Source: Candidatus Gastranaerophilales bacterium (lineage in GTDB: Bacteria; Cyanobacteriota; Vampirovibrionia; Gastranaerophilales; Gastranaerophilaceae). From it: a stretch of 64,000 bases of DNA. This document shows positions 1-64,000 of this stretch, one piece after another. A program made the position numbers and the translations under genes. Location: the NCBI GenBank assembly GCA_944326485.1, contig CALVED010000002.1:124001-188000 (forward strand). Direction: 5' to 3'. The first letter of the stretch is position 1. Every line of letters begins with the position of its first letter. The notes beneath the pieces are model-generated. The model saw only the letters and a list, made by a program, of their open reading frames with translations. It was not told where the DNA came from and made no database searches.

Positions 1-1853
1 CCAAGTTTGGGTAAGTCATTAATTGACAAAGTTATGTTAAACAAATCGAAAGAAATATTAAAAAATTCTGTTTTATCCTTTAAGCTTAGAATTATTCCAA
101 TATGTTTGTAGTTGTTATATACATTCACATAATTACCATTAGAATCTAATTTTTTCCATAGCTTTAAATTTGGATAAATATTAGTAGAATTTATTGTTGG
201 TGCCCCAAATATAGCCGGGAAATTAGTTGTTGGATAATAATCAGCAACAAGCCAGCGACCGGGGAATTCCTTTTGTATTTGACTTATGGCCATACCAAGC
301 GGTATTTTATATACGGTATCAAGTCCTATCATAACAGGATTAATAAGGCTGTAACATGTTATTGAACCAATTATTGCTATTGTAATTATGTAATTTTTTA
401 TTTTTCTATGATTCTCTACTGCATATAATATTAAGTATGAAAATATAAAAAGAAAAATTATAATTCCTATTATATATAATGTGACAATGAAAGAATTTGT
501 GTATTGAGGAATATTTTCTATTTGTATTTGTTTAAAAGAAAATAAATATATCCCAATTATAATGGTGTATAAACTTGAAATTAACAATTTATATTTTAGA
601 TTTATATTTATATTCTCTATAATGCTAAATAATCTTCCTAATAAAATAATATCAATAAAAGAACTTGCCATAACAGCACGACTTGATGATAAATACATTC
701 CTGTTATCTTCGCAAAAAGAGGAGTAAATCCAATTGTTAGATAAAAAATCAAAAATAATTGTACACAAATAAGTATAAGAATTAATTTGTCATTAAATTT
801 TGTCTTAATTAAATAAAAGATACTTATTATAAGTGGAAGAGGAAATAATCCTATAAAATAGGAAAGTTCACATATATTTATAAAATTAAATAATTCATAT
901 GGTAATAAATAATAAAAAAGTGTATTATCAAAATTGCCGCCCAAATTAAATCTTTGCCCGGGATATATTGTATTTCTTGTTATATTAATAGCTTCTAATG
1001 ATGGAATAATTAGTGATAAAATAATTATTAAGGCTGTAAATATTGAGATAACAGGGAAAATGATATCAATCTTCTTCCTATTTCTAATTTTCCAATTATC
1101 GATAATTATCCATATTCCGATAGCTGCAAAAATATATCCGAAAGGAACTTGCCAGGCCGGATAAAAGCATAAGACAAAACCTGCAATACATAAACCTAAT
1201 AAAATAGAAAAAATCAGTTTTAATTTATATTTATTAGTTTGCATAAAATAATATATTGAAATAATACCCAGTTCTCCCCAGAATATTTGTTCTACTAAAT
1301 CATTTATTGCAAACCACCATTGAATACCTGGTGAAAATACAGTCAGAACGCTGCCTGCTAGTGATAATAGTTTATTTCTTCTTGTAATAATTTGAAAAAA
1401 CTCAAAAGTTATCAGAAATAAAAAGATTGTTCTTCCGCACCAAAACCAAGACAAACCTCTTTCTTCATCCATTATAAAATATCCCCAATAAAATGGTTTA
1501 ACAATCGAGAAAAAAGCTTTTATCGGTTGATTATATGTTGTTGCCATATTTGTTGGAGCTGCTCGCCATATGGAATTTTCTATTTTATAGTTTTCATACT
1601 TTTGACATAATGCCATTGGAGTATGAACTGCCCATTCATCAGATCTGATTAATTGTGATACTCCAATAATCGGTTTTGAGAAAAAAGATTTATTACTGCC
1701 TGTTTGAATATAATTATTATACATTCCTATAGAGGAACCATGTATTTTTAAAAATACAAATAATATAAATATTATAAAACATATTAAAATACGATACTTA
1801 TATATAAAGTCTCCAATTTTGAAAAAATTATTTTTTATTTCTATTTGTTTCAT
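1..1853 (-). CDS. Large polytopic membrane protein, probable GT-C-like surface-glycan enzyme (partial)
   Basis: Reading the minus strand from an ATG at 1851-1853 gives an open frame of about 617 codons to the left edge; the C-terminus lies outside the window. The product has a short cytoplasmic N-terminus and a first membrane helix at about residues 21-36. An extracytoplasmic loop follows with a SFFSKP...RSDEW segment (R70 to W74) and SWFWCGR further on, then many hydrophobic helices. An acidic/aromatic first loop followed by about ten helices is what GT-C-type lipid-linked-sugar transferases and the related DUF7657-like proteins look like; the exact family is inferred. It overlaps the upstream glycosyltransferase remnant by 26 bp, so both were probably co-transcribed as a surface-polysaccharide operon. 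There is no strong ribosome binding site. Confidence 0.7.
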   Translation of the reverse strand, partial: MKQIEIKNNFFKIGDFIYKYRILICFIIFILFVFLKIHGSSIGMYNNYIQTGSNKSFFSKPIIGVSQLIRSDEWAVHTPMALCQKYENYKIENSIWRAAPTNMATTYNQPIKAFFSIVKPFYWGYFIMDEERGLSWFWCGRTIFLFLITFEFFQIITRRNKLLSLAGSVLTVFSPGIQWWFAINDLVEQIFWGELGIISIYYFMQTNKYKLKLIFSILLGLCIAGFVLCFYPAWQVPFGYIFAAIGIWIIIDNWKIRNRKKIDIIFPVISIFTALIIILSLIIPSLEAINITRNTIYPGQRFNLGGNFDNTLFYYLLPYELFNFINICELSYFIGLFPLPLIISIFYLIKTKFNDKLILILICVQLFLIFYLTIGFTPLFAKITGMYLSSSRAVMASSFIDIILLGRLFSIIENININLKYKLLISSLYTIIIGIYLFSFKQIQIENIPQYTNSFIVTLYIIGIIIFLFIFSYLILYAVENHRKIKNYIITIAIIGSITCYSLINPVMIGLDTVYKIPLGMAISQIQKEFPGRWLVADYYPTTNFPAIFGAPTINSTNIYPNLKLWKKLDSNGNYVNVYNNYKHIGIILSLKDKTEFFNISFDLFNITLSINDLPKL

Positions 1854-2235
1854 ATTGAATTAATATCCATTCATAATTTCTTTTTTCGTTTTGAGCAATA
1901 GAGTCCAGAATAAACCCGCATACTAATGATAACATTGCCATAATTTCTAAACCGGATGCCAGTATTGCAAGCGGAACATGCTTTACATAGCTTATTTCTA
2001 TATAATCTTTTATCGCTGGAAGCCCAGATATTATACCAATTATAAATAAAGTGAAAGAAATTATTGAGAAAAAGAATATTGGTCTATAATTTTTAAATAA
2101 ATTAAATATAGTTAATAATACTTTAATTCCATCTTTATATGTATTTAGTTTTGAAATACTGCCTTCTTGCCTTTCTTTATAATCTATAGGTACTTGTTCA
2201 AAAGAGAATCGTTTATCTAAAGTATGTATACTCAT
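1828..2235 (-). pseudogene. GT2 (DPM1-like) glycosyltransferase, C-terminal fragment of a split gene
   Basis: 135 codons that match only the C-terminal part of bacterial DPM1-like family 2 glycosyltransferases: the VPIDYKERQEGSISKLNT motif (about residues 16-33), then two membrane helices (about 52-72 and 88-112) and a short cytoplasmic tail. The catalytic Rossmann-like domain is encoded by the overlapping upstream frame ending at 2213. The frame opens with MSIHTLDKRF, which in intact relatives follows a GFEIETE-type segment, so the ATG is probably an internal methionine and not a true start. It might still be translated by reinitiation, because it overlaps the upstream stop by 23 bp. Function as a membrane anchor alone is unlikely. 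Confidence 0.75.
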
Positions 2236-2686
2236 TTATATTTCCGTTAAATATATAATTTACAAAGAATTTTACTATGTTGTTTCCCAGATTATGACAA
2301 AAACGTCTATTTTCTTTTGTATATGAGCCATTTGATAATCTGTCTCCTATTACCATATCAACGTTTTTTTCTATAATTGGAATTATTAAATCAATTGCAG
2401 AATTGGCAGGATAAGTATCATCTCCATCTGTCATAATATATATATCGGCTTCAATCTCACTAAACATTGAACGAACAACATTGCTTTTTCCTTGTACATA
2501 TTCTTTTTTTACTATAGCACCTGAATTTTTTGCTATTTCATAAGTATTATCTGTTGAATTATTATCATATACATATATATCAGCATTTGGAAGAATTGTT
2601 TTAAAATCATTAATCACTTTTGCTATTGTTAATTCTTCATTATAACAAGGTATTAAAACAGCTATCTTTTTATCGTTTAAATTCAA
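2213..2686 (-). pseudogene. GT2 (DPM1-like) glycosyltransferase, N-terminal catalytic fragment of a split gene
   Basis: 157 codons with the start of a GT-A fold: IAVLIPCYNEE near the N-terminus, the nucleotide-sugar segment DNNSTDNT, and the metal-binding MTDGDDTYP motif (DXD type). It runs to NGNINEYTYFR and stops. Intact relatives continue about here with a DIMTGYR...GFEIETE acceptor-side segment of roughly 30 residues, which is absent from both fragments. The start appears to be TTG at 2684-2686 behind an AAAGGGA ribosome binding site; the nearby ATG at 2689-2691 is followed at once by a stop. The enzyme would normally transfer a sugar to polyprenyl phosphate. With the acceptor segment gone it is probably inactive. 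Confidence 0.8.
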
Positions 2687-2734
2687 AACATAATCCCTTT
2701 TTATAGTATTAATATTAACAAATATATAAAAAAT

Positions 2735-2767
2735 AAAAAAGAGTCATTATTTAAATGACTCTTTTTT
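2735..2767 (-). terminator. Rho-independent terminator after the acyl-CoA ligase gene
   Basis: Stem gagtcatt (2741-2748) pairs with aatgactc (2754-2761), flanked by an A run on the left and a T run on the right. It can therefore work on both strands, and lies just past the stop codon of the minus-strand gene ending at 2784. Confidence 0.85.
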
Positions 2768-2783
2768 ATTTGTATTATTTATA

Positions 2784-4946
2784 TTAGCCGCAGCAGCTGC
2801 AAGAACAGCAATCTGCAAGTTTTTGTTTCGCTTCTTCAAGTCTTACTTTGATACGACCATCAACAGCTATTCCTTCACCTGTTTTTTCTGATATTAATAA
2901 TGGATTAATATCAAGTTCATCAATGAATTTAAAATCGGTAACTAATTGAGAAAGTCTTAATAAAGTTTCTTGAATTTGTTCCATTTGAGCAGGTTTTGTT
3001 CCTCTTGCTCCTTCTAAAAGTTTATAAGCTTTTACTGATTTAATCATTTCTTCGGCATCAACGTCAGTTAGTGGGGCAATTCTAAATGTTACATCTTTCA
3101 TAACTTCAACAAATACACCGCCTAAACCGAACATCATCATTGGACCATATTGAGGATCTGTTGCAATACCGCAAACCATTTCTCTGTTGCCTTTTACCAT
3201 TTCTTGTATGATAACACCTTCAAGACCTTCAAGTAGTCCTTTTTCTTTTAATTTTTCGATTAAGTCATTATATTCAGCTCTTAGTTGTTCTTCTGATTGA
3301 ATGTTTACTCTTACGCCGCCGACATCTGTTTTGTGTGATGTTGTTTTGGAAGTCATCTTCATTACAACAGGATATCCGATAGAATTACCTACTGTTACAA
3401 CTTCATCTATGTTTGTTGCAAAACCTGATTTACAAACTCTAATTCCGTATGCATCTAAAACATCAATTGATTCACGAGTAGTTAATTGAGCTCTTCCTTC
3501 ATCTATTGATTGTTTAATTATTGAAGCAGCTTTTGCTCTGTCAACATCATAACAAGGTGCTTTACCTACTGGTTTTTCCATCCATTGTCTTTGTTGATCT
3601 AATCTTAATAATGCTTCAGCAGCTTCTTCAGCATACATATAGAATGGCATATTAACTTCCATATTTGCAATTTTTCCAAAGAAATCACTTGTTGTCATAA
3701 ATACACCAACAATTGGTTTTTGAGGATTTTTTGCTTTTATATCAATTAAAGCTTGTGCAACGTCTATATCTTTTAGACCTAAGAACGGAAGGTAAATTAC
3801 CATAATCATATCAACATTGTCATCAGCTATTACTGTTTCTAATGTTTGAATATAGTGTTCTATAGGAGCTGATGCAATCATATCAATAGGATTTTTTACA
3901 GATGCGGCTGATGGAAGGAAACTTCTTAATTTTTCTTTTGTTTCATCTGTAATTTTAGCCATTTGCATACCGCTTTCGCATATAGCGTCTGTTGCCATAA
4001 TCCCGGGACCACCTGAGTTTGTTATTATTGCAACTCTGTTGCCTTGAGGAATTGGGCAGTTTGAAAAAGCTTTTGCATTAGCAAATAAATTTTTCAAAGA
4101 AAATTCTCTTATAACACCTGATTGTTTTAATAAAGCTGCTGCAGCTTTATCTGCACCTGCTAATGAACCTGTGTGTGAGGAAGCTGCTGATGCACCTGCT
4201 GCACTTCTACCTGATTTTAGTGCTAAAATTGGTTTTTTCTTTGTTATTCTTGATGCTAATTTTCTAAAGTTTGCAGGGTTTTGTATTGATTCCATGTATA
4301 ACAATATTTGTTTTACATCGTCATCATTTTCCCAATATTCAAGCATTGTTTCAGCGTTGATATCTGCTTGGTTCCCTATTGAAACGAATTGAGCAAATCC
4401 GATATTTAAGTCTTTTAATATATTTAAAATACCGCCGCCTAAAGCTCCTGATTGTGATACAAAACCTATATCACCTCTTACTGGAAGTGATTCTGCAAAT
4501 GTAGCATCCATTTTAACTTCAGGATTTGTATTTAATACGCCTAAGCAATTTGGTCCTACACATCTCATACCGTATTCTCTAACTTTTTCAAGAAGCTTCT
4601 TCTCCATTTCAGCTCCTTCTTTTCCTGTTTCTTTAAATCCTGCGGTAATTATACAAATGCCTTTTATTCCTTTTGCGTGACATTGGTCAATTGTATCAAG
4701 TACAAATTTAGCATTAACCACTATTACTGCTAAATCAACTTCTCCCGGTACTTCACCTATATTAGTATATGCTTGGAATCCTTCGATTATTCCGCCTTTT
4801 GGATTAACAGGATAAATTTTTCCGTTAAATTTATAGTCTCTTAATCTTTGCATGATTTCTGAACCGATAGTTTTCGGCTTTGTTGAAGCTCCTATTACTG
4901 CTATTGATTTTGGCTTCATTATTTTGTCAAGAATCTCGTTTTGCAT
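2784..4946 (-). CDS. ADP-forming acyl-CoA synthetase (acetate--CoA ligase), fused alpha-beta
   Basis: 720 aa, the usual length for single-chain NDP-forming acyl-CoA synthetases. These convert acetyl-CoA (or another acyl-CoA) plus ADP and phosphate to the acid plus ATP, a fermentative energy-yielding step in the cytoplasm. Domains: CoA-binding Rossmann fold (about 9-105, SIAVIGAS), succinyl-CoA-synthetase-like domain (about 150-300) with GPNCLG at 131-136 and the phosphohistidine motif SSHTGSLAG (H258), and a C-terminal ATP-grasp domain (about 480-700). A GGAGAG ribosome binding site precedes the ATG. The gene sits 23 bp downstream of the radical SAM gene. Oddity: the last residues are LADCCSCSCCG, five cysteines in seven positions, which I do not know as a usual feature of the family. 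Confidence 0.92.
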   Translation of the reverse strand: MQNEILDKIMKPKSIAVIGASTKPKTIGSEIMQRLRDYKFNGKIYPVNPKGGIIEGFQAYTNIGEVPGEVDLAVIVVNAKFVLDTIDQCHAKGIKGICIITAGFKETGKEGAEMEKKLLEKVREYGMRCVGPNCLGVLNTNPEVKMDATFAESLPVRGDIGFVSQSGALGGGILNILKDLNIGFAQFVSIGNQADINAETMLEYWENDDDVKQILLYMESIQNPANFRKLASRITKKKPILALKSGRSAAGASAASSHTGSLAGADKAAAALLKQSGVIREFSLKNLFANAKAFSNCPIPQGNRVAIITNSGGPGIMATDAICESGMQMAKITDETKEKLRSFLPSAASVKNPIDMIASAPIEHYIQTLETVIADDNVDMIMVIYLPFLGLKDIDVAQALIDIKAKNPQKPIVGVFMTTSDFFGKIANMEVNMPFYMYAEEAAEALLRLDQQRQWMEKPVGKAPCYDVDRAKAASIIKQSIDEGRAQLTTRESIDVLDAYGIRVCKSGFATNIDEVVTVGNSIGYPVVMKMTSKTTSHKTDVGGVRVNIQSEEQLRAEYNDLIEKLKEKGLLEGLEGVIIQEMVKGNREMVCGIATDPQYGPMMMFGLGGVFVEVMKDVTFRIAPLTDVDAEEMIKSVKAYKLLEGARGTKPAQMEQIQETLLRLSQLVTDFKFIDELDINPLLISEKTGEGIAVDGRIKVRLEEAKQKLADCCSCSCCG

Positions 4947-4969
4947 TTTTCTCTCCTGCTTTTTTGACT

Positions 4970-5593
4970 CTAGTAACCATTATCTAACCAAGGGCGTTCT
5001 CTGAATTTTGCCCCTAATTCTTTTGTAATTTCTATACATTTTGCTTTATCAACATAGTAATCTTTATATCCGGTTACTATTGTTGCTGTTGTATCAAAAC
5101 CTTCTTTTACTGCTTCTTCTATAAAATCTTTAACACCATTATATGCATTTTCTATGTTTGGCATTGATATTTTATTATATATTTCTTCTGTTTCACCGTT
5201 TAAACTAATTGAAAATTTATCTACTAAACCTTTTAATTCGGGTAATACATTCCTTTTATATATCAAATTGGCATGGCCGTTTGTATTAACCCTTATAATT
5301 GTTTTTGGATATTTCTCTTTTATATATTTTGCTACTTCTTTTAGAACTTCTAATTTGAGCATTGGTTCACCATATCCGCAAAAAATAATCTCTTGTGAAA
5401 GTTTATCTTTTATTCCTTCTAATTGAGCTATTACATCTTCCGCTTTTACATTTTCGGTATTTAAAAATAAATTAGCGCCAACAACATCTTCTTTTATATT
5501 ACGGATACAGAACACACATTTATTTGTACAACTATTTGTTAAATTAATATAAACTTTACCATCTAAAATATATACTAAATTATAATCTGTCAT
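4970..5593 (-). CDS. TatD-family-associated radical SAM protein
   Basis: 207 aa. C22, C26 and C29 form the CxxxCxxC motif that binds the SAM-cleaving [4Fe-4S] cluster, within NLTNSCTNKCVFC. It is followed by the GYGEPMLKLEVL segment and an RVNTNGHANL strand. The short length and these motifs fit the radical SAM family linked to TatD nucleases in other genomes (TIGR04038-like). Its substrate is not established. No tatD gene lies in the window; the downstream partner, 23 bp away, is the acyl-CoA ligase, so the two are probably co-transcribed. Confidence 0.8.
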   Translation of the reverse strand: MTDYNLVYILDGKVYINLTNSCTNKCVFCIRNIKEDVVGANLFLNTENVKAEDVIAQLEGIKDKLSQEIIFCGYGEPMLKLEVLKEVAKYIKEKYPKTIIRVNTNGHANLIYKRNVLPELKGLVDKFSISLNGETEEIYNKISMPNIENAYNGVKDFIEEAVKEGFDTTATIVTGYKDYYVDKAKCIEITKELGAKFRERPWLDNGY

Positions 5594-5718
5594 TTATTTC
5601 ACCTATGAGTAAATTTTGACACAAATAAATATAGTAAACAAGTTTTTTTTTTGATGATAAAATTAATCTATTTTTGTTAAAAATTAGCCTAAATTTTGTT
5701 TTATGTTATTGTATAAAT

Positions 5719-6237
5719 ATGATTGAAATTCTTATTTTATATACAATTCGTAAACACGAAAAAACCATTTATTCGATTAGAAAAGAAATTTTTGAAATTT
5801 TTGGTGCTTATACAAAACCTAGTATTGGTACTATTCATCCTGCTCTTAAAAGATTGCTTAAATTAAATGCTGTTACTTTAACAGAAAGATATACTGATGG
5901 CGGTAAAAAATCTTCTTATTATTCAATCACAAAAGATGGACTTGATTGTTTTAAAAAATTATTTTTTTCAACAGTAAGTGATAATCCGTCTTTATTTTAT
6001 AATCAACTACAAATAAGATTTGCCTTAATGGGATTGTTAGATTCTGATGACAGACAAAAATTTATTACTGAAGCAAATAGGCAAGTTGAATTATATAAAT
6101 ATGAAATAGAAAAAAAATTAAAAGATGAATTTTTAGAATTAGATTATTATCAATCACAGATAATGAAAAAAACACTTAATGATTTAAATTCATTAACAGA
6201 GTTTATGAAACATTTAAAGGTAGAAAATGACGGCTAA
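5719..6237 (+). CDS. PadR-family transcriptional regulator
   Basis: A winged-helix domain of about 90 residues (MIEILILYTIRKHEKTIYSIRKEIF ... SIGTIHPALKRLLKLNAVT ... KSSYYSITKDG) is followed by a long C-terminal alpha-helical dimerisation region, as in Vir_act_alpha_C proteins. The frame is open further upstream to a TTG at 5674. I chose ATG 5719 because the PadR domain begins there and the extra 15 residues are unlike the family; neither start has a clear ribosome binding site. The last 11 bp overlap the DUF512 radical SAM gene, so it probably regulates that gene or its own operon. The ligand is unknown. Confidence 0.8.
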   Translation: MIEILILYTIRKHEKTIYSIRKEIFEIFGAYTKPSIGTIHPALKRLLKLNAVTLTERYTDGGKKSSYYSITKDGLDCFKKLFFSTVSDNPSLFYNQLQIRFALMGLLDSDDRQKFITEANRQVELYKYEIEKKLKDEFLELDYYQSQIMKKTLNDLNSLTEFMKHLKVENDG

Positions 6238-7522
6238 AATTTCGTCTGTTTTAGATAACTCAATTGCTCAAGAACTTAATATTAAAGCTGGTTCTGAATT
6301 AATCAGCATAAATGGTATTACATTGAGAGATTACATTGATTATCAATATGCCGTTATGACAGAAGAACTTACTTTTACAATAAAAAATCCTGATGGAAAT
6401 ATTGATGAATATGAAATTGAAAAAGATTTTGACGAAGATTTAGGCTTTATTTTTGAATCTGCTATCTTTGATAGAATAAAATCTTGTGCAAATAATTGTA
6501 TTTTTTGTTTTGTAGATCAGCAGCCAAAGGGACTTAGAAAATCTTTATATATAAAAGATGATGATTATAGACTTTCATACTTACAAGCTACTTATGTTAC
6601 TTTAACTAATCTTACAAAGAAAGATAAAGAGAGAATATCTAATTTGCATTTAGGACCTTTATATGTTTCTGTACATACTACAAATCCTGAATTAAGGGTG
6701 AAAATGTTAAGGAATAAGAACGCTGCAAATCTTTTGAATGAGTTAAAATTCTTGCAAGAAAATGATATCCCAATTCATACACAGATTGTTCTATGTCCTG
6801 GTTTTAATGATGGAGATGAACTTCAGAGAACTTTAAATGATTTATGGAAATTTAAAACAATTATAGGTTCAATTGCTATTGTGCCAGTTGGAATAACCAA
6901 ATATAGAAAAGAAAAATTGAACCCGGTTACTAAAGAAATAGCACTCCAAACTATTGATATTGTTGAAAAATTCAATAATAAAATAAAGAAAAATATTGCA
7001 AGTGTCTCTGATGAATTTTTCTTGCTTGCTGAAAAAGAAATACCCAATAAAAAATATTATAATGGATATTCGCAGCTTGAAGATGGTGTTGGTTCATTAA
7101 GATGTTTAATTGATGATTTTAAAAAGAGAATAAAAAAAATTCCAAAGACAGCTGTGGGATTAAAACAATATACTATTGCCTGTTCGGAAAGTGCCAAAAA
7201 AGCATTTTTTATGTTTGCTGAAGAATTAAATAAGGTAAAGAATATTGAGTTGCAAGTCATGCCTATAAAAAGTGAATTTTGGGGTGATTCTATAAATGTT
7301 GCAGGACTTATTACCGCTAATGACTTAATTAATCAGCTAAAGGATAGATGTTTTAAGGATGTTATTATTCCTTCTATTGTTTTAAGGCCATATACAACTG
7401 AATTTTTAGATGGATTAACCGTAAAAGATGTTGAAAATAAACTGAACGTAAAAATTCATATAACAAAGGATATCTATAGTACAAAAGAGTTATTTGATTT
7501 GTTATTTAAAAAATCAAAGTAA
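6227..7522 (+). CDS. DUF512-family radical SAM-like Fe-S protein with N-terminal PDZ-like domain
   Basis: 431 aa. The N-terminus (about 1-65) resembles a small PDZ-like domain (ISSVLDNSIAQELNIKAGSELISING). It is followed by C87, C91 and C94 in SCANNCIFCFVDQQPKGLRKSLYIKDDDYRLSYL, the hallmark of the DUF512/TIGR03279 group found in Cyanobacteria and Clostridia, then the DUF512 domain in the C-terminal half. The biochemical function is unknown. The ATG follows AAAGGTAGAAA and lies inside the PadR gene. The gene ends convergently with rnhB, overlapping it by 9 bp. Confidence 0.85.
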   Translation: MTAKISSVLDNSIAQELNIKAGSELISINGITLRDYIDYQYAVMTEELTFTIKNPDGNIDEYEIEKDFDEDLGFIFESAIFDRIKSCANNCIFCFVDQQPKGLRKSLYIKDDDYRLSYLQATYVTLTNLTKKDKERISNLHLGPLYVSVHTTNPELRVKMLRNKNAANLLNELKFLQENDIPIHTQIVLCPGFNDGDELQRTLNDLWKFKTIIGSIAIVPVGITKYRKEKLNPVTKEIALQTIDIVEKFNNKIKKNIASVSDEFFLLAEKEIPNKKYYNGYSQLEDGVGSLRCLIDDFKKRIKKIPKTAVGLKQYTIACSESAKKAFFMFAEELNKVKNIELQVMPIKSEFWGDSINVAGLITANDLINQLKDRCFKDVIIPSIVLRPYTTEFLDGLTVKDVENKLNVKIHITKDIYSTKELFDLLFKKSK

Positions 7523-8152
7523 AGATAGTTGCTGTGTTTTTTCAAAGTGTTTCTCGAAAAATTTTTTGCGGTGCCATTTTGTTAGTCCGTATTTATCAAC
7601 AGCATCTAAATGAGATTTTGTCATATACCCTTTATTTTCAGCCCATAAATATTGCGGATATTCTTTATCAAGTTCTTTCATAAACCTGTCTCTTGAAACT
7701 TTTGCCAAGATGCTTGCTGCTGCAATCGATGCTGATTTAAAATCCCCTTTAATAACGGCTTCTTGATTATATGTAAAATTAGGAATTTTTTTATTTCCGT
7801 CAATTAGTATCTTAACTTTTTCGGAATTAATTTTTTTTATTACTTCACTGCAACATCTTTTCATTGATAAAAGGGATGTTCTTAAAATATTTAATTGTTC
7901 AATTTCTTCAACACTTCCTTGGGCAATTGAATAAACAGAATTTTGTTTGATTATTTCAAATAGTTCTTCTCTTACTTTTTCTGATAATTGTTTTGAATCA
8001 TTTAATTTCTCTAATTGCTTATCATAAGATATAAAACATACAGCAGCGGCAAAAACAGGGCCGGCTCCGGGGCCTCTGCCTGCTTCATCCGTTCCTATTA
8101 AATAATCAAAATCTTCTGCTTTTTCTTTATCAAAATTAAAACGTTTATTCAT
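7514..8152 (-). CDS. rnhB: Ribonuclease HII
   Basis: 212 aa. Cleaves the RNA strand of RNA-DNA hybrids and removes single ribonucleotides from DNA. The N-terminal YLIGTDEAGRGPGAGPV motif supplies the DE catalytic pair (D22, E23); KILIDGN gives a further acidic residue and SIAAASILAKVSRDRFM is the typical third block. The start codon overlaps the 3' end of rbgA by 8 bp, implying translational coupling in an rplS-rbgA-rnhB group. Confidence 0.95.
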   Translation of the reverse strand: MNKRFNFDKEKAEDFDYLIGTDEAGRGPGAGPVFAAAVCFISYDKQLEKLNDSKQLSEKVREELFEIIKQNSVYSIAQGSVEEIEQLNILRTSLLSMKRCCSEVIKKINSEKVKILIDGNKKIPNFTYNQEAVIKGDFKSASIAAASILAKVSRDRFMKELDKEYPQYLWAENKGYMTKSHLDAVDKYGLTKWHRKKFFEKHFEKTQQLSLL

Positions 8153-8987
8153 TTACATCCAATGTGAGTTTGCCTAATCTTCCAACTCTGAAATCATTCA
8201 ATATATTCTGAGCACATCTTTTTGTATCTGCTTTTCCGCCTTGTACTATCCAATTACGTCTTATAGCAATGTTTTCAAGGTTAATTTCTTCTTCTTCTTT
8301 TAATTTATAATAGTTTTTTATTAAATCAGGATATATTTCATTTACATTTTTTATGAAAATATTTGCAACAGCTTCAATGTCATAAGCATTTTCTCCAATA
8401 GAATCAACAAATGCAAGTTTATATGCTTTTCTTTGATCTTCTTGTTTTAGAGGAATAATACCCGGTGTATCTAATAAATCAATTTTTGGATTTATTCTTA
8501 CCCATTGTTGATCTCTAGTTACACCTGCTTTAGCTCCTGTTTTGGCCTTTGTTTTCTTGATTAATTTATTTATTATGCTTGATTTGCCTACATTTGGCAT
8601 CCCTATAACCATAATTCTTACTGGTCTTGGAAGTAAACCTTTTTGAACAAGCTTTATAATTTTAGGTTGACCTAATTCTATAACCTTATTTAATATTTTG
8701 GATAAGTCTTTATTATCATTTGCACTCGTTGAAAGAGTTGCACATCCTGTTTTTTCTTTAATTCTTTTTATCCAGATTTGAGTTTGCTCGTTGTTTGCTA
8801 AGTCAGCCTTATTTAATAAAATTAAGCGGGGTTTATCTTTTACAAGTTTCTCAATATCGGGATACATAGAACTTTCAGGTATCCTTGCATCTAAAACCTC
8901 AATAATAACATCTACAATGTTGACTTGTTCTTTAAGTTTCTTTTCTGCTTTTGCTATATGCCCGGGATACCAGTGAATATGTTCCAT
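8145..8987 (-). CDS. rbgA: Ribosome biogenesis GTPase RbgA/YlqF
   Basis: 280 aa circularly permuted GTPase. The G4 motif NKAD (59-62) comes before G1 GMPNVGKS (129-136) and G3 DTPG (173-176), and the protein opens with the family signature IHWYPGHIAKAEKKL. RbgA-type GTPases act late in 50S subunit assembly. The position between rplS and rnhB is the order commonly seen in Firmicutes and supports the assignment. Confidence 0.93.
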   Translation of the reverse strand: MEHIHWYPGHIAKAEKKLKEQVNIVDVIIEVLDARIPESSMYPDIEKLVKDKPRLILLNKADLANNEQTQIWIKRIKEKTGCATLSTSANDNKDLSKILNKVIELGQPKIIKLVQKGLLPRPVRIMVIGMPNVGKSSIINKLIKKTKAKTGAKAGVTRDQQWVRINPKIDLLDTPGIIPLKQEDQRKAYKLAFVDSIGENAYDIEAVANIFIKNVNEIYPDLIKNYYKLKEEEEINLENIAIRRNWIVQGGKADTKRCAQNILNDFRVGRLGKLTLDVNE

Positions 8988-9006
8988 TTGTACCTCTTTA
9001 ATTAAT

Positions 9007-9048
9007 AAAAGCCATACTCAAAGTTTAAACTATGACTATGGCTTTTTT
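9007..9048 (-). terminator. Terminator between rplS and rbgA
   Basis: An interrupted stem in which gccatactca (9011-9020) pairs with tgactatggc (9033-9042) around an AT-rich loop, with AAAA to the left and a T run to the right. It would end the minus-strand rplS transcript and is nearly symmetric, so it could also act on the plus strand. Some read-through into rbgA is possible. Confidence 0.65.
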
Positions 9049-9067
9049 ATTTATCAATATACCTAAT

Positions 9068-9421
9068 CTATTTTTTTTCAATTTTCTCTTTAATACGAGT
9101 TGCTTTACCGAAGCGTTCTCTTAGGTAATACAACTTAGCACGTTTAACATCACCGCGTCTTACTACAGTGATTTTTTCTATACGTGGAGAATATACAGGG
9201 AATACACGTTCAACGCCAACACCTTGGAATATTTTTCTTACTGTTATTGTCTTACCTACTCCAGATCCGCGTTTCTTTAAAATTGTTCCTTCGAAAGCCT
9301 GTGTTCTTTCTTTGTTTCCTTCAATAATTCTTACAGAAACTCTTACTGTATCTCCGGGATTTAATTCCGGTAATTCTTTATCTAAATATTGTTTTCCTAA
9401 ATTTTCTACTATAGGGTTCAT
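9068..9421 (-). CDS. rplS: 50S ribosomal protein L19
   Basis: Canonical L19 of about 117 aa ([31 protein letters not shown] ... [21 protein letters not shown] ... [19 protein letters not shown]), located at the 30S-50S interface. The frame is also open to an ATG at 9439. I chose the ATG at 9419-9421 because an AAAGGA ribosome binding site lies 8 bases before it and L19 proteins typically begin near MNPI. It is transcribed separately from rbgA by a terminator-containing gap. Confidence 0.95.
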
Positions 9422-9623
9422 GACTACATTCCTTTGCATTATATTATTCTGTTACTCTATAATATTCAAAACATATTTTTTCTTCAAGTCCTTTTATTTT
9501 TTTTTTAATGATTTTATTAATATTCTGTTAACAAATATTAATTAAATTAATTTAATTGTTAAAGATTTTTTCTTTTGTTGTCGATACATAAATCATAAGT
9601 TATTGGAGAAAAGGCAAAAAACA

Positions 9624-10154
9624 ATGGGATTAAATGTGGGCTATTTAAATAATGCAAATTCTGTTAGACCTATCATTGATAGTCAAGCATTATCTCGTGT
9701 TTCTGAACAAATTTTAAATCCAAATAAAGAACAAACAATTGATGTTTCCAAATTAGATTTATCTAAATTTAACAGAGTAAGTCTTGGAACTGATTTATAT
9801 GCTGCAAGAACTAATGGCGAAGTTGCACTTCAGGCTTCAAAGGCTGTTACTGATTTTGGTGTTAATCTAAGTACAACTTTTAACTCCAATATTCAATATC
9901 TTAATTCTCAGGCAGCACAAAGTTTATTTACTTCCAAAGAGAATAATCCTCAGGCAGCTTTTTCTATTGAAAATACACAAAAGGCTCCTGAAGACCAAGT
10001 TGTTTTAGCTTCTTCTCAAGTGGCAGAAACAAAGAATATGAATAAAGATAAAAGAGGATCTAATCCTTTTGCTTTCTATGTTAAGGTGGAAGATAACAAA
10101 GAGAAAGAAGACTCTGATGTATCAATCCTTAATTCATTAAATATTTTTGCCTAA
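9624..10154 (+). CDS. Lineage-specific protein of unknown function
   Basis: About 176 aa from ATG 9624, which follows AAAAGG at a good spacing; the earlier in-frame TTG at 9603 has none. I do not recognise the family. The protein is polar, rich in Asn, Gln and Ser, with no signal peptide or membrane helix. It has a short DVSKLDLSKFNRVSLGTDLYAARTNGEVALQASKAV segment that looks amphipathic, and a Lys/Glu-rich end. It is monocistronic, with its own terminator 22 bp downstream. Composition and size resemble other small cytoplasmic proteins of this window, such as the one at 30917. Confidence 0.6.
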   Translation: MGLNVGYLNNANSVRPIIDSQALSRVSEQILNPNKEQTIDVSKLDLSKFNRVSLGTDLYAARTNGEVALQASKAVTDFGVNLSTTFNSNIQYLNSQAAQSLFTSKENNPQAAFSIENTQKAPEDQVVLASSQVAETKNMNKDKRGSNPFAFYVKVEDNKEKEDSDVSILNSLNIFA

Positions 10155-10176
10155 TACATTGTTACTTGTTTTTTCG

Positions 10177-10206
10177 AGACGAACCTAGTTTTCGTCTTTT
10201 TTTTTG
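10177..10206 (+). terminator. Rho-independent terminator
   Basis: Stem agacgaa (10177-10183) with ttcgtct (10191-10197), followed by a run of ten T. It lies directly after the gene ending at 10154. Confidence 0.9.
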
Positions 10207-10235
10207 TTGTAAATTTTAATTCAATATTATTATAT

Positions 10236-10275
10236 CCCTCGAGCTTGTTCGCTTTGCTCACTTCGCTCTGCGTAA
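10236..10275. repeat. 40-bp direct repeat, copy 1
   Basis: The 40-bp segment beginning ccctcgagcttgttcgcttt and ending cgctctgcgtaa recurs exactly at 10360-10399, 124 bp away start to start. It is much more GC-rich than its surroundings. A short minus-strand frame through it reads TQSEVSKANKLEG, but nothing else supports translation. It is probably a dispersed non-coding repeat. Confidence 0.8.
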
Positions 10276-10359
10276 CATAACGGTTTTTACTGTTCGCATC
10301 AATTCTAGCAACCTCATTACAAAAGTTTTCAACTTTTTGCATTCGGTCGGATTGCTGCT

Positions 10360-10399
10360 CCCTCGAGCTTGTTCGCTTTGCTCACTTCGCTCTGCGTAA
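10360..10399. repeat. 40-bp direct repeat, copy 2
   Basis: Exact second copy of the segment at 10236-10275. It directly precedes the A-run of the minus-strand terminator at 10407-10432, so both copies lie just beyond the 3' end of a minus-strand transcript. Confidence 0.8.
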
Positions 10400-10406
10400 A
10401 AACCGC

Positions 10407-10432
10407 AAAAAAAAGGGACATTTTATTGTCCC
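10407..10432 (-). terminator. Rho-independent terminator for a minus-strand transcript
   Basis: Stem gggaca (10415-10420) with tgtccc (10427-10432). Read on the minus strand it is followed by eight T (the A run 10407-10414). The nearest minus-strand gene upstream is the fumarase, ending 420 bp away, so this ends either a long 3' UTR or a separate small RNA. Confidence 0.8.
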
Positions 10433-10854
10433 AAACAATTCGGAATGTAAAAGAAAAATGTTTTTACTATCCTTCGTGTTGTTAGTAAGTAGGTAAGTGT
10501 GTAAGGTATGTATGAGTATATGTTTTTTAATTGGTTTCTTTTAAAATAAATTTAGTACGCGTACTTTGTATTGTTCCCTTTTCCCATTCAATCTTGTAGT
10601 CGATTAGTTTGCTTTTATTTCTCTCTTAATATCTTGTGTTTTTGTTTTGTTTTGTTTATCTCTTACATTTATATAAAGTATTTCGTATATAAAAAATTGC
10701 TATTTTATACATATAAAGTATATAAAATGCTTAATATTTTGTAATATAATGTCTGAATAACAATAATATCAAGTATTTAATTTGCTATTGTGTTTTCCAA
10801 ATGAGCCATTTTTATTATCTAAGTTATTCTTTTTTAAGAATATCATTCAAAACA
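10433..10854. other. Non-coding AT-rich stretch downstream of the fumarase gene
   Basis: I see no credible gene in these 420 bp. Contents: three copies of GTAAGNNN with exact 8-bp period at 10485-10508, a 12-bp perfect palindrome agtacgcgtact (10554-10565), and a strongly AT-rich part around 10660-10760 with TATA-like boxes on the minus strand. A minus-strand small RNA ending at the 10407-10432 terminator is possible but not shown. Confidence 0.4.
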
Positions 10855-12240
10855 TTATTCTATTTCAACAGTTAAAGGAAAATCTTCAACATAAATTTTA
10901 TAAATAGCTTCAGCTCCTAAATCTTCAAATGCAATTATTTCGCTTTGCTTAATCTTTTGAGCAAGCAATGCTGCTATTCCGCCTTGAATAGTAAAGTATT
11001 TTGTATTAGTTTCTTTTATAACTTTTTCAACTTTTTTGCTTCTATTACCTTTGCCAATTGTAGCTATAATACCCTTTTTATATAAAATTTCAGAATACTT
11101 ATCCATTCTGGATGCCGTTGTAGGCCCTATTGAACCGGTAATTTCATTTGGTTTTTTGGGACAAGGTCCTGCATAAAAAATTATTTTATCTTGTAATTCA
11201 ATAGGTAGAGGTTTTTTCTCTTTTATTAATGAAATTAATCTTTTATGTGCCATATCTCTTGCTACATATATTTCTCCTGTTAAGAGAATTTCTTCATTTT
11301 GTTTTAGAGCTTTTATTTTATTTATATCAGTTGTTTTGATTTTTTTCTTTAATGTATTCTCCTCTAAAAAATTTATATAATCAGGTTTTTTATGATTATA
11401 AATAAATTTATTATTTTTTATAGTGCAGTTTGAGTATCTGTCAGAATGACAATTGATTGTTATTGCTACAGGAAGGCATGCTATATGTGTTGCTGTTGAA
11501 ATGAGTTTAATATCAAGAACAAAACAATTCTTATATTTTTCTGGTGCATTTTTATTTACATATTCTTTAACTTTATTTGAAAAAGATATTTCTTTTTCAT
11601 TAAAATTATCTTGAATAAGAGCTTTCTTTGATAAAACAGATGCCATGTCAGCAGTTGCTCCAATTCCAATACCTATAAACATTGGAGGGCATGCATTTTC
11701 TTGAGCTGAAAGAATATTATCACCTATACATTTTATTATTTCTTCTTCATTTGAAGTTGGAAGCATCATTTCTAATTTTGATTTATTTTCAGATCCTGCA
11801 CCTTTTATTAATAACTTAATTCTTATTTCTTCTTCTTTTATTATTTTTGTGTAAATTATGGCAGGAGTATTTGTTAATGTGTTATTTCTGTCAGATAAAG
11901 CATTTTTAACTACTGATTTTCTGAAGAAGTTTTCTTCATAACATTTTTTAACTGCTTCATTTATTTCATCTTCAATATAATTACCTTTTAATTGAATATT
12001 TTGCCCTATTTCAAGAAAAACAATAACTTGGCCTGTATCTTGGCAAAGCGGAAGTTTTTTTTCGTACGCGATTTTGGCATTTTTTAATATATTTTTGAGA
12101 AGATTTCTTGTTTTTTCATCTCTACAATCTTCAAATGCCTTTAATATTTTTTGATATACGTTGTTATTTAAACAAATGTTTGCATCATAGCATAGTTTGT
12201 ATACTGCTTTTTTTATTAATTCTGTTGATATTTCAGTCAT
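10855..12240 (-). CDS. Class I (Fe-S) fumarate hydratase, fused alpha and beta domains
   Basis: 461 aa, oxygen-sensitive hydratase interconverting fumarate and malate (tartrate dehydratase subfamily is an alternative). The N-terminal Fumerase domain (about 10-280) has PLCQDTGQ (C66), NACPP (C184) and NCHSDR (C264), the likely ligands of the [4Fe-4S] cluster. The C-terminal domain (about 290-455) has LTGEIYVARDMAHKRL, FYAGPCP and GSIGPTTASRMD. Many anaerobes encode the two halves as separate genes; here they are one chain. The ATG at 12238-12240 has only a weak ribosome binding site. It is transcribed away from rsmE. Confidence 0.92.
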   Translation of the reverse strand: MTEISTELIKKAVYKLCYDANICLNNNVYQKILKAFEDCRDEKTRNLLKNILKNAKIAYEKKLPLCQDTGQVIVFLEIGQNIQLKGNYIEDEINEAVKKCYEENFFRKSVVKNALSDRNNTLTNTPAIIYTKIIKEEEIRIKLLIKGAGSENKSKLEMMLPTSNEEEIIKCIGDNILSAQENACPPMFIGIGIGATADMASVLSKKALIQDNFNEKEISFSNKVKEYVNKNAPEKYKNCFVLDIKLISTATHIACLPVAITINCHSDRYSNCTIKNNKFIYNHKKPDYINFLEENTLKKKIKTTDINKIKALKQNEEILLTGEIYVARDMAHKRLISLIKEKKPLPIELQDKIIFYAGPCPKKPNEITGSIGPTTASRMDKYSEILYKKGIIATIGKGNRSKKVEKVIKETNTKYFTIQGGIAALLAQKIKQSEIIAFEDLGAEAIYKIYVEDFPLTVEIE

Positions 12241-12305
12241 AATATGATGATATAATCTTCCTTCTGTAATGTAAAGATGATGAATGCTAGAAAACTCAAT
12301 AAAAG

Positions 12306-12333
12306 TTTGTTTGAAAGAAAATTGTTGTATAAT
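12306..12333 (+). promoter_or_regulatory. Candidate sigma-70-type promoter of rsmE-cca
   Basis: A perfect TATAAT (12328-12333) lies 20 bp before the chosen rsmE start, with a weak TTTGTT (12306-12311) 16 bp upstream as a possible -35 box. Confidence 0.45.
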
Positions 12334-12352
12334 TTCATTAAAGGGTGAGAAA

Positions 12353-13084
12353 ATGCCACATTTTTTAATAAAAAAAAGTGATATTGCTGAAAATAAGGTA
12401 ATAATAAAAGATAAAGATTTATATAAACATATAATTAAAGTTTTCAGAGCTAAAATTGGTGAAAAGATTTTGTTTCTAGATGAAGAAGAAAATCAATATG
12501 AGACCATTTTAAGTAAAATACAATCTGATTTATTTGAGGCTGAAATAATAAAAAAATATAAATCTAATAGAAAATTACCTTTAAATATATATGTTGCACA
12601 GAGTGTTTTAAATTCGGATGCTCAAATAAGTGCAATACAAAAAGCTACAGAGCTTGGGGTAAAAGGTATTATCCCTTTACATACAGATAATTGTGCTGTA
12701 AAAGAATCTGTTATAAAAAATAAAATTGATAAATGGAGAAAGGTAGTAATTGAGTCTGTTAAACAATGTGAAAGGGCAGATATTCCTATTGTTTATGATT
12801 TATCTTCTATAAATGATACGGTTAAAAGGTTCGATTGTGTTATAGTTTTTGCAGAAAAGTATACAGATATGAATTTTTCACAGTATATTAAAACGATAAA
12901 AATAGATAAAAGTAAATCAATTTTAGTTATAATTGGCCCTGAAGGCGGATTTTCTGAAAAAGAATTTGAATTTTTTAAGAAAGAAAAATTTCCTTTAATA
13001 ACACTTGGAAATCTTATATATAGAGCTGATACAGCTTTAGTTGCTGCTTTAACAACTGTTATAAACGGGGTTTTAAATGGATAA
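12353..13084 (+). CDS. rsmE: 16S rRNA m3U1498 methyltransferase
   Basis: SPOUT-class methyltransferase acting on 16S rRNA in the 30S subunit. The C-terminal SAM knot is visible in LVIIGPEGGFSEKEFEFF and ITLGNLIYRADTALVAAL; IQKATELGVKGIIPL is the other signature block. The frame is open to 12284, but the family starts at MPHFLI, the ATG at 12353 follows AAGGGTGAG, and the extra 23 residues have no match to the fold. It gives about 243 aa, the normal length. The 3' end overlaps cca by 8 bp. Confidence 0.92.
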   Translation: MPHFLIKKSDIAENKVIIKDKDLYKHIIKVFRAKIGEKILFLDEEENQYETILSKIQSDLFEAEIIKKYKSNRKLPLNIYVAQSVLNSDAQISAIQKATELGVKGIIPLHTDNCAVKESVIKNKIDKWRKVVIESVKQCERADIPIVYDLSSINDTVKRFDCVIVFAEKYTDMNFSQYIKTIKIDKSKSILVIIGPEGGFSEKEFEFFKKEKFPLITLGNLIYRADTALVAALTTVINGVLNG

Positions 13085-14501
13085 ATATATTGAAAAAATA
13101 GAAAATGACAGTGTATTGAAGCTTATAAAACCATATTTAAATAATAAAGAAGCTTTCTTAATTGGTGGTTTTGTAAGAGATATTCTAATGGATAAAGAAA
13201 GTCATGATAGAGACTTAATAATTATTGAAGATGAACTTGAAATTTTTGCGAAAGATTTAGCTGATAAAATTAATGCATACTTTATAGAGCTAGATACTGT
13301 TAATAATATTTACAGACTGGTTCTGGAAGATAAAATTAATTACATAGATATAACAAAACCAATAGAAAATGATTTAGAAAAAGATATTAAAAGACGTGAT
13401 TTGACTATTAACGCTATAGCTTATGATATTAATAATAAAAAATTTATAGACATTGTTGACGGAATCAAAGATATAAAAAGTAAAAAAATTAAAGGAATAT
13501 CAGAACAAAATTTTGAAGATGATCCATTAAGGCTTTTAAGAGTTTTTAGATTTTATGCTAATACAGGTTTTGATATAGATAAATCATTAATCAAAATAGT
13601 AAAAGAAAATTATAAGAATATTAATAAACCTGCAAAAGAGAGAGTAACAACAGAACTTTTAAAATTATTTGAAGGTAATTATGCTCATGATGCTTTATTA
13701 AAAATGGATGAGTGTAATCTTCTTGAAGAAATTTTCTCTATTTATAAAGAAGTAAAGAAAATTCCGTCTAATTCTCATCACCATTTGGATTTGTTCCATC
13801 ATTTAGTGGAGACTGTGAGACAAATACAAATATTATATGAGAGTGCAGAAGATGTAATAAAAAAATACTTAAATTTGGAAAAAGGTTATGGAGTAAAGAC
13901 CATTGCTTTTTTGAAACTTGCCGGATTTTTACATGATATAGGAAAGCCTTCCTGCTGGACTATTGAAGAAGAAACTGGAAGACATAGGTTTATCAAGCAT
14001 GACGAAATAGGGTCTAAATTGGTTGTTCCAATTCTAAAAAATTTGAAATTTTCGAAAAAACAAATTGAATATATAAAAAAGCTTATTAAATTTCATATAT
14101 ATCCATCAAGTATGATGAGTGCGCCTGAAGTTACAGATAAAGCTTATATGAAATTTTACAGAAAGATGGAAGATTGTGTTATTGATGTAATATTTCTTGC
14201 AAAAGCAGACAGACTTTCTGCTAGAGGTGAAAAAGTGACACAAGAAATGGTAGATAAAAATATAAATAATTTAAGCTGGTTATTAAATAATTATTTAAAA
14301 ATGAAGGATAATATACAACCTATAGAAAAACTTTTAGATGGTACAGATATAATGGAACTTTTGGGAATTTCTCAAGGACCTGAACTTGGAAAAATAATAT
14401 CTGCTTTAAAAGAAGCACAAATATCAGGTGATGTTAATACAAAACAAGAAGCTATTGATTTTGTAAAAGAATTTTTTATTTTATCAAAACTTAATACATA
14501 G
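13077..14501 (+). CDS. cca: tRNA nucleotidyltransferase / poly(A) polymerase family protein with HD domain
   Basis: 474 aa. The N-terminal class II nucleotidyltransferase head has LIGGFVRD (GG 30-31, R34) and HDRDLI (D44, D46), then a KRRDLTINAIAYD block and DPLRLLRVFRF. A C-terminal HD domain has FLKLAGFLHDIGKP. Adds or repairs the CCA end of tRNAs; a poly(A) polymerase or A-adding-only role cannot be excluded by sequence alone. The one tRNA in the window encodes its own CCA, so repair would be the main role for that tRNA. Confidence 0.88.
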   Translation: MDKYIEKIENDSVLKLIKPYLNNKEAFLIGGFVRDILMDKESHDRDLIIIEDELEIFAKDLADKINAYFIELDTVNNIYRLVLEDKINYIDITKPIENDLEKDIKRRDLTINAIAYDINNKKFIDIVDGIKDIKSKKIKGISEQNFEDDPLRLLRVFRFYANTGFDIDKSLIKIVKENYKNINKPAKERVTTELLKLFEGNYAHDALLKMDECNLLEEIFSIYKEVKKIPSNSHHHLDLFHHLVETVRQIQILYESAEDVIKKYLNLEKGYGVKTIAFLKLAGFLHDIGKPSCWTIEEETGRHRFIKHDEIGSKLVVPILKNLKFSKKQIEYIKKLIKFHIYPSSMMSAPEVTDKAYMKFYRKMEDCVIDVIFLAKADRLSARGEKVTQEMVDKNINNLSWLLNNYLKMKDNIQPIEKLLDGTDIMELLGISQGPELGKIISALKEAQISGDVNTKQEAIDFVKEFFILSKLNT

Positions 14502-14502
14502 G

Positions 14503-14530
14503 TATCTTTTTTGCAAAAAAGATAATTTTT
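14503..14530 (+). terminator. Terminator-like hairpin after cca
   Basis: Ten-base-pair A/T stem tatctttttt (14503-14512) with aaaaaagata (14515-14524), followed by attttt. Weak because all pairs are A-T, with only a GC loop. Confidence 0.5.
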
Positions 14531-14566
14531 AAATATAATTTTAAAATAAGGAATAAAGGTATTAAC

Positions 14567-14890
14567 ATGAATTCAGTAGTAATAGTTGGAAGAGCAGGAC
14601 AAGATCCTGAAGTAAAATATTTTGAATCAGGGAAAGTAAAAACAACATTTTCAGTTGCTGTTTCAAGATGGGATTATAAAAGCAAAGCTGAAACTACAGA
14701 TTGGTTTAATATAGAATTATGGGATAAATCTGCAGAAATAGCAGGCGAATATGTAAAAAAAGGTCGTCAGGTTTGTATTGATGGCAGATTAGTTTCAAAT
14801 AAGTGGACAGGTGCTGATGGTGAAGCAAGAGAACGCTTTATTATAAGAGCAAATTCTATGAGGCTTCTTGGCAGCAAAGGTGAAAATTAA
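14567..14890 (+). CDS. ssb: Single-stranded DNA-binding protein
   Basis: 107 aa, a single OB fold (MNSVVIVGRAGQDPEVKYFESGKVKTTFSVAV ... TTDWFNIELWDKSAEIAGEYVKKGRQVCIDGRL ... RFIIRANSMRLLG). It stops right after the OB fold at GSKGEN. The Gly-rich linker and acidic DDDIPF-type tail that most bacterial SSBs use to recruit repair and replication partners are absent. Short tailless SSBs of this size are known in cyanobacteria-related lineages, so this may be normal here, or another SSB may exist elsewhere in the genome. Confidence 0.9.
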   Translation: MNSVVIVGRAGQDPEVKYFESGKVKTTFSVAVSRWDYKSKAETTDWFNIELWDKSAEIAGEYVKKGRQVCIDGRLVSNKWTGADGEARERFIIRANSMRLLGSKGEN

Positions 14891-14901
14891 TACGGTTTGT
14901 T

Positions 14902-16209
14902 ATGGATACATCAAATTATATAGGTATTATTGCAGATGATTTAACAGGTGCTAATGATACTTCGCTTCAGTTCTTTATTCAGGGGTGTAAAACCCAAGTT
15001 TCTTTCGGTGAAGATTTATCTATAGATGAGAATCTTAAAACAGAAGTTTTTGCCATGTCTACGGAATCAAGAAATGTTTCTCCTCAGATTGCTGTAGAAA
15101 GAGTTAAAAAGGCTTCTGAAAATATACTGAAGGAATATAATTTTGAATATATTTATAAAAAAATAGATTCTGTTTTAAGAGGAAATATTGCGCTTGAGAT
15201 AATAACAATTCTTGAAACATTGAATTTAGATGCGGCAATAATATATCCTGCATTTCCAAATGAAGGCAGAACAACAATAGGCGGATATCACCTTGTAAAA
15301 GGAGTTCCTTTACAAAGAACTGAAGTTTCTCGTGATCCTGCTTGTCCTATTTTGGAATCTAATATTGTTAACTTATTAAGAAATCAAATTCCTGAAGATA
15401 AAAAAATAGAAGTAGATTTAATAAGTCTTGATACTGTTATGAAAGGTGCAGGACCTATTTTGACAAAAATAAATGAATTGATTTCAAAAGGGAAAAAATT
15501 AATTGTTGCAGATGCTGTTTCAACTACTGATTTAGAACAAATTTCACTTGCTGTTACAAAAAGCAGTTATAGAATATTACCTTGCGGTAGTGCCGGAGCG
15601 GCTCAGGCTCTTAGTAAAATTTGGTATCCGGATGTTTCTGATAATGTATTAAATTCTCCTGAAATACCTCAATTGCCAAAATTAATTGTGTCCGGAAGTG
15701 CTACGGATTTAACAGCTTCGCAAATTAAAAGACTTCAAGAAAATGATGATATTGATAATACTTATTTTATTGCTATAAAACCTGAAAATATTTTTTCTGA
15801 TGATTATGAAGAAATAGCACAAAGAATTATAAATAACTTAAATAAAGAAAATACTGTTATTGTGCATTCCTCTAGATTAATTGAAAATCCTGATGAGTTA
15901 AATTCTTTATTAATAGAAAATGAAATAACAAAAGAGAGTTTTATATCAAAAATATGTGATTATTTGGCTGCAATTACAAGAATAGTTATTGCACAAAAAC
16001 AGGCTATTCTAATAACTGTAGGTGGTGAAACCTCTTATAAGTGTTGTCGTTCAATAGGAAGTAAAAATTTACAAATTATTGATACAGTTGCACCTGCTAT
16101 TCCTCTGGGAGTTGATCATAAAGGACAATTCATTGTTACCAAGTCGGGGAATTTAGGTACGCAAAATACTTTGATAGATATTATTAAATATTTTGAACAG
16201 GACAAATAA
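14902..16209 (+). CDS. Four-carbon acid sugar kinase family protein (DUF1537; D-threonate/D-erythronate kinase type)
   Basis: 435 aa. The N-terminal signature GIIADDLTGANDTSLQF and the block FEYIYKKIDSVLRGNIALEI are typical of the YgbK/OtnK/DtnK family; the C-terminal nucleotide-binding half has ILITVGGETSYKCC and IPLGVDHKG. These kinases phosphorylate four-carbon sugar acids such as D-threonate or D-erythronate at C4. The stop overlaps the start of the PdxA-like gene by one base, and in many genomes the two encode successive steps, so the pair predicts catabolism of a four-carbon acid sugar. The substrate cannot be read from sequence. Confidence 0.85.
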   Translation: MDTSNYIGIIADDLTGANDTSLQFFIQGCKTQVSFGEDLSIDENLKTEVFAMSTESRNVSPQIAVERVKKASENILKEYNFEYIYKKIDSVLRGNIALEIITILETLNLDAAIIYPAFPNEGRTTIGGYHLVKGVPLQRTEVSRDPACPILESNIVNLLRNQIPEDKKIEVDLISLDTVMKGAGPILTKINELISKGKKLIVADAVSTTDLEQISLAVTKSSYRILPCGSAGAAQALSKIWYPDVSDNVLNSPEIPQLPKLIVSGSATDLTASQIKRLQENDDIDNTYFIAIKPENIFSDDYEEIAQRIINNLNKENTVIVHSSRLIENPDELNSLLIENEITKESFISKICDYLAAITRIVIAQKQAILITVGGETSYKCCRSIGSKNLQIIDTVAPAIPLGVDHKGQFIVTKSGNLGTQNTLIDIIKYFEQDK

Positions 16210-17147
16210 TGAAAAAAATAGCAATTACAATGGGAGATCCTAATGGAATTTCCCCTGAAATTATAATTAAAGCATTAAATTTTCTTGATTTACCGCAAGA
16301 TAAAATTGTACTTATTGCCAATAAATGTATTTTTGATTTCTATAAAGAAAAATACGATTTGTATCTTGAAAAAGATTATGAAATACTTGAAATTCCATTT
16401 AAAAAAGAATTTATTAATGTTGGAGAAGAAACTGAAGAAGCAGGTGAATTCGCTTTTAAAACAATAGTTAAAGCTTGCGAATTGGCTCAAAATAAAATTA
16501 TTGATGCTATTGTAACTGCACCTGTCTCTAAAAATGCAATGAAAATGGCAGGGCATGATTATTCGGGTCAAACAGAAGTTTTAGAACAGTACCTGGCAAA
16601 TTCCGGACAAAGTGCTGAGATGATTTTTGTATGTGAAAATTTTTCTTTACTTCTTTTGACAAGACATATTGCTTTAAGAGATGTTGCTCAATATATTAAT
16701 AGAGAAAATATTATTGAAAAAGTAAAACAAGTTAATAAATCAATTAAAGCTCAATTGGGAATAGAACATCCGAAATTTGCAATATGTGCTTTAAACCCTC
16801 ATTGCGGAGAAAAAGGTATGTTTGGCGATGAAGAGAAGAATGAAATAGTACCTGCTGTTATAGCTTTAAGGTCATTAGGCATTAATATAGATGGACCTTT
16901 TGCCTCTGATACCCTTTTTGCTAATTGTTATAAGGGAATGTACAATTATGATTGTTATATTGCCCTGTATCATGATCAAGGACTTATTCCTGTAAAATTG
17001 ATGGAGCAAGAACACTGTGTTAATACAACGATAGGGCTTGATGTTTTAAGAACATCTCCTGCTCATGGTACTGCTTTTGATATTGCAGGTCATAATGTTG
17101 CCGATGCTCGTAGTATGATAGCAGCAATTAACCTCGCATTAAAATAG
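16209..17147 (+). CDS. PdxA-family 4-phospho-acid dehydrogenase (PdxA2-like)
   Basis: 312 aa. Family signature AITMGDPNGISPEI, plus the metal-binding His blocks AGHDYSGQTEVL, LNPHCGE and ALYHDQGLIPVKLM. The PdxA family oxidises 4-phosphohydroxythreonine in vitamin B6 synthesis, but PdxA2 members act on D-threonate or D-erythronate 4-phosphate. Coupling to a DUF1537 kinase points to the PdxA2 role, giving dihydroxyacetone phosphate plus CO2. Its ATG shares a base with the kinase stop codon. A B6 role remains possible. Confidence 0.85.
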   Translation: MKKIAITMGDPNGISPEIIIKALNFLDLPQDKIVLIANKCIFDFYKEKYDLYLEKDYEILEIPFKKEFINVGEETEEAGEFAFKTIVKACELAQNKIIDAIVTAPVSKNAMKMAGHDYSGQTEVLEQYLANSGQSAEMIFVCENFSLLLLTRHIALRDVAQYINRENIIEKVKQVNKSIKAQLGIEHPKFAICALNPHCGEKGMFGDEEKNEIVPAVIALRSLGINIDGPFASDTLFANCYKGMYNYDCYIALYHDQGLIPVKLMEQEHCVNTTIGLDVLRTSPAHGTAFDIAGHNVADARSMIAAINLALK

Positions 17148-17273
17148 AAATTTTATATAAGTAATTATAACTATAGAAAAATAGCCATTTGGCTAATAGA
17201 CAAGTGATTAGCAGATATTATAATTATATTTAACTGGACACTATTTTAATTTTATGTGGTTAAAGCATAATAT

Positions 17274-17304
17274 CTTTATAGAGCAATCTATAAAGTTTTT
17301 TTTT
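17274..17304 (+). terminator. Terminator-like hairpin at the 5' side of repeat copy C
   Basis: Stem ctttatag (17274-17281) with ctataaag (17288-17295), followed by nine T. It may end the kinase-PdxA2 transcript, and occupies the place of the first hairpin in the other repeat copies. Confidence 0.7.
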
Positions 17305-17377
17305 AATGGCATTTTAAAAGTGAGTACTTTGTCATATAATCATCCTCACTAACAAAGTACGATACAAGATTAAATAA
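17274..17377 (+). repeat. Dispersed structured repeat, copy C (diverged)
   Basis: Shares with copies at 34409 and 44056 the order hairpin plus T run, then aatggcattttaaaa, gtgagtactttgt, loop, aacaaagt, cgatac, agattaaat. The second hairpin pairs gtactttgt (17324-17332) with acaaagtac (17352-17360) perfectly although its loop is quite different from the other copies. It ends about 80 bp before the HTH gene. Confidence 0.75.
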
Positions 17378-17457
17378 TATAAAAAAGAAATATATACTAT
17401 TGGGTTCTCTTCTGGACTACATACAATTGTGTTTCAATATCGCAAAATATTTGTATT

Positions 17458-17676
17458 ATGGAACAAAATGAAAAACTTAAACAATTAGGGAAAAATATAG
17501 CAAAATACAGAAAAGCAAAGTTTTTATCTCAAAATGTACTTGCTGATAAACTAAATATTTCAAGAGAACATTTAGCTAAAATAGAAACAGCAAAAAGAGG
17601 GATAAGTATATCGCTTATTTTTAGAATATGTGATGAGCTTGAAATTTCTGAAAGAACTTTATTTGATTTTGAATAA
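17458..17676 (+). CDS. Small XRE-family HTH transcriptional regulator
   Basis: 72 aa, essentially a lone Cro/C1-type helix-turn-helix (LGKNIAKYRKAKFLSQNVLADKLNISREHLAKIETAKRGISISLIFRICDELEIS) with the recognition helix at about residues 34-48. There is no effector domain. No clear ribosome binding site precedes the ATG. It stands alone between repeat copy C and the tRNA-Pro repeat array, in the window's most accessory-looking stretch; stand-alone regulators of this size are common in mobile or plasmid-derived DNA. Target unknown. Confidence 0.8.
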   Translation: MEQNEKLKQLGKNIAKYRKAKFLSQNVLADKLNISREHLAKIETAKRGISISLIFRICDELEISERTLFDFE

Positions 17677-17890
17677 AAATTTATACTTTTACTAATTATT
17701 ATATTAAATTTTTTATTTTTATGTAATATGCAGAAGTTTTTAGATTTGTCAGTATGTAAGGTGCAATTTTTTGCACCACGATGAAAAATAATAGTATTGA
17801 AAAATATTGTTGAATTTAGAATAAAATTTTGTCTTTCAGAAGTGGAAACTTTTTAAAAAGTTCTTCAAAATTTGTGTCTGAACTTAGTTT
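17677..17890. other. Intergenic AT-rich stretch with hairpins
   Basis: Contains an inverted repeat ggtgcaa/ttgcacc (17760-17777) without a T run, and a palindromic aactttttaaaaagtt near 17847. No gene seen. Confidence 0.5.
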
Positions 17891-18315
17891 ATAATTTTCT
17901 TAGCAGAGCTTAGAAAATTACGAAACGTGGAACGGGCGAGCACGTGAGAATAAAAAAAGAAGGCTTAAAAAAGCCTCCTTTTAAATGGTCGGGATGACAC
18001 GATTCGCACAACAAACAAGGCGAAGAATGAGCCGTAGTTTGATGGGTCAGGTGAGATAATTTTCTTAGCAGAGCTTAGAAAATTACGAAACGTGGAACGG
18101 GCGAGCACGTGAGAATAAAAAAAGAAGGCTTAAAAAAGCCTCCTTTTAAATGGTCGGGATGACACGATTCGCACAACAAACAAGGCGAAGAATGAGCCGT
18201 AGTTTGATGGGTCAGGTGAGATAATTTTCTTAGCAGAGCTTAGAAAATTACGAAACGTGGAACGGGCGAGCACGTGAGAATAAAAAAAGAAGGCTTAAAA
18301 AAGCCTCCTTTTAAA
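17891..18315. repeat. 165-bp tandem repeat array containing tRNA-Pro 3' ends
   Basis: Units start at 17891, 18056 and 18221 (each ataattttcttagcagagct), an exact 165-bp period. Two units are complete and the third runs into the true tRNA-Pro. Every unit contains a hairpin (aattttct/agaaaatt), the minus-strand terminator (aggctt/aagcct with T run) and the 21 nt tggtcgggatgacacgattcg, which is the reverse complement of the last 21 nt of tRNA-Pro including CCA. In the two complete units the tRNA sequence stops there and continues as cacaacaaac. I saw no differences between units. Confidence 0.9.
18284..18314 (-). terminator. Terminator of tRNA-Pro
   Basis: Stem aggctt/aagcct with four-base loop; on the minus strand it is followed by seven T. 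Identical copies at -165 and -330 bp belong to the tandem array. Confidence 0.7.
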
Positions 18316-18392
18316 TGGTCGGGATGACACGATTCGAACGTGCGACCCCTTCGTCCCAAGCGAAGTGCGCTACCAAGCTGCGCTACATCCCG
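18316..18392 (-). tRNA. tRNA-Pro (anticodon TGG)
   Basis: On the minus strand: acceptor CGGGATG (starting 18392) pairs with CATCCCG; D arm GCGC...GCGC with AGCTTGGTA loop; anticodon stem CTTCG/CGAAG around loop CTTGGGA, anticodon TGG reading CCN proline codons; T arm GCACG-TTCGAAT-CGTGT; then A and an encoded CCA (18316-18318). All four stems are intact. The 3' 21 nt recur twice downstream in the tandem array. Confidence 0.97.
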
Positions 18393-18814
18393 ATATTTAT
18401 TTTTCAATTGGTGAAGCGCACTACGTGCTACCTCTCACAAAATGATATTTAATCATTTTGTTCTTGAATTTTGCTGTCTCTCGAACCTGTCGTTCCTTTC
18501 GCTATCGTTGTTGTCACTTCGGTTCTCACATACTTGGGTTTTACCCTTTTGCAAAATTCGCTCGGCAGAGTCAAGCTGCGCTACATCACAATTTGTATTT
18601 TATTTTCAAATACAGTCGCAAATTCAACTGCATTTAAACTTTATCAATAACATTCTTAAGAGTCAAGTCTAATTATAAAAATATTTATTATCTCTTAATT
18701 TATTTCATTATTATTTGTTTAAGAAAAATTCAAAATAACCAGAAACTGCCATACTAGATTAAAATAATGTTTTGTGTATAATATTTCTGTTAAAGCGTTT
18801 TTAAAGGATTTATT
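18393..18814. other. Region upstream of tRNA-Pro with tRNA-like fragments
   Basis: No credible gene. A 16-bp exact copy of the tRNA-Pro 5' part (caagctgcgctacatc) lies at 18572-18587, and gaagcgcactacgtgctacc near 18413 resembles the D-arm region. Between them is a GC-richer patch (about 18480-18545) loosely similar in style to the 40-bp repeat at 10236. The last 100 bp hold the trpS promoter region. Confidence 0.6.
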
Positions 18815-19825
18815 ATGGATAAAATTAATTTAGTTTCAGGCATGCGCTCTACAGGTAAACTTCACTTTGGTCATTATATTGGAGTTATTACTAATTGGAT
18901 TAATCTTCAAGATGATTATAATTGTTTCTATTTTGTGGCGGATTGGCACGCTTTAACTACTAAATTTGATAAAACTGAAAATTTGAAACAAGATAAAATA
19001 GATGTTGTTCTTGATTGGTTAGCATGTGGGCTTGATCCTAATAAATCAACCATTTATTTTCAATCTAAAGTTCTTCAAATTGCAGAATTACATATTCTTT
19101 TGAGTATGATAACACCAAATAATTGGGTAGAGCGTGATCCTACGCTAAAAGATATGGTTAAAATATTAAAAAATAAAGATAATACTTCTGATAATAATGT
19201 TCAAATGAGTTATGGGCTTTTAGGTTATCCTGTTTTAATGTCTGCGGATATAATGGCTATGAATGCTGCATTTGTTCCTGTTGGTATAGATCAGTTGGCT
19301 CACCTTGAAATTACCAGAGATATTGCAAGAAGATTTAATAATATTTATAAGACAGATTTATTTAATGAACCAAAACCAAAATTGACACAAATTCCATTAT
19401 TATTAGGTGTGGATGGTCAAAAAATGGGTAAATCGTTTAATAATGATATTAAAATTTCTGATGATGAAACTACTACATCTAAGAAAATAATGCAATGCAT
19501 AACAGATAGAAGCCGCGCAAGAAAAGATGACCCGGGTCATCCTGATAAATGTGAAGTAGCATTTAAATATTATCAAGCTTTTGCTGATGAAGAAACGGTA
19601 AAAGAAGTTGAAGAAGAGTGTAAATTGGGTAAAAGAGGCTGTGCTGAATGCAAACGTCAGCTTGGGTGTATTATTAACAATAAATTTGCACCAATCAGAC
19701 AAAAAAGAATGGAATATCAAAAAGATATTGATAAAGTTTATGACATTATTAATACAGGTAATAAGAAAGCGACTTACGAGGCTGAAAAAACATTAGCTAA
19801 AGTTAGAGATGCGGTTAATATTTAG
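18815..19825 (+). CDS. trpS: Tryptophan--tRNA ligase
   Basis: 336 aa class I aminoacyl-tRNA synthetase charging tRNA-Trp. The HIGH-type motif is HFGH (17-20) in SGMRSTGKLHFGHYIG, and KMGKS in GVDGQKMGKSFNND is the KMSKS loop. Middle signatures ADWHALTT and PVGIDQLAHLEITRDIARRFN are present. AAAGGATTT precedes the ATG. It lies 12 bp upstream of wecB, so the two are likely co-transcribed. Confidence 0.95.
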   Translation: MDKINLVSGMRSTGKLHFGHYIGVITNWINLQDDYNCFYFVADWHALTTKFDKTENLKQDKIDVVLDWLACGLDPNKSTIYFQSKVLQIAELHILLSMITPNNWVERDPTLKDMVKILKNKDNTSDNNVQMSYGLLGYPVLMSADIMAMNAAFVPVGIDQLAHLEITRDIARRFNNIYKTDLFNEPKPKLTQIPLLLGVDGQKMGKSFNNDIKISDDETTTSKKIMQCITDRSRARKDDPGHPDKCEVAFKYYQAFADEETVKEVEEECKLGKRGCAECKRQLGCIINNKFAPIRQKRMEYQKDIDKVYDIINTGNKKATYEAEKTLAKVRDAVNI

Positions 19826-19837
19826 AAAGGCTGTTTT

Positions 19838-20959
19838 GTGAGTAAAATTAAAGTTCTAACAATATTCGGAACAAGACCTGAGGCCATTAAAATGGCACCA
19901 TTAATAAAAGAAATAGAAAAGAATTCTGATAAACTTGAAAGTGTTGTTTGTGTTACTGCTCAGCATAGGCAAATATTAGACCAAGTTCTTGAATTATTTG
20001 ATATTAAACCTCATTTTGATTTGAATATAATGAAAGAAAATCAAAATTTATGGACTTTAACCAGTGATGTACTTTTAAAAACAAAAGAAGTAATAGAAAA
20101 GGTTATGCCTGATGTTGTTTTAGTCCACGGTGATACAACAACATCAATGGCAGCTGCATTATCTGCATTTTATGCTCATGTACCCATAGGTCATGTTGAA
20201 GCAGGGCTTAGAACTTTTGATAAATATTATCCGTTCCCTGAAGAAATAAACAGAGTATTTACAGATGCTATATGTACATATCATTTTGCACCTACTGATA
20301 AATCTTGTGATAATCTTATAAAATCTCAAATACCTAAAGAACATATATATAAAACAGGTAATACAGTTATTGATGCTTTATTATATACTGTTGAAAACTA
20401 TAAAGAAGATGTAGAAGGGCTTGTTTTAAATCCTGATTTAAAAACAATTCTTTTAACTTCTCATAGAAGAGAAAACTTTGGTGAACCAATTAGAGAAATA
20501 TGTAAAGCTGTTTTGGAATTAATTAATAATAATAAAAATATTGAAATTGTATACCCTGTTCATCCAAACCCAAATGTACGTAAACCTGTATATGAGTTAT
20601 TAGGTGGAAAAGAACGTATTCATCTTATAGAACCTTTAGAATATGCACAATTTTGTTCTTTAATGAAAAAATCTCATATTATTTTAACAGATTCCGGTGG
20701 TGTACAGGAAGAAGCTCCTTCTTTAGGAAAGCCTGTCTTAGTTTTAAGAGATACTACAGAACGACCTGAGGCAATTGAATATGGTACTGTTAAACTTGTT
20801 GGTACTAATAAAGAAAAAATTGTTTCAACAGTTCAAACATTATTGGATAATGAAGTTGAATATAAGAAGATGGCTGAAGCAATAAATCCTTATGGTGATG
20901 GCCTTGCTTCAAAGAGGATTGTAAATGTTTTAATGAAAATAGAAAAGACTTGTAATTAA
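19838..20959 (+). CDS. wecB: UDP-N-acetylglucosamine 2-epimerase (non-hydrolysing)
   Basis: 373 aa. Interconverts UDP-GlcNAc and UDP-ManNAc for surface polysaccharide synthesis. Signatures: VLTIFGTRPEAIKMAPLI at the start, VHGDTTTSMAAALSAFY, HVEAGLRTFD, and LTDSGGVQEEAPSLGKPVLVLRDTTERPEA. GTG start after AAAGG. It may supply ManNAc units to the glycan system whose other genes are elsewhere. Confidence 0.94.
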   Translation: MSKIKVLTIFGTRPEAIKMAPLIKEIEKNSDKLESVVCVTAQHRQILDQVLELFDIKPHFDLNIMKENQNLWTLTSDVLLKTKEVIEKVMPDVVLVHGDTTTSMAAALSAFYAHVPIGHVEAGLRTFDKYYPFPEEINRVFTDAICTYHFAPTDKSCDNLIKSQIPKEHIYKTGNTVIDALLYTVENYKEDVEGLVLNPDLKTILLTSHRRENFGEPIREICKAVLELINNNKNIEIVYPVHPNPNVRKPVYELLGGKERIHLIEPLEYAQFCSLMKKSHIILTDSGGVQEEAPSLGKPVLVLRDTTERPEAIEYGTVKLVGTNKEKIVSTVQTLLDNEVEYKKMAEAINPYGDGLASKRIVNVLMKIEKTCN

Positions 20960-20972
20960 ACAAGTCTTTTCT
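20941..20972 (+). terminator. Bidirectional terminator between wecB and fabF
   Basis: Perfect 13-bp stem agaaaagacttgt (20941-20953) with acaagtcttttct (20960-20972), overlapping the wecB stop codon. The A/T flanks allow use on both strands by the convergent genes. Confidence 0.85.
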
Positions 20973-20995
20973 ATTTATTTTTTATTTGAATATTT

Positions 20996-22246
20996 TTATT
21001 GAGCTTTTTCAAACATTAATACGGCATTATGACCGCCAAAACCAAATGAATTAGATAATGCAACTTTTACATCTTTAGCTCTTGCTTTATTTGCTACATA
21101 ATCCAAATCAGCAACTTCTGGATCTATATTTATAAGGTTAATTGTTGGAGGAACAATGCCTTCAACAATTGTTTTTACTGCAACAATAGCTTCTGCGCTT
21201 CCTGCTGCTCCAAGCATGTGTCCGGTCATTGATTTTGTTGAGCTGACAAGCAGGTTAGAATTTGTTTTTTTGTTGCCAAAAACTCTTTCAACAGTTTTAG
21301 ATTCTGCTAAATCGCCAAGATGAGTACTTGTTCCGTGCATATTTATATAATCAACATCTTTAGGTGACTTATCGGCTTCTTTTAAACAATTTCTAATGGC
21401 AAGTTCTGCCCCTTTCCCTTCAGGATCAGGAGCTACCATATCATAAGCATCTGAACTTTGACCGTAGCCTGTTAGTTCTGCATATATTTTTGCCCCTCTT
21501 TTTATAGCATGTTCTCTTTCTTCCAAAATCAAAACAGCTCCGCCTTCTGATAATACAAAACCGTCACGATCTTTATCATAAGGCCTTGAAACTTCTTCCG
21601 GTGCTCTATCGCTTTTTGATAGGGTTCTTGCACTTGTAAAAGCTCCGATACCGAAATCACATACGCTTGATTCTGCACCGCCGGCAAACATTATGTCAGC
21701 ATCTCCGCATTGTATTGTTCTATAACTGTCTCCTACAGAATGAGCACCTGTCGCACACGCAGATAATACAGCTTTGCTTGGTCCTCTTAATCCAAATTTT
21801 ATTGATATTTTACCTGATGCCATATTCGCTATCATCATAGGTACTGTGAAAGGTGAACATTTATGAAATCCTCTGTTCATCATTTCTTTATATCCTGTTG
21901 TAACAACAACTAATCCGCCTGCTGCTGTTGATACTATTACTCCTATTCTTGTTCTGTCTTCTTTCTCTAAATCAAGACCTGAATCTGTATATGCTTCTTC
22001 TGCTGCTATAAGAGCATATATAATACTTTTATCTAATCTTTTTGCTTCTTTAGAATCAATATATTTTTCAACATTAATATCTACAGGAACTTGCCCTGCT
22101 ACTTTTACAAGATGCTTTTCTTTATCAAGATTATGTTCTTTTATTCCGCTCTTTCCGTTTTTTATATTGTTCCAGAAATTGTCAATCCCTATACCATAAG
22201 GAGTTACACATCCCATACCTGTTACAACAACACGTCTTTTTGACAT
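20996..22246 (-). CDS. fabF: Beta-ketoacyl-ACP synthase II
   Basis: 416 aa thiolase-fold condensing enzyme of fatty acid elongation. Catalytic Cys in VLSACATGAHSVGDS, the two His in NMHGTSTHLGD and KSMTGHMLGAAGSAE, and the Gly-rich end SNSFGFGGHNAVLMF. An ideal GGAGGAATAA ribosome binding site precedes the ATG. It is alone here, without fabD, fabG or acpP neighbours. Confidence 0.96.
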   Translation of the reverse strand: MSKRRVVVTGMGCVTPYGIGIDNFWNNIKNGKSGIKEHNLDKEKHLVKVAGQVPVDINVEKYIDSKEAKRLDKSIIYALIAAEEAYTDSGLDLEKEDRTRIGVIVSTAAGGLVVVTTGYKEMMNRGFHKCSPFTVPMMIANMASGKISIKFGLRGPSKAVLSACATGAHSVGDSYRTIQCGDADIMFAGGAESSVCDFGIGAFTSARTLSKSDRAPEEVSRPYDKDRDGFVLSEGGAVLILEEREHAIKRGAKIYAELTGYGQSSDAYDMVAPDPEGKGAELAIRNCLKEADKSPKDVDYINMHGTSTHLGDLAESKTVERVFGNKKTNSNLLVSSTKSMTGHMLGAAGSAEAIVAVKTIVEGIVPPTINLINIDPEVADLDYVANKARAKDVKVALSNSFGFGGHNAVLMFEKAQ

Positions 22247-22350
22247 TTATTCCTCCGTGTATGAAAACTTCCATATAAGTATAAATATACTTATTTTAAA
22301 TACTATCCATCATTATGATGATATTCCTAAAAAACTCTAAAATCAATATT

Positions 22351-24741
22351 TTAATGATTTAATGTAATATTTTTAATCTCTTTAGGCTGAAAATTTATAT
22401 TTGATGTATTTTTTTTGTAACGAAGTTGTGTTGAAGCTTTTTTATCTGAGTTATTATATAGTCTTATATTAATACCTTCATTTGTTGTTTGTATTGATGT
22501 AAGTCTTATTTGTTTATTTGTTATGGTGAAAAATTCTTCATCAGCTTTATTTGTAAAAACTGGAATATTGCAACCATAAAAATAATCTGCAAGTCGGAAT
22601 AAATCATCTTCTTTATTTGTAAATGCTATCAAAATATTTGCCTTATTTTCATTAAGGCATTGTAAATCTTCAACTTCTATTGGAGGGCCGGCCGGTGTTC
22701 CTCTTGATGGATTCTTTGGATTTGAGATTATTCCTGTTGCTCTTAAAAGAGTTAAGTTTACTGTATTTTTATTTATTTCATATTCATTATTACCTTTTGT
22801 TATTAAGCAAAAATTATTTGTACTCATAAATCTTTGCATTGGTGCCGTATTTGGTTTTAGTTCTTTCCCTCTTTGCGCAGGAATCTCTTTATATATGTCA
22901 TAGTTTGGATTAAATGTTCTTTTTATTGTTCCATATAAATCTTCATTTATTGTTTCATTTATTTCTTCTTTTTGTTTGAACCCTATTTGAAGAATATGAT
23001 TCTTGCTTTTGTTTATCCAGTTTATATTAAATTCAAGTCCTTCTGCTTGGTTGTATAAAATAGCATCAACATTTATTGTATGAAGATACTTTCTTTTTGT
23101 TCTGCCTTTTTGTGTTGAGTTTATAGGAATTTCAATAATGTATTTTAAATTTAATATTATTCTTTTATTATTATTTTCTTTTATCTTAAAAGAGTTTAAT
23201 TTAGCAATTTTTGCGATGTCATTTTTTAACGGCCCAAAATTATAACTATCGCCTATATCTGCTCTATCTGTAATTGTTATAAAATCATTGTATTTTGTAT
23301 TTGTTTTTTTATCTGTAACAGTTATTTTATTATTTTTAATTTCAAGTTTTATGTATTTATTTTCTATATAGTTATTTGAAAATCTAATATTTTTTTCTGA
23401 GCATATATTCTCTTTATTTATTTGAGTTATGGCAAACGGTTTGATATTTTTTACATCAATAATGTATTCATTAATATTTGTTATATCTTCCGTAATTGGT
23501 ATTTCATTAATATTATAGAGTTTAGAATCAGTAAAACCTTTATAAGAAGCAATTTTTTCAGCCCCTAAAAATTTGGGAAGTTTTTTCTCCGTAATTATTT
23601 TTACAGGTCCTGAGTATTCATAATTACCTAAATTTATAACTGAAATATTTTTTGTATTATCTGTTAAATCTCTTATTGTTCTTTTAATTATACCGTTTGA
23701 AATAATATCTGTTTTTTTGTATCTCATCATTACTTCTTTATGAACATCATCTGTAGAACATCCATATATAGAATCATGAGCGTGATTTTTTATAAGAGTT
23801 TTGTATGCATAATTTATTTCATTTTGTTTATTTTTAGTATTAAAAAAGAAGTGACCTATAGCTTGAATTGGTTCTGCTATGTTATTTAAAAGCCACTGTG
23901 AATTTGCATTTGCTTGTTTTATATATATTCTGGAAGAATATACCCCAGGTAGAATAAAGTTTAGAGAATTGTTTAAAAACTCTCCAGTAACTTTTTTTCT
24001 GGTTTTAATTTCTTTGAAATATTCAAAAGGTGTTTCAAGTTCTATTTTATATTCTTTATAGATTTTATTTAAATATTGAATTTGTTCATTTAAGTTTTTT
24101 GCTAAAGCTAAGTGATCTGCGCCTATAGGAAGAAGAATATAGTCCTTGCTTTTTGCTGCAATTTTATCTATATATTTTTTTAGTAATTCGGCTTTTTTTT
24201 CAATTGATAAATCTAAATTTAAAAAGTCCTGGAAATAGCCTTGAATTAAATATGTTACATCAATTCCATCCCAGTTAAGGTCAGCAGGTAAATCACCAAG
24301 ACCTCTCCATAGACAAGCTTTATTTATGTTAAAAGATTTTAGTATTGATACAATACTTTTGCTATGTCCGAATGTGTCTGAAAGATAACCTATGAAGTCT
24401 GTTTCTCCAAATTCTTTTGATTTTTTTATTCCTAATTCTAAATTTCTGTATATACTTTCGCCTGAAACCAAAAAACTGTCTGCAGAACAATAGAAAGGAC
24501 CAATTCTTAACTTTTTTTCTTTAACGAGCTGTTTAATTTCTTTTTCTTTTTCTGGAAAAATTTCTAGATAATCTTCTAAAGCTGCACTTTGTCCGTCAAA
24601 ATAGAAACTTGGTATTTCATTATTATTAAGTGCAGATATAATTTCATCAAAAACTTCAATAAGTCGTAGTCTAAACTCTTCAAATTCTCTATACCATTCT
24701 CTATCCCAGTGAGAATGAGTGTATGCTATAATTTTTTTCAT
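22351..24741 (-). CDS. Glycoside hydrolase family 38 alpha-mannosidase
   Basis: About 796 aa. GH38 retaining alpha-mannosidase: zinc ligands in YTHSHWDREWYREF near the N-terminus, nucleophile Asp in GYLSDTFGHSKSI, further zinc ligands in KNHAHDSIYGCSTDDVHKEV, then the long C-terminal beta-sandwich region. Bacterial homologues include MngB, which hydrolyses mannosyl-glycerate, and enzymes trimming host N-glycans. There is no signal peptide, so it is probably cytoplasmic. I chose ATG 24741 (GGA 8 bases upstream) over the in-frame TTG at 24753. The gene is more AT-rich than housekeeping genes and stands alone. Confidence 0.88.
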   Translation of the reverse strand: MKKIIAYTHSHWDREWYREFEEFRLRLIEVFDEIISALNNNEIPSFYFDGQSAALEDYLEIFPEKEKEIKQLVKEKKLRIGPFYCSADSFLVSGESIYRNLELGIKKSKEFGETDFIGYLSDTFGHSKSIVSILKSFNINKACLWRGLGDLPADLNWDGIDVTYLIQGYFQDFLNLDLSIEKKAELLKKYIDKIAAKSKDYILLPIGADHLALAKNLNEQIQYLNKIYKEYKIELETPFEYFKEIKTRKKVTGEFLNNSLNFILPGVYSSRIYIKQANANSQWLLNNIAEPIQAIGHFFFNTKNKQNEINYAYKTLIKNHAHDSIYGCSTDDVHKEVMMRYKKTDIISNGIIKRTIRDLTDNTKNISVINLGNYEYSGPVKIITEKKLPKFLGAEKIASYKGFTDSKLYNINEIPITEDITNINEYIIDVKNIKPFAITQINKENICSEKNIRFSNNYIENKYIKLEIKNNKITVTDKKTNTKYNDFITITDRADIGDSYNFGPLKNDIAKIAKLNSFKIKENNNKRIILNLKYIIEIPINSTQKGRTKRKYLHTINVDAILYNQAEGLEFNINWINKSKNHILQIGFKQKEEINETINEDLYGTIKRTFNPNYDIYKEIPAQRGKELKPNTAPMQRFMSTNNFCLITKGNNEYEINKNTVNLTLLRATGIISNPKNPSRGTPAGPPIEVEDLQCLNENKANILIAFTNKEDDLFRLADYFYGCNIPVFTNKADEEFFTITNKQIRLTSIQTTNEGINIRLYNNSDKKASTQLRYKKNTSNINFQPKEIKNITLNH

Positions 24742-24843
24742 ATTTTTATCCAAAAGTTCAGACTATAACAAACTAAAACACTTATTTATTCTATTATTTT
24801 TCTTTGCATAATTCAAGTTTGTCCTAAAAAAACCACTATAATC

Positions 24844-25725
24844 CTATGCATTGTTATTTCTGAATATTTCAAATAAGTCTTTTAATTCTTTATAATGTCC
24901 GGATTTTAATAACTCTAAAAATTTTTTGGTCGTATTTGGTGCAATTGTTGAAATTGTCTGCGGATTTGTAAAATACCCTTGAACAAAACGTGCAAATAAT
25001 TCTGTCGGTTTTTCATAATATTTATTGAGTTTATTTATTCTTCTCGCAAGTTTTGATTGTTTCCTTTTCATAGAACATAACTTTATATATATTTGAAACG
25101 CTTTTGGCATATCAGGAAAGTCAATTTCTAAATTTTTGATTGTAAGAATTTTTTCTTTTTTAAAGAAAAATCCTTTAGAAATCCTTACCGCATCATATTT
25201 AACAAGATACTTTGCTTCAGAGTTTTTTATATAAGACTCAAATTCTGGAAATTTTTTCGAACGCTGAAAATTTGGATAATCTCTTTTTATTGCAGATTGC
25301 ATACTTTTTATTTTTTCGGAAGCATCTTCTTTTGCTTCAAGTAGAACATTTAACCGTGAGTTTTTATCAATAAGATTAGTTACATTTATAAGTTCAGATT
25401 TTATTTCATCAGAATTTTTTGTTTTAAAAAGTTGTTCAATAGAACCCCCATTTTTTACAAAGTCATTATCTATTTTGTAATGAATGTGATGAGCAAATTC
25501 ATGAACTAATACTTCAATAGCTTTTTCTTCTTTTAATCCTCTTGATATATCAATTCTGTTTCTTTGATATAAGCCTTGGTTACCTCTTGCTTTAGTGTTT
25601 GTTTTTACTTCAATATCCAAACCTTTTAGAAATTCAATAAGATTTCTTTTTGTTAATGGTTTGGTTCTGTCATAACTCATTTTTATTGTGTAGTCAGGTT
25701 CTTTTTTTTTGAAGTTGAAAAACAT
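24844..25725 (-). CDS. Putative zinc metallopeptidase (HExxH zincin)
   Basis: 293 aa. Visible zinc-binding helix IEVLVHEFAHHIHYKI (HEFAH, about residues 73-77) and, near the C-terminus, KPTELFARFVQGYF, whose Glu is a likely third zinc ligand, as in gluzincin-like phage and mobile-element metallopeptidases. The middle third is a Lys-rich helical insertion. There is no signal peptide, so it is probably cytoplasmic or secreted by a non-Sec route. Substrate unknown. It lies 10 bp downstream of the B12 radical SAM gene. Confidence 0.6.
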   Translation of the reverse strand: MFFNFKKKEPDYTIKMSYDRTKPLTKRNLIEFLKGLDIEVKTNTKARGNQGLYQRNRIDISRGLKEEKAIEVLVHEFAHHIHYKIDNDFVKNGGSIEQLFKTKNSDEIKSELINVTNLIDKNSRLNVLLEAKEDASEKIKSMQSAIKRDYPNFQRSKKFPEFESYIKNSEAKYLVKYDAVRISKGFFFKKEKILTIKNLEIDFPDMPKAFQIYIKLCSMKRKQSKLARRINKLNKYYEKPTELFARFVQGYFTNPQTISTIAPNTTKKFLELLKSGHYKELKDLFEIFRNNNA

Positions 25726-25735
25726 AGAAACAATA

Positions 25736-27118
25736 TTACCACAATTTAAACAGATGATAATTCATCATACATTTTATAATATATTTTGTCTGAGAAACCG
25801 GAATATCATTTAATAAATTCCATAAGCGTTTTGGCCTGAAATAAAATTTCCAATAAACTTTTTGGATAGTTCTTAAAATATCATCTTCAGTTAAGTTTTC
25901 AGGAAGCCAATCCGGTTTTGAAATGAAGGAATTATCATAATCCAGTTGATATTTTTCTTTCATCTTCTTAGAAAGGTCAGAACCCGGTAAAAGTCTGAGT
26001 GCAAAGAAGCCTGCTCTGTCAAGTTTGCTGTTAACAGCATAATCAATAGTTTCTTTTATTGTTTCTTTTGTTTCACCCGGAAGACCGAAAATAAAGTTTC
26101 CTTGAGTTATCATTCCTGCTTCATGAGCTAAATTTATAGCTTTATCAATCTGTTCAATAGTTTCACCTTTTCTAATATTTTTTAGAATAGTATTATTGGC
26201 AGATTCAATACCAAAGTCAATTAAATAGCAGCCGGATTTTTTCATTAAAGCAAGCACTTCTTTATCAACTTTATCTGCTCTTACTCCATTTGGAGTCGAC
26301 CAGTCGATTTTAATGTTATTCTCAAGCAACGAGTTGCACAATTCAATTATGTAGTCCCTTTTTAATGTAAGATTATCATCGGTAAATTGAAGTTCTCTAA
26401 TACCTAAATATTTAATTTGGTACTTAACTTCTTCAATAACATTTGCAACAGAACGTTGTCTTATACCTTTATAGAAATTGTTAGAAGAACAGAAGGTACA
26501 ACGGCTTGGACAGCCTCTTGATGTCATTATTATGCCGATAGGATTTCCTCTTGCAATAACAGCATGAGGAGAATGCGGATATGAAGCTGGCGGTAATTGT
26601 TCCCAATCGGGAAATGGAATAGTATCTAAATCCATTACTGTTTCTGCTTTTAAAACAGGAGTTCCATCTATTTGCGTATCATCATCTTTTAATGATTCTA
26701 AATCGTATACTCCTTGAATATTTTTATGGTTAAAGTTATTTTGGCATAATTTTAATAGTGGAATTTCACCTTCGCCGCAAACAACAAAATCAGCACCAGA
26801 ATCTTTTAGTGTAGTATATGGCATAAATGTAGGATGAACACCTCCAATATGCACTTTGAAACCTGCTTGTTTTAAACTTCTTGAAATTTCAACTGTTTGC
26901 TTATAGAAAGCTGTTAAACAGTGTATTCCAACAATATCAGGATTATACTGTTTTGCTATTTCTGTTATTTGTTTTGTATTTAAATTATCTCTTAGAGCGT
27001 CAACAATCTTTACTTCTGCGTTCGCATATTTTTTTGCATATGCTGATAAGTATAAAACCCCTAGTGGCGGTGCCATAACATAAGAATCGAAGTTCGGAAC
27101 AACAAAAAGTATTTTCAA
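25736..27118 (-). CDS. Cobalamin-binding-domain radical SAM protein (BchE/class B methyltransferase-like)
   Basis: 460 aa. The N-terminal B12-binding-type Rossmann domain (about 1-140; MKILFVVPNF, PPLGVLYLSAYAKKY, NPDIVGIHCL, VHIGGVHPTF, DFVVCGEGE) is followed by a radical SAM domain with CPSRCTFC (CxxxCxxC) and the FTDDNLTLKRDY strand. The strict DxHxxG cobalamin motif is not seen, so B12 may bind base-off in another way or not at all. TTG start, decided by the strong GGAGAG 4 bases upstream. Such proteins methylate or rearrange lipids, hopanoids or natural products; the target here is unknown. Confidence 0.82.
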   Translation of the reverse strand: MKILFVVPNFDSYVMAPPLGVLYLSAYAKKYANAEVKIVDALRDNLNTKQITEIAKQYNPDIVGIHCLTAFYKQTVEISRSLKQAGFKVHIGGVHPTFMPYTTLKDSGADFVVCGEGEIPLLKLCQNNFNHKNIQGVYDLESLKDDDTQIDGTPVLKAETVMDLDTIPFPDWEQLPPASYPHSPHAVIARGNPIGIIMTSRGCPSRCTFCSSNNFYKGIRQRSVANVIEEVKYQIKYLGIRELQFTDDNLTLKRDYIIELCNSLLENNIKIDWSTPNGVRADKVDKEVLALMKKSGCYLIDFGIESANNTILKNIRKGETIEQIDKAINLAHEAGMITQGNFIFGLPGETKETIKETIDYAVNSKLDRAGFFALRLLPGSDLSKKMKEKYQLDYDNSFISKPDWLPENLTEDDILRTIQKVYWKFYFRPKRLWNLLNDIPVSQTKYIIKCMMNYHLFKLW

Positions 27119-27167
27119 TTATCTCTCCTGACCAACTATTTAATTATATTATAGCATTAAATCCTTG

Positions 27168-27491
27168 TTATGTCATAATATTTGTTTGTTTATCAAGCCA
27201 ATTAAGATAGTCTTTATTACCTTTTATTATTGGAATACATAATATTTCAGGAATTTCATATTTATGTACTTTTTTTATTTCATTTTCTATTTCTTCAAAA
27301 TGGTGTTCTTTTGATTTCATTAGAATAATAGATTCTTCATCTTGATTGAATTTTCCCTCCCATTCATATAAAGAAGTAATAGAAGGAATGATATTTGCAC
27401 AAGCTATAAGTTTTTTTTCTAAAAGATGTTTTGCAATATTAATAGAGTCTTCCTTTGAAGCTGTTGTGCATTTTACTATGCAATATGTCAT
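27168..27491 (-). CDS. cutA: CutA-family protein
   Basis: 107 aa, the standard length of the trimeric CutA1 ferredoxin-like fold. Signatures: IVKCTTASKEDSINIAKHLLEKKLIACANIIPSITSLYEWEGKF and HKYEIPEILCIPI. Historically linked to divalent cation tolerance, but the true function is unsettled. It follows the FAD oxidoreductase gene by 18 bp. Confidence 0.93.
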   Translation of the reverse strand: MTYCIVKCTTASKEDSINIAKHLLEKKLIACANIIPSITSLYEWEGKFNQDEESIILMKSKEHHFEEIENEIKKVHKYEIPEILCIPIIKGNKDYLNWLDKQTNIMT

Positions 27492-27509
27492 AAGCTAAGA
27501 TCTCCTAGG

Positions 27510-28901
27510 TTAGAAAATTTTACCGGGGTTAAGGATATTTTTGGGATCAAAAAGTTCCTTTATCTGCTTCATATAGTTAAGATTTTCTTTATCTAATGCT
27601 TTTTCGATGAAATAAGATTTTTCGCAGCCAATGCCGTGTTCACCTGATAATCTGCCATTAAGTGAAAGCGCAAGTTCGAATAATTCTGCCTTTGCTTTGA
27701 TAAAATTATTATATTCTTTCTCATTTCTTAAATCTAAAGCAATATTAGGATGAATATTTCCATCACCAATATGTCCCATAATACAAGTCTTTAGTTCATA
27801 TTTATTACAGATTTCCCATATTCCTTTTACTAGTTTTACAATATTTTCGCGAGGAACAACAACATCTTCTGTAACAACATTTGGTGCTAATTTTGCAGTT
27901 GCACCAAAAGAAGATCTTCTTGATATCCAAATTTTATCTTCTTCTTCTTTTGTTTTTGCGGTTTGAATGTATGCCGAATTATTTTTCTTGCATATTTCAA
28001 TTATTTGTTCGTATTGCTTATCTAAATTTTCTTTAAAACCGTCAATTTCAATTAAAAGGGCAGCTTCTTTATCTGTTAATAGTCCTGAAGGATAAAAACT
28101 TTCAATAGTCTTTAGAGTGTTCTTATCCATTAAATCAATAACAGATGGAGTAATTAAATTTGAAATTATATCGTTAACTGTTGTAGAAGTATTTTCTAAA
28201 TTGTCAAAGTAAGCAAGCATTATTCTTTTTGCTTCTGGTTTGGGTATTAACCTTATTGTAGCTTGCGTAACTATACCTAAAGTTCCTTCAGAACCTACAA
28301 ATAATTGTGTCATATTGTATCCGGTTACATCTTTTGAACAGGAAGAACCGGTGTGCATAATTCTTCCATCTGAAGTTACAACTTCAAGATCAATGACATA
28401 ATCTTTTGTAGAACCGTATTTGAAAGTATGTGGTCCTCCGGATGAAAGACCTATACTTCCGCCTATCATTGAAACTTTTAAATTGGAGGGGTCTGGCGGA
28501 TAAAATAAATCAAACTTTTCTACTGCTTTTTTTAAGTCTTCAATTACTACGCCGGGCTCTACTTTGCAAATAAGATTGTCTTTGTTTATCTCTATAATTT
28601 TATTCATCCTCGAAAAATCAAGTATAATACCGCCTTTTTTGGGTAAACAAGCACCACATACACTCGTTCCTGCAGCTCTTGCAACAACTGCAATTGAGTT
28701 TTCGTAAGCGTATTCCATTATTTTACTTACTTGTTTTGTTTGTGTCGGAAATGCTATTATATCCGCTTTTTCATTAGGATTAGTTATATTTGTTGAATCA
28801 GTAGAATATGCATATATTGCATCTTCCGAATATAATATATTTTCTTCGCCTAAAATATTTCTAATAGTCTTAATTAAATTCTTTTTATAAATCTCTTCCA
28901 T
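27510..28901 (-). CDS. FAD-linked oxidoreductase, GlcD/D-lactate dehydrogenase type
   Basis: 463 aa. N-terminal FAD_binding_4 domain (PTQTKQVSKIMEYAYENSIAVVARAAGTSVCGACLPKKGGIILD and SGGPHTFKYGSTKDYV, GSEGTLGIVTQATIRLIPKP); C-terminal FAD-oxidase domain with IMGHIGDGNIHPNIA and GRLSGEHGIGCEK. It oxidises a 2-hydroxyacid such as glycolate or D-lactate. No GlcE or GlcF partner is adjacent. In anaerobes similar proteins work with electron-transfer flavoproteins, also not seen here. Start set by GAGGAATAT before the ATG. Confidence 0.88.
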   Translation of the reverse strand: MEEIYKKNLIKTIRNILGEENILYSEDAIYAYSTDSTNITNPNEKADIIAFPTQTKQVSKIMEYAYENSIAVVARAAGTSVCGACLPKKGGIILDFSRMNKIIEINKDNLICKVEPGVVIEDLKKAVEKFDLFYPPDPSNLKVSMIGGSIGLSSGGPHTFKYGSTKDYVIDLEVVTSDGRIMHTGSSCSKDVTGYNMTQLFVGSEGTLGIVTQATIRLIPKPEAKRIMLAYFDNLENTSTTVNDIISNLITPSVIDLMDKNTLKTIESFYPSGLLTDKEAALLIEIDGFKENLDKQYEQIIEICKKNNSAYIQTAKTKEEEDKIWISRRSSFGATAKLAPNVVTEDVVVPRENIVKLVKGIWEICNKYELKTCIMGHIGDGNIHPNIALDLRNEKEYNNFIKAKAELFELALSLNGRLSGEHGIGCEKSYFIEKALDKENLNYMKQIKELFDPKNILNPGKIF

Positions 28902-29053
28902 ATATTCCTCTTCTAAAATTATAGAATAAAACTATTTATTATAACAATATTTTATTCTTAATTTGAAGTTATAATAATCTCTTTAATTGTATATTTTAAC
29001 CGAAATATTACTAATGAACTTTATTTATAAAAATAGTTAAATATAGAAGGTGA

Positions 29054-29764
29054 TTGAAAATTGGTAATGAAATGCTGAAACATATAAAAACAATCTCTGT
29101 TTTCTTTATATTTGTTGCCTGCTTAATTAGTGGAATATTTATAAACGAAAGAGTATATTCAAAAGATATAGATTATAATGGCGAAGAATTCATAAATGTC
29201 ACAGTTTATGAGAAAATAAATCCTGCTATAGTCTTGGTAGAAGCTCAAATGATAGACGGCTTATCAAGCGGATCGGGGTGTATTATAAATAAGAGTGGAA
29301 TAATTTTAACAAGTTCTCATGTTGTTAATAATTCTTCTTATATAGAAGTAACAACATCAAAAGGTGAAACTTATAAAGCAGAAATCGTAAATATAGATTC
29401 TAAAAAAGGAGATCTGGCTTTATTAAAAATAAATCCTAAAAAAGCTTTACCTACAATAAAACTTGGTGATTCTTCCATGGTAAAGGTTGGTCAAAAAGTA
29501 TTGGCTATAGGTAATCCCTTTGGTTTTAATGGAACACTTACAACCGGAATTGTCTCAAGAATAGATTATGAAAGAAATAAAATTCAAACTGATGCTGCAA
29601 TAAATCCAGGTTCATCAGGCGGACCTATTCTAAATGCAAAAGGAGAAGTAATTGGTATAAGTCAATCTATTTTTAATCCGGATAACAATAAATCAAATAT
29701 AGGTATAGGTTTTGCTGTTCCTGCTAATGAAGTTAAAGAATTAGTAAGTGCATATATTAACTAA
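29054..29764 (+). CDS. Trypsin-like serine protease (HtrA/Deg family, no PDZ domain)
   Basis: 236 aa. An N-terminal hydrophobic segment (FFIFVACLISGIFI) acts as signal or anchor, then a chymotrypsin-fold protease with catalytic His in LTSSHVV, Asp in KKGDLALLKI and Ser in AAINPGSSGGPILN. It ends right after the protease domain, so it lacks the PDZ domains of DegP/DegS. Periplasmic protein quality control is the likely role. The TTG at 29054 sits too close to AAGGTG, while ATG 29072 is rather far from it, so the start is uncertain. Confidence 0.87.
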   Translation: MKIGNEMLKHIKTISVFFIFVACLISGIFINERVYSKDIDYNGEEFINVTVYEKINPAIVLVEAQMIDGLSSGSGCIINKSGIILTSSHVVNNSSYIEVTTSKGETYKAEIVNIDSKKGDLALLKINPKKALPTIKLGDSSMVKVGQKVLAIGNPFGFNGTLTTGIVSRIDYERNKIQTDAAINPGSSGGPILNAKGEVIGISQSIFNPDNNKSNIGIGFAVPANEVKELVSAYIN

Positions 29765-29791
29765 TAAAACACCATTAAGGTGTTTTATTAG
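29761..29791. terminator. Bidirectional terminator
   Basis: Perfect 13-bp stem ctaataaaacacc (29761-29773) with ggtgttttattag (29779-29791). It overlaps the protease stop codon on the plus strand and the stop codon of the 57-aa gene on the minus strand. Confidence 0.85.
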
Positions 29792-29948
29792 TTTGTTTTT
29801 CTTTTATATCAAGAACCGCATTATGTGCAAGTAAATATACCCCGCAAGTCTTATAGTTTTTCATATACCAGGCACAATTTTCTTGGGCACATACAACTTG
29901 AATTTCATTTCCTGCACTCATTAAAGGGCAAATAGGTATTTTACTCAC
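29775..29948 (-). CDS. 57-aa four-cysteine small protein
   Basis: Read directly from the minus strand: GTG at 29946-29948, TAA at 29775-29777, 57 residues, beginning MSKIPICPLMSAGNEIQ. Cysteines are at 7, 20, 25 and 35 (CP, VCAQENC, KTCG), with a central CAWY and a basic end. An AAGGAG ribosome binding site precedes the GTG, and the gene starts 11 bp after the stop of the NfnA-like gene, so it is the last gene of that operon. Four regularly spaced cysteines suggest binding of zinc or an Fe-S cluster. I do not recognise a characterised family; a redox accessory role is inferred from context only. Confidence 0.75.
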   Translation of the reverse strand: MSKIPICPLMSAGNEIQVVCAQENCAWYMKNYKTCGVYLLAHNAVLDIKEKQTNKTP

Positions 29949-29959
29949 AAATTTTCTCC

Positions 29960-30811
29960 TTATTTTGCAGCAATTGCATCAGCTTTTTTTAGTAGATTGC
30001 AATTTTCGCTTCTTCTACGTTCTTCATCTTTATATATTTTTGTTCTGTTAATAACTTCATCAAAGTCAATTTTATGTGCATCAAAGTCTGGTCCGTCTAT
30101 GCAAGCAAATTTAACTTCACCGCCTACTGTAACTCTGCAAGCACCACACATACCTGTTCCGTCAATCATAATAGGATTCATACTTGCTTCTGTTTTTATT
30201 TGTTTATCTTTAGTTAAGTTAGCAACTGCTCTCATCATAGGCATAGGTCCAACGGCAATAACATAATCAACTTTTTCTTTATCCATAATTTCTGCTAAAA
30301 CTTCTGTTACGAAACCTTTATGGCCTAAAGAGCCGTCATCTGTAGCTATATGAAGTTCTTCACATGCTTTTGCCATTTTATCTTGCCAGAAAAGTAAATC
30401 TTTATTTCTTGCACCCATAATCATGTGTACTTTATTACCTGCATCATGGAATGCTTTTGATATTAAATAACAAGGAGCAGCCCCATATCCGCCAGCAACA
30501 CATACTACTGTGCCATATTTTTCTATGTCGGTAGGTTTTCCTAATGGTCCAACTACATCTATAATTTCATCACCAATTTCTAATTGTGCAAGTTTTTTTG
30601 TTGAATAACCTACAGCCATAAATACAACGGTAAGAATACCTTTTTCCCTATCAACGTCTGCAATTGTTATAGGAACTCTTTCTCCATTATCTTCAACTCT
30701 AAATATAATGAATTGACCGGCTTTGGCATTTCTTGTAACAAATGGTGCTTCTATTTTTAACTCATATTGATTTGGACATAATTCTATTTTATCTAAGATT
30801 TTATAACCCAC
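29960..30811 (-). CDS. Sulfide dehydrogenase/NfnA-like FAD-NAD(P)-binding subunit with [2Fe-2S] cluster
   Basis: 283 aa. Ferredoxin-NADP-reductase-like FAD domain (KAGQFIIFRV, RVPITIAD), NAD-binding domain (VVCVAGGYGAAPCYLISKAF, VHMIMGARNKDLLFW) and a C-terminal Cys cluster in DGTGMCGACRVTVGGEVKFACIDGPDFDAHKIDF, typical of NfnA/SudB. NfnAB couples ferredoxin and NADH oxidation to NADP reduction (electron bifurcation). The GltA/NfnB large subunit is not in the window, so it may lie elsewhere or this may serve another partner. GTG start after AAGGAGG. Confidence 0.88.
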   Translation of the reverse strand: MGYKILDKIELCPNQYELKIEAPFVTRNAKAGQFIIFRVEDNGERVPITIADVDREKGILTVVFMAVGYSTKKLAQLEIGDEIIDVVGPLGKPTDIEKYGTVVCVAGGYGAAPCYLISKAFHDAGNKVHMIMGARNKDLLFWQDKMAKACEELHIATDDGSLGHKGFVTEVLAEIMDKEKVDYVIAVGPMPMMRAVANLTKDKQIKTEASMNPIMIDGTGMCGACRVTVGGEVKFACIDGPDFDAHKIDFDEVINRTKIYKDEERRRSENCNLLKKADAIAAK

Positions 30812-30856
30812 TCTTTGGCCTCCTTTTTGTTTATAAAAAAATTATAGCATAAAATA

Positions 30857-30876
30857 AAGACCGCAAATGCGGTCTT
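30857..30876 (-). terminator. Rho-independent terminator
   Basis: Perfect 9-bp stem aagaccgca (30857-30865) with tgcggtctt (30868-30876); on the minus strand it is followed by TATTTTA. It ends the small gene at 30917-31294. Confidence 0.8.
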
Positions 30877-30916
30877 GGTAAAAATAACAAACAATAATTT
30901 GGTTTAGGATTGCGAT

Positions 30917-31294
30917 TTATGAATAACTTGCATTGATGTATGCGAGAGCTATATTTCCTGCAGCTTCTTGTGATAAATCAGGAAATTCGTTCATAGCTAT
31001 TTCACTTGCTTCATTATAATCTGCTTCAAAAGTGGCCATAAAATCTTTTATTCTTTGTGTTTGTTCTTCATTTACATATTTAGATACGTCTAATGTCTTT
31101 TTTGTTTTAGTTGGCAAAATATCTGTATTTTGTGCAGCCATAAAACCTAAAACTTCTTTTGAATCAATAGATTTTTTCCCTTCATTAGCTGTTTTTTGGG
31201 CATTTTCACTATTTTTTGTTAAATCTTCTTTTTCTTCATTCTTGAAATATTGATTAGATGACACTCCGAATCTAATTGGATTAATATTAGTCAT
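30917..31294 (-). CDS. Small protein of unknown function with N-terminal NINPIRFG motif
   Basis: 125 aa, no signal peptide or membrane helix. It begins MTNINPIRFG, followed by a low-complexity Lys/Glu/Asn stretch (about 20-50) and a helical C-terminal half (TLDVSKYVNEEQTQRIKDFMATFEADYNEASEIAMNEFPDLSQEAAGNIALAYI). The N-terminal NINP..FG pattern recurs in the GH77-like protein at 61387. A GGAGGCAAAGAA ribosome binding site and a dedicated terminator show a monocistronic, probably well-expressed gene. Function unknown. Confidence 0.75.
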   Translation of the reverse strand: MTNINPIRFGVSSNQYFKNEEKEDLTKNSENAQKTANEGKKSIDSKEVLGFMAAQNTDILPTKTKKTLDVSKYVNEEQTQRIKDFMATFEADYNEASEIAMNEFPDLSQEAAGNIALAYINASYS

Positions 31295-31402
31295 TTCTTT
31301 GCCTCCTTATTGTTTGTTACAAAGATATAATCGACATATTTTTAATGAACTTTAGTTTATTTTTCTATTTTTTTTATTTTATCTTAATATTTGTTTACAA
31401 TA

Positions 31403-33802
31403 TTAGTGTATATTACTATTTTTTATAAATTTTTTGTTTTTAGGTGAGAAACAATAACTATCTATAGAATCTTTATTTAATACAATTTTTATTGCATTAT
31501 GATAGTCGGTTCTATAGAAGAATTTATTATTTGTTTGAAGTAAATCAATAATTTTATTATCAGGGTGATTATAATTATTTTTTCCTGTAGAAATAATTAC
31601 TAATTTAGTGTTTTTAATCATTTCTTCATTTAAGGAGTTTTTCGCTCCGTGGTGCCCTGCTTTTAAAATGGTAATATTATTCTTATATTTATCGGGCAAA
31701 TAATAGAATGATGTTATATCTCCATCACCCATGAATAAAGAGTTTTGATTAAAATATTTTAAATTTGTAATAAGTGATTTTTGATTTGAATTTTTAATTA
31801 AATCGCCGGAAGGTTTTATTAAAGATATTTCAAAATTTTCTTCTTTATAAATCAGAGTTTCTTTTTCAATGAAAATAGGTTTTATATTTGTATTTTCAAG
31901 ATAGTTAAAAATTTTAGATGATAAATATGTATTTTCGTAATTATTAGTAATAAATATTCTATTAATATGAAGATTCTCAAGTAAGTCAATAGTACCGCCT
32001 GCATGGTCAGCATCAAAGTGAGTCAGAATAAAAGAATCGATAGACTTTATACCTTTATCTTTAAGATATTTGATAATAATATTTTGAGCTTGAGAAGACC
32101 CTGATTTATATGGTATTTTACCACTATCAATTATAAAATATTTTTCTTTTGGTGATTTTATTAAAATGGCATCTGCATTATCAACACTAAAGAATATAAT
32201 TTCAGGTTTATTGTTTTTTATAGGTATAAAAGTAAATGCAAATATAACAATTAAAATTGATATAATATAATAAAATTTCTTAGACAAAGTTTTAATATTA
32301 TTATCTTTCTTAATATTAGATTTTAAGATGTAAATTATAAAAATAATTACCGTAAAATATAAAACTATTTGTATAATTGCTGGTTTTTTAAGATAAATAA
32401 TTGAAAAAGGAAGAGAAGAGAATAATTCTGCAATTTTTACGATGTATATTAACATTGGATTTAGCAAAATATCTGCAAAATAGCAAATTTTTTGTGTGAA
32501 TATCGGTATAATTGCAAGAATAGAACTTATAAAACCAACAAAAGAAACAATACTTAAAACCGGAATAATTGCAATATTTGCAAGAACAGAATAAATAGTA
32601 AAAGTATTAAAATAATAAAGTTGAAGAGGAGATGCGAATAATTGTGCAATTATAGGAATTAAAATGCAGCCCAAAGTATAATTTAAGGGTTTAAATTTAA
32701 AATTAAAAGTAAGCAGTGAAGATGTAAAAATAAGTGCAAATGTTACTATAAAAGACAGTTGAAAACCAATATCAAAAATCATTAAAGGGGAATAAGCAAG
32801 CATTATAAACGCAACTAAGAATAATAAAGACATAGTAGGAGTTTTTCTATCAATTAATTTTCCTATTAATATTAAGTTCAACATTAATGCCGCTCTTATA
32901 ATTGGAGGTCCAAATCCAGTCATACATGTGTAAAACAAGATAAGTAGAATACCTGAAACAATAGAAAATTTATAATTTAGCCTTAAATTTTTTGCAAAGA
33001 AAAACCAAATACCGAAAATTAATGTAACATTCATACCTGATGCGGCAAGAATATGGAAAATGCCGGAATTAATAAATGATTTTTTAGTATCATTATCAGG
33101 GCTAATGGCATCATCGCCAAAAATAATACCACCAAGAATTTCCAGCATAGGTGATTTTATATTTTCTGCGTGAACTTTTAATATTTTATTTCTTGTATCA
33201 TTAAGTTTTCTGAGAATTTTGCCTGAAACATCTTGAGCACCGGATAATATTTCCCAATTTCCATTTACATATAATAAAGAAAAAGTATTTTTGAATTGAA
33301 GATATCTGGCATAATCAAACTGAGAAGGATTTTTTGCATAATTTGGTTGTTTAAGATTTCCGTTTAATTTTAATGTATCTCCTAATTTAATATTTTGAAA
33401 TTTGTCTTTTGAATCATAAATTGTTACTAAAGTTTTTGCATTAATATTTTCTAGTTTAGTATTATTTGTTTCTAAAGAATTTACTTTTGCATAAAATTTT
33501 GTTTTATCTTTATCTGCATTTGTCGGAATAGTTATAACTTTTGCAGTTATTATTACATTATTATCAGTATATGAGCTTAAATCATCAAAAAATTTTATAT
33601 GAAAATTAGAATTTAAAATACCTAAAATAAAAATAAAACATAGTATGATTGAGAATCTTGTAGAAATTTGGTTTTTATAATTCAAAATAAAAACAGTTGA
33701 AAATAAAGCTAAAGAAAAAAGTAATATATGTTCTGAGAAAAATGTAATTATTCCTAACATATAAAAACAAGAAAATAATATTATTTTAACTTGTTTATTC
33801 AT
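31403..33802 (-). CDS. comEC: ComEC/Rec2-family DNA uptake channel protein
   Basis: 799 aa. N-terminal membrane segments, a periplasmic DUF4131-like OB region (about 75-190), the Competence domain with many helices (about 215-490, including HILAASGMNVTLIFGI), and a C-terminal metallo-beta-lactamase-like domain with LTHFDADHAGGTIDLL, LKAGHHGAKNS and ISTGKNNYNHPD. ComEC forms the inner-membrane channel for incoming single-stranded DNA. All three domains are intact, suggesting competence, though no other com genes are in the window. Confidence 0.92.
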   Translation of the reverse strand: MNKQVKIILFSCFYMLGIITFFSEHILLFSLALFSTVFILNYKNQISTRFSIILCFIFILGILNSNFHIKFFDDLSSYTDNNVIITAKVITIPTNADKDKTKFYAKVNSLETNNTKLENINAKTLVTIYDSKDKFQNIKLGDTLKLNGNLKQPNYAKNPSQFDYARYLQFKNTFSLLYVNGNWEILSGAQDVSGKILRKLNDTRNKILKVHAENIKSPMLEILGGIIFGDDAISPDNDTKKSFINSGIFHILAASGMNVTLIFGIWFFFAKNLRLNYKFSIVSGILLILFYTCMTGFGPPIIRAALMLNLILIGKLIDRKTPTMSLLFLVAFIMLAYSPLMIFDIGFQLSFIVTFALIFTSSLLTFNFKFKPLNYTLGCILIPIIAQLFASPLQLYYFNTFTIYSVLANIAIIPVLSIVSFVGFISSILAIIPIFTQKICYFADILLNPMLIYIVKIAELFSSLPFSIIYLKKPAIIQIVLYFTVIIFIIYILKSNIKKDNNIKTLSKKFYYIISILIVIFAFTFIPIKNNKPEIIFFSVDNADAILIKSPKEKYFIIDSGKIPYKSGSSQAQNIIIKYLKDKGIKSIDSFILTHFDADHAGGTIDLLENLHINRIFITNNYENTYLSSKIFNYLENTNIKPIFIEKETLIYKEENFEISLIKPSGDLIKNSNQKSLITNLKYFNQNSLFMGDGDITSFYYLPDKYKNNITILKAGHHGAKNSLNEEMIKNTKLVIISTGKNNYNHPDNKIIDLLQTNNKFFYRTDYHNAIKIVLNKDSIDSYCFSPKNKKFIKNSNIH

Positions 33803-33821
33803 TAAACATATCCCTTTAAAA

Positions 33822-33843
33822 AAGGACTCTATATAGAGTCCTT
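33822..33843 (-). terminator. Rho-independent terminator
   Basis: Perfect 22-bp palindrome aaggactctatatagagtcctt; on the minus strand a T run (A's at 33815-33821) follows. It ends the exported coiled-coil gene and separates it from comEC. Confidence 0.85.
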
Positions 33844-33849
33844 ATATAT

Positions 33850-34302
33850 TTATATCATAGTTTTTCTTATATTTTCTTTAGAACGTTCAATTGCTTTAAT
33901 TCTTTTTTCAATTGTTTTAATTTGATTACCTAAAACTCTTCTTTGTTCTTTTATTAATTGATACTGAGTATCTACTTCTTGATATTTTGCTTTATATTCT
34001 AGCAATTCATTTCTTATATTTACCTGAGCACTGTCAAGTTCAAATAAAGCATTGTTGAAATTTCCGTTTTGACTGGAAATTGCATCTTGAGAAATATTAG
34101 AGCTTGCTTTAATGTCATTACTTATACTAGTATTTGAAGGTAATTTTGCAGCAGAATTTGTTACAACATTTGTATTTGTTTTTGAAACAGGTATTTCTTC
34201 AACAGTAGAATATTCTGTAGGGTCAAAAACCATTCCGTTAGCAAAAACACTGCCTGAACATAAAAATATAGCAACTGCTAAAATTAAAATATTCTTTTTC
34301 AT
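33850..34302 (-). CDS. Exported coiled-coil protein of unknown function
   Basis: 150 aa. Clear Sec signal peptide (MKKNILILAVAIFLCSGSVFA, cleavage after AFA-like VFA), a Ser/Asn/Thr-rich linker (about 40-85), then a long charged heptad-like helix (about 88-148, ELDSAQVNIRNELLEYKAKYQEVDTQYQLIKEQRRVLGNQIKTIEKRIKAIERSKENIRK). It is probably a periplasmic coiled-coil. It is not recognisable as Skp/OmpH, though size and layout are similar. Confidence 0.7.
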   Translation of the reverse strand: MKKNILILAVAIFLCSGSVFANGMVFDPTEYSTVEEIPVSKTNTNVVTNSAAKLPSNTSISNDIKASSNISQDAISSQNGNFNNALFELDSAQVNIRNELLEYKAKYQEVDTQYQLIKEQRRVLGNQIKTIEKRIKAIERSKENIRKTMI

Positions 34303-34408
34303 TATTCTCTCCAGATTTTATATTTATATATATTAAATCATTATTTTATATTGTATTGCAATATTTTTTAAATTGAATAATTTATTTGTAGGATTTAAAA
34401 TAAAAAAA

Positions 34409-34528
34409 GTCCGAGAAAAATTCACGATAAGCTGAAAGTGTGAGTGAATTTTTTGAGTGGCGTTTTTAAAAGGTGAGTACTTTGTTAACGAGGATGACTC
34501 GGTAATAAAGTGCGATACTAGATTAAAT
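34409..34528 (+). repeat. Dispersed structured repeat, copy A (immediately upstream of mfd)
   Basis: Starts gtccgag and ends cgatactagattaaat. Hairpin 1: aaaaattcac (34416-34425) with gtgaattttt (34444-34453). Hairpin 2: actttgtta (34479-34487) with taataaagt (34503-34511), containing one G-U pair where copy B has G-C. About 95% identical by eye to copy B. The mfd ATG follows at once. Confidence 0.9.
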
Positions 34529-37500
34529 ATGAAGGAATTTATTAAAAAATTAAAATGTGATTATAGTGAGAAAGTTCGGGCTTTAATAAAACAAAAAGTC
34601 TCTTTTGTAATGACAGGTCTTACTAATTGTTCAAAATTATTCTTATTGTATCAATTTTTAATTTTTTCAAATAAAAAAACTATTTTTATTACAGATTCAG
34701 AACAAAATGCCCTAAAATATCAAAATGATTTAAAGGTCTTATTTAACCTTAATGTGGAAGTATTTCCATATCAGGATGGCTCTATATATGATACAAATTC
34801 TAAAAATTTATATAAATACGCAAAGCAGATAAAAATTCTTAGAGAATCTCAAAATTATGATGTAATAATAGTTCCGTTAAAAGCACTTTTTGAAAAGTTT
34901 CCTGATAATGATTTTTATGAAAAAAATAAAATACAAATAAAAATAGATGATGAAATTAATGTAGAAGAATTTGCCAAAAAGCTTGTTAAACTTGGTTATA
35001 AAAGAAAGACATTAGTTGCTGATATTGGGGAATTTAGTATTAGGGGAGACATCATAGATGTTTTTCCTCTTAGTGAAAAACCATATAGAATTGAACTATG
35101 GGGAGATACCGTTACTGATATAAGAATTTTTGATAATACAAATCAAAGAAGTATCGAAAAGGTTAAATTAGCTGAAATATTACCATTATATAAGTTTATA
35201 TTAGATAAAGACTCCTATAAAAAAGTAGAAAAATATAATAACGAAGAAGAGAAAGTTATAGAAATAATTAGTTCAATAAAGAATGAAGATTATTTTGAAG
35301 GTATTGAGTATTATGAGTCATATTTTAATACTGATTTAGATGTTTTAACAAGAATAATAAATCCAAGTGATTTTATTTGTATTTTAGATGACTATACTCA
35401 AATAAAATCAAGATATGAACAAATGACAGAGAATTTAGAAAAACAATATTTAGAAAATATAAAAACAAATCAAACTCTGCCTCTTGAAAAACTAAATCAT
35501 TATGCTCTTAAAGAATTTTTAACAACAATAAGTAAATTTTTAAAAATATATTTTGATAATTTTATATCGGAAGAATATGACATAAATATAGAACTTAATA
35601 CACAATTAATTCCATATTTTTCTTCAGGAATAGATGAAATTGTATCATTTATTGAGAAAAAGATAAAAGAAAATTATACGGTTATAGCTGCAACTGATTA
35701 TAAAAACAGAGTAGAAGAAATTTTAAAAGAATATGAACTTTCATATTCAGAAGAAAAAGTTGAGGATAAAAAAGTGTACGTAACAAACAATCTTGTTTTA
35801 TCCGGTAGCATAATAGAAAATTGTAAAATAATAGTAATTACAGATAAAGAATTATTTAATAAACGTTCAAAAGATATAACTTCAGTAAGATATAACTATA
35901 GAAGAGAAAATTTAGATTTTATAGAGAGCCTAAATGATATAAAGGAAGGCGATTATATTGTTCATATGGTTCATGGAATAGGAATATTCAGAGGTTTATC
36001 TAAACAAGTAATAGATAATGAAGAAAAAGACTATTTGACATTAGAATATGCCCGAGGAGATAAATTACATATACCTGCTGAACAAATAAATATGCTCTGC
36101 AGATATAGAGGATCAGGAAATATAGTTCCGTCTTTATCAAAGATGGGAGGAAATGACTGGAATATAACCAAAGGAAAAGTAAAAAAAGCAGTTGAAGATG
36201 TTGCAAAAGATTTAATAAATTTATATGCAATAAGAAAACTATCCAAAGGATATGCATTTGAGCCTGATACCCCTTGGCAATACGAAATGGAAGATGCTTT
36301 TGAATTTACGGAAACTCCTGACCAGATGAAAGCTATATCTCAAACAAAAGAAGATATGGAATCTGAAAAACCTATGGATAGGTTAATATGCGGAGATGTT
36401 GGATTTGGAAAAACAGAAGTTGCAATAAGAGCAATATTTAAAGCTGTAATGTCATCTAAACAAGCAGCAGTTGTTGTCCCTACAACAATACTTGCAATGC
36501 AGCATTATCAAACAATATCAGACAGGTTTAAACCATTTCCAGTTAAAGTAGAACTTCTTTCAAGATTTAAAAGTAATAAAGAGCAAAAAGAGATTATAAA
36601 AAAACTTATTTTAGGGGAGATTGATGTAGTAGTAGGTACTCATAGATTATTACAGGATGATATACAATTTAAAGATTTAGGACTTCTTGTAATAGATGAA
36701 GAACATAAATTTGGAGTAAAGCATAAAGAAAAATTGAAACGACTAAAGAAGAATATTGATATATTAACAATGTCGGCAACGCCTATACCAAGAACGTTAT
36801 ATATGTCTTTATCCGGAATAAAAGATATGAGTATAATAAATACTCCGCCTACAAACAGATTGCCTATAAAAACATACATAGGCGAATATAAAGAATCAAT
36901 AATAAAAAATGCAATTAATTATGAACTTGAAAGAGAAGGTCAGGTTTTCTATTTGTATAACAGAGTAGAAAGTATATATGATTTTGCAAAAAATTTAAAA
37001 GAATTAATGCCAAATATAAGACTTGCAGTTGCACATGGACAAATGGATAAGAATGCACTGGAACAAATAATGGTAGATTTTTTAAATAAAGAATATGATG
37101 TCTTATTGTGTACAACAATAATAGAGTCAGGATTAGATATACAAAATGCAAATACAATGATAATACATGATGCTGATAAATTTGGACTTGCTCAGTTGTA
37201 TCAAATAAGAGGAAGGGTTGGAAGAACTGCACGTCAGGCATTTTGTTATTGTTTATATAAGAGCAATAAGAATTTAACGCAAGATGCTGTTAAAAGATTA
37301 AAGTATATTAAAGAATTTACAACGCTTGGCAGCGGATATCAAATTGCAATGCGAGATATTGAAATAAGGGGCGTTGGAAACGTATTAGGTACAAAACAGC
37401 ATGGTCAAATGGTAAATGTGGGCTTTGATACATATTGTCAACTTTTAGAAGATGCTATTGCTGAAATACAAGAAGGAAAAGTTAATGAGTATAAACCTGC

Positions 37501-37987
37501 AATAGTGGATATAAATGTTACAGCATATATACCTGATGAATGGGTGGGTTCTAAAGAACAAAAAATGATAGAGTATAAGCGTTTGGCTGATGTTAAATCT
37601 ATAGAAGAACTTGATTTAATAAAATCAGAGTGGAAAGATAGATTTTCAAAAATGTCAGAACCTGTTGAAAATTTAATAAAACTTGTAAACTTAAGATTAT
37701 TGGCGACACAAGCCGGAATTTCATTAATTAGAGAAGTTGATTCAACAATAAGGATATATATAAATTTATCTAAAGGAGAGTGGAATATATTATCTAATGG
37801 ATTAGATAAAAATATTACAAAATATATTAAGTATACACTTGCTCCGAATACTTGTAATGACGGGAAAAGTATACTAATTATTAACACAAATTATATAAAT
37901 TTTGATGAATTGTTTAACATTCTGGCTAATTTATTTTATCATATACTAAAGATAGGATATGATTATAATCCAAATGTGAAAGGTTAG
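34529..37987 (+). CDS. mfd: Transcription-repair coupling factor Mfd
   Basis: About 1152 aa. Displaces RNA polymerase stalled at DNA lesions and recruits UvrA. N-terminal UvrB-like domains, then the CarD-like RNA-polymerase-interaction domain (EGDYIVHMVHGIGIF), helicase motifs GDVGFGKTEVAIRA (Walker A), DEEHKFGVKHKEKLK, TMSATPIPRTLY and QIRGRVGRTARQAFCY, and the C-terminal TRCF domain (NVLGTKQHGQMVNVGFDTY). The frame is open to a GTG at 34457, but those 24 extra codons are pure translation of the repeat element. I therefore place the start at ATG 34529 (MKEFIKKLK), where homology to the family begins. No good ribosome binding site precedes it. Confidence 0.93.
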   Translation: MKEFIKKLKCDYSEKVRALIKQKVSFVMTGLTNCSKLFLLYQFLIFSNKKTIFITDSEQNALKYQNDLKVLFNLNVEVFPYQDGSIYDTNSKNLYKYAKQIKILRESQNYDVIIVPLKALFEKFPDNDFYEKNKIQIKIDDEINVEEFAKKLVKLGYKRKTLVADIGEFSIRGDIIDVFPLSEKPYRIELWGDTVTDIRIFDNTNQRSIEKVKLAEILPLYKFILDKDSYKKVEKYNNEEEKVIEIISSIKNEDYFEGIEYYESYFNTDLDVLTRIINPSDFICILDDYTQIKSRYEQMTENLEKQYLENIKTNQTLPLEKLNHYALKEFLTTISKFLKIYFDNFISEEYDINIELNTQLIPYFSSGIDEIVSFIEKKIKENYTVIAATDYKNRVEEILKEYELSYSEEKVEDKKVYVTNNLVLSGSIIENCKIIVITDKELFNKRSKDITSVRYNYRRENLDFIESLNDIKEGDYIVHMVHGIGIFRGLSKQVIDNEEKDYLTLEYARGDKLHIPAEQINMLCRYRGSGNIVPSLSKMGGNDWNITKGKVKKAVEDVAKDLINLYAIRKLSKGYAFEPDTPWQYEMEDAFEFTETPDQMKAISQTKEDMESEKPMDRLICGDVGFGKTEVAIRAIFKAVMSSKQAAVVVPTTILAMQHYQTISDRFKPFPVKVELLSRFKSNKEQKEIIKKLILGEIDVVVGTHRLLQDDIQFKDLGLLVIDEEHKFGVKHKEKLKRLKKNIDILTMSATPIPRTLYMSLSGIKDMSIINTPPTNRLPIKTYIGEYKESIIKNAINYELEREGQVFYLYNRVESIYDFAKNLKELMPNIRLAVAHGQMDKNALEQIMVDFLNKEYDVLLCTTIIESGLDIQNANTMIIHDADKFGLAQLYQIRGRVGRTARQAFCYCLYKSNKNLTQDAVKRLKYIKEFTTLGSGYQIAMRDIEIRGVGNVLGTKQHGQMVNVGFDTYCQLLEDAIAEIQEGKVNEYKPAIVDINVTAYIPDEWVGSKEQKMIEYKRLADVKSIEELDLIKSEWKDRFSKMSEPVENLIKLVNLRLLATQAGISLIREVDSTIRIYINLSKGEWNILSNGLDKNITKYIKYTLAPNTCNDGKSILIINTNYINFDELFNILANLFYHILKIGYDYNPNVKG

Positions 37988-38007
37988 TATTAACCAAGGA
38001 GAAAATT

Positions 38008-39147
38008 ATGAATAAATTAAAAGTAGTTGCATTTGCACTTCTTACAATGTTCCTTTTTACAGGATGTAGTTTGAAAAAGAATGATAACGATATCATAAAG
38101 ATAAATGATACAGTTATCACAAAAACAGAATTTAATAAGGCTTATGATACAGTTGTATCCGGTAAAATGTTTGAACAAATGGGTGTTGATTTAAAAAAAG
38201 ATCCTGATAATATTTTTGCACTAATGATGAGAGAACAAGTTGTTTCAACATTAATCGTTAAAGCTCTTTTAAATGAAGAAATGGATAAACGTAAGATTAC
38301 TGTATCTAAAGAAGATCTAGAAAATGCAGAAAAAGAAATAATAAGTAAGTTTGGTACAAAAGAACAATTCTTACAAATTTTAAAAGCTAATAATGTAACC
38401 TATGATAATTTTAAAAAGGATTTGCAAGAAGAAATCAAAATGAAAAAATTTGTAGATTCAATTGCAATGGTTTCAATAGGCGAATCTGTAGCAAAAAAAT
38501 ATTATGATGATAACATAGATAAATTTAAGTATCCGAAAAGAGTAAGGGCATCACATATATTAATATCTGCTAATATTAATCAGATAAAAGATAAGATAAA
38601 AGAAGAAAATAAAGATTTAACAGATGAAGAAGTAAATGCTAAAGCAGAAGAAGAGATGCAAGCCAGATTAAAAAAAGCAGAGAAATTGCAAGCTCAATTA
38701 AAGAAGGCACCAAAAACATTTGCTAAATTGGCTAAAGAAAATTCAGAAGATTTGGCAAGTGCAATAAAAGGTGGAGATTTAGGGTTCTTTGCTAAAGAAG
38801 AAATGGTTGAACCATTTGCTCAAGTTGCTTTTTCAATAGCTCCTAATACTATTTCTGATGTTGTGAAAACTGATTTCGGATATCATATTATAATGGTTAC
38901 GGATAGAAATGAAGCAGGCACATTATCTTTTGAACAAAGTAAAAAGGATATTATTAATTACTTAGAAAGTCAGGATAAAGTTGATATATTAAAAAATAAA
39001 ATTGAAAGCTTAAGAAAAGAAGCTAAAATAGAATATTTGGATCCTGCATATAATCCGGAAGAAATACAAAAGAAAATAAAAGAACAAGCAGAAAAGAATC
39101 CTGAATTAAAGGCGTTAACATCGCTTCAGACGAAAAGTAATAAATAA
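38008..39147 (+). CDS. PrsA/SurA-like peptidyl-prolyl isomerase lipoprotein
   Basis: 379 aa. Signal peptide with lipobox FTGC (C20), a SurA_N-type helical chaperone domain (about 30-170), then a parvulin domain (RVRASHILISA ... FAKLAKENSEDLASAIKGGDLGFFAKEEMVEPFAQVAFSI ... DFGYHIIMVTDR) interrupted by a Lys/Glu-rich helical insertion of about 45 residues. A role in folding of exported or outer-membrane proteins is expected. AAGGAG precedes the ATG, 20 bp after mfd; co-transcription with mfd is likely. Confidence 0.9.
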   Translation: MNKLKVVAFALLTMFLFTGCSLKKNDNDIIKINDTVITKTEFNKAYDTVVSGKMFEQMGVDLKKDPDNIFALMMREQVVSTLIVKALLNEEMDKRKITVSKEDLENAEKEIISKFGTKEQFLQILKANNVTYDNFKKDLQEEIKMKKFVDSIAMVSIGESVAKKYYDDNIDKFKYPKRVRASHILISANINQIKDKIKEENKDLTDEEVNAKAEEEMQARLKKAEKLQAQLKKAPKTFAKLAKENSEDLASAIKGGDLGFFAKEEMVEPFAQVAFSIAPNTISDVVKTDFGYHIIMVTDRNEAGTLSFEQSKKDIINYLESQDKVDILKNKIESLRKEAKIEYLDPAYNPEEIQKKIKEQAEKNPELKALTSLQTKSNK

Positions 39148-39155
39148 ATTTATAG

Positions 39156-39196
39156 AATGGCAAAGAAAAATATAAAATTTTCTTTGCCATTTTTTT
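39156..39196 (+). terminator. Rho-independent terminator
   Basis: 14-bp stem aatggcaaagaaaa (39156-39169) with ttttctttgccatt (39178-39191), then a T run to 39196. The rfaE2 ribosome binding site TTGGAG follows directly, so rfaE2 depends on read-through or on a promoter inside the hairpin area. Confidence 0.85.
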
Positions 39197-39205
39197 GGAG
39201 ATTTT

Positions 39206-39670
39206 ATGTTAATAAGGCAAAATGAATTAGATAATTTGTTAAAGAAATTAAGGCAAGAAAATAAAACAATAGTCACAACAAATGGGTGTTTTGATATTTT
39301 ACATGTTGGACATGTAAGATATTTGAATAAAGCAAAGAGTTTTGGGGATGTATTAATAGTTGCTCTAAATTCAGATAAGTCTGTGAAAAAAATAAAAGGT
39401 GAAAGTCGTCCTATAAATAATGAGGAAGATAGAGCAGAAGTTTTATCAGCATTAAGAAGTGTAGATTATGTAGTATTATTTGATGAAACTTCTCCAATAG
39501 ACTTACTTTTAAAAATAAAACCTGATGTACATACAAAAGGTGCTGATTATACAATAGAAACACTTCCTGAGGCAAAAGGAATAATGGCTGCAGGTGGAAG
39601 AATTGAATTTATTTCTTTTGTTGAAGGGAAATCAACTACTTCAATTATAGAAAAAATGAAAACGAAATAA
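39206..39670 (+). CDS. rfaE2: D-glycero-beta-D-manno-heptose 1-phosphate adenylyltransferase (HldE C-terminal domain)
   Basis: 154 aa nucleotidyltransferase with TTNGCFDILHVGHVRYLNKAK (HxGH) and the ADYTIETLPEAKGIMAAGG block. It makes ADP-heptose for LPS inner core. It is a stand-alone domain, in contrast to the fused HldE of E. coli; the matching kinase (rfaE1) lies 10 kb downstream. The next gene, lpxD, starts 98 bp on. Confidence 0.9.
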   Translation: MLIRQNELDNLLKKLRQENKTIVTTNGCFDILHVGHVRYLNKAKSFGDVLIVALNSDKSVKKIKGESRPINNEEDRAEVLSALRSVDYVVLFDETSPIDLLLKIKPDVHTKGADYTIETLPEAKGIMAAGGRIEFISFVEGKSTTSIIEKMKTK

Positions 39671-39692
39671 ATCATAAGATGGGGATAAACGG

Positions 39693-39728
39693 CTTATTAC
39701 TCTAGTAATAAAGTTTGTGTTTTTTTTC
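39693..39728 (+). terminator. Candidate terminator upstream of lpxD
   Basis: Stem cttattact (39693-39701) with agtaata(a)ag (39704-39713, one bulged A), followed by tttgtgtttttttt. It lies between rfaE2 and the lipid A operon. Confidence 0.5.
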
Positions 39729-39767
39729 TCATCGTATTAAAATATATAGGAAAAAGAGGGAAAAATA

Positions 39768-40856
39768 ATGAGGGATATAAATACAATGACAACATATTCA
39801 TTAGAAGAAATATCACAAATAGTAGGTGGTATTTTAACGAAATTGGAAGATGTTAAAATAACAAAATTGGGACCTCCTTTATTAGCTGATGAAAATACAT
39901 TAGCATTAGCATTGAATGAAGATGAAATAGAAAATTTATCCAAGACAAAAGCAAAAGCAGCATTGGTTCCAATAGGAGTTACATCTGAATTAATTTCAAC
40001 AATAGAAGCTGAGCGCCCGCGTTTAGCAATGATGAAATTGTTGCATTTATTTTATATGCCGCCAGATTCAACAGTTGGGATTCATCCGAGTGCAACAGTT
40101 CATCCGACTGCAAAAATAGGAGAAAATGTTGCCATTGGACCAAATGTAGTTATTTCCAAAAATGTAGTAATAGGAAAAAATACGAAAATATTAGCAAATA
40201 CCTATATAGGCAGGGCCGTACAAATTGGTGAAAATTGTTTATTTCATCCGGGATGTAATATTGGTGATAATGCAATAATAGGAAATCGTGTTATATTACA
40301 ACATTCAGTAAGTATAGCTGCAGACGGATTCAGTTTTGTTACAGAAAATCCTAATAATGTTGAAAATGCAAGACAAGAAGGCAGTGTAAAAGAAGATAAT
40401 ACTGACCAAAAAATATACAAAATACCTTCAGTTGGTTCAGTTGTAATCGAAGATGATGTTGAAATAGGTGCAAATAGCTGTATTGATAAAGGTACGATAG
40501 AAAATACAGTTATAGGAGAACAAACAAAAATAGATAATCTAGTACAAATAGGGCATAACTGTAAAATTGGAAAAGGCTGTATGATTGTATCTCAAGTTGG
40601 TATTGCAGGAAGCTGCAAAATTGGAGATAGAGTTGTAATAGCTGGTCAAGTTGGTATGGCTGATCATATTGAAATAGGAAGTGACTCAATTATAATGGCT
40701 AAAGCCGGTATAACACGAAGCTTCCCGGAAAAATCAATATTAATTGGTGCTCCTGCAATGCCTAGAAAAGATTTCATTAAACATATGAAAACCATGAAAA
40801 AAGCAGAGGATTTGGTAAATAAATTCAAAGATTATGAGCATTTGCTAAAGGATTAG
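39768..40856 (+). CDS. lpxD: UDP-3-O-acylglucosamine N-acyltransferase
   Basis: 362 aa. N-terminal LpxD uridine-binding domain (about 1-105) and a left-handed beta-helix of hexapeptide repeats (about 105-330: [32 protein letters not shown]...), with the catalytic-His region [12 protein letters not shown] and AADGFSF. Adds the N-linked hydroxyacyl chain to lipid A precursor. First gene of a tight lpxD-lpxC-fabZ-lpxA operon. GAGGG precedes the ATG. Confidence 0.94.
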
Positions 40857-40860
40857 ATTA

Positions 40861-41667
40861 ATGGGTACTTTAAAAAAAGAGGTTATATTAAAATCAGTAG
40901 CTTTAATGACAGGTCTTGAATCGGAAGCGAGAGTTTGTCCTTCTAAAGAAAAAGGTATAAGATTTCATGTTGCCGGTAAAAGTATAGAGGCGAAGGTTGA
41001 AAATGTTGTTTCAACAGAACATTGTACCGTTATTGGGAATAATGAAATAAAAGTAATGTTAATAGAACATTTTATGGCGGCTTGCGCAATATGTAAAATA
41101 GATTCAGTTGATGTATATCTTTCGCATTTTGAACTCCCTATATTGGGCGGTGCTTCAAAAGAATGGGTAAATGCTTTTGAAGAAGCTGGTATAATAGAAC
41201 CAAATGAAAGAAAAATATCATTAACAGATCCGGTTTCATATCTTAACGGAAAAACTCATTTGGTTGTATTACCTTCTGAAAATTTGAATGTGACATATAG
41301 TGTTAATTTTAAACATAAAGATTTAAAAAACAGATGGGTAAGTATAGATATAAGTAGACTGGATGAAATTACAGAAGCAAGAACTTTTGGTTATTTGAAT
41401 GAGCTTGAAATGCTTCAAAAGGCAGGCTATGCCAGAGGTGCTAATATAAACAACACAGTAGGTTTAACAGATGATGGTTATACAACTGAATTAAAATCTG
41501 AATATGAACCAATAAAACATAAAATTCTTGATTTAATAGGAGATTTCTATCTCGCAGGTTGTAATATATTAAATTTTAAAGCAGAAATAATAGTAAAAGA
41601 AGCAGGACACACTGTTCATGTTAAAACGGCAAGAATGTTAAAAGATAAATTAATAATGGAGGAATAA
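40861..41667 (+). CDS. lpxC: UDP-3-O-acyl-N-acetylglucosamine deacetylase
   Basis: 268 aa, somewhat shorter than the usual 300. Zinc enzyme of the committed step of lipid A synthesis: IEHFMAAC supplies the first His and the general-base Glu, KHKILDLIGDFYLAG the His and Asp ligands, and GHTVHVKTARM the C-terminal His. LPILGGAS and EARTFG motifs are present. It starts 4 bp after lpxD and shares a base with fabZ. Confidence 0.93.
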   Translation: MGTLKKEVILKSVALMTGLESEARVCPSKEKGIRFHVAGKSIEAKVENVVSTEHCTVIGNNEIKVMLIEHFMAACAICKIDSVDVYLSHFELPILGGASKEWVNAFEEAGIIEPNERKISLTDPVSYLNGKTHLVVLPSENLNVTYSVNFKHKDLKNRWVSIDISRLDEITEARTFGYLNELEMLQKAGYARGANINNTVGLTDDGYTTELKSEYEPIKHKILDLIGDFYLAGCNILNFKAEIIVKEAGHTVHVKTARMLKDKLIMEE

Positions 41668-42119
41668 TGACAGAAGAGCAAATAGTGACATTTGATGTGA
41701 TAGATATAATGAATATGATACCTCACAGATATCCTTTTTTACTCGTTGATAGAATAACAGAATGTGTTCCGGGAAAATATTGTAAAGGTTATAAAAATTT
41801 AACAATGAATGAAGAATTTTTCCAAGGTCATTTCCCAAATAATCCGGTGTTTCCAGGTGTGTTACAGCTAGAAGCGATGGCTCAAATGTCAGCAGGTGTA
41901 CTAATGCCATTACCACAATATAAAGATAAATTATTTTTATATGCCGGAATAGATGGAGTAAGGTTCAGAAAACAAGTTAAACCTGGTGATAGATTTGATA
42001 TGGAAGCAGAATTGGTAAAAATAAAAGGCCCGATAGCAAAAGCACATGCAAAAGGTTTTGTAGATGGTCACCTTGCAGTAGAAGCAGACTTAATGTTTTC
42101 AATTGTAGGTAATAAATAG
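41667..42119 (+). CDS. fabZ: 3-hydroxyacyl-ACP dehydratase FabZ
   Basis: 150 aa hot-dog fold. Catalytic His in MIPHRYPFLLVDRI and Glu in FPGVLQLEAMAQMS, with GHFPNNPVFPG between. It competes with LpxA and LpxD for hydroxyacyl-ACP, which explains its place between lpxC and lpxA. Its ATG overlaps the lpxC stop by one base. Confidence 0.95.
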   Translation: MTEEQIVTFDVIDIMNMIPHRYPFLLVDRITECVPGKYCKGYKNLTMNEEFFQGHFPNNPVFPGVLQLEAMAQMSAGVLMPLPQYKDKLFLYAGIDGVRFRKQVKPGDRFDMEAELVKIKGPIAKAHAKGFVDGHLAVEADLMFSIVGNK

Positions 42120-42133
42120 AGAGGAAGAAAATT

Positions 42134-42937
42134 ATGGCTATACATGAAACAGCAATTATAGCAAAAGATGCAGTAATACCTGCAAGTTGTGAAATAGGAC
42201 CTTATGTAGTAATAGGTGAAAATGTTGTTTTGGGCGAAAATGTAAAAATATTTGCAAATGCATATTTGGAATGTTGTGAAATAGGAGATAATACTACAAT
42301 ATATCCGTTTGCAAGTATAGGAACAGCTCCTCAAGATTTAAGCTATAAAGGCCAAAAAACAAAAGCTGTTATAGGAAAAAATTGTATTATAAAAGAATAT
42401 GTAACAATAAATAGAGCTGCTGGTGAAGACGGTGCTATAACAAAAGTAGGAGATAAATGTTTATTTATGGCATCAGCTCATGTGGCTCACAATTGTGTAG
42501 TGGAAGATGAAGCAATATTTGCAAATTTGGCAACTATCGGCGGACATTGTCACGTTGGTAAAGGCGCATTTTTAGGTGGAATGAGCGTATATCATCAAAA
42601 TGTAAGAATTGGTGAATATGTTATTGTATCAGGTTTTTCTGCCGCAAGAATGGATCTTCCTCCGTTTTGTAAAGCAGATGGTCGTCCTGCAATTATGCAC
42701 GGTCCAAATGTTATAGGACTAAAGAGAAGAGGATTCTCTCCTCAAGAAAGAAAAAATATAAGAGAGGCATACAAATTAATACAATCAAGAACCCATAAAT
42801 TATCAGATGTTGTTAATATTTTAGAAGAAAAATATGCAGATGATAAAAATGTTCTAAGGCTTGCAGAATTTATTAAAACATCAAAAAGAGGCATATATTT
42901 ATCAAGATGTAATGATCTTGTAGATGAAGAGGTATAA
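42134..42937 (+). CDS. lpxA: UDP-N-acetylglucosamine acyltransferase
   Basis: 267 aa. Left-handed beta-helix (IHETAIIAKDAVIPASCEIGPYVVIGENVVLGENVKI...), catalytic-His segment MASAHVAHNCVV, and the C-terminal helical domain (GLKRRGFSPQERKNIREAYKLI). First step of lipid A synthesis. AGAGGAAGAAA precedes the ATG. Confidence 0.95.
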   Translation: MAIHETAIIAKDAVIPASCEIGPYVVIGENVVLGENVKIFANAYLECCEIGDNTTIYPFASIGTAPQDLSYKGQKTKAVIGKNCIIKEYVTINRAAGEDGAITKVGDKCLFMASAHVAHNCVVEDEAIFANLATIGGHCHVGKGAFLGGMSVYHQNVRIGEYVIVSGFSAARMDLPPFCKADGRPAIMHGPNVIGLKRRGFSPQERKNIREAYKLIQSRTHKLSDVVNILEEKYADDKNVLRLAEFIKTSKRGIYLSRCNDLVDEEV

Positions 42938-42939
42938 AA

Positions 42940-44046
42940 ATGAATAATAACCTATGGGAAAAATATGCAAAAGTATTGGTGGAGTATTCTGTAAATGTTC
43001 AACCTGAAGAACTAACTGTAATAAGGACTGATTCATATCTTTCTCAGCCGCTTATAAAAGAAATATATAAGCAGGTTCTTTTAAGAGGCGGATATCCTGT
43101 TGTTAGAATGGGAGTTGAAGGATTAAACGAAGTTTTTATAAAAAATGCAACAGATAAACAATTAGAATATATAGATCCAATGCTTGAAGTTGAATACAAG
43201 CAAGCAAAAAATATGATTTCCATAGGCGCACCGTTAAATATAAAAAATATGGCAAGAAGTGATGCTATGAAAATGGCGAAGAGAGCAAGTGTTATGAAAG
43301 ATTTATCTGCAGCTATGATGCAAAGAACTGCAGATGGTGATTTTAATTGGGTAATTGCAGATTTCCCAACAAATGCACTTGCTCAAGAGGCAAAAATGTC
43401 ACTTGATGAGTATACAGAATTTTTGATAAAGGCATGTTATCTTCATTTGGATAATCCTGTAGAGAAATGGAAACAAATAGCACAAGAACAAAAAAGGATA
43501 GAAGATTATCTTAATGGAAAATCTAAATTAAGAATTACCGGAGAAAAAACAGATATTACGTTTAATGTATCTGGAAGAATTTGGAAAAATTGTGCAGGAG
43601 AATATAATTTTCCTGATGGAGAAGTTTATACATCTCCTGTTGAAGATAGTGCTCAAGGTCAGATATATTTTGATTTTCCTCAAATATATAGAGGCAATGA
43701 GGCTCAAAAAGTATTATTAACATTGGAAAAAGGTAAAGTTGTTGATGCTAAGGCAGAAAAAGGCGAAGATTTCCTTTTAAAAATGCTTGATATGGATGAA
43801 GGTTCAAGATTTGTTGGCGAAATAGCTATAGGTACAAATGAAATGATTCAAGATATTACAGGAAATATCTTGTTTGATGAGAAGATTGGCGGATCTATTC
43901 ATATGGCTATAGGTGCATCATATCCTGAGGCTGGAGGAAAAAATGTTTCTGGTCTCCACTGGGATTTAATTAAGAACATGAAAAATGGTGGAAAAATTTA
44001 TGTTGATGATGTGCTTATTTATGAAAATGGTAAATTTATTATATAA
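42940..44046 (+). CDS. M29-family metallo-aminopeptidase
   Basis: 368 aa. Aminopeptidase T/AmpS family: N-terminal EKYAKVLVEYSVNVQPEELTVIRT, a central ADFPTNALAQEAKMSLDEYTEFLIKACYL block, and the metal-binding C-terminal part with VYTSPVEDSAQGQIYFDFP and HMAIGASYPEAGGKNVSGLHWDLI. It releases N-terminal amino acids in the cytoplasm. It starts 2 bp after lpxA, so it is carried at the end of the lipid A operon. Confidence 0.9.
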   Translation: MNNNLWEKYAKVLVEYSVNVQPEELTVIRTDSYLSQPLIKEIYKQVLLRGGYPVVRMGVEGLNEVFIKNATDKQLEYIDPMLEVEYKQAKNMISIGAPLNIKNMARSDAMKMAKRASVMKDLSAAMMQRTADGDFNWVIADFPTNALAQEAKMSLDEYTEFLIKACYLHLDNPVEKWKQIAQEQKRIEDYLNGKSKLRITGEKTDITFNVSGRIWKNCAGEYNFPDGEVYTSPVEDSAQGQIYFDFPQIYRGNEAQKVLLTLEKGKVVDAKAEKGEDFLLKMLDMDEGSRFVGEIAIGTNEMIQDITGNILFDEKIGGSIHMAIGASYPEAGGKNVSGLHWDLIKNMKNGGKIYVDDVLIYENGKFII

Positions 44047-44055
44047 TTAAAAATT

Positions 44056-44177
44056 GTCCGAGAAAAAATTCACGATAAGCTGAAAGAGTGAGTGAATTTT
44101 TTTGAGTGGCATTTTCAAAAGGTGAGTACTTTGTTAGCGAGGATGACTCGGTAACAAAGTGCGATACTAGATTAAAT
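44056..44177 (+). repeat. Dispersed structured repeat, copy B
   Basis: Near-identical to copy A. Hairpin 1: aaaaaattcac (44063-44073) with gtgaatttttt (44092-44102), one pair longer than in A on both arms. Hairpin 2: actttgtta (44128-44136) with taacaaagt (44152-44160). It fills the gap between the aminopeptidase stop and the stop of a convergent minus-strand gene, so it does not act as a leader of the next gene. Confidence 0.9.
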
Positions 44178-44179
44178 TA

Positions 44180-44536
44180 TCATTTAAGCATATCAAATAA
44201 ATCTTTATTACTTTCAATTTGTTTTTGACTCCAGTCGGAAGTGCAGATAATAGATGCCTCTACAATTTTTTCTATAGGAAATTTTTGGATACAACTCCAA
44301 GATGAATTAATTAATTCATTTCTGTTTGTTCTTTTTTTTAGATTTTGTATAAACTTGTCTTTTTTTTCTTGTTCTATGTTGATATTATTTATAGATTTTT
44401 CAATTTCTGTAAAATAGCCTTCTAGAAAAGCATCATAGAAAATATCTTTATCTTCTTGTGTATATTCAAAAGCAAAAGAAGTATTTAAACTTGAAAATAT
44501 AATTAATGAAAATATAAATAAAATAATTTTTCTCAT
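44180..44536 (-). CDS. Small exported protein of unknown function
   Basis: 118 aa. Sec signal peptide (MRKIILFIFSLIIFSSLNTSFA), then a charged helical domain with two cysteines (SWSCIQK and SIICTSD) that could form a disulfide in the periplasm. I recognise no family. It ends 3 bp from repeat copy B. A TATCCTTTT-type AAAAGGATA ribosome binding site precedes the ATG. Confidence 0.7.
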   Translation of the reverse strand: MRKIILFIFSLIIFSSLNTSFAFEYTQEDKDIFYDAFLEGYFTEIEKSINNINIEQEKKDKFIQNLKKRTNRNELINSSWSCIQKFPIEKIVEASIICTSDWSQKQIESNKDLFDMLK

Positions 44537-44671
44537 AAAATATCCTTTTGTTTAAGTATTAAAAAAAAATGAAACAAAGAGAATACCTTTATGAGCAATT
44601 TAGATTGATAAAATTATTTTGTGATACAATCTAAGTATATAGTGGTACAAAAAGAATGGAGTAATAAATTA

Positions 44672-46351
44672 ATGAAAGAACTTTCTTCACTACAAATCGA
44701 AAGATTAAAATACCAGCCAAAATTGCCAGAATCATTAGCCGGTGGCATAAATAATTTAGAATTGGTAGAAGGTAATAAAACAGAATGTGTTAAAGATACT
44801 GAACAAATAAAGGAATTGTTTTCAAATATATATGGAAAACCAATTGTTACATTTAAAAAGACTCCTGAAAAGATTATTCCTGAAAAAAGTAATGTAGGAG
44901 TAATTTTATCAGGCGGACAAGCTCCTGGCGGACATAATGTAATAGCAGGTTTATATGATGCTTTAAAACAAGCAAATCCACAAAATAAACTTTATGGGTT
45001 TTTAGGTGGTCCATCTGGAATTATAGAAGGTAATTATATTGAATTTACAGATGAAAAAATAGATGATTACAGAAATACAGGTGGTTTTGATATTATTGGT
45101 TCTGGAAGAACAAAACTTGAAACAGAAGAACAATTCCAAAAAGCATTAAAAGTATGTAAAGAATTAGATATAACAGGAATTGTTATAATTGGTGGTGATG
45201 ATTCAAATACTAATGCAGCATTATTAGCAGAATGGTTTGTTAAAAATAATGCAGGTATTCAAGTTATAGGTTGTCCTAAAACAATAGACGGCGACTTAAA
45301 GAACGATCAAATTGAAATTTCATTTGGTTTCGATACTGCAACAAAAACATATGCAGAATTAATAGGAAATATTTTAAGAGATGCTAATTCTGCGAAGAAA
45401 TACTGGCATTTTATTAAATTAATGGGTAGAAGTGCTACTCACGTTGGTTTAGAAGTTGCTCTTCAAACACAACCTAATATAACTTTAATTTCAGAAGAAG
45501 TTGAAGAAAAGAAAATGTCATTAAAACAGATTGTTGATTATATTGCTCAAATAGTTGCAAAAAGAGCAGATTTGGGTAAAAACTTTGGGGTTGCTTTAAT
45601 ACCTGAAGGTTTAATTGAATTTATTCCTGAAATAAAATCAATGATTTCAAATTTAAATGATGTATTAGCTGTATTAGAAAATGATTCAGCATATAAATCA
45701 GCTGATGAGAATACTAAATTCAATATAATTGAAAATAAATTAAATAATGAAGATTCTTCAGTATTCGCTTCTCTACCTACAATGATTAAACAACAATTAT
45801 TAATGGATAGAGATCCTCATGGAAATGTACAAGTTTCGAAAATTGAAACAGAAAAATTATTAATTGAAATGGTAAGTCATAAATTAGAAGAAATGAAAAA
45901 TGAAGGAAACTTCAAAGGTAAGTTCTCTGCTCAATGTCATTTCTTTGGTTATGAAGGCAGATGTGCATTCCCAACAAATTTTGATGCTGATTATTGTTAT
46001 TCATTAGGATATAACGCATTTGCATTATTGAAGTTTGGTTTAACCGGTTATTTATCATCTGTTAAAAATCTTTCAGCTCCAGCATTAGAATGGGTTGCTG
46101 GTGGTGTTCCTTTAACAATGATGATGAATATGGAAAAAAGACATGGTCAATTTAAACCGGTTATAAAGAAAGCTCTTGTAGAACTGAATGGACCTGTTTT
46201 TAAAGAACTAGAAAAGAACAGAGAAGTTTGGGCGATGGAAGATAAATATATTTATCCTGGTGCTATTCAATATTTTGGACCTTCAAGTATTTGTGATATA
46301 ACAACAGAAACTTTAAGACTTGAAAATGCAGCAAAATTAACAGCTGTATAG
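44672..46351 (+). CDS. pfp: Pyrophosphate-dependent 6-phosphofructokinase
   Basis: About 559 aa, the length of the long PFP class. [18 protein letters not shown] and [11 protein letters not shown] form the substrate and PPi sites; [16 protein letters not shown] and [12 protein letters not shown] carry the Asp and Lys residues that mark PPi rather than ATP specificity. It reversibly phosphorylates fructose 6-phosphate, saving ATP in fermentation. The frame is open to 44621, but ATG 44672 ([19 protein letters not shown]) follows GGAG and fits the family start. Confidence 0.93.
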
Positions 46352-46371
46352 CAACAAAATTAAAAAAATAA

Positions 46372-46402
46372 AAAATCCTGCTTTATAAAAGCAGGATTTT
46401 TT
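46372..46402 (+). terminator. Terminator after pfp
   Basis: 13-bp stem aaaatcctgcttt (46372-46384) with aaagcaggatttt (46388-46400), then T's. Confidence 0.88.
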
Positions 46403-46455
46403 ATTCATATGGGTAATTTTTTTTATTTTTTTTTTAATTAATATAATTTTAAAGA

Positions 46456-46500
46456 TGTCCTATAAAAATTCACAATAAGATGAAATTGTGATATTAGATT
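46456..46500 (+). repeat. Partial copy (D) of the dispersed structured repeat, upstream of hcp
   Basis: gtcctataaaaattcacaat, then aagatga, then aattgtga and tattagattaat. It matches the first hairpin and the very end of copies A and B but lacks the whole middle with the second hairpin. The stem tcacaat/attgtga is retained although both arms differ from A and B. It ends about 33 bp before the hcp start. Confidence 0.6.
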
Positions 46501-46532
46501 AATTATTATTATGTTAGAGAAAAGGAAAAAAT

Positions 46533-48071
46533 ATGAATATGTTTTGTTTTCAATGTGAACAAACTGCAAAAGGAACTGGTTGCAAAGTAAATGGAGTCTG
46601 CGGTAAAACATCGGATACTGCAAATTTACAGGATGAGTTAATTAATAGTATTGTTAAACTTGCATGTTGTAATAATAAGAATGATGATACTGTGAAACTT
46701 ATAGTAGATTCTCTTTTTACAACTGTAACTAATGTAAATTTTGATAATGATTCAATTTTTTCTATGATAAAAAAAGTAAGAGAACTAATAGATTGTGAAG
46801 AAGATTTTGATATAAATTCAGTTTGGAATGAAAAAAATGATGATATAAGAAGTTTAAAATCATTAATTTTATTTGGAATAAAAGGAATTGCTGCATATTA
46901 TTATCATTCGAATATTTTAGGCTATAGAGATGGGAAAATTGAAGATTTCTTTTATGAAGCCCTTAATGCTATTGCTAAAAATCAAGATAAAGATGAATTA
47001 TTAGAATTAGTGTTAAAAACTGGAAAAATTAATTTGATGTGTATGGAGCTTTTAGATAAAGCTAATACAGAATGTTTTGGAACTCCCAAACCAACGAAAG
47101 TTACAACAAATATAGAAAAAGGTCCTTTTATAGTTGTAACCGGCCATGATTTAAAAGATTTAGAATTATTATTGGAGCAAACAAAAGATAAAGGAATAAA
47201 TATATATACACATGGTGAAATGCTTCCTTGTCATGGATATCCAAAGCTAAAAGAATATAAACATTTAAAAGGTAATTTTGGAACCGCTTGGCAAAATCAA
47301 CAAAAGGAATTTGATAACCTTCCTGCACCAATTTTATTTACTACTAATTGTATAATGCCTGTTAAAGAAAGCTATAAAGATAGGGTTTATACAACATCAT
47401 TAGTAGAGTATCCTGATGTAATTCATATAGGTAAAGATAAAGATTTTACTCCATTGATAGAAAAGGCCATAGAATTAAAAGGGTATAGTGAAGAGAAAAA
47501 AATGACAGGAATAAATGGCGGAGATGTTTTAACCGTAGGCTATGCTCATAGCAGTTTATTATCATTAGCTGATAAAATTATTTGTGCTGTTAAAGAGGGA
47601 AAGATAAAACATATATTCTTGGTAGGAGGCTGCGATGGTGCAAAAACAGGAAGAAATTATTATACAGAATTTGTGAAGAAGGCTCCGAAAGATACAATTA
47701 TATTAACACTTGCCTGCGGTAAATACAGGTTTAATGATATTGATTTAGGCGAGATAGATGGAATTCCTAGATTATTAGATTTGGGTCAATGTAATGATGC
47801 CTATTCCGCTATAAAAATAGCAATAGAATTTTCAAAAGTATTCAATTGCAATATTAATGATTTACCATTATCACTTATACTATCTTGGTATGAGCAAAAA
47901 GCAGTTTGTATTTTATTATCGCTTTTATATTTGGGTATAGAAAATATAAAACTTGGACCAACATTGCCTGCTTTTATTTCTCAGAATGTTTTAAAGATAC
48001 TTGTTGATAAATATAAAATAAGTCCAATTACAACCGCAGAAGATGATTTAAAGGAAATTTTAAATCATTAA
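46533..48071 (+). CDS. hcp: Hydroxylamine reductase (hybrid cluster protein)
   Basis: 512 aa. The N-terminal cysteines C5, C8, C17 and C23 (CX2CX8CX5C) are the [4Fe-4S]-type pattern of strict anaerobes. Later hybrid-cluster ligands are seen in VTGHDLKDLELLLEQ, HGEMLPCHGYP, FTTNCIMPV, GGCDGAKTGRNYYTEF and LACGKYRFND. It reduces hydroxylamine and is widely linked to nitric oxide defence in anaerobes. AAAAGGAAAAAAT precedes the ATG. A half copy of the structured repeat lies in its leader, the only visible regulatory oddity. Confidence 0.95.
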   Translation: MNMFCFQCEQTAKGTGCKVNGVCGKTSDTANLQDELINSIVKLACCNNKNDDTVKLIVDSLFTTVTNVNFDNDSIFSMIKKVRELIDCEEDFDINSVWNEKNDDIRSLKSLILFGIKGIAAYYYHSNILGYRDGKIEDFFYEALNAIAKNQDKDELLELVLKTGKINLMCMELLDKANTECFGTPKPTKVTTNIEKGPFIVVTGHDLKDLELLLEQTKDKGINIYTHGEMLPCHGYPKLKEYKHLKGNFGTAWQNQQKEFDNLPAPILFTTNCIMPVKESYKDRVYTTSLVEYPDVIHIGKDKDFTPLIEKAIELKGYSEEKKMTGINGGDVLTVGYAHSSLLSLADKIICAVKEGKIKHIFLVGGCDGAKTGRNYYTEFVKKAPKDTIILTLACGKYRFNDIDLGEIDGIPRLLDLGQCNDAYSAIKIAIEFSKVFNCNINDLPLSLILSWYEQKAVCILLSLLYLGIENIKLGPTLPAFISQNVLKILVDKYKISPITTAEDDLKEILNH

Positions 48072-48091
48072 GATTTTCTTTAAATTTAAAA

Positions 48092-48781
48092 TTATTCATT
48101 AAAAAAATCCATATCTGTTTTAATGATATTATAATTTCCATTTATTGCGAAAAGAGCTCTATCTTGACCTCTTATATTCGGTGGTGAAAAATTATTTGCA
48201 TCTGCTTCAATTACACAATCTGAATTTTCAATGTTATCTATATCTATATTTTGGCAGCCTTTATTGAATTTAATTATAGATATTAAGAGCCCATCATTAC
48301 GTAAAATTGTTGGATTGTTTTGAAATGATTTTAAATTATATTTATAAATTTTCTCTTGTGTAAATTCAGAAGCTTGCATTGTTCCAGTTTCAAAATAGTA
48401 TATTTGTTTTACCGAAGAACCAAAGATTAGTTCTTGAGCAAGTTCTTCAGAACTATTATAAATGTCGCTATCATTTGAACTTATCTTTATTGCTAAAGAT
48501 TTTTGTAAATTTATTAGAGTATTTTTATATTTATTATTTGATGAAACATTGTCTTGATTCAGTTCATTAAAAATTTGTTTATAGAAAAAAATAAAAACTA
48601 AAATACAAAATAATATTATAATGCTCCATTTAATAATTTGGATTTTTCTTGTTGTTGTATATTCTGTTGTAACAATATCATTGAAATTTCTAATTTGAAG
48701 AGAGGCATAAATTAAAATAAAAATAGTAATTGCTATTATAAAAAAGTATAAGACTATAGAAATTAAATTAGATGATTCCAT
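48092..48781 (-). CDS. Membrane protein with two N-terminal helices and a pilin-like C-terminal segment
   Basis: 229 aa. Hydrophobic segments at about 7-26 and 49-68, then an extracytoplasmic domain of about 155 residues. Its end (NSDCVIEADANNFSPPNIRGQDRALFAINGNY) resembles the calcium-site-like DVNG..PN..G.D.F tail of type IV pilin-like proteins, and C186/C196-type paired cysteines could form a disulfide. A true class III prepilin signal is not present. Function unknown. The downstream side is convergent with hcp. Confidence 0.55.
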   Translation of the reverse strand: MESSNLISIVLYFFIIAITIFILIYASLQIRNFNDIVTTEYTTTRKIQIIKWSIIILFCILVFIFFYKQIFNELNQDNVSSNNKYKNTLINLQKSLAIKISSNDSDIYNSSEELAQELIFGSSVKQIYYFETGTMQASEFTQEKIYKYNLKSFQNNPTILRNDGLLISIIKFNKGCQNIDIDNIENSDCVIEADANNFSPPNIRGQDRALFAINGNYNIIKTDMDFFNE

Positions 48782-48805
48782 TATTGTTGATATCCTATTT
48801 ATTTT

Positions 48806-49438
48806 TTATATTCCCAAAATTTCTAAATTATCAAATGTACCAAGTTTCTTATATTTAAATAAATTATCATTGATGGCAATTTTTTGTGCTAAAAATGCTC
48901 CCAAAATGGCTTCTAGTTGAGCAACAGGTAACATATTAACAGGTAGTTCTCTCATATTATATTTAATTCTTAATGTATCTTGTAGAGCCTTACAGTCAAT
49001 AGGCGAGCGTTCTTTAAAAGCAAAACTATTACCGAAAAATACTTTCATATTTTCTATATCAAAACGAAAAATATCAAATCCTTTTTGTTTTAATTCATTA
49101 AAATACTCACTACCTCGTGATGAAAATCTATTAGTCCAGTCATCTCTATTTAACATATGTGTATTTAAATTTACAGGATGATATGTTCTTGAATTATACT
49201 TCCATTTACTGTTAATCATAATTTCATTTTCAGGAATAGAAACAAGAATAATAGAATTTTGTTTTCCTGCAAAATTATTAAGAAAATATTTTACATCATT
49301 CATAGAAAAAAGTTTATCAAGCGTTATAATATTTAAGTTTCTGTCTAATACAGCAGCTGCCGATTCTATTGTACTTAATCCACCTAAAGAAATACCAATA
49401 AATGAAACTTTTGAATCTTTATCTTTTATAATGTCCAT
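48806..49438 (-). CDS. Conserved-looking protein of unknown function (possible RNase H-like/DUF429-type fold)
   Basis: 210 aa, no signal peptide. It begins VSFIGISLGGLSTIESAAAVLDRNLNIITLDKL, which has the shape of the first beta-hairpin of DUF429-like proteins (GID.G..S..AAVLD). Near the end it has PVAQLEAILGAFLAQKIAIN, similar to the D/E-rich helix placing the last acidic residue in that group. The middle has HMLNRDDWTNRFSSRGSEYFNEL. The assignment is inference by pattern only. It is oriented away from rfaE1, with 81 bp between starts. Confidence 0.5.
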   Translation of the reverse strand: MDIIKDKDSKVSFIGISLGGLSTIESAAAVLDRNLNIITLDKLFSMNDVKYFLNNFAGKQNSIILVSIPENEIMINSKWKYNSRTYHPVNLNTHMLNRDDWTNRFSSRGSEYFNELKQKGFDIFRFDIENMKVFFGNSFAFKERSPIDCKALQDTLRIKYNMRELPVNMLPVAQLEAILGAFLAQKIAINDNLFKYKKLGTFDNLEILGI

Positions 49439-49519
49439 AAATAAATCTATGATATAATTTTATGTTACTATAATAAAGTATAAATGATTTAGCATAATAA
49501 TACAAATCGGAGATAATAT

Positions 49520-50554
49520 ATGTTTACAGCTGATAAAGAAGAACTGATAAAGAATCTTGATAAAATAAAAAACCCATCAGTTTTAGTAATTGGCGATATG
49601 GCAATAGATGAGATGATATATGGTATGACAGACAGAATGAGTAGAGAAGCTCCTGTTTTAATATTGAGACATTATAATACTAAAATAATATTAGGGGCTG
49701 CATCTAATGCAGCTAATAATATAGCATCTTTAAATAACGGTAAAGTTAGTGTAATCGGAACATATGGTGATGATTATTATGCTCCAATATTATTGAGTGC
49801 TTTCAAAAATTCTAATGTAAATACAGAATATATGGTAGAAGATGCCCAAAGAGCAACTACTGTTAAAACAAGAATATCAGGTTCTTGCTCTCAATCAGTG
49901 ACACAGCAAATTGTCAGAATTGACAGGGAAACTATAGATCCACTATCTAAAGAAACAGAAGAAAAAGTAATAATGCAAATGGAAAAAGCGATTCCATTGC
50001 ATGATGCAGTTATTTTATCGGATTACAATATTGGTTTGTTAACAGATAGAGTTATAAAAAAAGCGATTGAACTGTGTAAAAAATATAATAAGATTATAGT
50101 CGTTGATTCTCAGAAAGATTTAGATAGATTTCAAGGAGTAACATCTATGACTCCAAATCAACCGGATAGCGAAAAATTTGTTGGCTTTTTTATAAAAGAT
50201 AATGAAACTTTAGAAAAAGCTGGTAAAGAACTTTTAAATAAAACAAATGCTGATTCTGCATTAATAACACTTGGTGGTGATGGAATGGCATTGTTTGAAA
50301 AAAATGGAAATTTTGTAAAAGTTCCAGTATTTAACAAGACAGATGTATTTGATGTAACGGGAGCTGGTGATACTGTAGTTGCTACTTATACACTTGCTTT
50401 AGCTGCCGGATTTAGTAAAAAAGACGCAGCAATTTTGGGTAATCTTGCTGCAAGTATTGTTATACGTTATTTTGGTTGTGCAACAACAACTGTTGATGTT
50501 TTAAAATCTGTTTTGGAAAAAATGGATTTTAATAGTTTTACAATAAGAGTATAA
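49520..50554 (+). CDS. rfaE1: D-glycero-beta-D-manno-heptose-7-phosphate kinase (HldE N-terminal domain)
   Basis: 344 aa PfkB/ribokinase fold. Signatures: LVIGDMAIDEMIYG, GAASNAANNIASLN, and the catalytic-base motif DVTGAGDTVVATYTLAL. MSREAPVLI is characteristic of heptose kinases. It phosphorylates heptose 7-phosphate at C1, before RfaE2 (39206). It heads an operon with DUF4330, O-antigen ligase and sucCD. CGGAGATAATAT precedes the ATG. Confidence 0.9.
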   Translation: MFTADKEELIKNLDKIKNPSVLVIGDMAIDEMIYGMTDRMSREAPVLILRHYNTKIILGAASNAANNIASLNNGKVSVIGTYGDDYYAPILLSAFKNSNVNTEYMVEDAQRATTVKTRISGSCSQSVTQQIVRIDRETIDPLSKETEEKVIMQMEKAIPLHDAVILSDYNIGLLTDRVIKKAIELCKKYNKIIVVDSQKDLDRFQGVTSMTPNQPDSEKFVGFFIKDNETLEKAGKELLNKTNADSALITLGGDGMALFEKNGNFVKVPVFNKTDVFDVTGAGDTVVATYTLALAAGFSKKDAAILGNLAASIVIRYFGCATTTVDVLKSVLEKMDFNSFTIRV

Positions 50555-50564
50555 GGAGTTTTTC

Positions 50565-51059
50565 ATGTTAAAAAAATTAAAAGTAACAGATTATATTATA
50601 ATTTTATTTATAATAGTTTTAGTTGTAATTGGAACATTTGCTGTATTTAAAAAGAAAAACTTCTCTAATCTACCTATAGAAAAAGAAGCAAAAATTCAAT
50701 TTGAAGTATTTTTCAGAGGGGTAACTATTTCTGATACAGAATCACCATTTAAGGTTGGTGAAGATGCTTTTATAACAATAAGAAATGTACCTTATACTAA
50801 ATTAAAAATTGTTGCAATGGATGTAAGCCAAAGAAAAATTATAATCCCTGCTAATAATGAAAAAGGGTTCTTAATTGCAGATGATATTTCAATGCCGAAT
50901 TTATATGATTTTGTTGTTAGATTAGAAGATACTGCAAAGAAAACTTCTGATGGATATGTTGCAGGCGGCAATAAAATTAAGATGGGTATACCTGTTGTAA
51001 TTGAAGGTCCAAAATATAAATATACAGGTACTATTTCTAATGTTCAAGAGGTTCAATAA
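50565..51059 (+). CDS. DUF4330 domain-containing membrane-anchored protein
   Basis: 164 aa. One N-terminal membrane helix (TDYIIILFIIVLVVIGTFAVF, about 8-28), then a beta-rich extracytoplasmic domain of about 130 residues (FEVFFRGVTISDTESPFKVGEDAFITIRNVPYTKLKIVAM). This matches the layout of DUF4330 proteins, common in Cyanobacteria and Firmicutes. Function unknown; location between heptose kinase and O-antigen ligase suggests envelope polysaccharide assembly. Confidence 0.75.
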   Translation: MLKKLKVTDYIIILFIIVLVVIGTFAVFKKKNFSNLPIEKEAKIQFEVFFRGVTISDTESPFKVGEDAFITIRNVPYTKLKIVAMDVSQRKIIIPANNEKGFLIADDISMPNLYDFVVRLEDTAKKTSDGYVAGGNKIKMGIPVVIEGPKYKYTGTISNVQEVQ

Positions 51060-51073
51060 ACTAAAAATTAATA

Positions 51074-52456
51074 ATGAAAATTTTAGAGTCTAAAATATAT
51101 AGTATAATTAATTATTTTATAAATAATATTCAAAATAAAACAGATAATATAAGAAAAAAAAGTTTTTTTCTTATAAATATAGATTTATTTATTTTAGCTT
51201 CATTCTTACTAACATATTTGACTTCAATATTTTGTTCAACTGAGTTAATAGGAATTATTTCTCTTCTGCCAATAATGCTGGTTGTATTAAAAGTTTTCAT
51301 TTCAAAAGGTGAAAAAATAGAGTTAGATCATTGTAATTTTTATATTTTAATATATTTATTAATATGTTTTATAACAAATTTTACTTCATCAATGCCAATT
51401 CAAAGTTTATATGGATTTATGAAAACTTTTATATATATAAGTTTTTATTTTGCCTTGTGTCAATTTTTAAAGACAAATAAAAAAAGAATAACGGCTTTAA
51501 TATGTTTTATTTGTGTTTTAGTCTCGTTCGAGAGCATTGTTGGAATATTTCAAAATATATTCGGAGTAGAAAGTATATCAACTTGGCAGGATACAAGTTA
51601 TGTTAATCCGGAAGATGTAATATCAAGGGTATATGGAACATTAAAACCATATAATCCAAATTTGCTTGGTGGGTATTTGATAGCTGGAGTTTCTTGTGTT
51701 ATTGGTGTTTTTAGTTTATTGCTTGCAAAGATTAAAAAAAATAAATGGAATAGATATATTATAATTCCAAGTTTTATAGCTATATTTATATCATTCTTAG
51801 CAATATTTTTAACGGGATGCCGAGGTGCTTATGTCGCATTGTTTACCATGATCTTGGCTTATATTATAGCTTCTTTCAGAATTGTATTTTTTGATATAGA
51901 TATTGAAAAATTGAAATTGATATGGAAAAGTGCTTTTGCAGTTTTTTGCACAAGTGCTGTTGGATTTTTAGCATTGAATCATGCTATTTTTCAAAGATTA
52001 ATGTCCATTTTTATTTTAAGAGGTGATTCTTCAACATCCTTTAGAATAAATGTATATAATTCAGCTGTTCAAATGTTTCAGGATAATTGGTTATATGGAA
52101 TAGGCGTTGGTAATAAAGTATTTAGAGAAATTTATGGACTTTATATGCTTTCAGGTTTTGATGCTTTAAGCTGTTATTGTGTATTCCTTGAAATGGCTGT
52201 TGAAAGTGGAATTTTATCTTTAATTGCATATATTTTATTTCTGTATGTTCTTTTGAGTTCAGCAATAAAATGTTTTATAATAAGTAAAGAATTAAGTGAT
52301 AAAATATTATTAACTGTTGGATTTGCTGCTATAATTGGTGTAATGGTACATGGATTTGTAGATACAATATATTTTAGACCGCAAGTTCAGTATATTTTTT
52401 GGACAATGGCTGCAATAATAACAGTTTTGGTAAGAGATAATAAAGTGGAAGAATAA
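51074..52456 (+). CDS. O-antigen ligase/polymerase family membrane protein (Wzy/WaaL, IctB-like)
   Basis: 460 aa with about 11-12 hydrophobic segments. The large periplasmic loop between the late helices carries FLTGCRGAYVALFTMILAYI and GIGVGNKVFREIYGLYMLSGFDALSCYCVFLEMAVESGI, the latter with the H/Y-rich position where ligases have a key Arg/His. It ligates or polymerises surface glycan in the periplasm. The cyanobacterial name IctB (bicarbonate transport) for this family is not a supported function here. It shares its stop region with sucC by one base. Confidence 0.82.
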   Translation: MKILESKIYSIINYFINNIQNKTDNIRKKSFFLINIDLFILASFLLTYLTSIFCSTELIGIISLLPIMLVVLKVFISKGEKIELDHCNFYILIYLLICFITNFTSSMPIQSLYGFMKTFIYISFYFALCQFLKTNKKRITALICFICVLVSFESIVGIFQNIFGVESISTWQDTSYVNPEDVISRVYGTLKPYNPNLLGGYLIAGVSCVIGVFSLLLAKIKKNKWNRYIIIPSFIAIFISFLAIFLTGCRGAYVALFTMILAYIIASFRIVFFDIDIEKLKLIWKSAFAVFCTSAVGFLALNHAIFQRLMSIFILRGDSSTSFRINVYNSAVQMFQDNWLYGIGVGNKVFREIYGLYMLSGFDALSCYCVFLEMAVESGILSLIAYILFLYVLLSSAIKCFIISKELSDKILLTVGFAAIIGVMVHGFVDTIYFRPQVQYIFWTMAAIITVLVRDNKVEE

Positions 52457-53586
52457 TGAAAATACATGAATATCAGGCAAAAGAGCTATTTAAACAATAT
52501 GGAATAGATGTTCCGAAATCTATTCTTTGTGAAAAAAGAGAAGATATAGAAAAATCAATATCAAAAGTATCAATACCTTGCGTAATAAAAGCTCAGGTAC
52601 ACTCAGGTGCGAGAGGTAAAGCTGGTGGTGTTAAATTGGCTGATAGTTATGAAAATGCTTTAAATATAGCAAATTCAATTTTAGGAATGGAGTTAAAATC
52701 TACTCAGGCAGGTATAAAAAAAGTTAACAAAATACTTATTGAAGAAGCAGTAAAAATAGATAAAGAATTATACATAAGTTTAACTTTTGATAGAGCAAAT
52801 GAGTGTATTGCTTTTATAATTTCATCTCAAGGTGGAATGGATATTGAAGAAGTAGCAAAAAGTAGTCCTGAAAAAATATATACTATGTTAATAAAAGACA
52901 AGTTTGAACCATTAAGTTTAATAAGCAAACTTGGTTTTGACGAAAAAATAACAATAAAAATATGTAATATTGCTAATTCATTATATAAACTTATAAAAGA
53001 GAAAGATGCTTCTTTGGTCGAGATAAATCCTTTGGTTGTAACAAAAACCGCAGATGTTGTTGCCTTAGATGCAAAAATTAACTTTGACGATAATGCCTTG
53101 TTTAGACATGAAGAAATTGCTGCATTAAAAGATGAAAAGGAAGAAAATCCATATGAACTAGAGGCACAAAAATATGGGTTAAATTATATAAAATTGGATG
53201 GAACAATAGGTTGTATGGTAAATGGTGCAGGTCTTGCTATGGCGACAATGGATATAATAAAGTTAGCCGGAAAAGATGCTGCTAATTTCTTAGATGTTGG
53301 GGGCGGTGCAAGTAGTGAAAAAATTGAACACGCTTTCAAGATATTGATATCAGACAAAAATTTAGAGGCTGTATTTATAAATATTTTTGGCGGTATCTTA
53401 AGATGCGATTTTTTAGCTGAAGGTGTAAAAAATGCTATACAAAATTTAAAAATAAATATTCCTATAATTGTAAGAATGGAAGGTACAAATAAAGAAGAAG
53501 GTGCAAAAATTTTAGCAAATTCAGGCTTAAAATTTACAGTTGTAAAAAATTTAAATGAGGCAATAGAGGTAATCAGAAAGATATAA
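52456..53586 (+). CDS. sucC: Succinyl-CoA synthetase beta subunit
   Basis: 376 aa. ATP-grasp domain ([48 protein letters not shown]) and C-terminal flavodoxin-like domain ([45 protein letters not shown]). It converts succinyl-CoA to succinate with ATP formation, or the reverse. It is joined to sucD by a one-base overlap. Confidence 0.95.
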
Positions 53587-54464
53587 TGTCTATATTTATA
53601 AATGAAAATACAAAATTAATTGTTCAAGGAATCACTGGAAAAGAAGGTTCTTTTCATGCTAAAAGTTGTCAGGAATATGGAACAAAGTTAGTGGGCGGAG
53701 TAACACCTAAAAAAGGTGGGACTGAAATTTTAGATGTACCTGTTTTTAATAGTGTAGAAGAAGCAGTAGCAGAAGTTAAGCCTAATACAACAATGATTTT
53801 TGTTCCTGCAAGATTTGCTGCTAGTGCAATAATAGAAGCAGCAGATGCCGGAATACAGTTAATTGTATGTATAACAGAAGGTATTCCTGTTTATGATATG
53901 CTTGAGGCAAAAAAAGCTGTAATAAGTAATGGGGTAAGATTAATCGGACCAAATTGTCCCGGGCTTATTAGTCCTGAAAAATCAAAAGTTGGTATAATGC
54001 CATCATCTATTCATAAAAAGGGTAATGTAGGGGTTGTTTCAAGAAGCGGTACACTTACTTATGAAGCAGTATATCAACTAACTCAGCTTGGAATAGGTCA
54101 ATCTACTTGTATTGGTATTGGCGGTGATCCTGTTATAGGTACAAATTTTATTGATGTTTTAAAAGCATTTCAAGATGATAAAGAAACTGATGCAATCTGT
54201 ATGATTGGCGAAATAGGCGGAAGTGCTGAAGAAGAAGCGGCTGATTTTATAAAACAATATGTAACAAAACCAGTAGTAAGTTTTATCGCAGGGTTAAGTG
54301 CTCCTGAAGGAAAACGTATGGGACATGCCGGTGCAATAATATCGGGCGGAAAAGGTACAGCTTCAAGCAAAATGAAGGCCTTAAATAATGCCGGAGTTTT
54401 AGTATGTAAAAATCCGGCAGATATTGGTATTACAATAAAAAATATTTTAGAAAAATCTAATTAA
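53586..54464 (+). CDS. sucD: Succinyl-CoA synthetase alpha subunit
   Basis: 292 aa. CoA-binding Rossmann domain ([36 protein letters not shown]), [41 protein letters not shown], and the phosphohistidine in [14 protein letters not shown]. It ends with an 8-bp overlap with the convergent minus-strand gene. In this fermenting organism it may run in the reductive branch from succinate. Confidence 0.95.
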
Positions 54465-54843
54465 CTTTATCAACTGTATTATCTGGTGTTGTTACTTGAT
54501 TAGTTTGAGTTAATGGTCTTTCTTTTGTAGTTGGCAATTTTTGTCCTTTTTCCATTTTCATTGTATTTGTTGTTTCTTGTATTGGTACAGTAGTTTCTTT
54601 TACTGCCGGTTTTGTATTAACTTCTTGTAATGTATTTGTATCAGTATTGGTTTTAATTGTTTCTTCATTTTTTACTGGTGTTAACATTTCATCTTGTGTT
54701 TTTGTTGTTTCTTTTGTAGTTTGTGTTTGACCTAATTCCAAGGTTCTTGCTTGTTCTAATACATCAGATAAAACTAAATCTTGAGCAAATGCACAATTTA
54801 ATGATAATGTAATTGCTGCTGTAATAATTAAAAGTTTTCTCAT
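54457..54843 (-). CDS. Exported Thr/Gln/Lys-rich low-complexity protein
   Basis: 128 aa. Signal peptide ([20 protein letters not shown]), then a short hydrophobic/acidic helix ([18 protein letters not shown]) and about 85 residues dominated by Thr, Lys, Glu and Gln ([23 protein letters not shown]). It is probably disordered in the periplasm or cell surface. A perfect GGAGGGAAA ribosome binding site is present. Not recognised as a known family. Confidence 0.7.
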
Positions 54844-54896
54844 TTTCCCTCCAATTTTATAAAATTTTGTTATAAATCTATATAAAATATTATATA

Positions 54897-55907
54897 CTAA
54901 CGGATAATTCCATAGTGGTATTTTAGATTATATATCTTATCTATGGCAATATCTATTATATCTTCTTTTATAATACCATTTTTTACAGCTTGTTCAATTC
55001 CTTCAATCAATTCATAAATATCTTTTGTTGTATTTCTAAAAATGAACATAGTTATACCTGCATTTATGCCTTGGATGCATGCATCAAGTCTTGAAAAATT
55101 TTTAACTGCATTCATTTCCATATCATCAGAAATAATAACTCCATTAAAGTTTAGTTTATTAATAAGTAAATCAGTAATAATTTTTTTAGAAAGAGAAGAT
55201 GGAATATTATCCTTTTCTAAGGCACTATAAAATACATGAGCAACCATAATTGCAGGAATCCCAATATCTATAGCAGCTTTAAAGGGTTTTATATGTATAT
55301 TGTATAATTCTTCATAAGATAAATCAATTACAGGCAATGCTTTATGAGAGTCAATACTGCTTGCTCCATGTCCTGGAAAATGTTTTCCTACTGCAATAAT
55401 TCCATATTTTTCGTACTCTTTTAATACAACTTTAGAGGCATTTATAACTTCGTCAGTATTAGAAGAGAAAGCTCTTTCTCCAATAATAGGGTTGTTATTA
55501 TTTGTATTGACATCAAGAACCGGAGCAAAGTTCATATTTAGACCATATTGTTTTAATTCAAGTGCAATTTCCTTTGTTTGATTCTGAAGAAAAGAAAGCC
55601 CCATTTCATAAGCATATTTTGCACTTAAATATTTTTTGCCGGCATGAATTTTTTCTGTTCTTTCAACTCTTCCGCCTTCTTGATCAATACTTAAAAATAA
55701 AGGAATAGCACTATCTTTGTTTAAATCTTCAATTAATCTTTTAAACTGAATATCCGACTTTATGTTATGTGAAAAGAAAATAATACCGCCTAATCCGTTT
55801 TGTAACATTTCAAAAAGGTATTTATTTGTACGATAATTATCGTCTGTGAAACCACAGATAAACATTTGCATTATTTTTTGTTTTAATGTTAAATTTTCTT
55901 TATCCAT
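54897..55907 (-). CDS. nagZ: Glycoside hydrolase family 3 beta-N-acetylhexosaminidase
   Basis: 336 aa. GH3 signatures: GGIIFFSHNI, LFLSIDQEGGRVER, LNMNFAPVLDVN, and the NagZ catalytic loop VGKHFPGHGASSIDSHKALP (Asp-His dyad), then VIISDDMEMNAV with the nucleophile Asp. It releases GlcNAc from muropeptides during peptidoglycan recycling. There is no signal peptide, so it is cytoplasmic. It starts one base after the stop of the GH13-like gene, so they are translationally linked. Confidence 0.9.
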   Translation of the reverse strand: MDKENLTLKQKIMQMFICGFTDDNYRTNKYLFEMLQNGLGGIIFFSHNIKSDIQFKRLIEDLNKDSAIPLFLSIDQEGGRVERTEKIHAGKKYLSAKYAYEMGLSFLQNQTKEIALELKQYGLNMNFAPVLDVNTNNNNPIIGERAFSSNTDEVINASKVVLKEYEKYGIIAVGKHFPGHGASSIDSHKALPVIDLSYEELYNIHIKPFKAAIDIGIPAIMVAHVFYSALEKDNIPSSLSKKIITDLLINKLNFNGVIISDDMEMNAVKNFSRLDACIQGINAGITMFIFRNTTKDIYELIEGIEQAVKNGIIKEDIIDIAIDKIYNLKYHYGIIR

Positions 55908-55908
55908 T

Positions 55909-58206
55909 TTATCTCTTTATTTTAAATATCTTAAATTCAGAAGGTTCTAGTTTTTCTATTTCTATTGTTTTTATATCTTTATTAAAGAAATGTTCAATAA
56001 AGTCATTTTTATCATTTTCATAAATGAATTCAGAGTATAATGTATAATCACCGGGAATTTCAATCTTTTTATTGTTTATTTCTGTATTAGTTTTTATCTG
56101 ATATTCCATAATACCTTCAGAATTTTGTTTAAGTATTTTTTCATTGGCTGGTAAATAGTTAGCAACAATTAAAAAGCATTCTTTTACAGTTTCTTTAGAA
56201 ATCATCCAGCTTATGAAACCATTTTTATTATTTGTTATTATTTGAGCTTCACCATCAGTTGTAAGTTCATTATTAATAGCTAATCTTCTTATAGCATCAA
56301 ATTTATTATAAAAATCATCATCATCATTTCTCATTAGTGAAACTTCATCTTGAATTGTTGCTTCAATGCCGTCTTTAGAAAAAGATTCATCACCGTCTAC
56401 ATACATTATTGGTCTTTGTGCAAGATATCCTCCCGGTAAAAATTTAAATTTAAACCATTTGAATAATGCTTCTTCTTTATCCATAAGCCCAAGATATCTG
56501 TTAACAGTTCTAAATTCACCGTCTTGGTTATTGTATGTCTTTAATATTGATAAAAGAGAACTTTTATAAATGGAACTATTATAATTTTGAAGTTCTCTAT
56601 TATTATTTATAACTTCAGATGGAGTTTTTTCATAATCTGTTTTTGTATCGTTTCCCCATAAAATATCAAAATTCATATCTTGGTGATATTCTTTAAAATA
56701 AGAATTCCATAATCTATATTCAGCCATAGATGCAAAATAAGGAGTATTCTTCTTAAGAATTTCATTTGCTTTTTTAAGCAGAAATCTTGGTGCTCTGTAA
56801 CTAATTGGTCTTAGATCTTTTTCACTCATTTCGTCAACAACAAAATCAGAGTGGGTAAATCTCATGCCATCGAAGTTATAATCTTCTTTTATTGTTTGAA
56901 GATAATCTATATAGAAATTCATAACTTTAAGATTGAATTCACCGGATTCTAAATAAACGAAATAAAAAGGCGTTTGGCAGTCAGAATCTGCAAATTTAGA
57001 TACATCACAGCCTTTAGCATCATAGTGTCTAAAAATAGGATAGCTTCCGCATTCAGACATTTTTTCAAAAATAGGAATACCGCTTGAGCACCAAGCACCG
57101 TCAGGTAAAGTCCATAGTCCTGCATCTATTAATGCTTGAAGTGCTTCTCCTCTTTTTGTTATATCGTTATCATTTTTTATTTTACTTTCTTTTACTCCAT
57201 GAACTTTAGCAACAATTTCTTTTACTCTTTTCTGTAATTTAATTTGCTGCTCTTTTTTTGTCATATAGTTAGAAAGTTCTTTTTTCTTTTCTTCAAGTTC
57301 TTCTCTAAATCTGTTGTATATAGGTTTAAATTCCGGGGATAAATCAATAGAACCGCTTTTTAGTGTTGTCTTATATATATTCCTTACAATAGTGACATCA
57401 TCTTCATCAAACTCAGAAGATAGTTTTATAGCAACAAAGTTTAGTGCTTTTGAAATTTCATCAGTTAAGAAATTAACATCAATCCATCTGACAATTTCAG
57501 GATGTGCAAGAACAGTTTTTGAAAATCTTCCTGTTTGAGGGAAAACATCATAAATAACAGTATGACCGGCTAATTGTGCTAGTGATATAAAAAGTTTTAT
57601 TTGTTCTTTGGCACTAATGCCGTTTTCTTTTAATAAATTATCTGTTAAAGTTTCGCTAACTTCTTGTGTGCTTTCAAGTAAATAAGCATTGCCAAAATCT
57701 CTTGGATGAAAAGGTACTAAATATATTGTTGTAGCTAATATTCCTTTTTCTAAATTTCCAGATGGTAGAATAACAATTTGTCTTAACCAGTCAATGAATT
57801 TTGCGGGTTCAGGGTTTATTGTGCCATTGCCAAGTCCAGCTAAATTTATAAGTTTTATGTCGTGTTGTTCTTTTTTTATCCAGTCAGCATTATTATATCC
57901 ATATCTTTTTACTGGGCTTATTTTATCATCTTCTATACAGAAAGAATTCTCTTTATATGTATTATTTATCTCGAGTTTTTTTTCTAATAAATATATGACT
58001 TCGCAATTTGTTAATTCATTTAGAGCTTTTGTTTGAGAATATGGTAGATATCCGAATTTTTCTATTAAGTCTGTAAGTTCTTTTTTTCTTTCAGATGTTA
58101 TATTTTCTTTTGAATATAATTCTTTTAACGTTTGAAATTGTTTTTGTATAATTTCTGATCTTTTTTCTTTTTTATTTTTCCTTGAAAGAAAATCAAACAT
58201 ATTCAC
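55909..58206 (-). CDS. GH13-like alpha-amylase-superfamily protein, possibly without catalytic nucleophile
   Basis: 765 aa. A TIM-barrel amylase layout is suggested by AGHTVIYDVFPQTGRFS (region I-like), YNFDGMRFTHSDFVV (region II-like), YFASMAEYRLWN (region III-like, with E) and the late barrel GGYLAQRPIMYVDGDESF, followed by a C-terminal beta domain (about 680-765). In region II the canonical GxRxD reads GMRFT, so the nucleophile Asp appears to be replaced. A long coiled insertion (about 295-345, FREELEEKKKELSNYMTKKEQQIKLQKRVKE) interrupts the barrel. There is no signal peptide. GAGGTGA precedes the ATG. Confidence 0.65.
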   Translation of the reverse strand: MNMFDFLSRKNKKEKRSEIIQKQFQTLKELYSKENITSERKKELTDLIEKFGYLPYSQTKALNELTNCEVIYLLEKKLEINNTYKENSFCIEDDKISPVKRYGYNNADWIKKEQHDIKLINLAGLGNGTINPEPAKFIDWLRQIVILPSGNLEKGILATTIYLVPFHPRDFGNAYLLESTQEVSETLTDNLLKENGISAKEQIKLFISLAQLAGHTVIYDVFPQTGRFSKTVLAHPEIVRWIDVNFLTDEISKALNFVAIKLSSEFDEDDVTIVRNIYKTTLKSGSIDLSPEFKPIYNRFREELEEKKKELSNYMTKKEQQIKLQKRVKEIVAKVHGVKESKIKNDNDITKRGEALQALIDAGLWTLPDGAWCSSGIPIFEKMSECGSYPIFRHYDAKGCDVSKFADSDCQTPFYFVYLESGEFNLKVMNFYIDYLQTIKEDYNFDGMRFTHSDFVVDEMSEKDLRPISYRAPRFLLKKANEILKKNTPYFASMAEYRLWNSYFKEYHQDMNFDILWGNDTKTDYEKTPSEVINNNRELQNYNSSIYKSSLLSILKTYNNQDGEFRTVNRYLGLMDKEEALFKWFKFKFLPGGYLAQRPIMYVDGDESFSKDGIEATIQDEVSLMRNDDDDFYNKFDAIRRLAINNELTTDGEAQIITNNKNGFISWMISKETVKECFLIVANYLPANEKILKQNSEGIMEYQIKTNTEINNKKIEIPGDYTLYSEFIYENDKNDFIEHFFNKDIKTIEIEKLEPSEFKIFKIKR

Positions 58207-58382
58207 CTCTCTAAATATTACAATATAAACACCCTGACTAATTTATAGTATTATTTTTTCTTTATTAAAGCAAGCGCATTAATCCAAAGGTTTAGATAAA
58301 TTTATAAACCATTTGATTGATGTAATTGCTTTTTAAAATTTATAAAATAAATACAAAGGGTAGTATAGTCGTTGGAGATTTA

Positions 58383-59102
58383 ATGAGGACAAGGGTTAAG
58401 TATAGTTTTATAAATAGATTCTTATTATCTGTTTTTATTTTGTTCTTTTCTGCTTTAAATGCTTTTGCTGCTAACTCACTTTTAGGTGTGGATGTTAAAC
58501 AGACTGATAATGATAATTATAAAATAATATTAAAGGTAAATAATGCAGTTAATTTAAAAAAATCATCAGGAACCGCAGATAATCTTACTTTAGTTTTAAA
58601 CTCTGTAGTTCCATCAGATTCTGTTGAAATTCTTTATGATAATGCTTCTGATTTAAAGAATGTAATAGTTCAAAAGAAAAATGCTGATAATACTATGATT
58701 ATACTTCAAGGAAAAAATATAGATAAAGCACAAATTTATACAAAGGAACTTTCTACTGGTATTTTAAAACAATTTGATTCTAATTCTAATTCTTTAAACA
58801 AATATCTGTATATTGCTAATACAAAGTATTTATTACTTGGTTTGGCTGGTATTATTTTATTATTTCTTTTAATGCTTTCTTCAAGGCCTGATTTGAAAAG
58901 AAATAATAACAAAAAGATAAAACAGTCTAATAAACAATCAGAATATATAACAATCAGAAATAAAACTATAAATCAAAAAAGATATGTACCATCTATAAAC
59001 TACAGAATAAACAGTGTTAAAACTAACATGACTCTTCCAAAAGATTTTGTAATTTCTAATTTATCTCAGTATGAAGAAGAAAAAGAAAGAAAAGTCGGTT
59101 AA
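58383..59102 (+). CDS. Exported AMIN-like protein with C-terminal membrane anchor
   Basis: About 239 aa from ATG 58383, which follows TTGGAG; the longer frame from 58326 has no ribosome binding site. Signal peptide FLLSVFILFFSALNAFA, then a beta-rich domain (about 30-125: LLGVDVKQTDNDNYKIILKVNNAVNLKK..LTLVLNSV) resembling AMIN-type peptidoglycan-binding domains. It has a membrane helix (YLLLGLAGIILLFLLML, about 142-160) and a basic cytoplasmic tail. The AMIN assignment is inferred. It may connect the cell wall to the membrane. Confidence 0.6.
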   Translation: MRTRVKYSFINRFLLSVFILFFSALNAFAANSLLGVDVKQTDNDNYKIILKVNNAVNLKKSSGTADNLTLVLNSVVPSDSVEILYDNASDLKNVIVQKKNADNTMIILQGKNIDKAQIYTKELSTGILKQFDSNSNSLNKYLYIANTKYLLLGLAGIILLFLLMLSSRPDLKRNNNKKIKQSNKQSEYITIRNKTINQKRYVPSINYRINSVKTNMTLPKDFVISNLSQYEEEKERKVG

Positions 59103-59180
59103 ATTTGTAAAATATATTGCATTAATTTATAAATGATATTAATATAATTTTATGCAACAAATAAATGAGTAGGTTGTATT

Positions 59181-59459
59181 ATGCAAATAATAAGAGCTTC
59201 TGAATTATTTAATAATATAGGGAATATTAATAATACTGAGTTTGAAAATTCAAAGAGTATAACTTTGGATTTTTCAAATATTGAAAGTATAGATTTAAAA
59301 GCTGTAACAACATTATTAAACATACAAAAAGTAGCATTATTAAATAATAAATCGATTTCAATAAGTAATGTTAATCCATCGGTTGGCAGAATGCTTGATG
59401 TAACAGGCTTAAACAAGACATTTGCAAATGTATCAACAAATCCTATCACAAGAAGGTAA
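59181..59459 (+). CDS. STAS-domain-like small protein
   Basis: 92 aa. The pattern SITLDFSNIESIDLKAVTTLLNIQKVALLNNKSISISNVNPSVGRMLDVTGLNKTF matches the STAS fold (beta strand, DxS..SID loop, helix, strand, helix ending in tGL...f). The usual phosphorylatable Ser of anti-sigma antagonists is not clearly conserved (IDLKAVT). It may bind a partner protein or a small ligand. It starts 78 bp after the AMIN-like gene and ends 6 bp before rsmI. Confidence 0.65.
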   Translation: MQIIRASELFNNIGNINNTEFENSKSITLDFSNIESIDLKAVTTLLNIQKVALLNNKSISISNVNPSVGRMLDVTGLNKTFANVSTNPITRR

Positions 59460-59465
59460 GATATA

Positions 59466-60278
59466 ATGTCTTATAACTTTTATGTAGTTGCAACACCAAT
59501 AGGTAATTTATCAGATATTTCAATGCGAGCAGTTGAAGTTCTTAAAAGTGTTGATTATATTGCTTGTGAAGATACAAGAGTGACAAGAATCTTAGCTGAT
59601 AAATATAGTATAAAAGCGAAGCTCTTTGATTGTCATAAATTTAACGAAAAAGAAAAAAGCTGCCAAATATTAGATTTATTAAAGGATGATAAAAAAGTGG
59701 CTTTGGTTTCGGATGCCGGAACTCCTTGCATTTCTGATCCTGGAAGTACTTTAATAAAAACACTGTATGAAAATGGTGTTAAAATAACATCTGTTCCCGG
59801 TGCTTGTGCTGTTACAACATTTTTATCACTAGTCCCAAGAGATAGTGAAGAATATGCTTTTATTGGTTTTATTCCCAGGGTAAAAAAACAGCAATATGAT
59901 ATTTTGGATAAGTATAGGTATACTAATTGTGTTTTTTATGAATCACCAAACAGATTAATGGATACTTTATTAAATATTCAAGAGTTTTTTGGTGAAGATA
60001 AAAAAATTGCTGTTGCTAGAGAACTTACTAAAGTTTTTGAAGAAGTAAAAATAGATGAGGTAAAAAATATTATAAAGTATTATAGAGAAAATACTTTAAA
60101 AGGTGAAATAGTTGCTTTAGTTTTTGCACAAGATAAAAAAGAAGATTCTAATGAATTTATAATGGAAAAAATAAACATTTTAAAAGAAGAAGGTTATTCA
60201 CCAAAAGATATTTCTAAAATAATTTCAAAACTTTATAATATTAATAAGAATAAAGTATATAAAATGGTTATAGGGTAA
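59466..60278 (+). CDS. rsmI: 16S rRNA (cytidine-1402 2'-O) methyltransferase
   Basis: 270 aa tetrapyrrole-methylase-fold enzyme. Signatures: YVVATPIGNLSDISMRAVEVLKSVDYIACEDTRVT, ALVSDAGTPCISDPG, FIGFIPR, FYESPNRL and VARELTKVFEEV. It methylates the ribose of C1402 in the ribosomal decoding centre. It is convergent with the glycosylase gene, 1 bp apart. Confidence 0.95.
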   Translation: MSYNFYVVATPIGNLSDISMRAVEVLKSVDYIACEDTRVTRILADKYSIKAKLFDCHKFNEKEKSCQILDLLKDDKKVALVSDAGTPCISDPGSTLIKTLYENGVKITSVPGACAVTTFLSLVPRDSEEYAFIGFIPRVKKQQYDILDKYRYTNCVFYESPNRLMDTLLNIQEFFGEDKKIAVARELTKVFEEVKIDEVKNIIKYYRENTLKGEIVALVFAQDKKEDSNEFIMEKINILKEEGYSPKDISKIISKLYNINKNKVYKMVIG

Positions 60279-60279
60279 T

Positions 60280-60828
60280 TTATTTTTTCGAGATAAATTT
60301 ATTATCTTTAATATAAAATCTCCAAGGTAGTTCTGTTGCTAATTTAATGCCAATTCTGGTTGTTTGAATGATATCAGAGTCTTTTATATTATCTCCATAT
60401 TCAATCCAGATGGGAGATTTATCAGAACATAAATTTACTTCATTTAATTCTTTAGTAATGTTAAGTTCTCTGCATAATTTAGCTGGACCATTTGTATTAG
60501 AGAAATTATCTAATGGTTCAATTGCTCTAATTAAAACACCAGAACCAAAGCCTTCTTTCTCTGTAATTATATTTAAACAGTGATACATTCCATAAGTAAA
60601 ATAAACATAAGAAATACCTGCATTTTTAAACATTGTGGAGTTTCTTTTTGTTATACCTCTGTAAGCGTGGCAAGAAGGTTCATCTTGAGTATATGCTTCT
60701 GTTTCTACAATTTTTCCTCTTAAAATTTTATTTCTAGACATTCTTCTGCAAAGTATCATTCCAAGTAAATTTTTTGCAACTATAACAGTATTTTTTTCAT
60801 AAAATTCTTTATTAATAATTTTATTCAT
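60280..60828 (-). CDS. DNA-3-methyladenine glycosylase (AAG/MPG family)
   Basis: 182 aa. Family signatures: NTVIVAKNLLGMILCRR, GKIVETEAYTQDEPSCHAYRGITKRNSTMFKNAGISYVYFTYGMYHCLNI and GVLIRAIEPL, NGPAKLCRELNI. It removes alkylated or deaminated purines from DNA; Glu in VETEAY is the likely catalytic residue. Monofunctional, no helix-hairpin-helix. Confidence 0.93.
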   Translation of the reverse strand: MNKIINKEFYEKNTVIVAKNLLGMILCRRMSRNKILRGKIVETEAYTQDEPSCHAYRGITKRNSTMFKNAGISYVYFTYGMYHCLNIITEKEGFGSGVLIRAIEPLDNFSNTNGPAKLCRELNITKELNEVNLCSDKSPIWIEYGDNIKDSDIIQTTRIGIKLATELPWRFYIKDNKFISKK

Positions 60829-60843
60829 TAATAATTAAAGTCC

Positions 60844-61266
60844 TTATTTCTGGTTTTTATAATCATTTGAATATATTTCAAATATTGTTATATCTTTATC
60901 TACATAATTAATTCTTTGAAGATATTTTTTATCGGATTCCTTTTTTAAGATAATTGCAACAGCTGGTTTTTTGCCGGTTTTCTTCGCATAATATAGGGAT
61001 TGTCCTATACTTTCAGCCCATTTTTTTGCGTAATCAAATTCTATTGCATATTCATCTGTAAGACAGTCGATACGTGTTTTATCAGGAAGAATATATTCAA
61101 TTTTACCGTTGCAGTATTTATTTACATAGTCTTTTTCATGCATTGTTTCATTAGTGCTGCTTTCAACTGCTTTATCGGGGTTAATATTTACTTCTGTTGC
61201 TGAAAAGAAGATTAGACCTGAAACAAGTATGAGTAATATTAGATTTGATAAATTAAAATTTTTCAT
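60844..61266 (-). CDS. Exported protein with PD-(D/E)XK-like core
   Basis: 140 aa. N-terminal hydrophobic signal or anchor (LSNLILLILVSGLIFFSATE, about 6-25), then CNGKIEYILPDKTRIDCLTDEYAIEFDYAKKWAESIGQSLYYAKKTGKKPAVAIIL. The order D67, E76 and K81 between two beta strands followed by a Q/Y helix is the restriction-endonuclease-like arrangement. Proteins with this RxDCLTD..AIE.D.A.KW motif occur in many bacteria. Two cysteines (C52, C68) could form a disulfide. A nuclease activity is not proven, and a secreted one would be unusual. It may share a transcript with the glycosylase 15 bp downstream. Confidence 0.65.
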   Translation of the reverse strand: MKNFNLSNLILLILVSGLIFFSATEVNINPDKAVESSTNETMHEKDYVNKYCNGKIEYILPDKTRIDCLTDEYAIEFDYAKKWAESIGQSLYYAKKTGKKPAVAIILKKESDKKYLQRINYVDKDITIFEIYSNDYKNQK

Positions 61267-61386
61267 ATTTTTATTATAGGTTAGTTTTTTCTGTTGTATA
61301 TAGGTAAAAATAATTAATTTAAGAAAATGTCAAAATTATAATTTAGGAGTTTTAGTTAATATTATAAAGGAGTGCATAAAGCAAGT

Positions 61387-63354
61387 ATGAATATAAATCC
61401 TAATATTAATGTACAAAGTTTTGGAAGAGCCTTTACAACACAAGAAAAAGAGTCTTATACAAGATTATTAAAAGATTCTAAAAGTGAATTGGGAATTCAA
61501 GATACATCTGCAATAATTTTTGATTTTAATGTTCCATCACCGATTGGTAAAAATACTGCAATAGGTTCAAGCTGGTCGGATAATATGCATTTCTTTATTC
61601 AATTTTTAAAAGATATGACAGGAATAACTTCAATTCAAATGCAGCCGGAAGGTGAAATAGCGAGGGGAAATACTTCTGCATATTCAGGAACTAATTATGC
61701 TTTGGGCAGACATATTATAGATTTGGATAAACTAACACAAAAAAAATATGGTAGTTTGTTGACACAAGAATATGTAAAAAGTCTTGATGATAATTATTGG
61801 GGTGATAAAAATCAAAGAGAATATAGGACAGATTATTCTTATGTACTGGGAACTGATGATAATAATGGGATTCAAGAAAAGGCTTTATTTTTAGCTTATG
61901 AAAATTTTAAAAAAGGAATAATTGAAAAGAAGCCTGAAATTTTGAATTTAGAAAAAGATTTTAATGAATATAAAAAAGATAATTCTTTTTGGTTGGAAAA
62001 AGAAGTCTTATTTAATGTTTTAGCAAAACAATATAGAACAAATGATTTTAATAAATGGAGTGATTTAGATAAAAATCTATATAGTTCAAAATGCTCAAAT
62101 AAAGAAAGAGAAGACCGAATAAGAGAAATAAAAGAAACATATCCAAATGAAATAGATTTTGAAATGTTTGTTCAATTTATTGCAGATAAAGAACAGAAAG
62201 AGAGCAGAAGATATTTAAATTCTCAAAATATAAAATTATATGGGGATTGTTTAATAGGATTTTCTCCAAGTGAAATATGGGCAAATAAAGATTGTTTTAG
62301 AGAAAATTTGTATTATGGCGGACCAGATCCAAATTGCAGTGAAACAAATAATATTCAAACATGGGGGCTAAATGCTCTTGATTATACAAAATTAGGTGAA
62401 TGCACAGACGATGGTGATTTATCAAAATTGAAAGAAGTTGGCAGATGTTTATATGATAAATATACAATTTTCTTTAAACGATATGATGGATTAAGGATGG
62501 ATGCTGCGTGGCAATTTGTTACTCCTTTTATTTATCAAGCAATAAATGGTACTTACGAAGAAGTTAAAATGCCTCAGATTGATTTTACTATTTTTAATAT
62601 AATGAAAGCAGCTGCAAAGAATGTATTAAAAGATAAATTCGATGAACAAAATCCTGATAATATAATGCTTGAATTGGTAGGTATATCAGCAGGCAAAAGC
62701 AGAGAAATGACTTTGAACAAGTACCCACATTTGTATACTACAGCTTATGCTGAATATGATGAAACACCTAAAAAATTTTTTGAAAAGGGTTATCAAAATG
62801 GTAAATTTTATACCGGAGTTGGATGCCATGATAATGATTCTTTAAATAATTTAGCCAGAGATTCTCATAAGAGGAAATTGCATTTAGACGGAATGCAAAG
62901 AGATTACAATTTAAATATGGCTGATTTAAAATTTAAGAGTGAAGAATACAGCAAAATGTCAGATGAAGAAAGAAAACAAGAAGATTTTAGAACTGCAAAA
63001 TTTGCTGAAATATATACTTCTGCCAAACAATTTTTTACACTTCCTGATATGTTTGGTATGTCAGAAAGGATAAATATATCAGGCAAATATAGTGAAAATA
63101 ATTGGACAGTTCGTATACCTACAGATTATGAAAGATTTTATTTTTCACAGCTTTCAAATGGTTTTGGATTAAATATTCCTAAAGTATTTTCAGTAGCTAT
63201 GAGAATGAAAGAAGGGGCAAAGAATGAACAACTAATAGAAAAATGCCAAGAAGCTGCTGAAATTCTAAGACAAAAAGGTCCAATGACAGAAGAAGATGCC
63301 AATAAATGGCAGGCAGAAGGAAAGCTTACTAATAAGTTTGAATATGTAGCATAA
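61387..63354 (+). CDS. GH77-like 4-alpha-glucanotransferase (divergent MalQ relative) with N-terminal NINP...FG motif
   Basis: About 655 aa. FDFNVPSPIGKNTAIGSSWSDNMHFFIQFLKDMTGITSIQMQPEGE parallels the MalQ N-terminal half. YDGLRMDAAWQFVTPF has GxRxD with the nucleophile Asp, MLELVGISAGKSREM the acid/base Glu, and GVGCHDNDSL the transition-state HDND. It would rearrange alpha-1,4-glucans in glycogen metabolism. The frame opens at GTG 61372, one base from AAAGG; ATG 61387 gives MNINPNINVQSFGRAF, comparable to MTNINPIRFG of the protein at 30917, so I prefer it. Divergence from typical MalQ is considerable. Confidence 0.75.
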   Translation: MNINPNINVQSFGRAFTTQEKESYTRLLKDSKSELGIQDTSAIIFDFNVPSPIGKNTAIGSSWSDNMHFFIQFLKDMTGITSIQMQPEGEIARGNTSAYSGTNYALGRHIIDLDKLTQKKYGSLLTQEYVKSLDDNYWGDKNQREYRTDYSYVLGTDDNNGIQEKALFLAYENFKKGIIEKKPEILNLEKDFNEYKKDNSFWLEKEVLFNVLAKQYRTNDFNKWSDLDKNLYSSKCSNKEREDRIREIKETYPNEIDFEMFVQFIADKEQKESRRYLNSQNIKLYGDCLIGFSPSEIWANKDCFRENLYYGGPDPNCSETNNIQTWGLNALDYTKLGECTDDGDLSKLKEVGRCLYDKYTIFFKRYDGLRMDAAWQFVTPFIYQAINGTYEEVKMPQIDFTIFNIMKAAAKNVLKDKFDEQNPDNIMLELVGISAGKSREMTLNKYPHLYTTAYAEYDETPKKFFEKGYQNGKFYTGVGCHDNDSLNNLARDSHKRKLHLDGMQRDYNLNMADLKFKSEEYSKMSDEERKQEDFRTAKFAEIYTSAKQFFTLPDMFGMSERINISGKYSENNWTVRIPTDYERFYFSQLSNGFGLNIPKVFSVAMRMKEGAKNEQLIEKCQEAAEILRQKGPMTEEDANKWQAEGKLTNKFEYVA

Positions 63355-63388
63355 TAAAATGCCCCTTGAAAAAGGGGCATTTTATTAT
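63351..63388. terminator. Strong bidirectional terminator
   Basis: 17-bp stem ataataaaatgcccctt (63351-63367) with the complement at 63372-63388; loop gaaa. Shared by the convergent genes ending at 63354 and 63400. Confidence 0.92.
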
Positions 63389-63399
63389 GTGAGAAAAGA

Positions 63400-63996
63400 T
63401 TATAAGTTTTGTATTTTATCAGACATACCTTCAATATCATCTTTTAACATTTTCTTAACTACATCATTTTGTGCATCGAGCATTTTAACAACAGTTTCAA
63501 TATTTTTAATCTTGTTTTGTAAGATTGTATCGGCATTATTCAAAATACTGCTTGAAACTTTTTGATAAGCTGCAAGAGGTGCACTTGCTGTACCTTGAAG
63601 TAGGTTACCAATTAATGTTGTTCCTAAGCCAAAAGAACCAAGATAAGGAGACATAGCTTGTAAAATACCGCCAAACCCAGAAACAACACCTGCCGCAGGA
63701 AGAAGGAAGCTATCTCCAAAACCAAAACCAGAGGCTAAACCAGCTGTATAAGTAAGTGCGTTTATACCTGTTGTACCTGCTATTTCTGAGACAGAAGTTA
63801 AAGAAGAAGCACCACCGGTCATATATCCTTCATTTTGAGAAGAACCGAAGCCTTGAACTATAGATGCAGCTCCACCTGTAAATCCTGTATATTGAGAAAG
63901 TGAACCTATGCCGAAAGAAGAACCGGTCCCACTGGTAGAACTTGTTCCTGTCCAGTAAGAAGTACCAGGAATATTAATAGATGTTCCTCCGCCCAT
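63400..63996 (-). CDS. Gly/Ser/Thr-rich protein of unknown function (possibly continuing past the right edge)
   Basis: 198 codons from the first ATG in the window; the frame stays open to the edge, so the true N-terminus may lie outside. The first 120 residues are Gly/Ser/Thr-rich with repeated SxxSxxGTGSSFGIGS and TGGAAS/TGGASS elements. The middle (AAGVVSGFGGILQAMSPYLGSFGLGTTLIGNLLQGTAS) is hydrophobic and glycine-zipper-like. The end (NKIKNIETVVKMLDAQNDVVKKMLKDDIEGMSDKI) is an amphipathic helix. The layout suggests a surface or membrane-inserting structural protein. No family recognised. Confidence 0.6.
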   Translation of the reverse strand: MGGGTSINIPGTSYWTGTSSTSGTGSSFGIGSLSQYTGFTGGAASIVQGFGSSQNEGYMTGGASSLTSVSEIAGTTGINALTYTAGLASGFGFGDSFLLPAAGVVSGFGGILQAMSPYLGSFGLGTTLIGNLLQGTASAPLAAYQKVSSSILNNADTILQNKIKNIETVVKMLDAQNDVVKKMLKDDIEGMSDKIQNL

Positions 63997-64000
63997 TGTT

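Follow-up and report, generated by a model that had tools for sequence, protein, structure and literature searches.

When the end of a tRNA recurs beside its gene, the usual reading is an integration scar. The locus described here, in which the 3' end of a tRNA-Pro(TGG) gene recurs in tandem downstream of the gene in a Gastranaerophilales genome, raises the question of whether the array is such a scar or whether the end of an RNA gene has been copied in some other way. Within the window (the whole 64,000-nucleotide stretch of DNA that was analyzed), TRF identified positions 17891-18336 as a single tandem array with a period of 165, 2.7 copies, 100% matches and a score of 892. Direct script comparison resolved it into two full units and one partial unit in the order R116-S49-R116-S49-R116, in which a 116-nt repeat (R) is present three times and a 49-nt spacer (S) twice. 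All R copies are identical to each other, as are both S copies, in agreement with the exact 165-bp period and the identical units of the original prediction. The GC content of the array is 0.417, as compared to 0.285 for the window.

The intact gene, which encodes its CCA, lies on the minus strand at 18316-18392 (ARAGORN; Rfam tRNA model, 63.7 bits) and was the only match in an Rfam search of the locus. Read on the minus strand, R opens with exactly C56-A76 of this tRNA (21 nt, i.e., 18 tRNA bases from C56 plus CCA), which in R copy 1 (18221-18336) is the end of the intact gene itself and in R copy 2 (18056-18171) and R copy 3 (17891-18006) forms the first and second extra copies, at 18151-18171 and 17986-18006, respectively. 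The three tRNA ends that had been predicted are thus present, but only two of them are extra. In each R the tRNA end is followed by an intrinsic-terminator-like hairpin (18285-18312, repeated at 18120-18147 and 17955-17982), a remnant of the T-arm 5' strand that reads TCGCCCGTT where the tRNA has TCGCACGTT (18261-18269, repeated at 18096-18104 and 17931-17939), and a hairpin with a covarying stem, HP1 (GTAATTTTC..GAAAATTAT; 18221-18251, also 18056-18086 and 17891-17921). A second hairpin, HP2, with a covarying CATCAAACTACGGCTCATTCTTCGCCTTGTTTG core, sits within S (copy 1, 18172-18220; copy 2, 18007-18055). As proposed, there are accordingly three copies of the terminator hairpin, each on the minus strand, but the spacer does not accompany all of them: the array stops after HP1 of R copy 3, extending ∼95 nt (terminator to HP1) past its last tRNA end. 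In each unit, the T-arm of tRNA-Pro, together with the 3' strand of its acceptor stem, is split in the T-loop at 55^56 by an insert with two hairpins, and the terminator comes next. The T-arm remnant, which was overlooked at first reading, is also intact in the units of relatives. We regard it as very likely that the array consists of partial tRNA-Pro gene copies, each of them interrupted, that stand in tandem and have been homogenised.

An XRE regulator gene was correctly noted to adjoin the array (17458-17676, plus strand; HTH_3 domain match). We found no support linking this orphan gene to the array and rejected it as a component. Small orphan XRE-like genes do occur downstream of tRNA-Pro in three genomes, at one locus each (the window gene, L136 8372-8635 and L173 15699-16022), two of the three loci having been judged by eye only.

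The simplest account would be a plain recent tandem duplication, or an assembly error, without wider meaning. Units that are 100% identical are what a recent duplication would leave, and the source is a draft genome in which a third tRNA-Pro locus seems to be broken at contig ends: G000:C14:26800-27109 and G000:C9:1-240 bear 5' and 3' units that match tRNA-Pro(CGG), whose gene is absent from the assembly, so the assembly was probably broken there by the repeats. However, the array recurs in separately assembled relatives, as R-S-R at the same tRNA in the sister genome G024 and as three R copies in G033, with species-specific terminators in the units, and we therefore rejected an assembly error, which, in combination with invariant single-unit loci in all relatives, had been named as one of the findings that would undo the original prediction. 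Because these species-specific terminators are alike among the units of one locus, they point to local copying or homogenisation. With an insert family that is, in addition, common to different tRNAs and species, this account is very improbable. In the source genome itself, tRNA-Pro(GGG) also carries both the 5' and the 3' kind of unit.

The 5' kind is represented in the window by a mirror element upstream of tRNA-Pro(TGG) (18432-18589), likewise missed at first reading, in which the 5' end of the tRNA is cut at the D-loop between G18 and G19 by another hairpin. On the minus strand, a copy of tRNA positions ∼1-18 with two mismatches (18572-18589) stops at G18 and is followed by an insert of the form ACTCTGCCGA..hairpin..GAGAG (18432-18571) and then by GTAGC and the leader. 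Nested in the insert is a purine-rich palindromic element (GCGAATTTTGC..GCAAAATTCAAG; 18463-18561) with copies in relatives. The same purine-rich element occurs in nested form (GCGAATTTTGC..GCAAAATTCAAGA and relatives) at L166 2900-3500 (G026:C1), L046 and L058, where no tRNA was found. Outside the 5' unit, also on the minus strand, is a promoter-like TTGACT-17-TAAAGT (18638-18666) that scores 9/12, a score that shuffled sequence reaches at a mean of 3.2 sites in the region. Because the same TTGACT..GATAAAG stretch precedes the 5' unit in relatives, this unit is probably transcribed with the tRNA.

The polarity seen in the window extends across the order. Among 159 distinct tRNA loci, copies of the 3' end were downstream of the gene in 61 cases and upstream in 2, while copies of the 5' end were upstream in 85 and downstream in none; the loci were drawn mainly from those returned by searches and over-represent repeat-bearing ones, so these counts are not estimates of genomic frequency. 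The positions of the breaks are similarly constrained. Most 5' copies (63 of 85) end exactly at G18, and the 3' break is sharp yet not uniform, with 22 of 61 copies beginning at C56 and 21 one base further (43 of 61 at position 56 or 57). A rule confined to the tRNA elbow is weakened by the initiator tRNA (fMet), whose 5' copy breaks at A9, and by others that break at about positions 10-15. No uninterrupted copy longer than 40 nt was present among the 159 loci. Where the contig leaves room for the distance to be counted, the 5' (D-type) units lie 69-321 nt upstream of the intact tRNA and copy its positions 1-18 nearly always exactly (Pro, Val, Thr, Ala); G24 and C25 are lost from them.

Interrupted copies were found for Pro, Val, Thr, Ala, Met, Phe, Asp, His and Leu tRNAs and for a 5S rRNA gene. 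The inserts are common to different tRNAs, whereas the tRNA part is always local, and in the loops that were read the insert ends are flush by appearance. Related hairpins interrupt copies of the initiator tRNA and tRNA-Phe, and the CTCTGCC/GAGAG hairpin, in reverse orientation, interrupts a partial 5S rRNA copy that lies with its terminator directly downstream of the 5S gene (L211, G026:C19:9300-10393, positions 1-400, minus strand; also L220, G012:C35). The CTCTGCC and AAACTACGG elements are found mainly in such loops of duplicated RNA-gene ends. Tandem expansion is also not peculiar to the window, as four 84-bp units precede tRNA-Val in G026 and three 3' (T-type) units follow tRNA-Met in G063, and in G032 a nearly complete second tRNA-Pro copy is interrupted in both the D-loop and the T-loop. 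At L210 (G026:C2:223300-225300; minus strand, 1000-1250), an initiator tRNA that breaks off in its anticodon loop, and that may be left over from an integration or rearrangement, has two D-type units in front of it. The pattern over the order is one in which the ends of RNA genes are locally duplicated outward, with a palindrome in one loop of the duplicate, while the copy on the inside remains an intact, working gene.

The inserts keep their pairing through compensatory change. In 19 sequences, the stem of the D-loop insert is 97.5% paired, with 6 pairs changed on both sides, and it contains 30 both-side-changed cells as compared to 7.7 after shuffling; its outer helix, CTGCC/GGTAG, recruits tRNA bases 19-22. 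For the T-type unit, RNAalifold folded 20 sequences into two hairpins enclosed by the T-stem, in which 11 pairs have both-side changes, and the HP2 core alone has 11 both-side-changed cells as compared to 2.0 after shuffling. Although the shuffle controls ignore relatedness, the slid controls do not, and for the D-loop insert the slid controls collapse.

Of 58 genomes searched with a covariance model of the D-type unit, each of the 35 that belong to the genus gave a match, as did 4 from two other families of the order, and the remainder gave none. A strict pattern for this unit, searched in 386 Cyanobacteriota genomes, was present in 27, every one a member of the same family as the source. T-type units were found in 24 of the 35 genus genomes and in 6 others of the order. 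Spacer-core matches in other genomes were nearly all in records named 'Candidatus Gastranaerophilales'. The HP2 hairpin AAACAAGGCGAAGCATGAGCCGTAGTTTG recurs once, between genes, on a contig of a Chitinophagaceae MAG of the Bacteroidota (DHEF01000045.1; L080 3860-3895), with no tRNA found near the match; an exact match of this length is unlikely to have arisen there by chance. A search of the open literature returned no report of tRNA-end repeat units in Gastranaerophilales, and the units appear to constitute an undescribed, order-wide repeat family.

Strong compensatory change is also what would be expected of a functional cis-acting RNA, i.e., a structured leader or trailer kept by selection that modulates folding or processing of the tRNA or releases a small RNA like rtT. 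The presence of D-type units in every genome of the genus and the promoter-like site outside the 5' unit are consistent with such a role. However, presence at a given tRNA varies by species, with G006, G011 and G018 having no 5' unit at tRNA-Pro(TGG), T-type units are missing from 11 of the 35 genus genomes, and some copies (L138, L140) are degraded. The palindromic element of the D-loop insert also occurs between genes with no tRNA found nearby. We consider a role of this kind doubtful as an explanation for the units.

The original prediction had suggested a string of att-like scars or a small satellite left in tandem, i.e., small elements or integrations stacked at an att core of C56-A76 by tyrosine recombinases, each restoring the tRNA end. 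Several observations agree with this. The repeated core covers the tRNA from the T-loop to its end, and integration at tRNA-Pro(TGG) in this lineage, which the prediction proposed to seek in relatives, does occur: immediately 3' of tRNA-Pro(TGG) there is an integrase gene in G022 of the same genus (L157, C27; 337 aa) and in G066 of the same order (L158, C21; 330 aa), where it is preceded by long ORFs of an apparent island. A distal att site was not found for either island on the contigs examined. However, the island-bearing G022 has no T-type unit matching the covariance model, and the only tyrosine recombinases in the source genome are two that are Xer-like by their size and by the presence of such a pair in nearly every relative. 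Nor is the repeat confined to a restored core, since the units retain the local terminator and the 5' strand of the T-arm, features that simple integration leaves unexplained. They have no ORF-bearing cargo, and their mirror counterparts break at the D-loop upstream of the gene and are found at a 5S rRNA gene. A satellite fares no better, given a structured, covarying insert that is common to different tRNAs, and 2.9 million viral contigs contained no match to either of the two element patterns searched. Unlike the usual picture of an integration scar, the breaks here are at fixed loop positions, on both sides of the genes and beside a 5S gene, with inserts conserved in their pairing, and recombinase scars are accordingly an improbable source of the array. 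Repeats of this type can nonetheless break assemblies and mimic att sites.

We thus favor, at a probability of roughly 60%, an origin in which an RNA-gene end is duplicated outward and a palindromic element enters the loop of the duplicate, with subsequent expansion and homogenisation. The ends of tRNA and 5S genes would be duplicated outward, the 5' end with its leader upstream and the 3' end with its terminator downstream. The palindromic element would enter RNA genes at loops and survive only where the gene end is duplicated, so that duplication would come before insertion or together with it. Recombination between identical units would then shift their number, leading to expansion and homogenisation, and the units may be transcribed with the tRNA and released as a by-product RNA like rtT. 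The Val duplication junction, at which an 8-nt word (CACATTGA) is shared, fits ordinary short-homology duplication. That no uninterrupted duplicate was seen suggests that duplication and insertion are coupled, though the survey is biased toward repeat loci; the two may be a single event, or the unit may not be an insertion at all but an RNA feature under selection. A frame (TGACTCTGCCGA..GAGAGGTAGC) that is strictly conserved, as well as the loss of G24 and C25 from D-type units, hints at selection on the whole unit. A more specific proposal, that the inserts are a class of short, mobile palindromes for which the loops of structured RNA genes are the point of entry, with the gene end duplicated outward and arrays building up on both sides, is speculative and rather unlikely. 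If it were true, G18^G19 and 55^56 being partners at the tRNA elbow, folded RNA or single-stranded DNA would be what is recognized, and the tyrT repeats of Escherichia coli would be a second, independent instance.

The array resembles those tyrT/rtT repeats in having tandem units downstream of a tRNA, each with the tRNA 3' end and each split in the T-loop by an insert. In our control analysis, the E. coli K-12 tyrT/tyrV locus has a period of exactly 178 and three extra tRNA-Tyr 3' ends (AATCCTTCCCCCACCACCA); its unit keeps the T-arm AAGGTTCGA, followed by a ∼65-nt insert and AATCC, and is thus also a copy split in the T-loop. The two differ in the tRNA, the phylum, the sequence of the insert and the exact break (∼57/58 in E. 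coli, 55^56 in the window), and the window units, unlike those of tyrT/rtT, contain an intrinsic terminator. The Rfam RtT covariance model (RF00391) had four matches in the tyrT/tyrV locus and none in three Gastranaerophilales loci (L001, L115 and L161), and upstream of tyrT/tyrV our survey found no 5'-end unit besides the second tRNA gene itself. As judged from their sequences, the two have the same architecture without sequence kinship.

The likeness to att sites of tyrosine integrases, a direct repeat of the tRNA 3' end that starts in the T-loop, with integrases at the tRNA in relatives, is offset by the lack of an integrase beyond the Xer-like pair, the lack of cargo, the mirror units at 5' ends and 5S, and the T-arm remnant. 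As a matter of general knowledge rather than of sequence comparison, the palindromic elements are also reminiscent of enterobacterial REP/BIME sequences and Rickettsia palindromic elements, being short palindromes found in many genomic places, nested and in part located in gene-derived sequence; in contrast to these, the CTCTGCC and AAACTACGG elements reside chiefly in the loops of duplicated RNA-gene ends. The window array is best classed, as a variant, with tRNA-end repeats of the tyrT kind. The E. coli tyrT/rtT repeats thereby gain an apparent distant counterpart with dozens of natural variants, in which testable questions can be put as to how an RNA gene takes insertions and yet stays intact and whether the interrupted copies have any role in tRNA transcripts.
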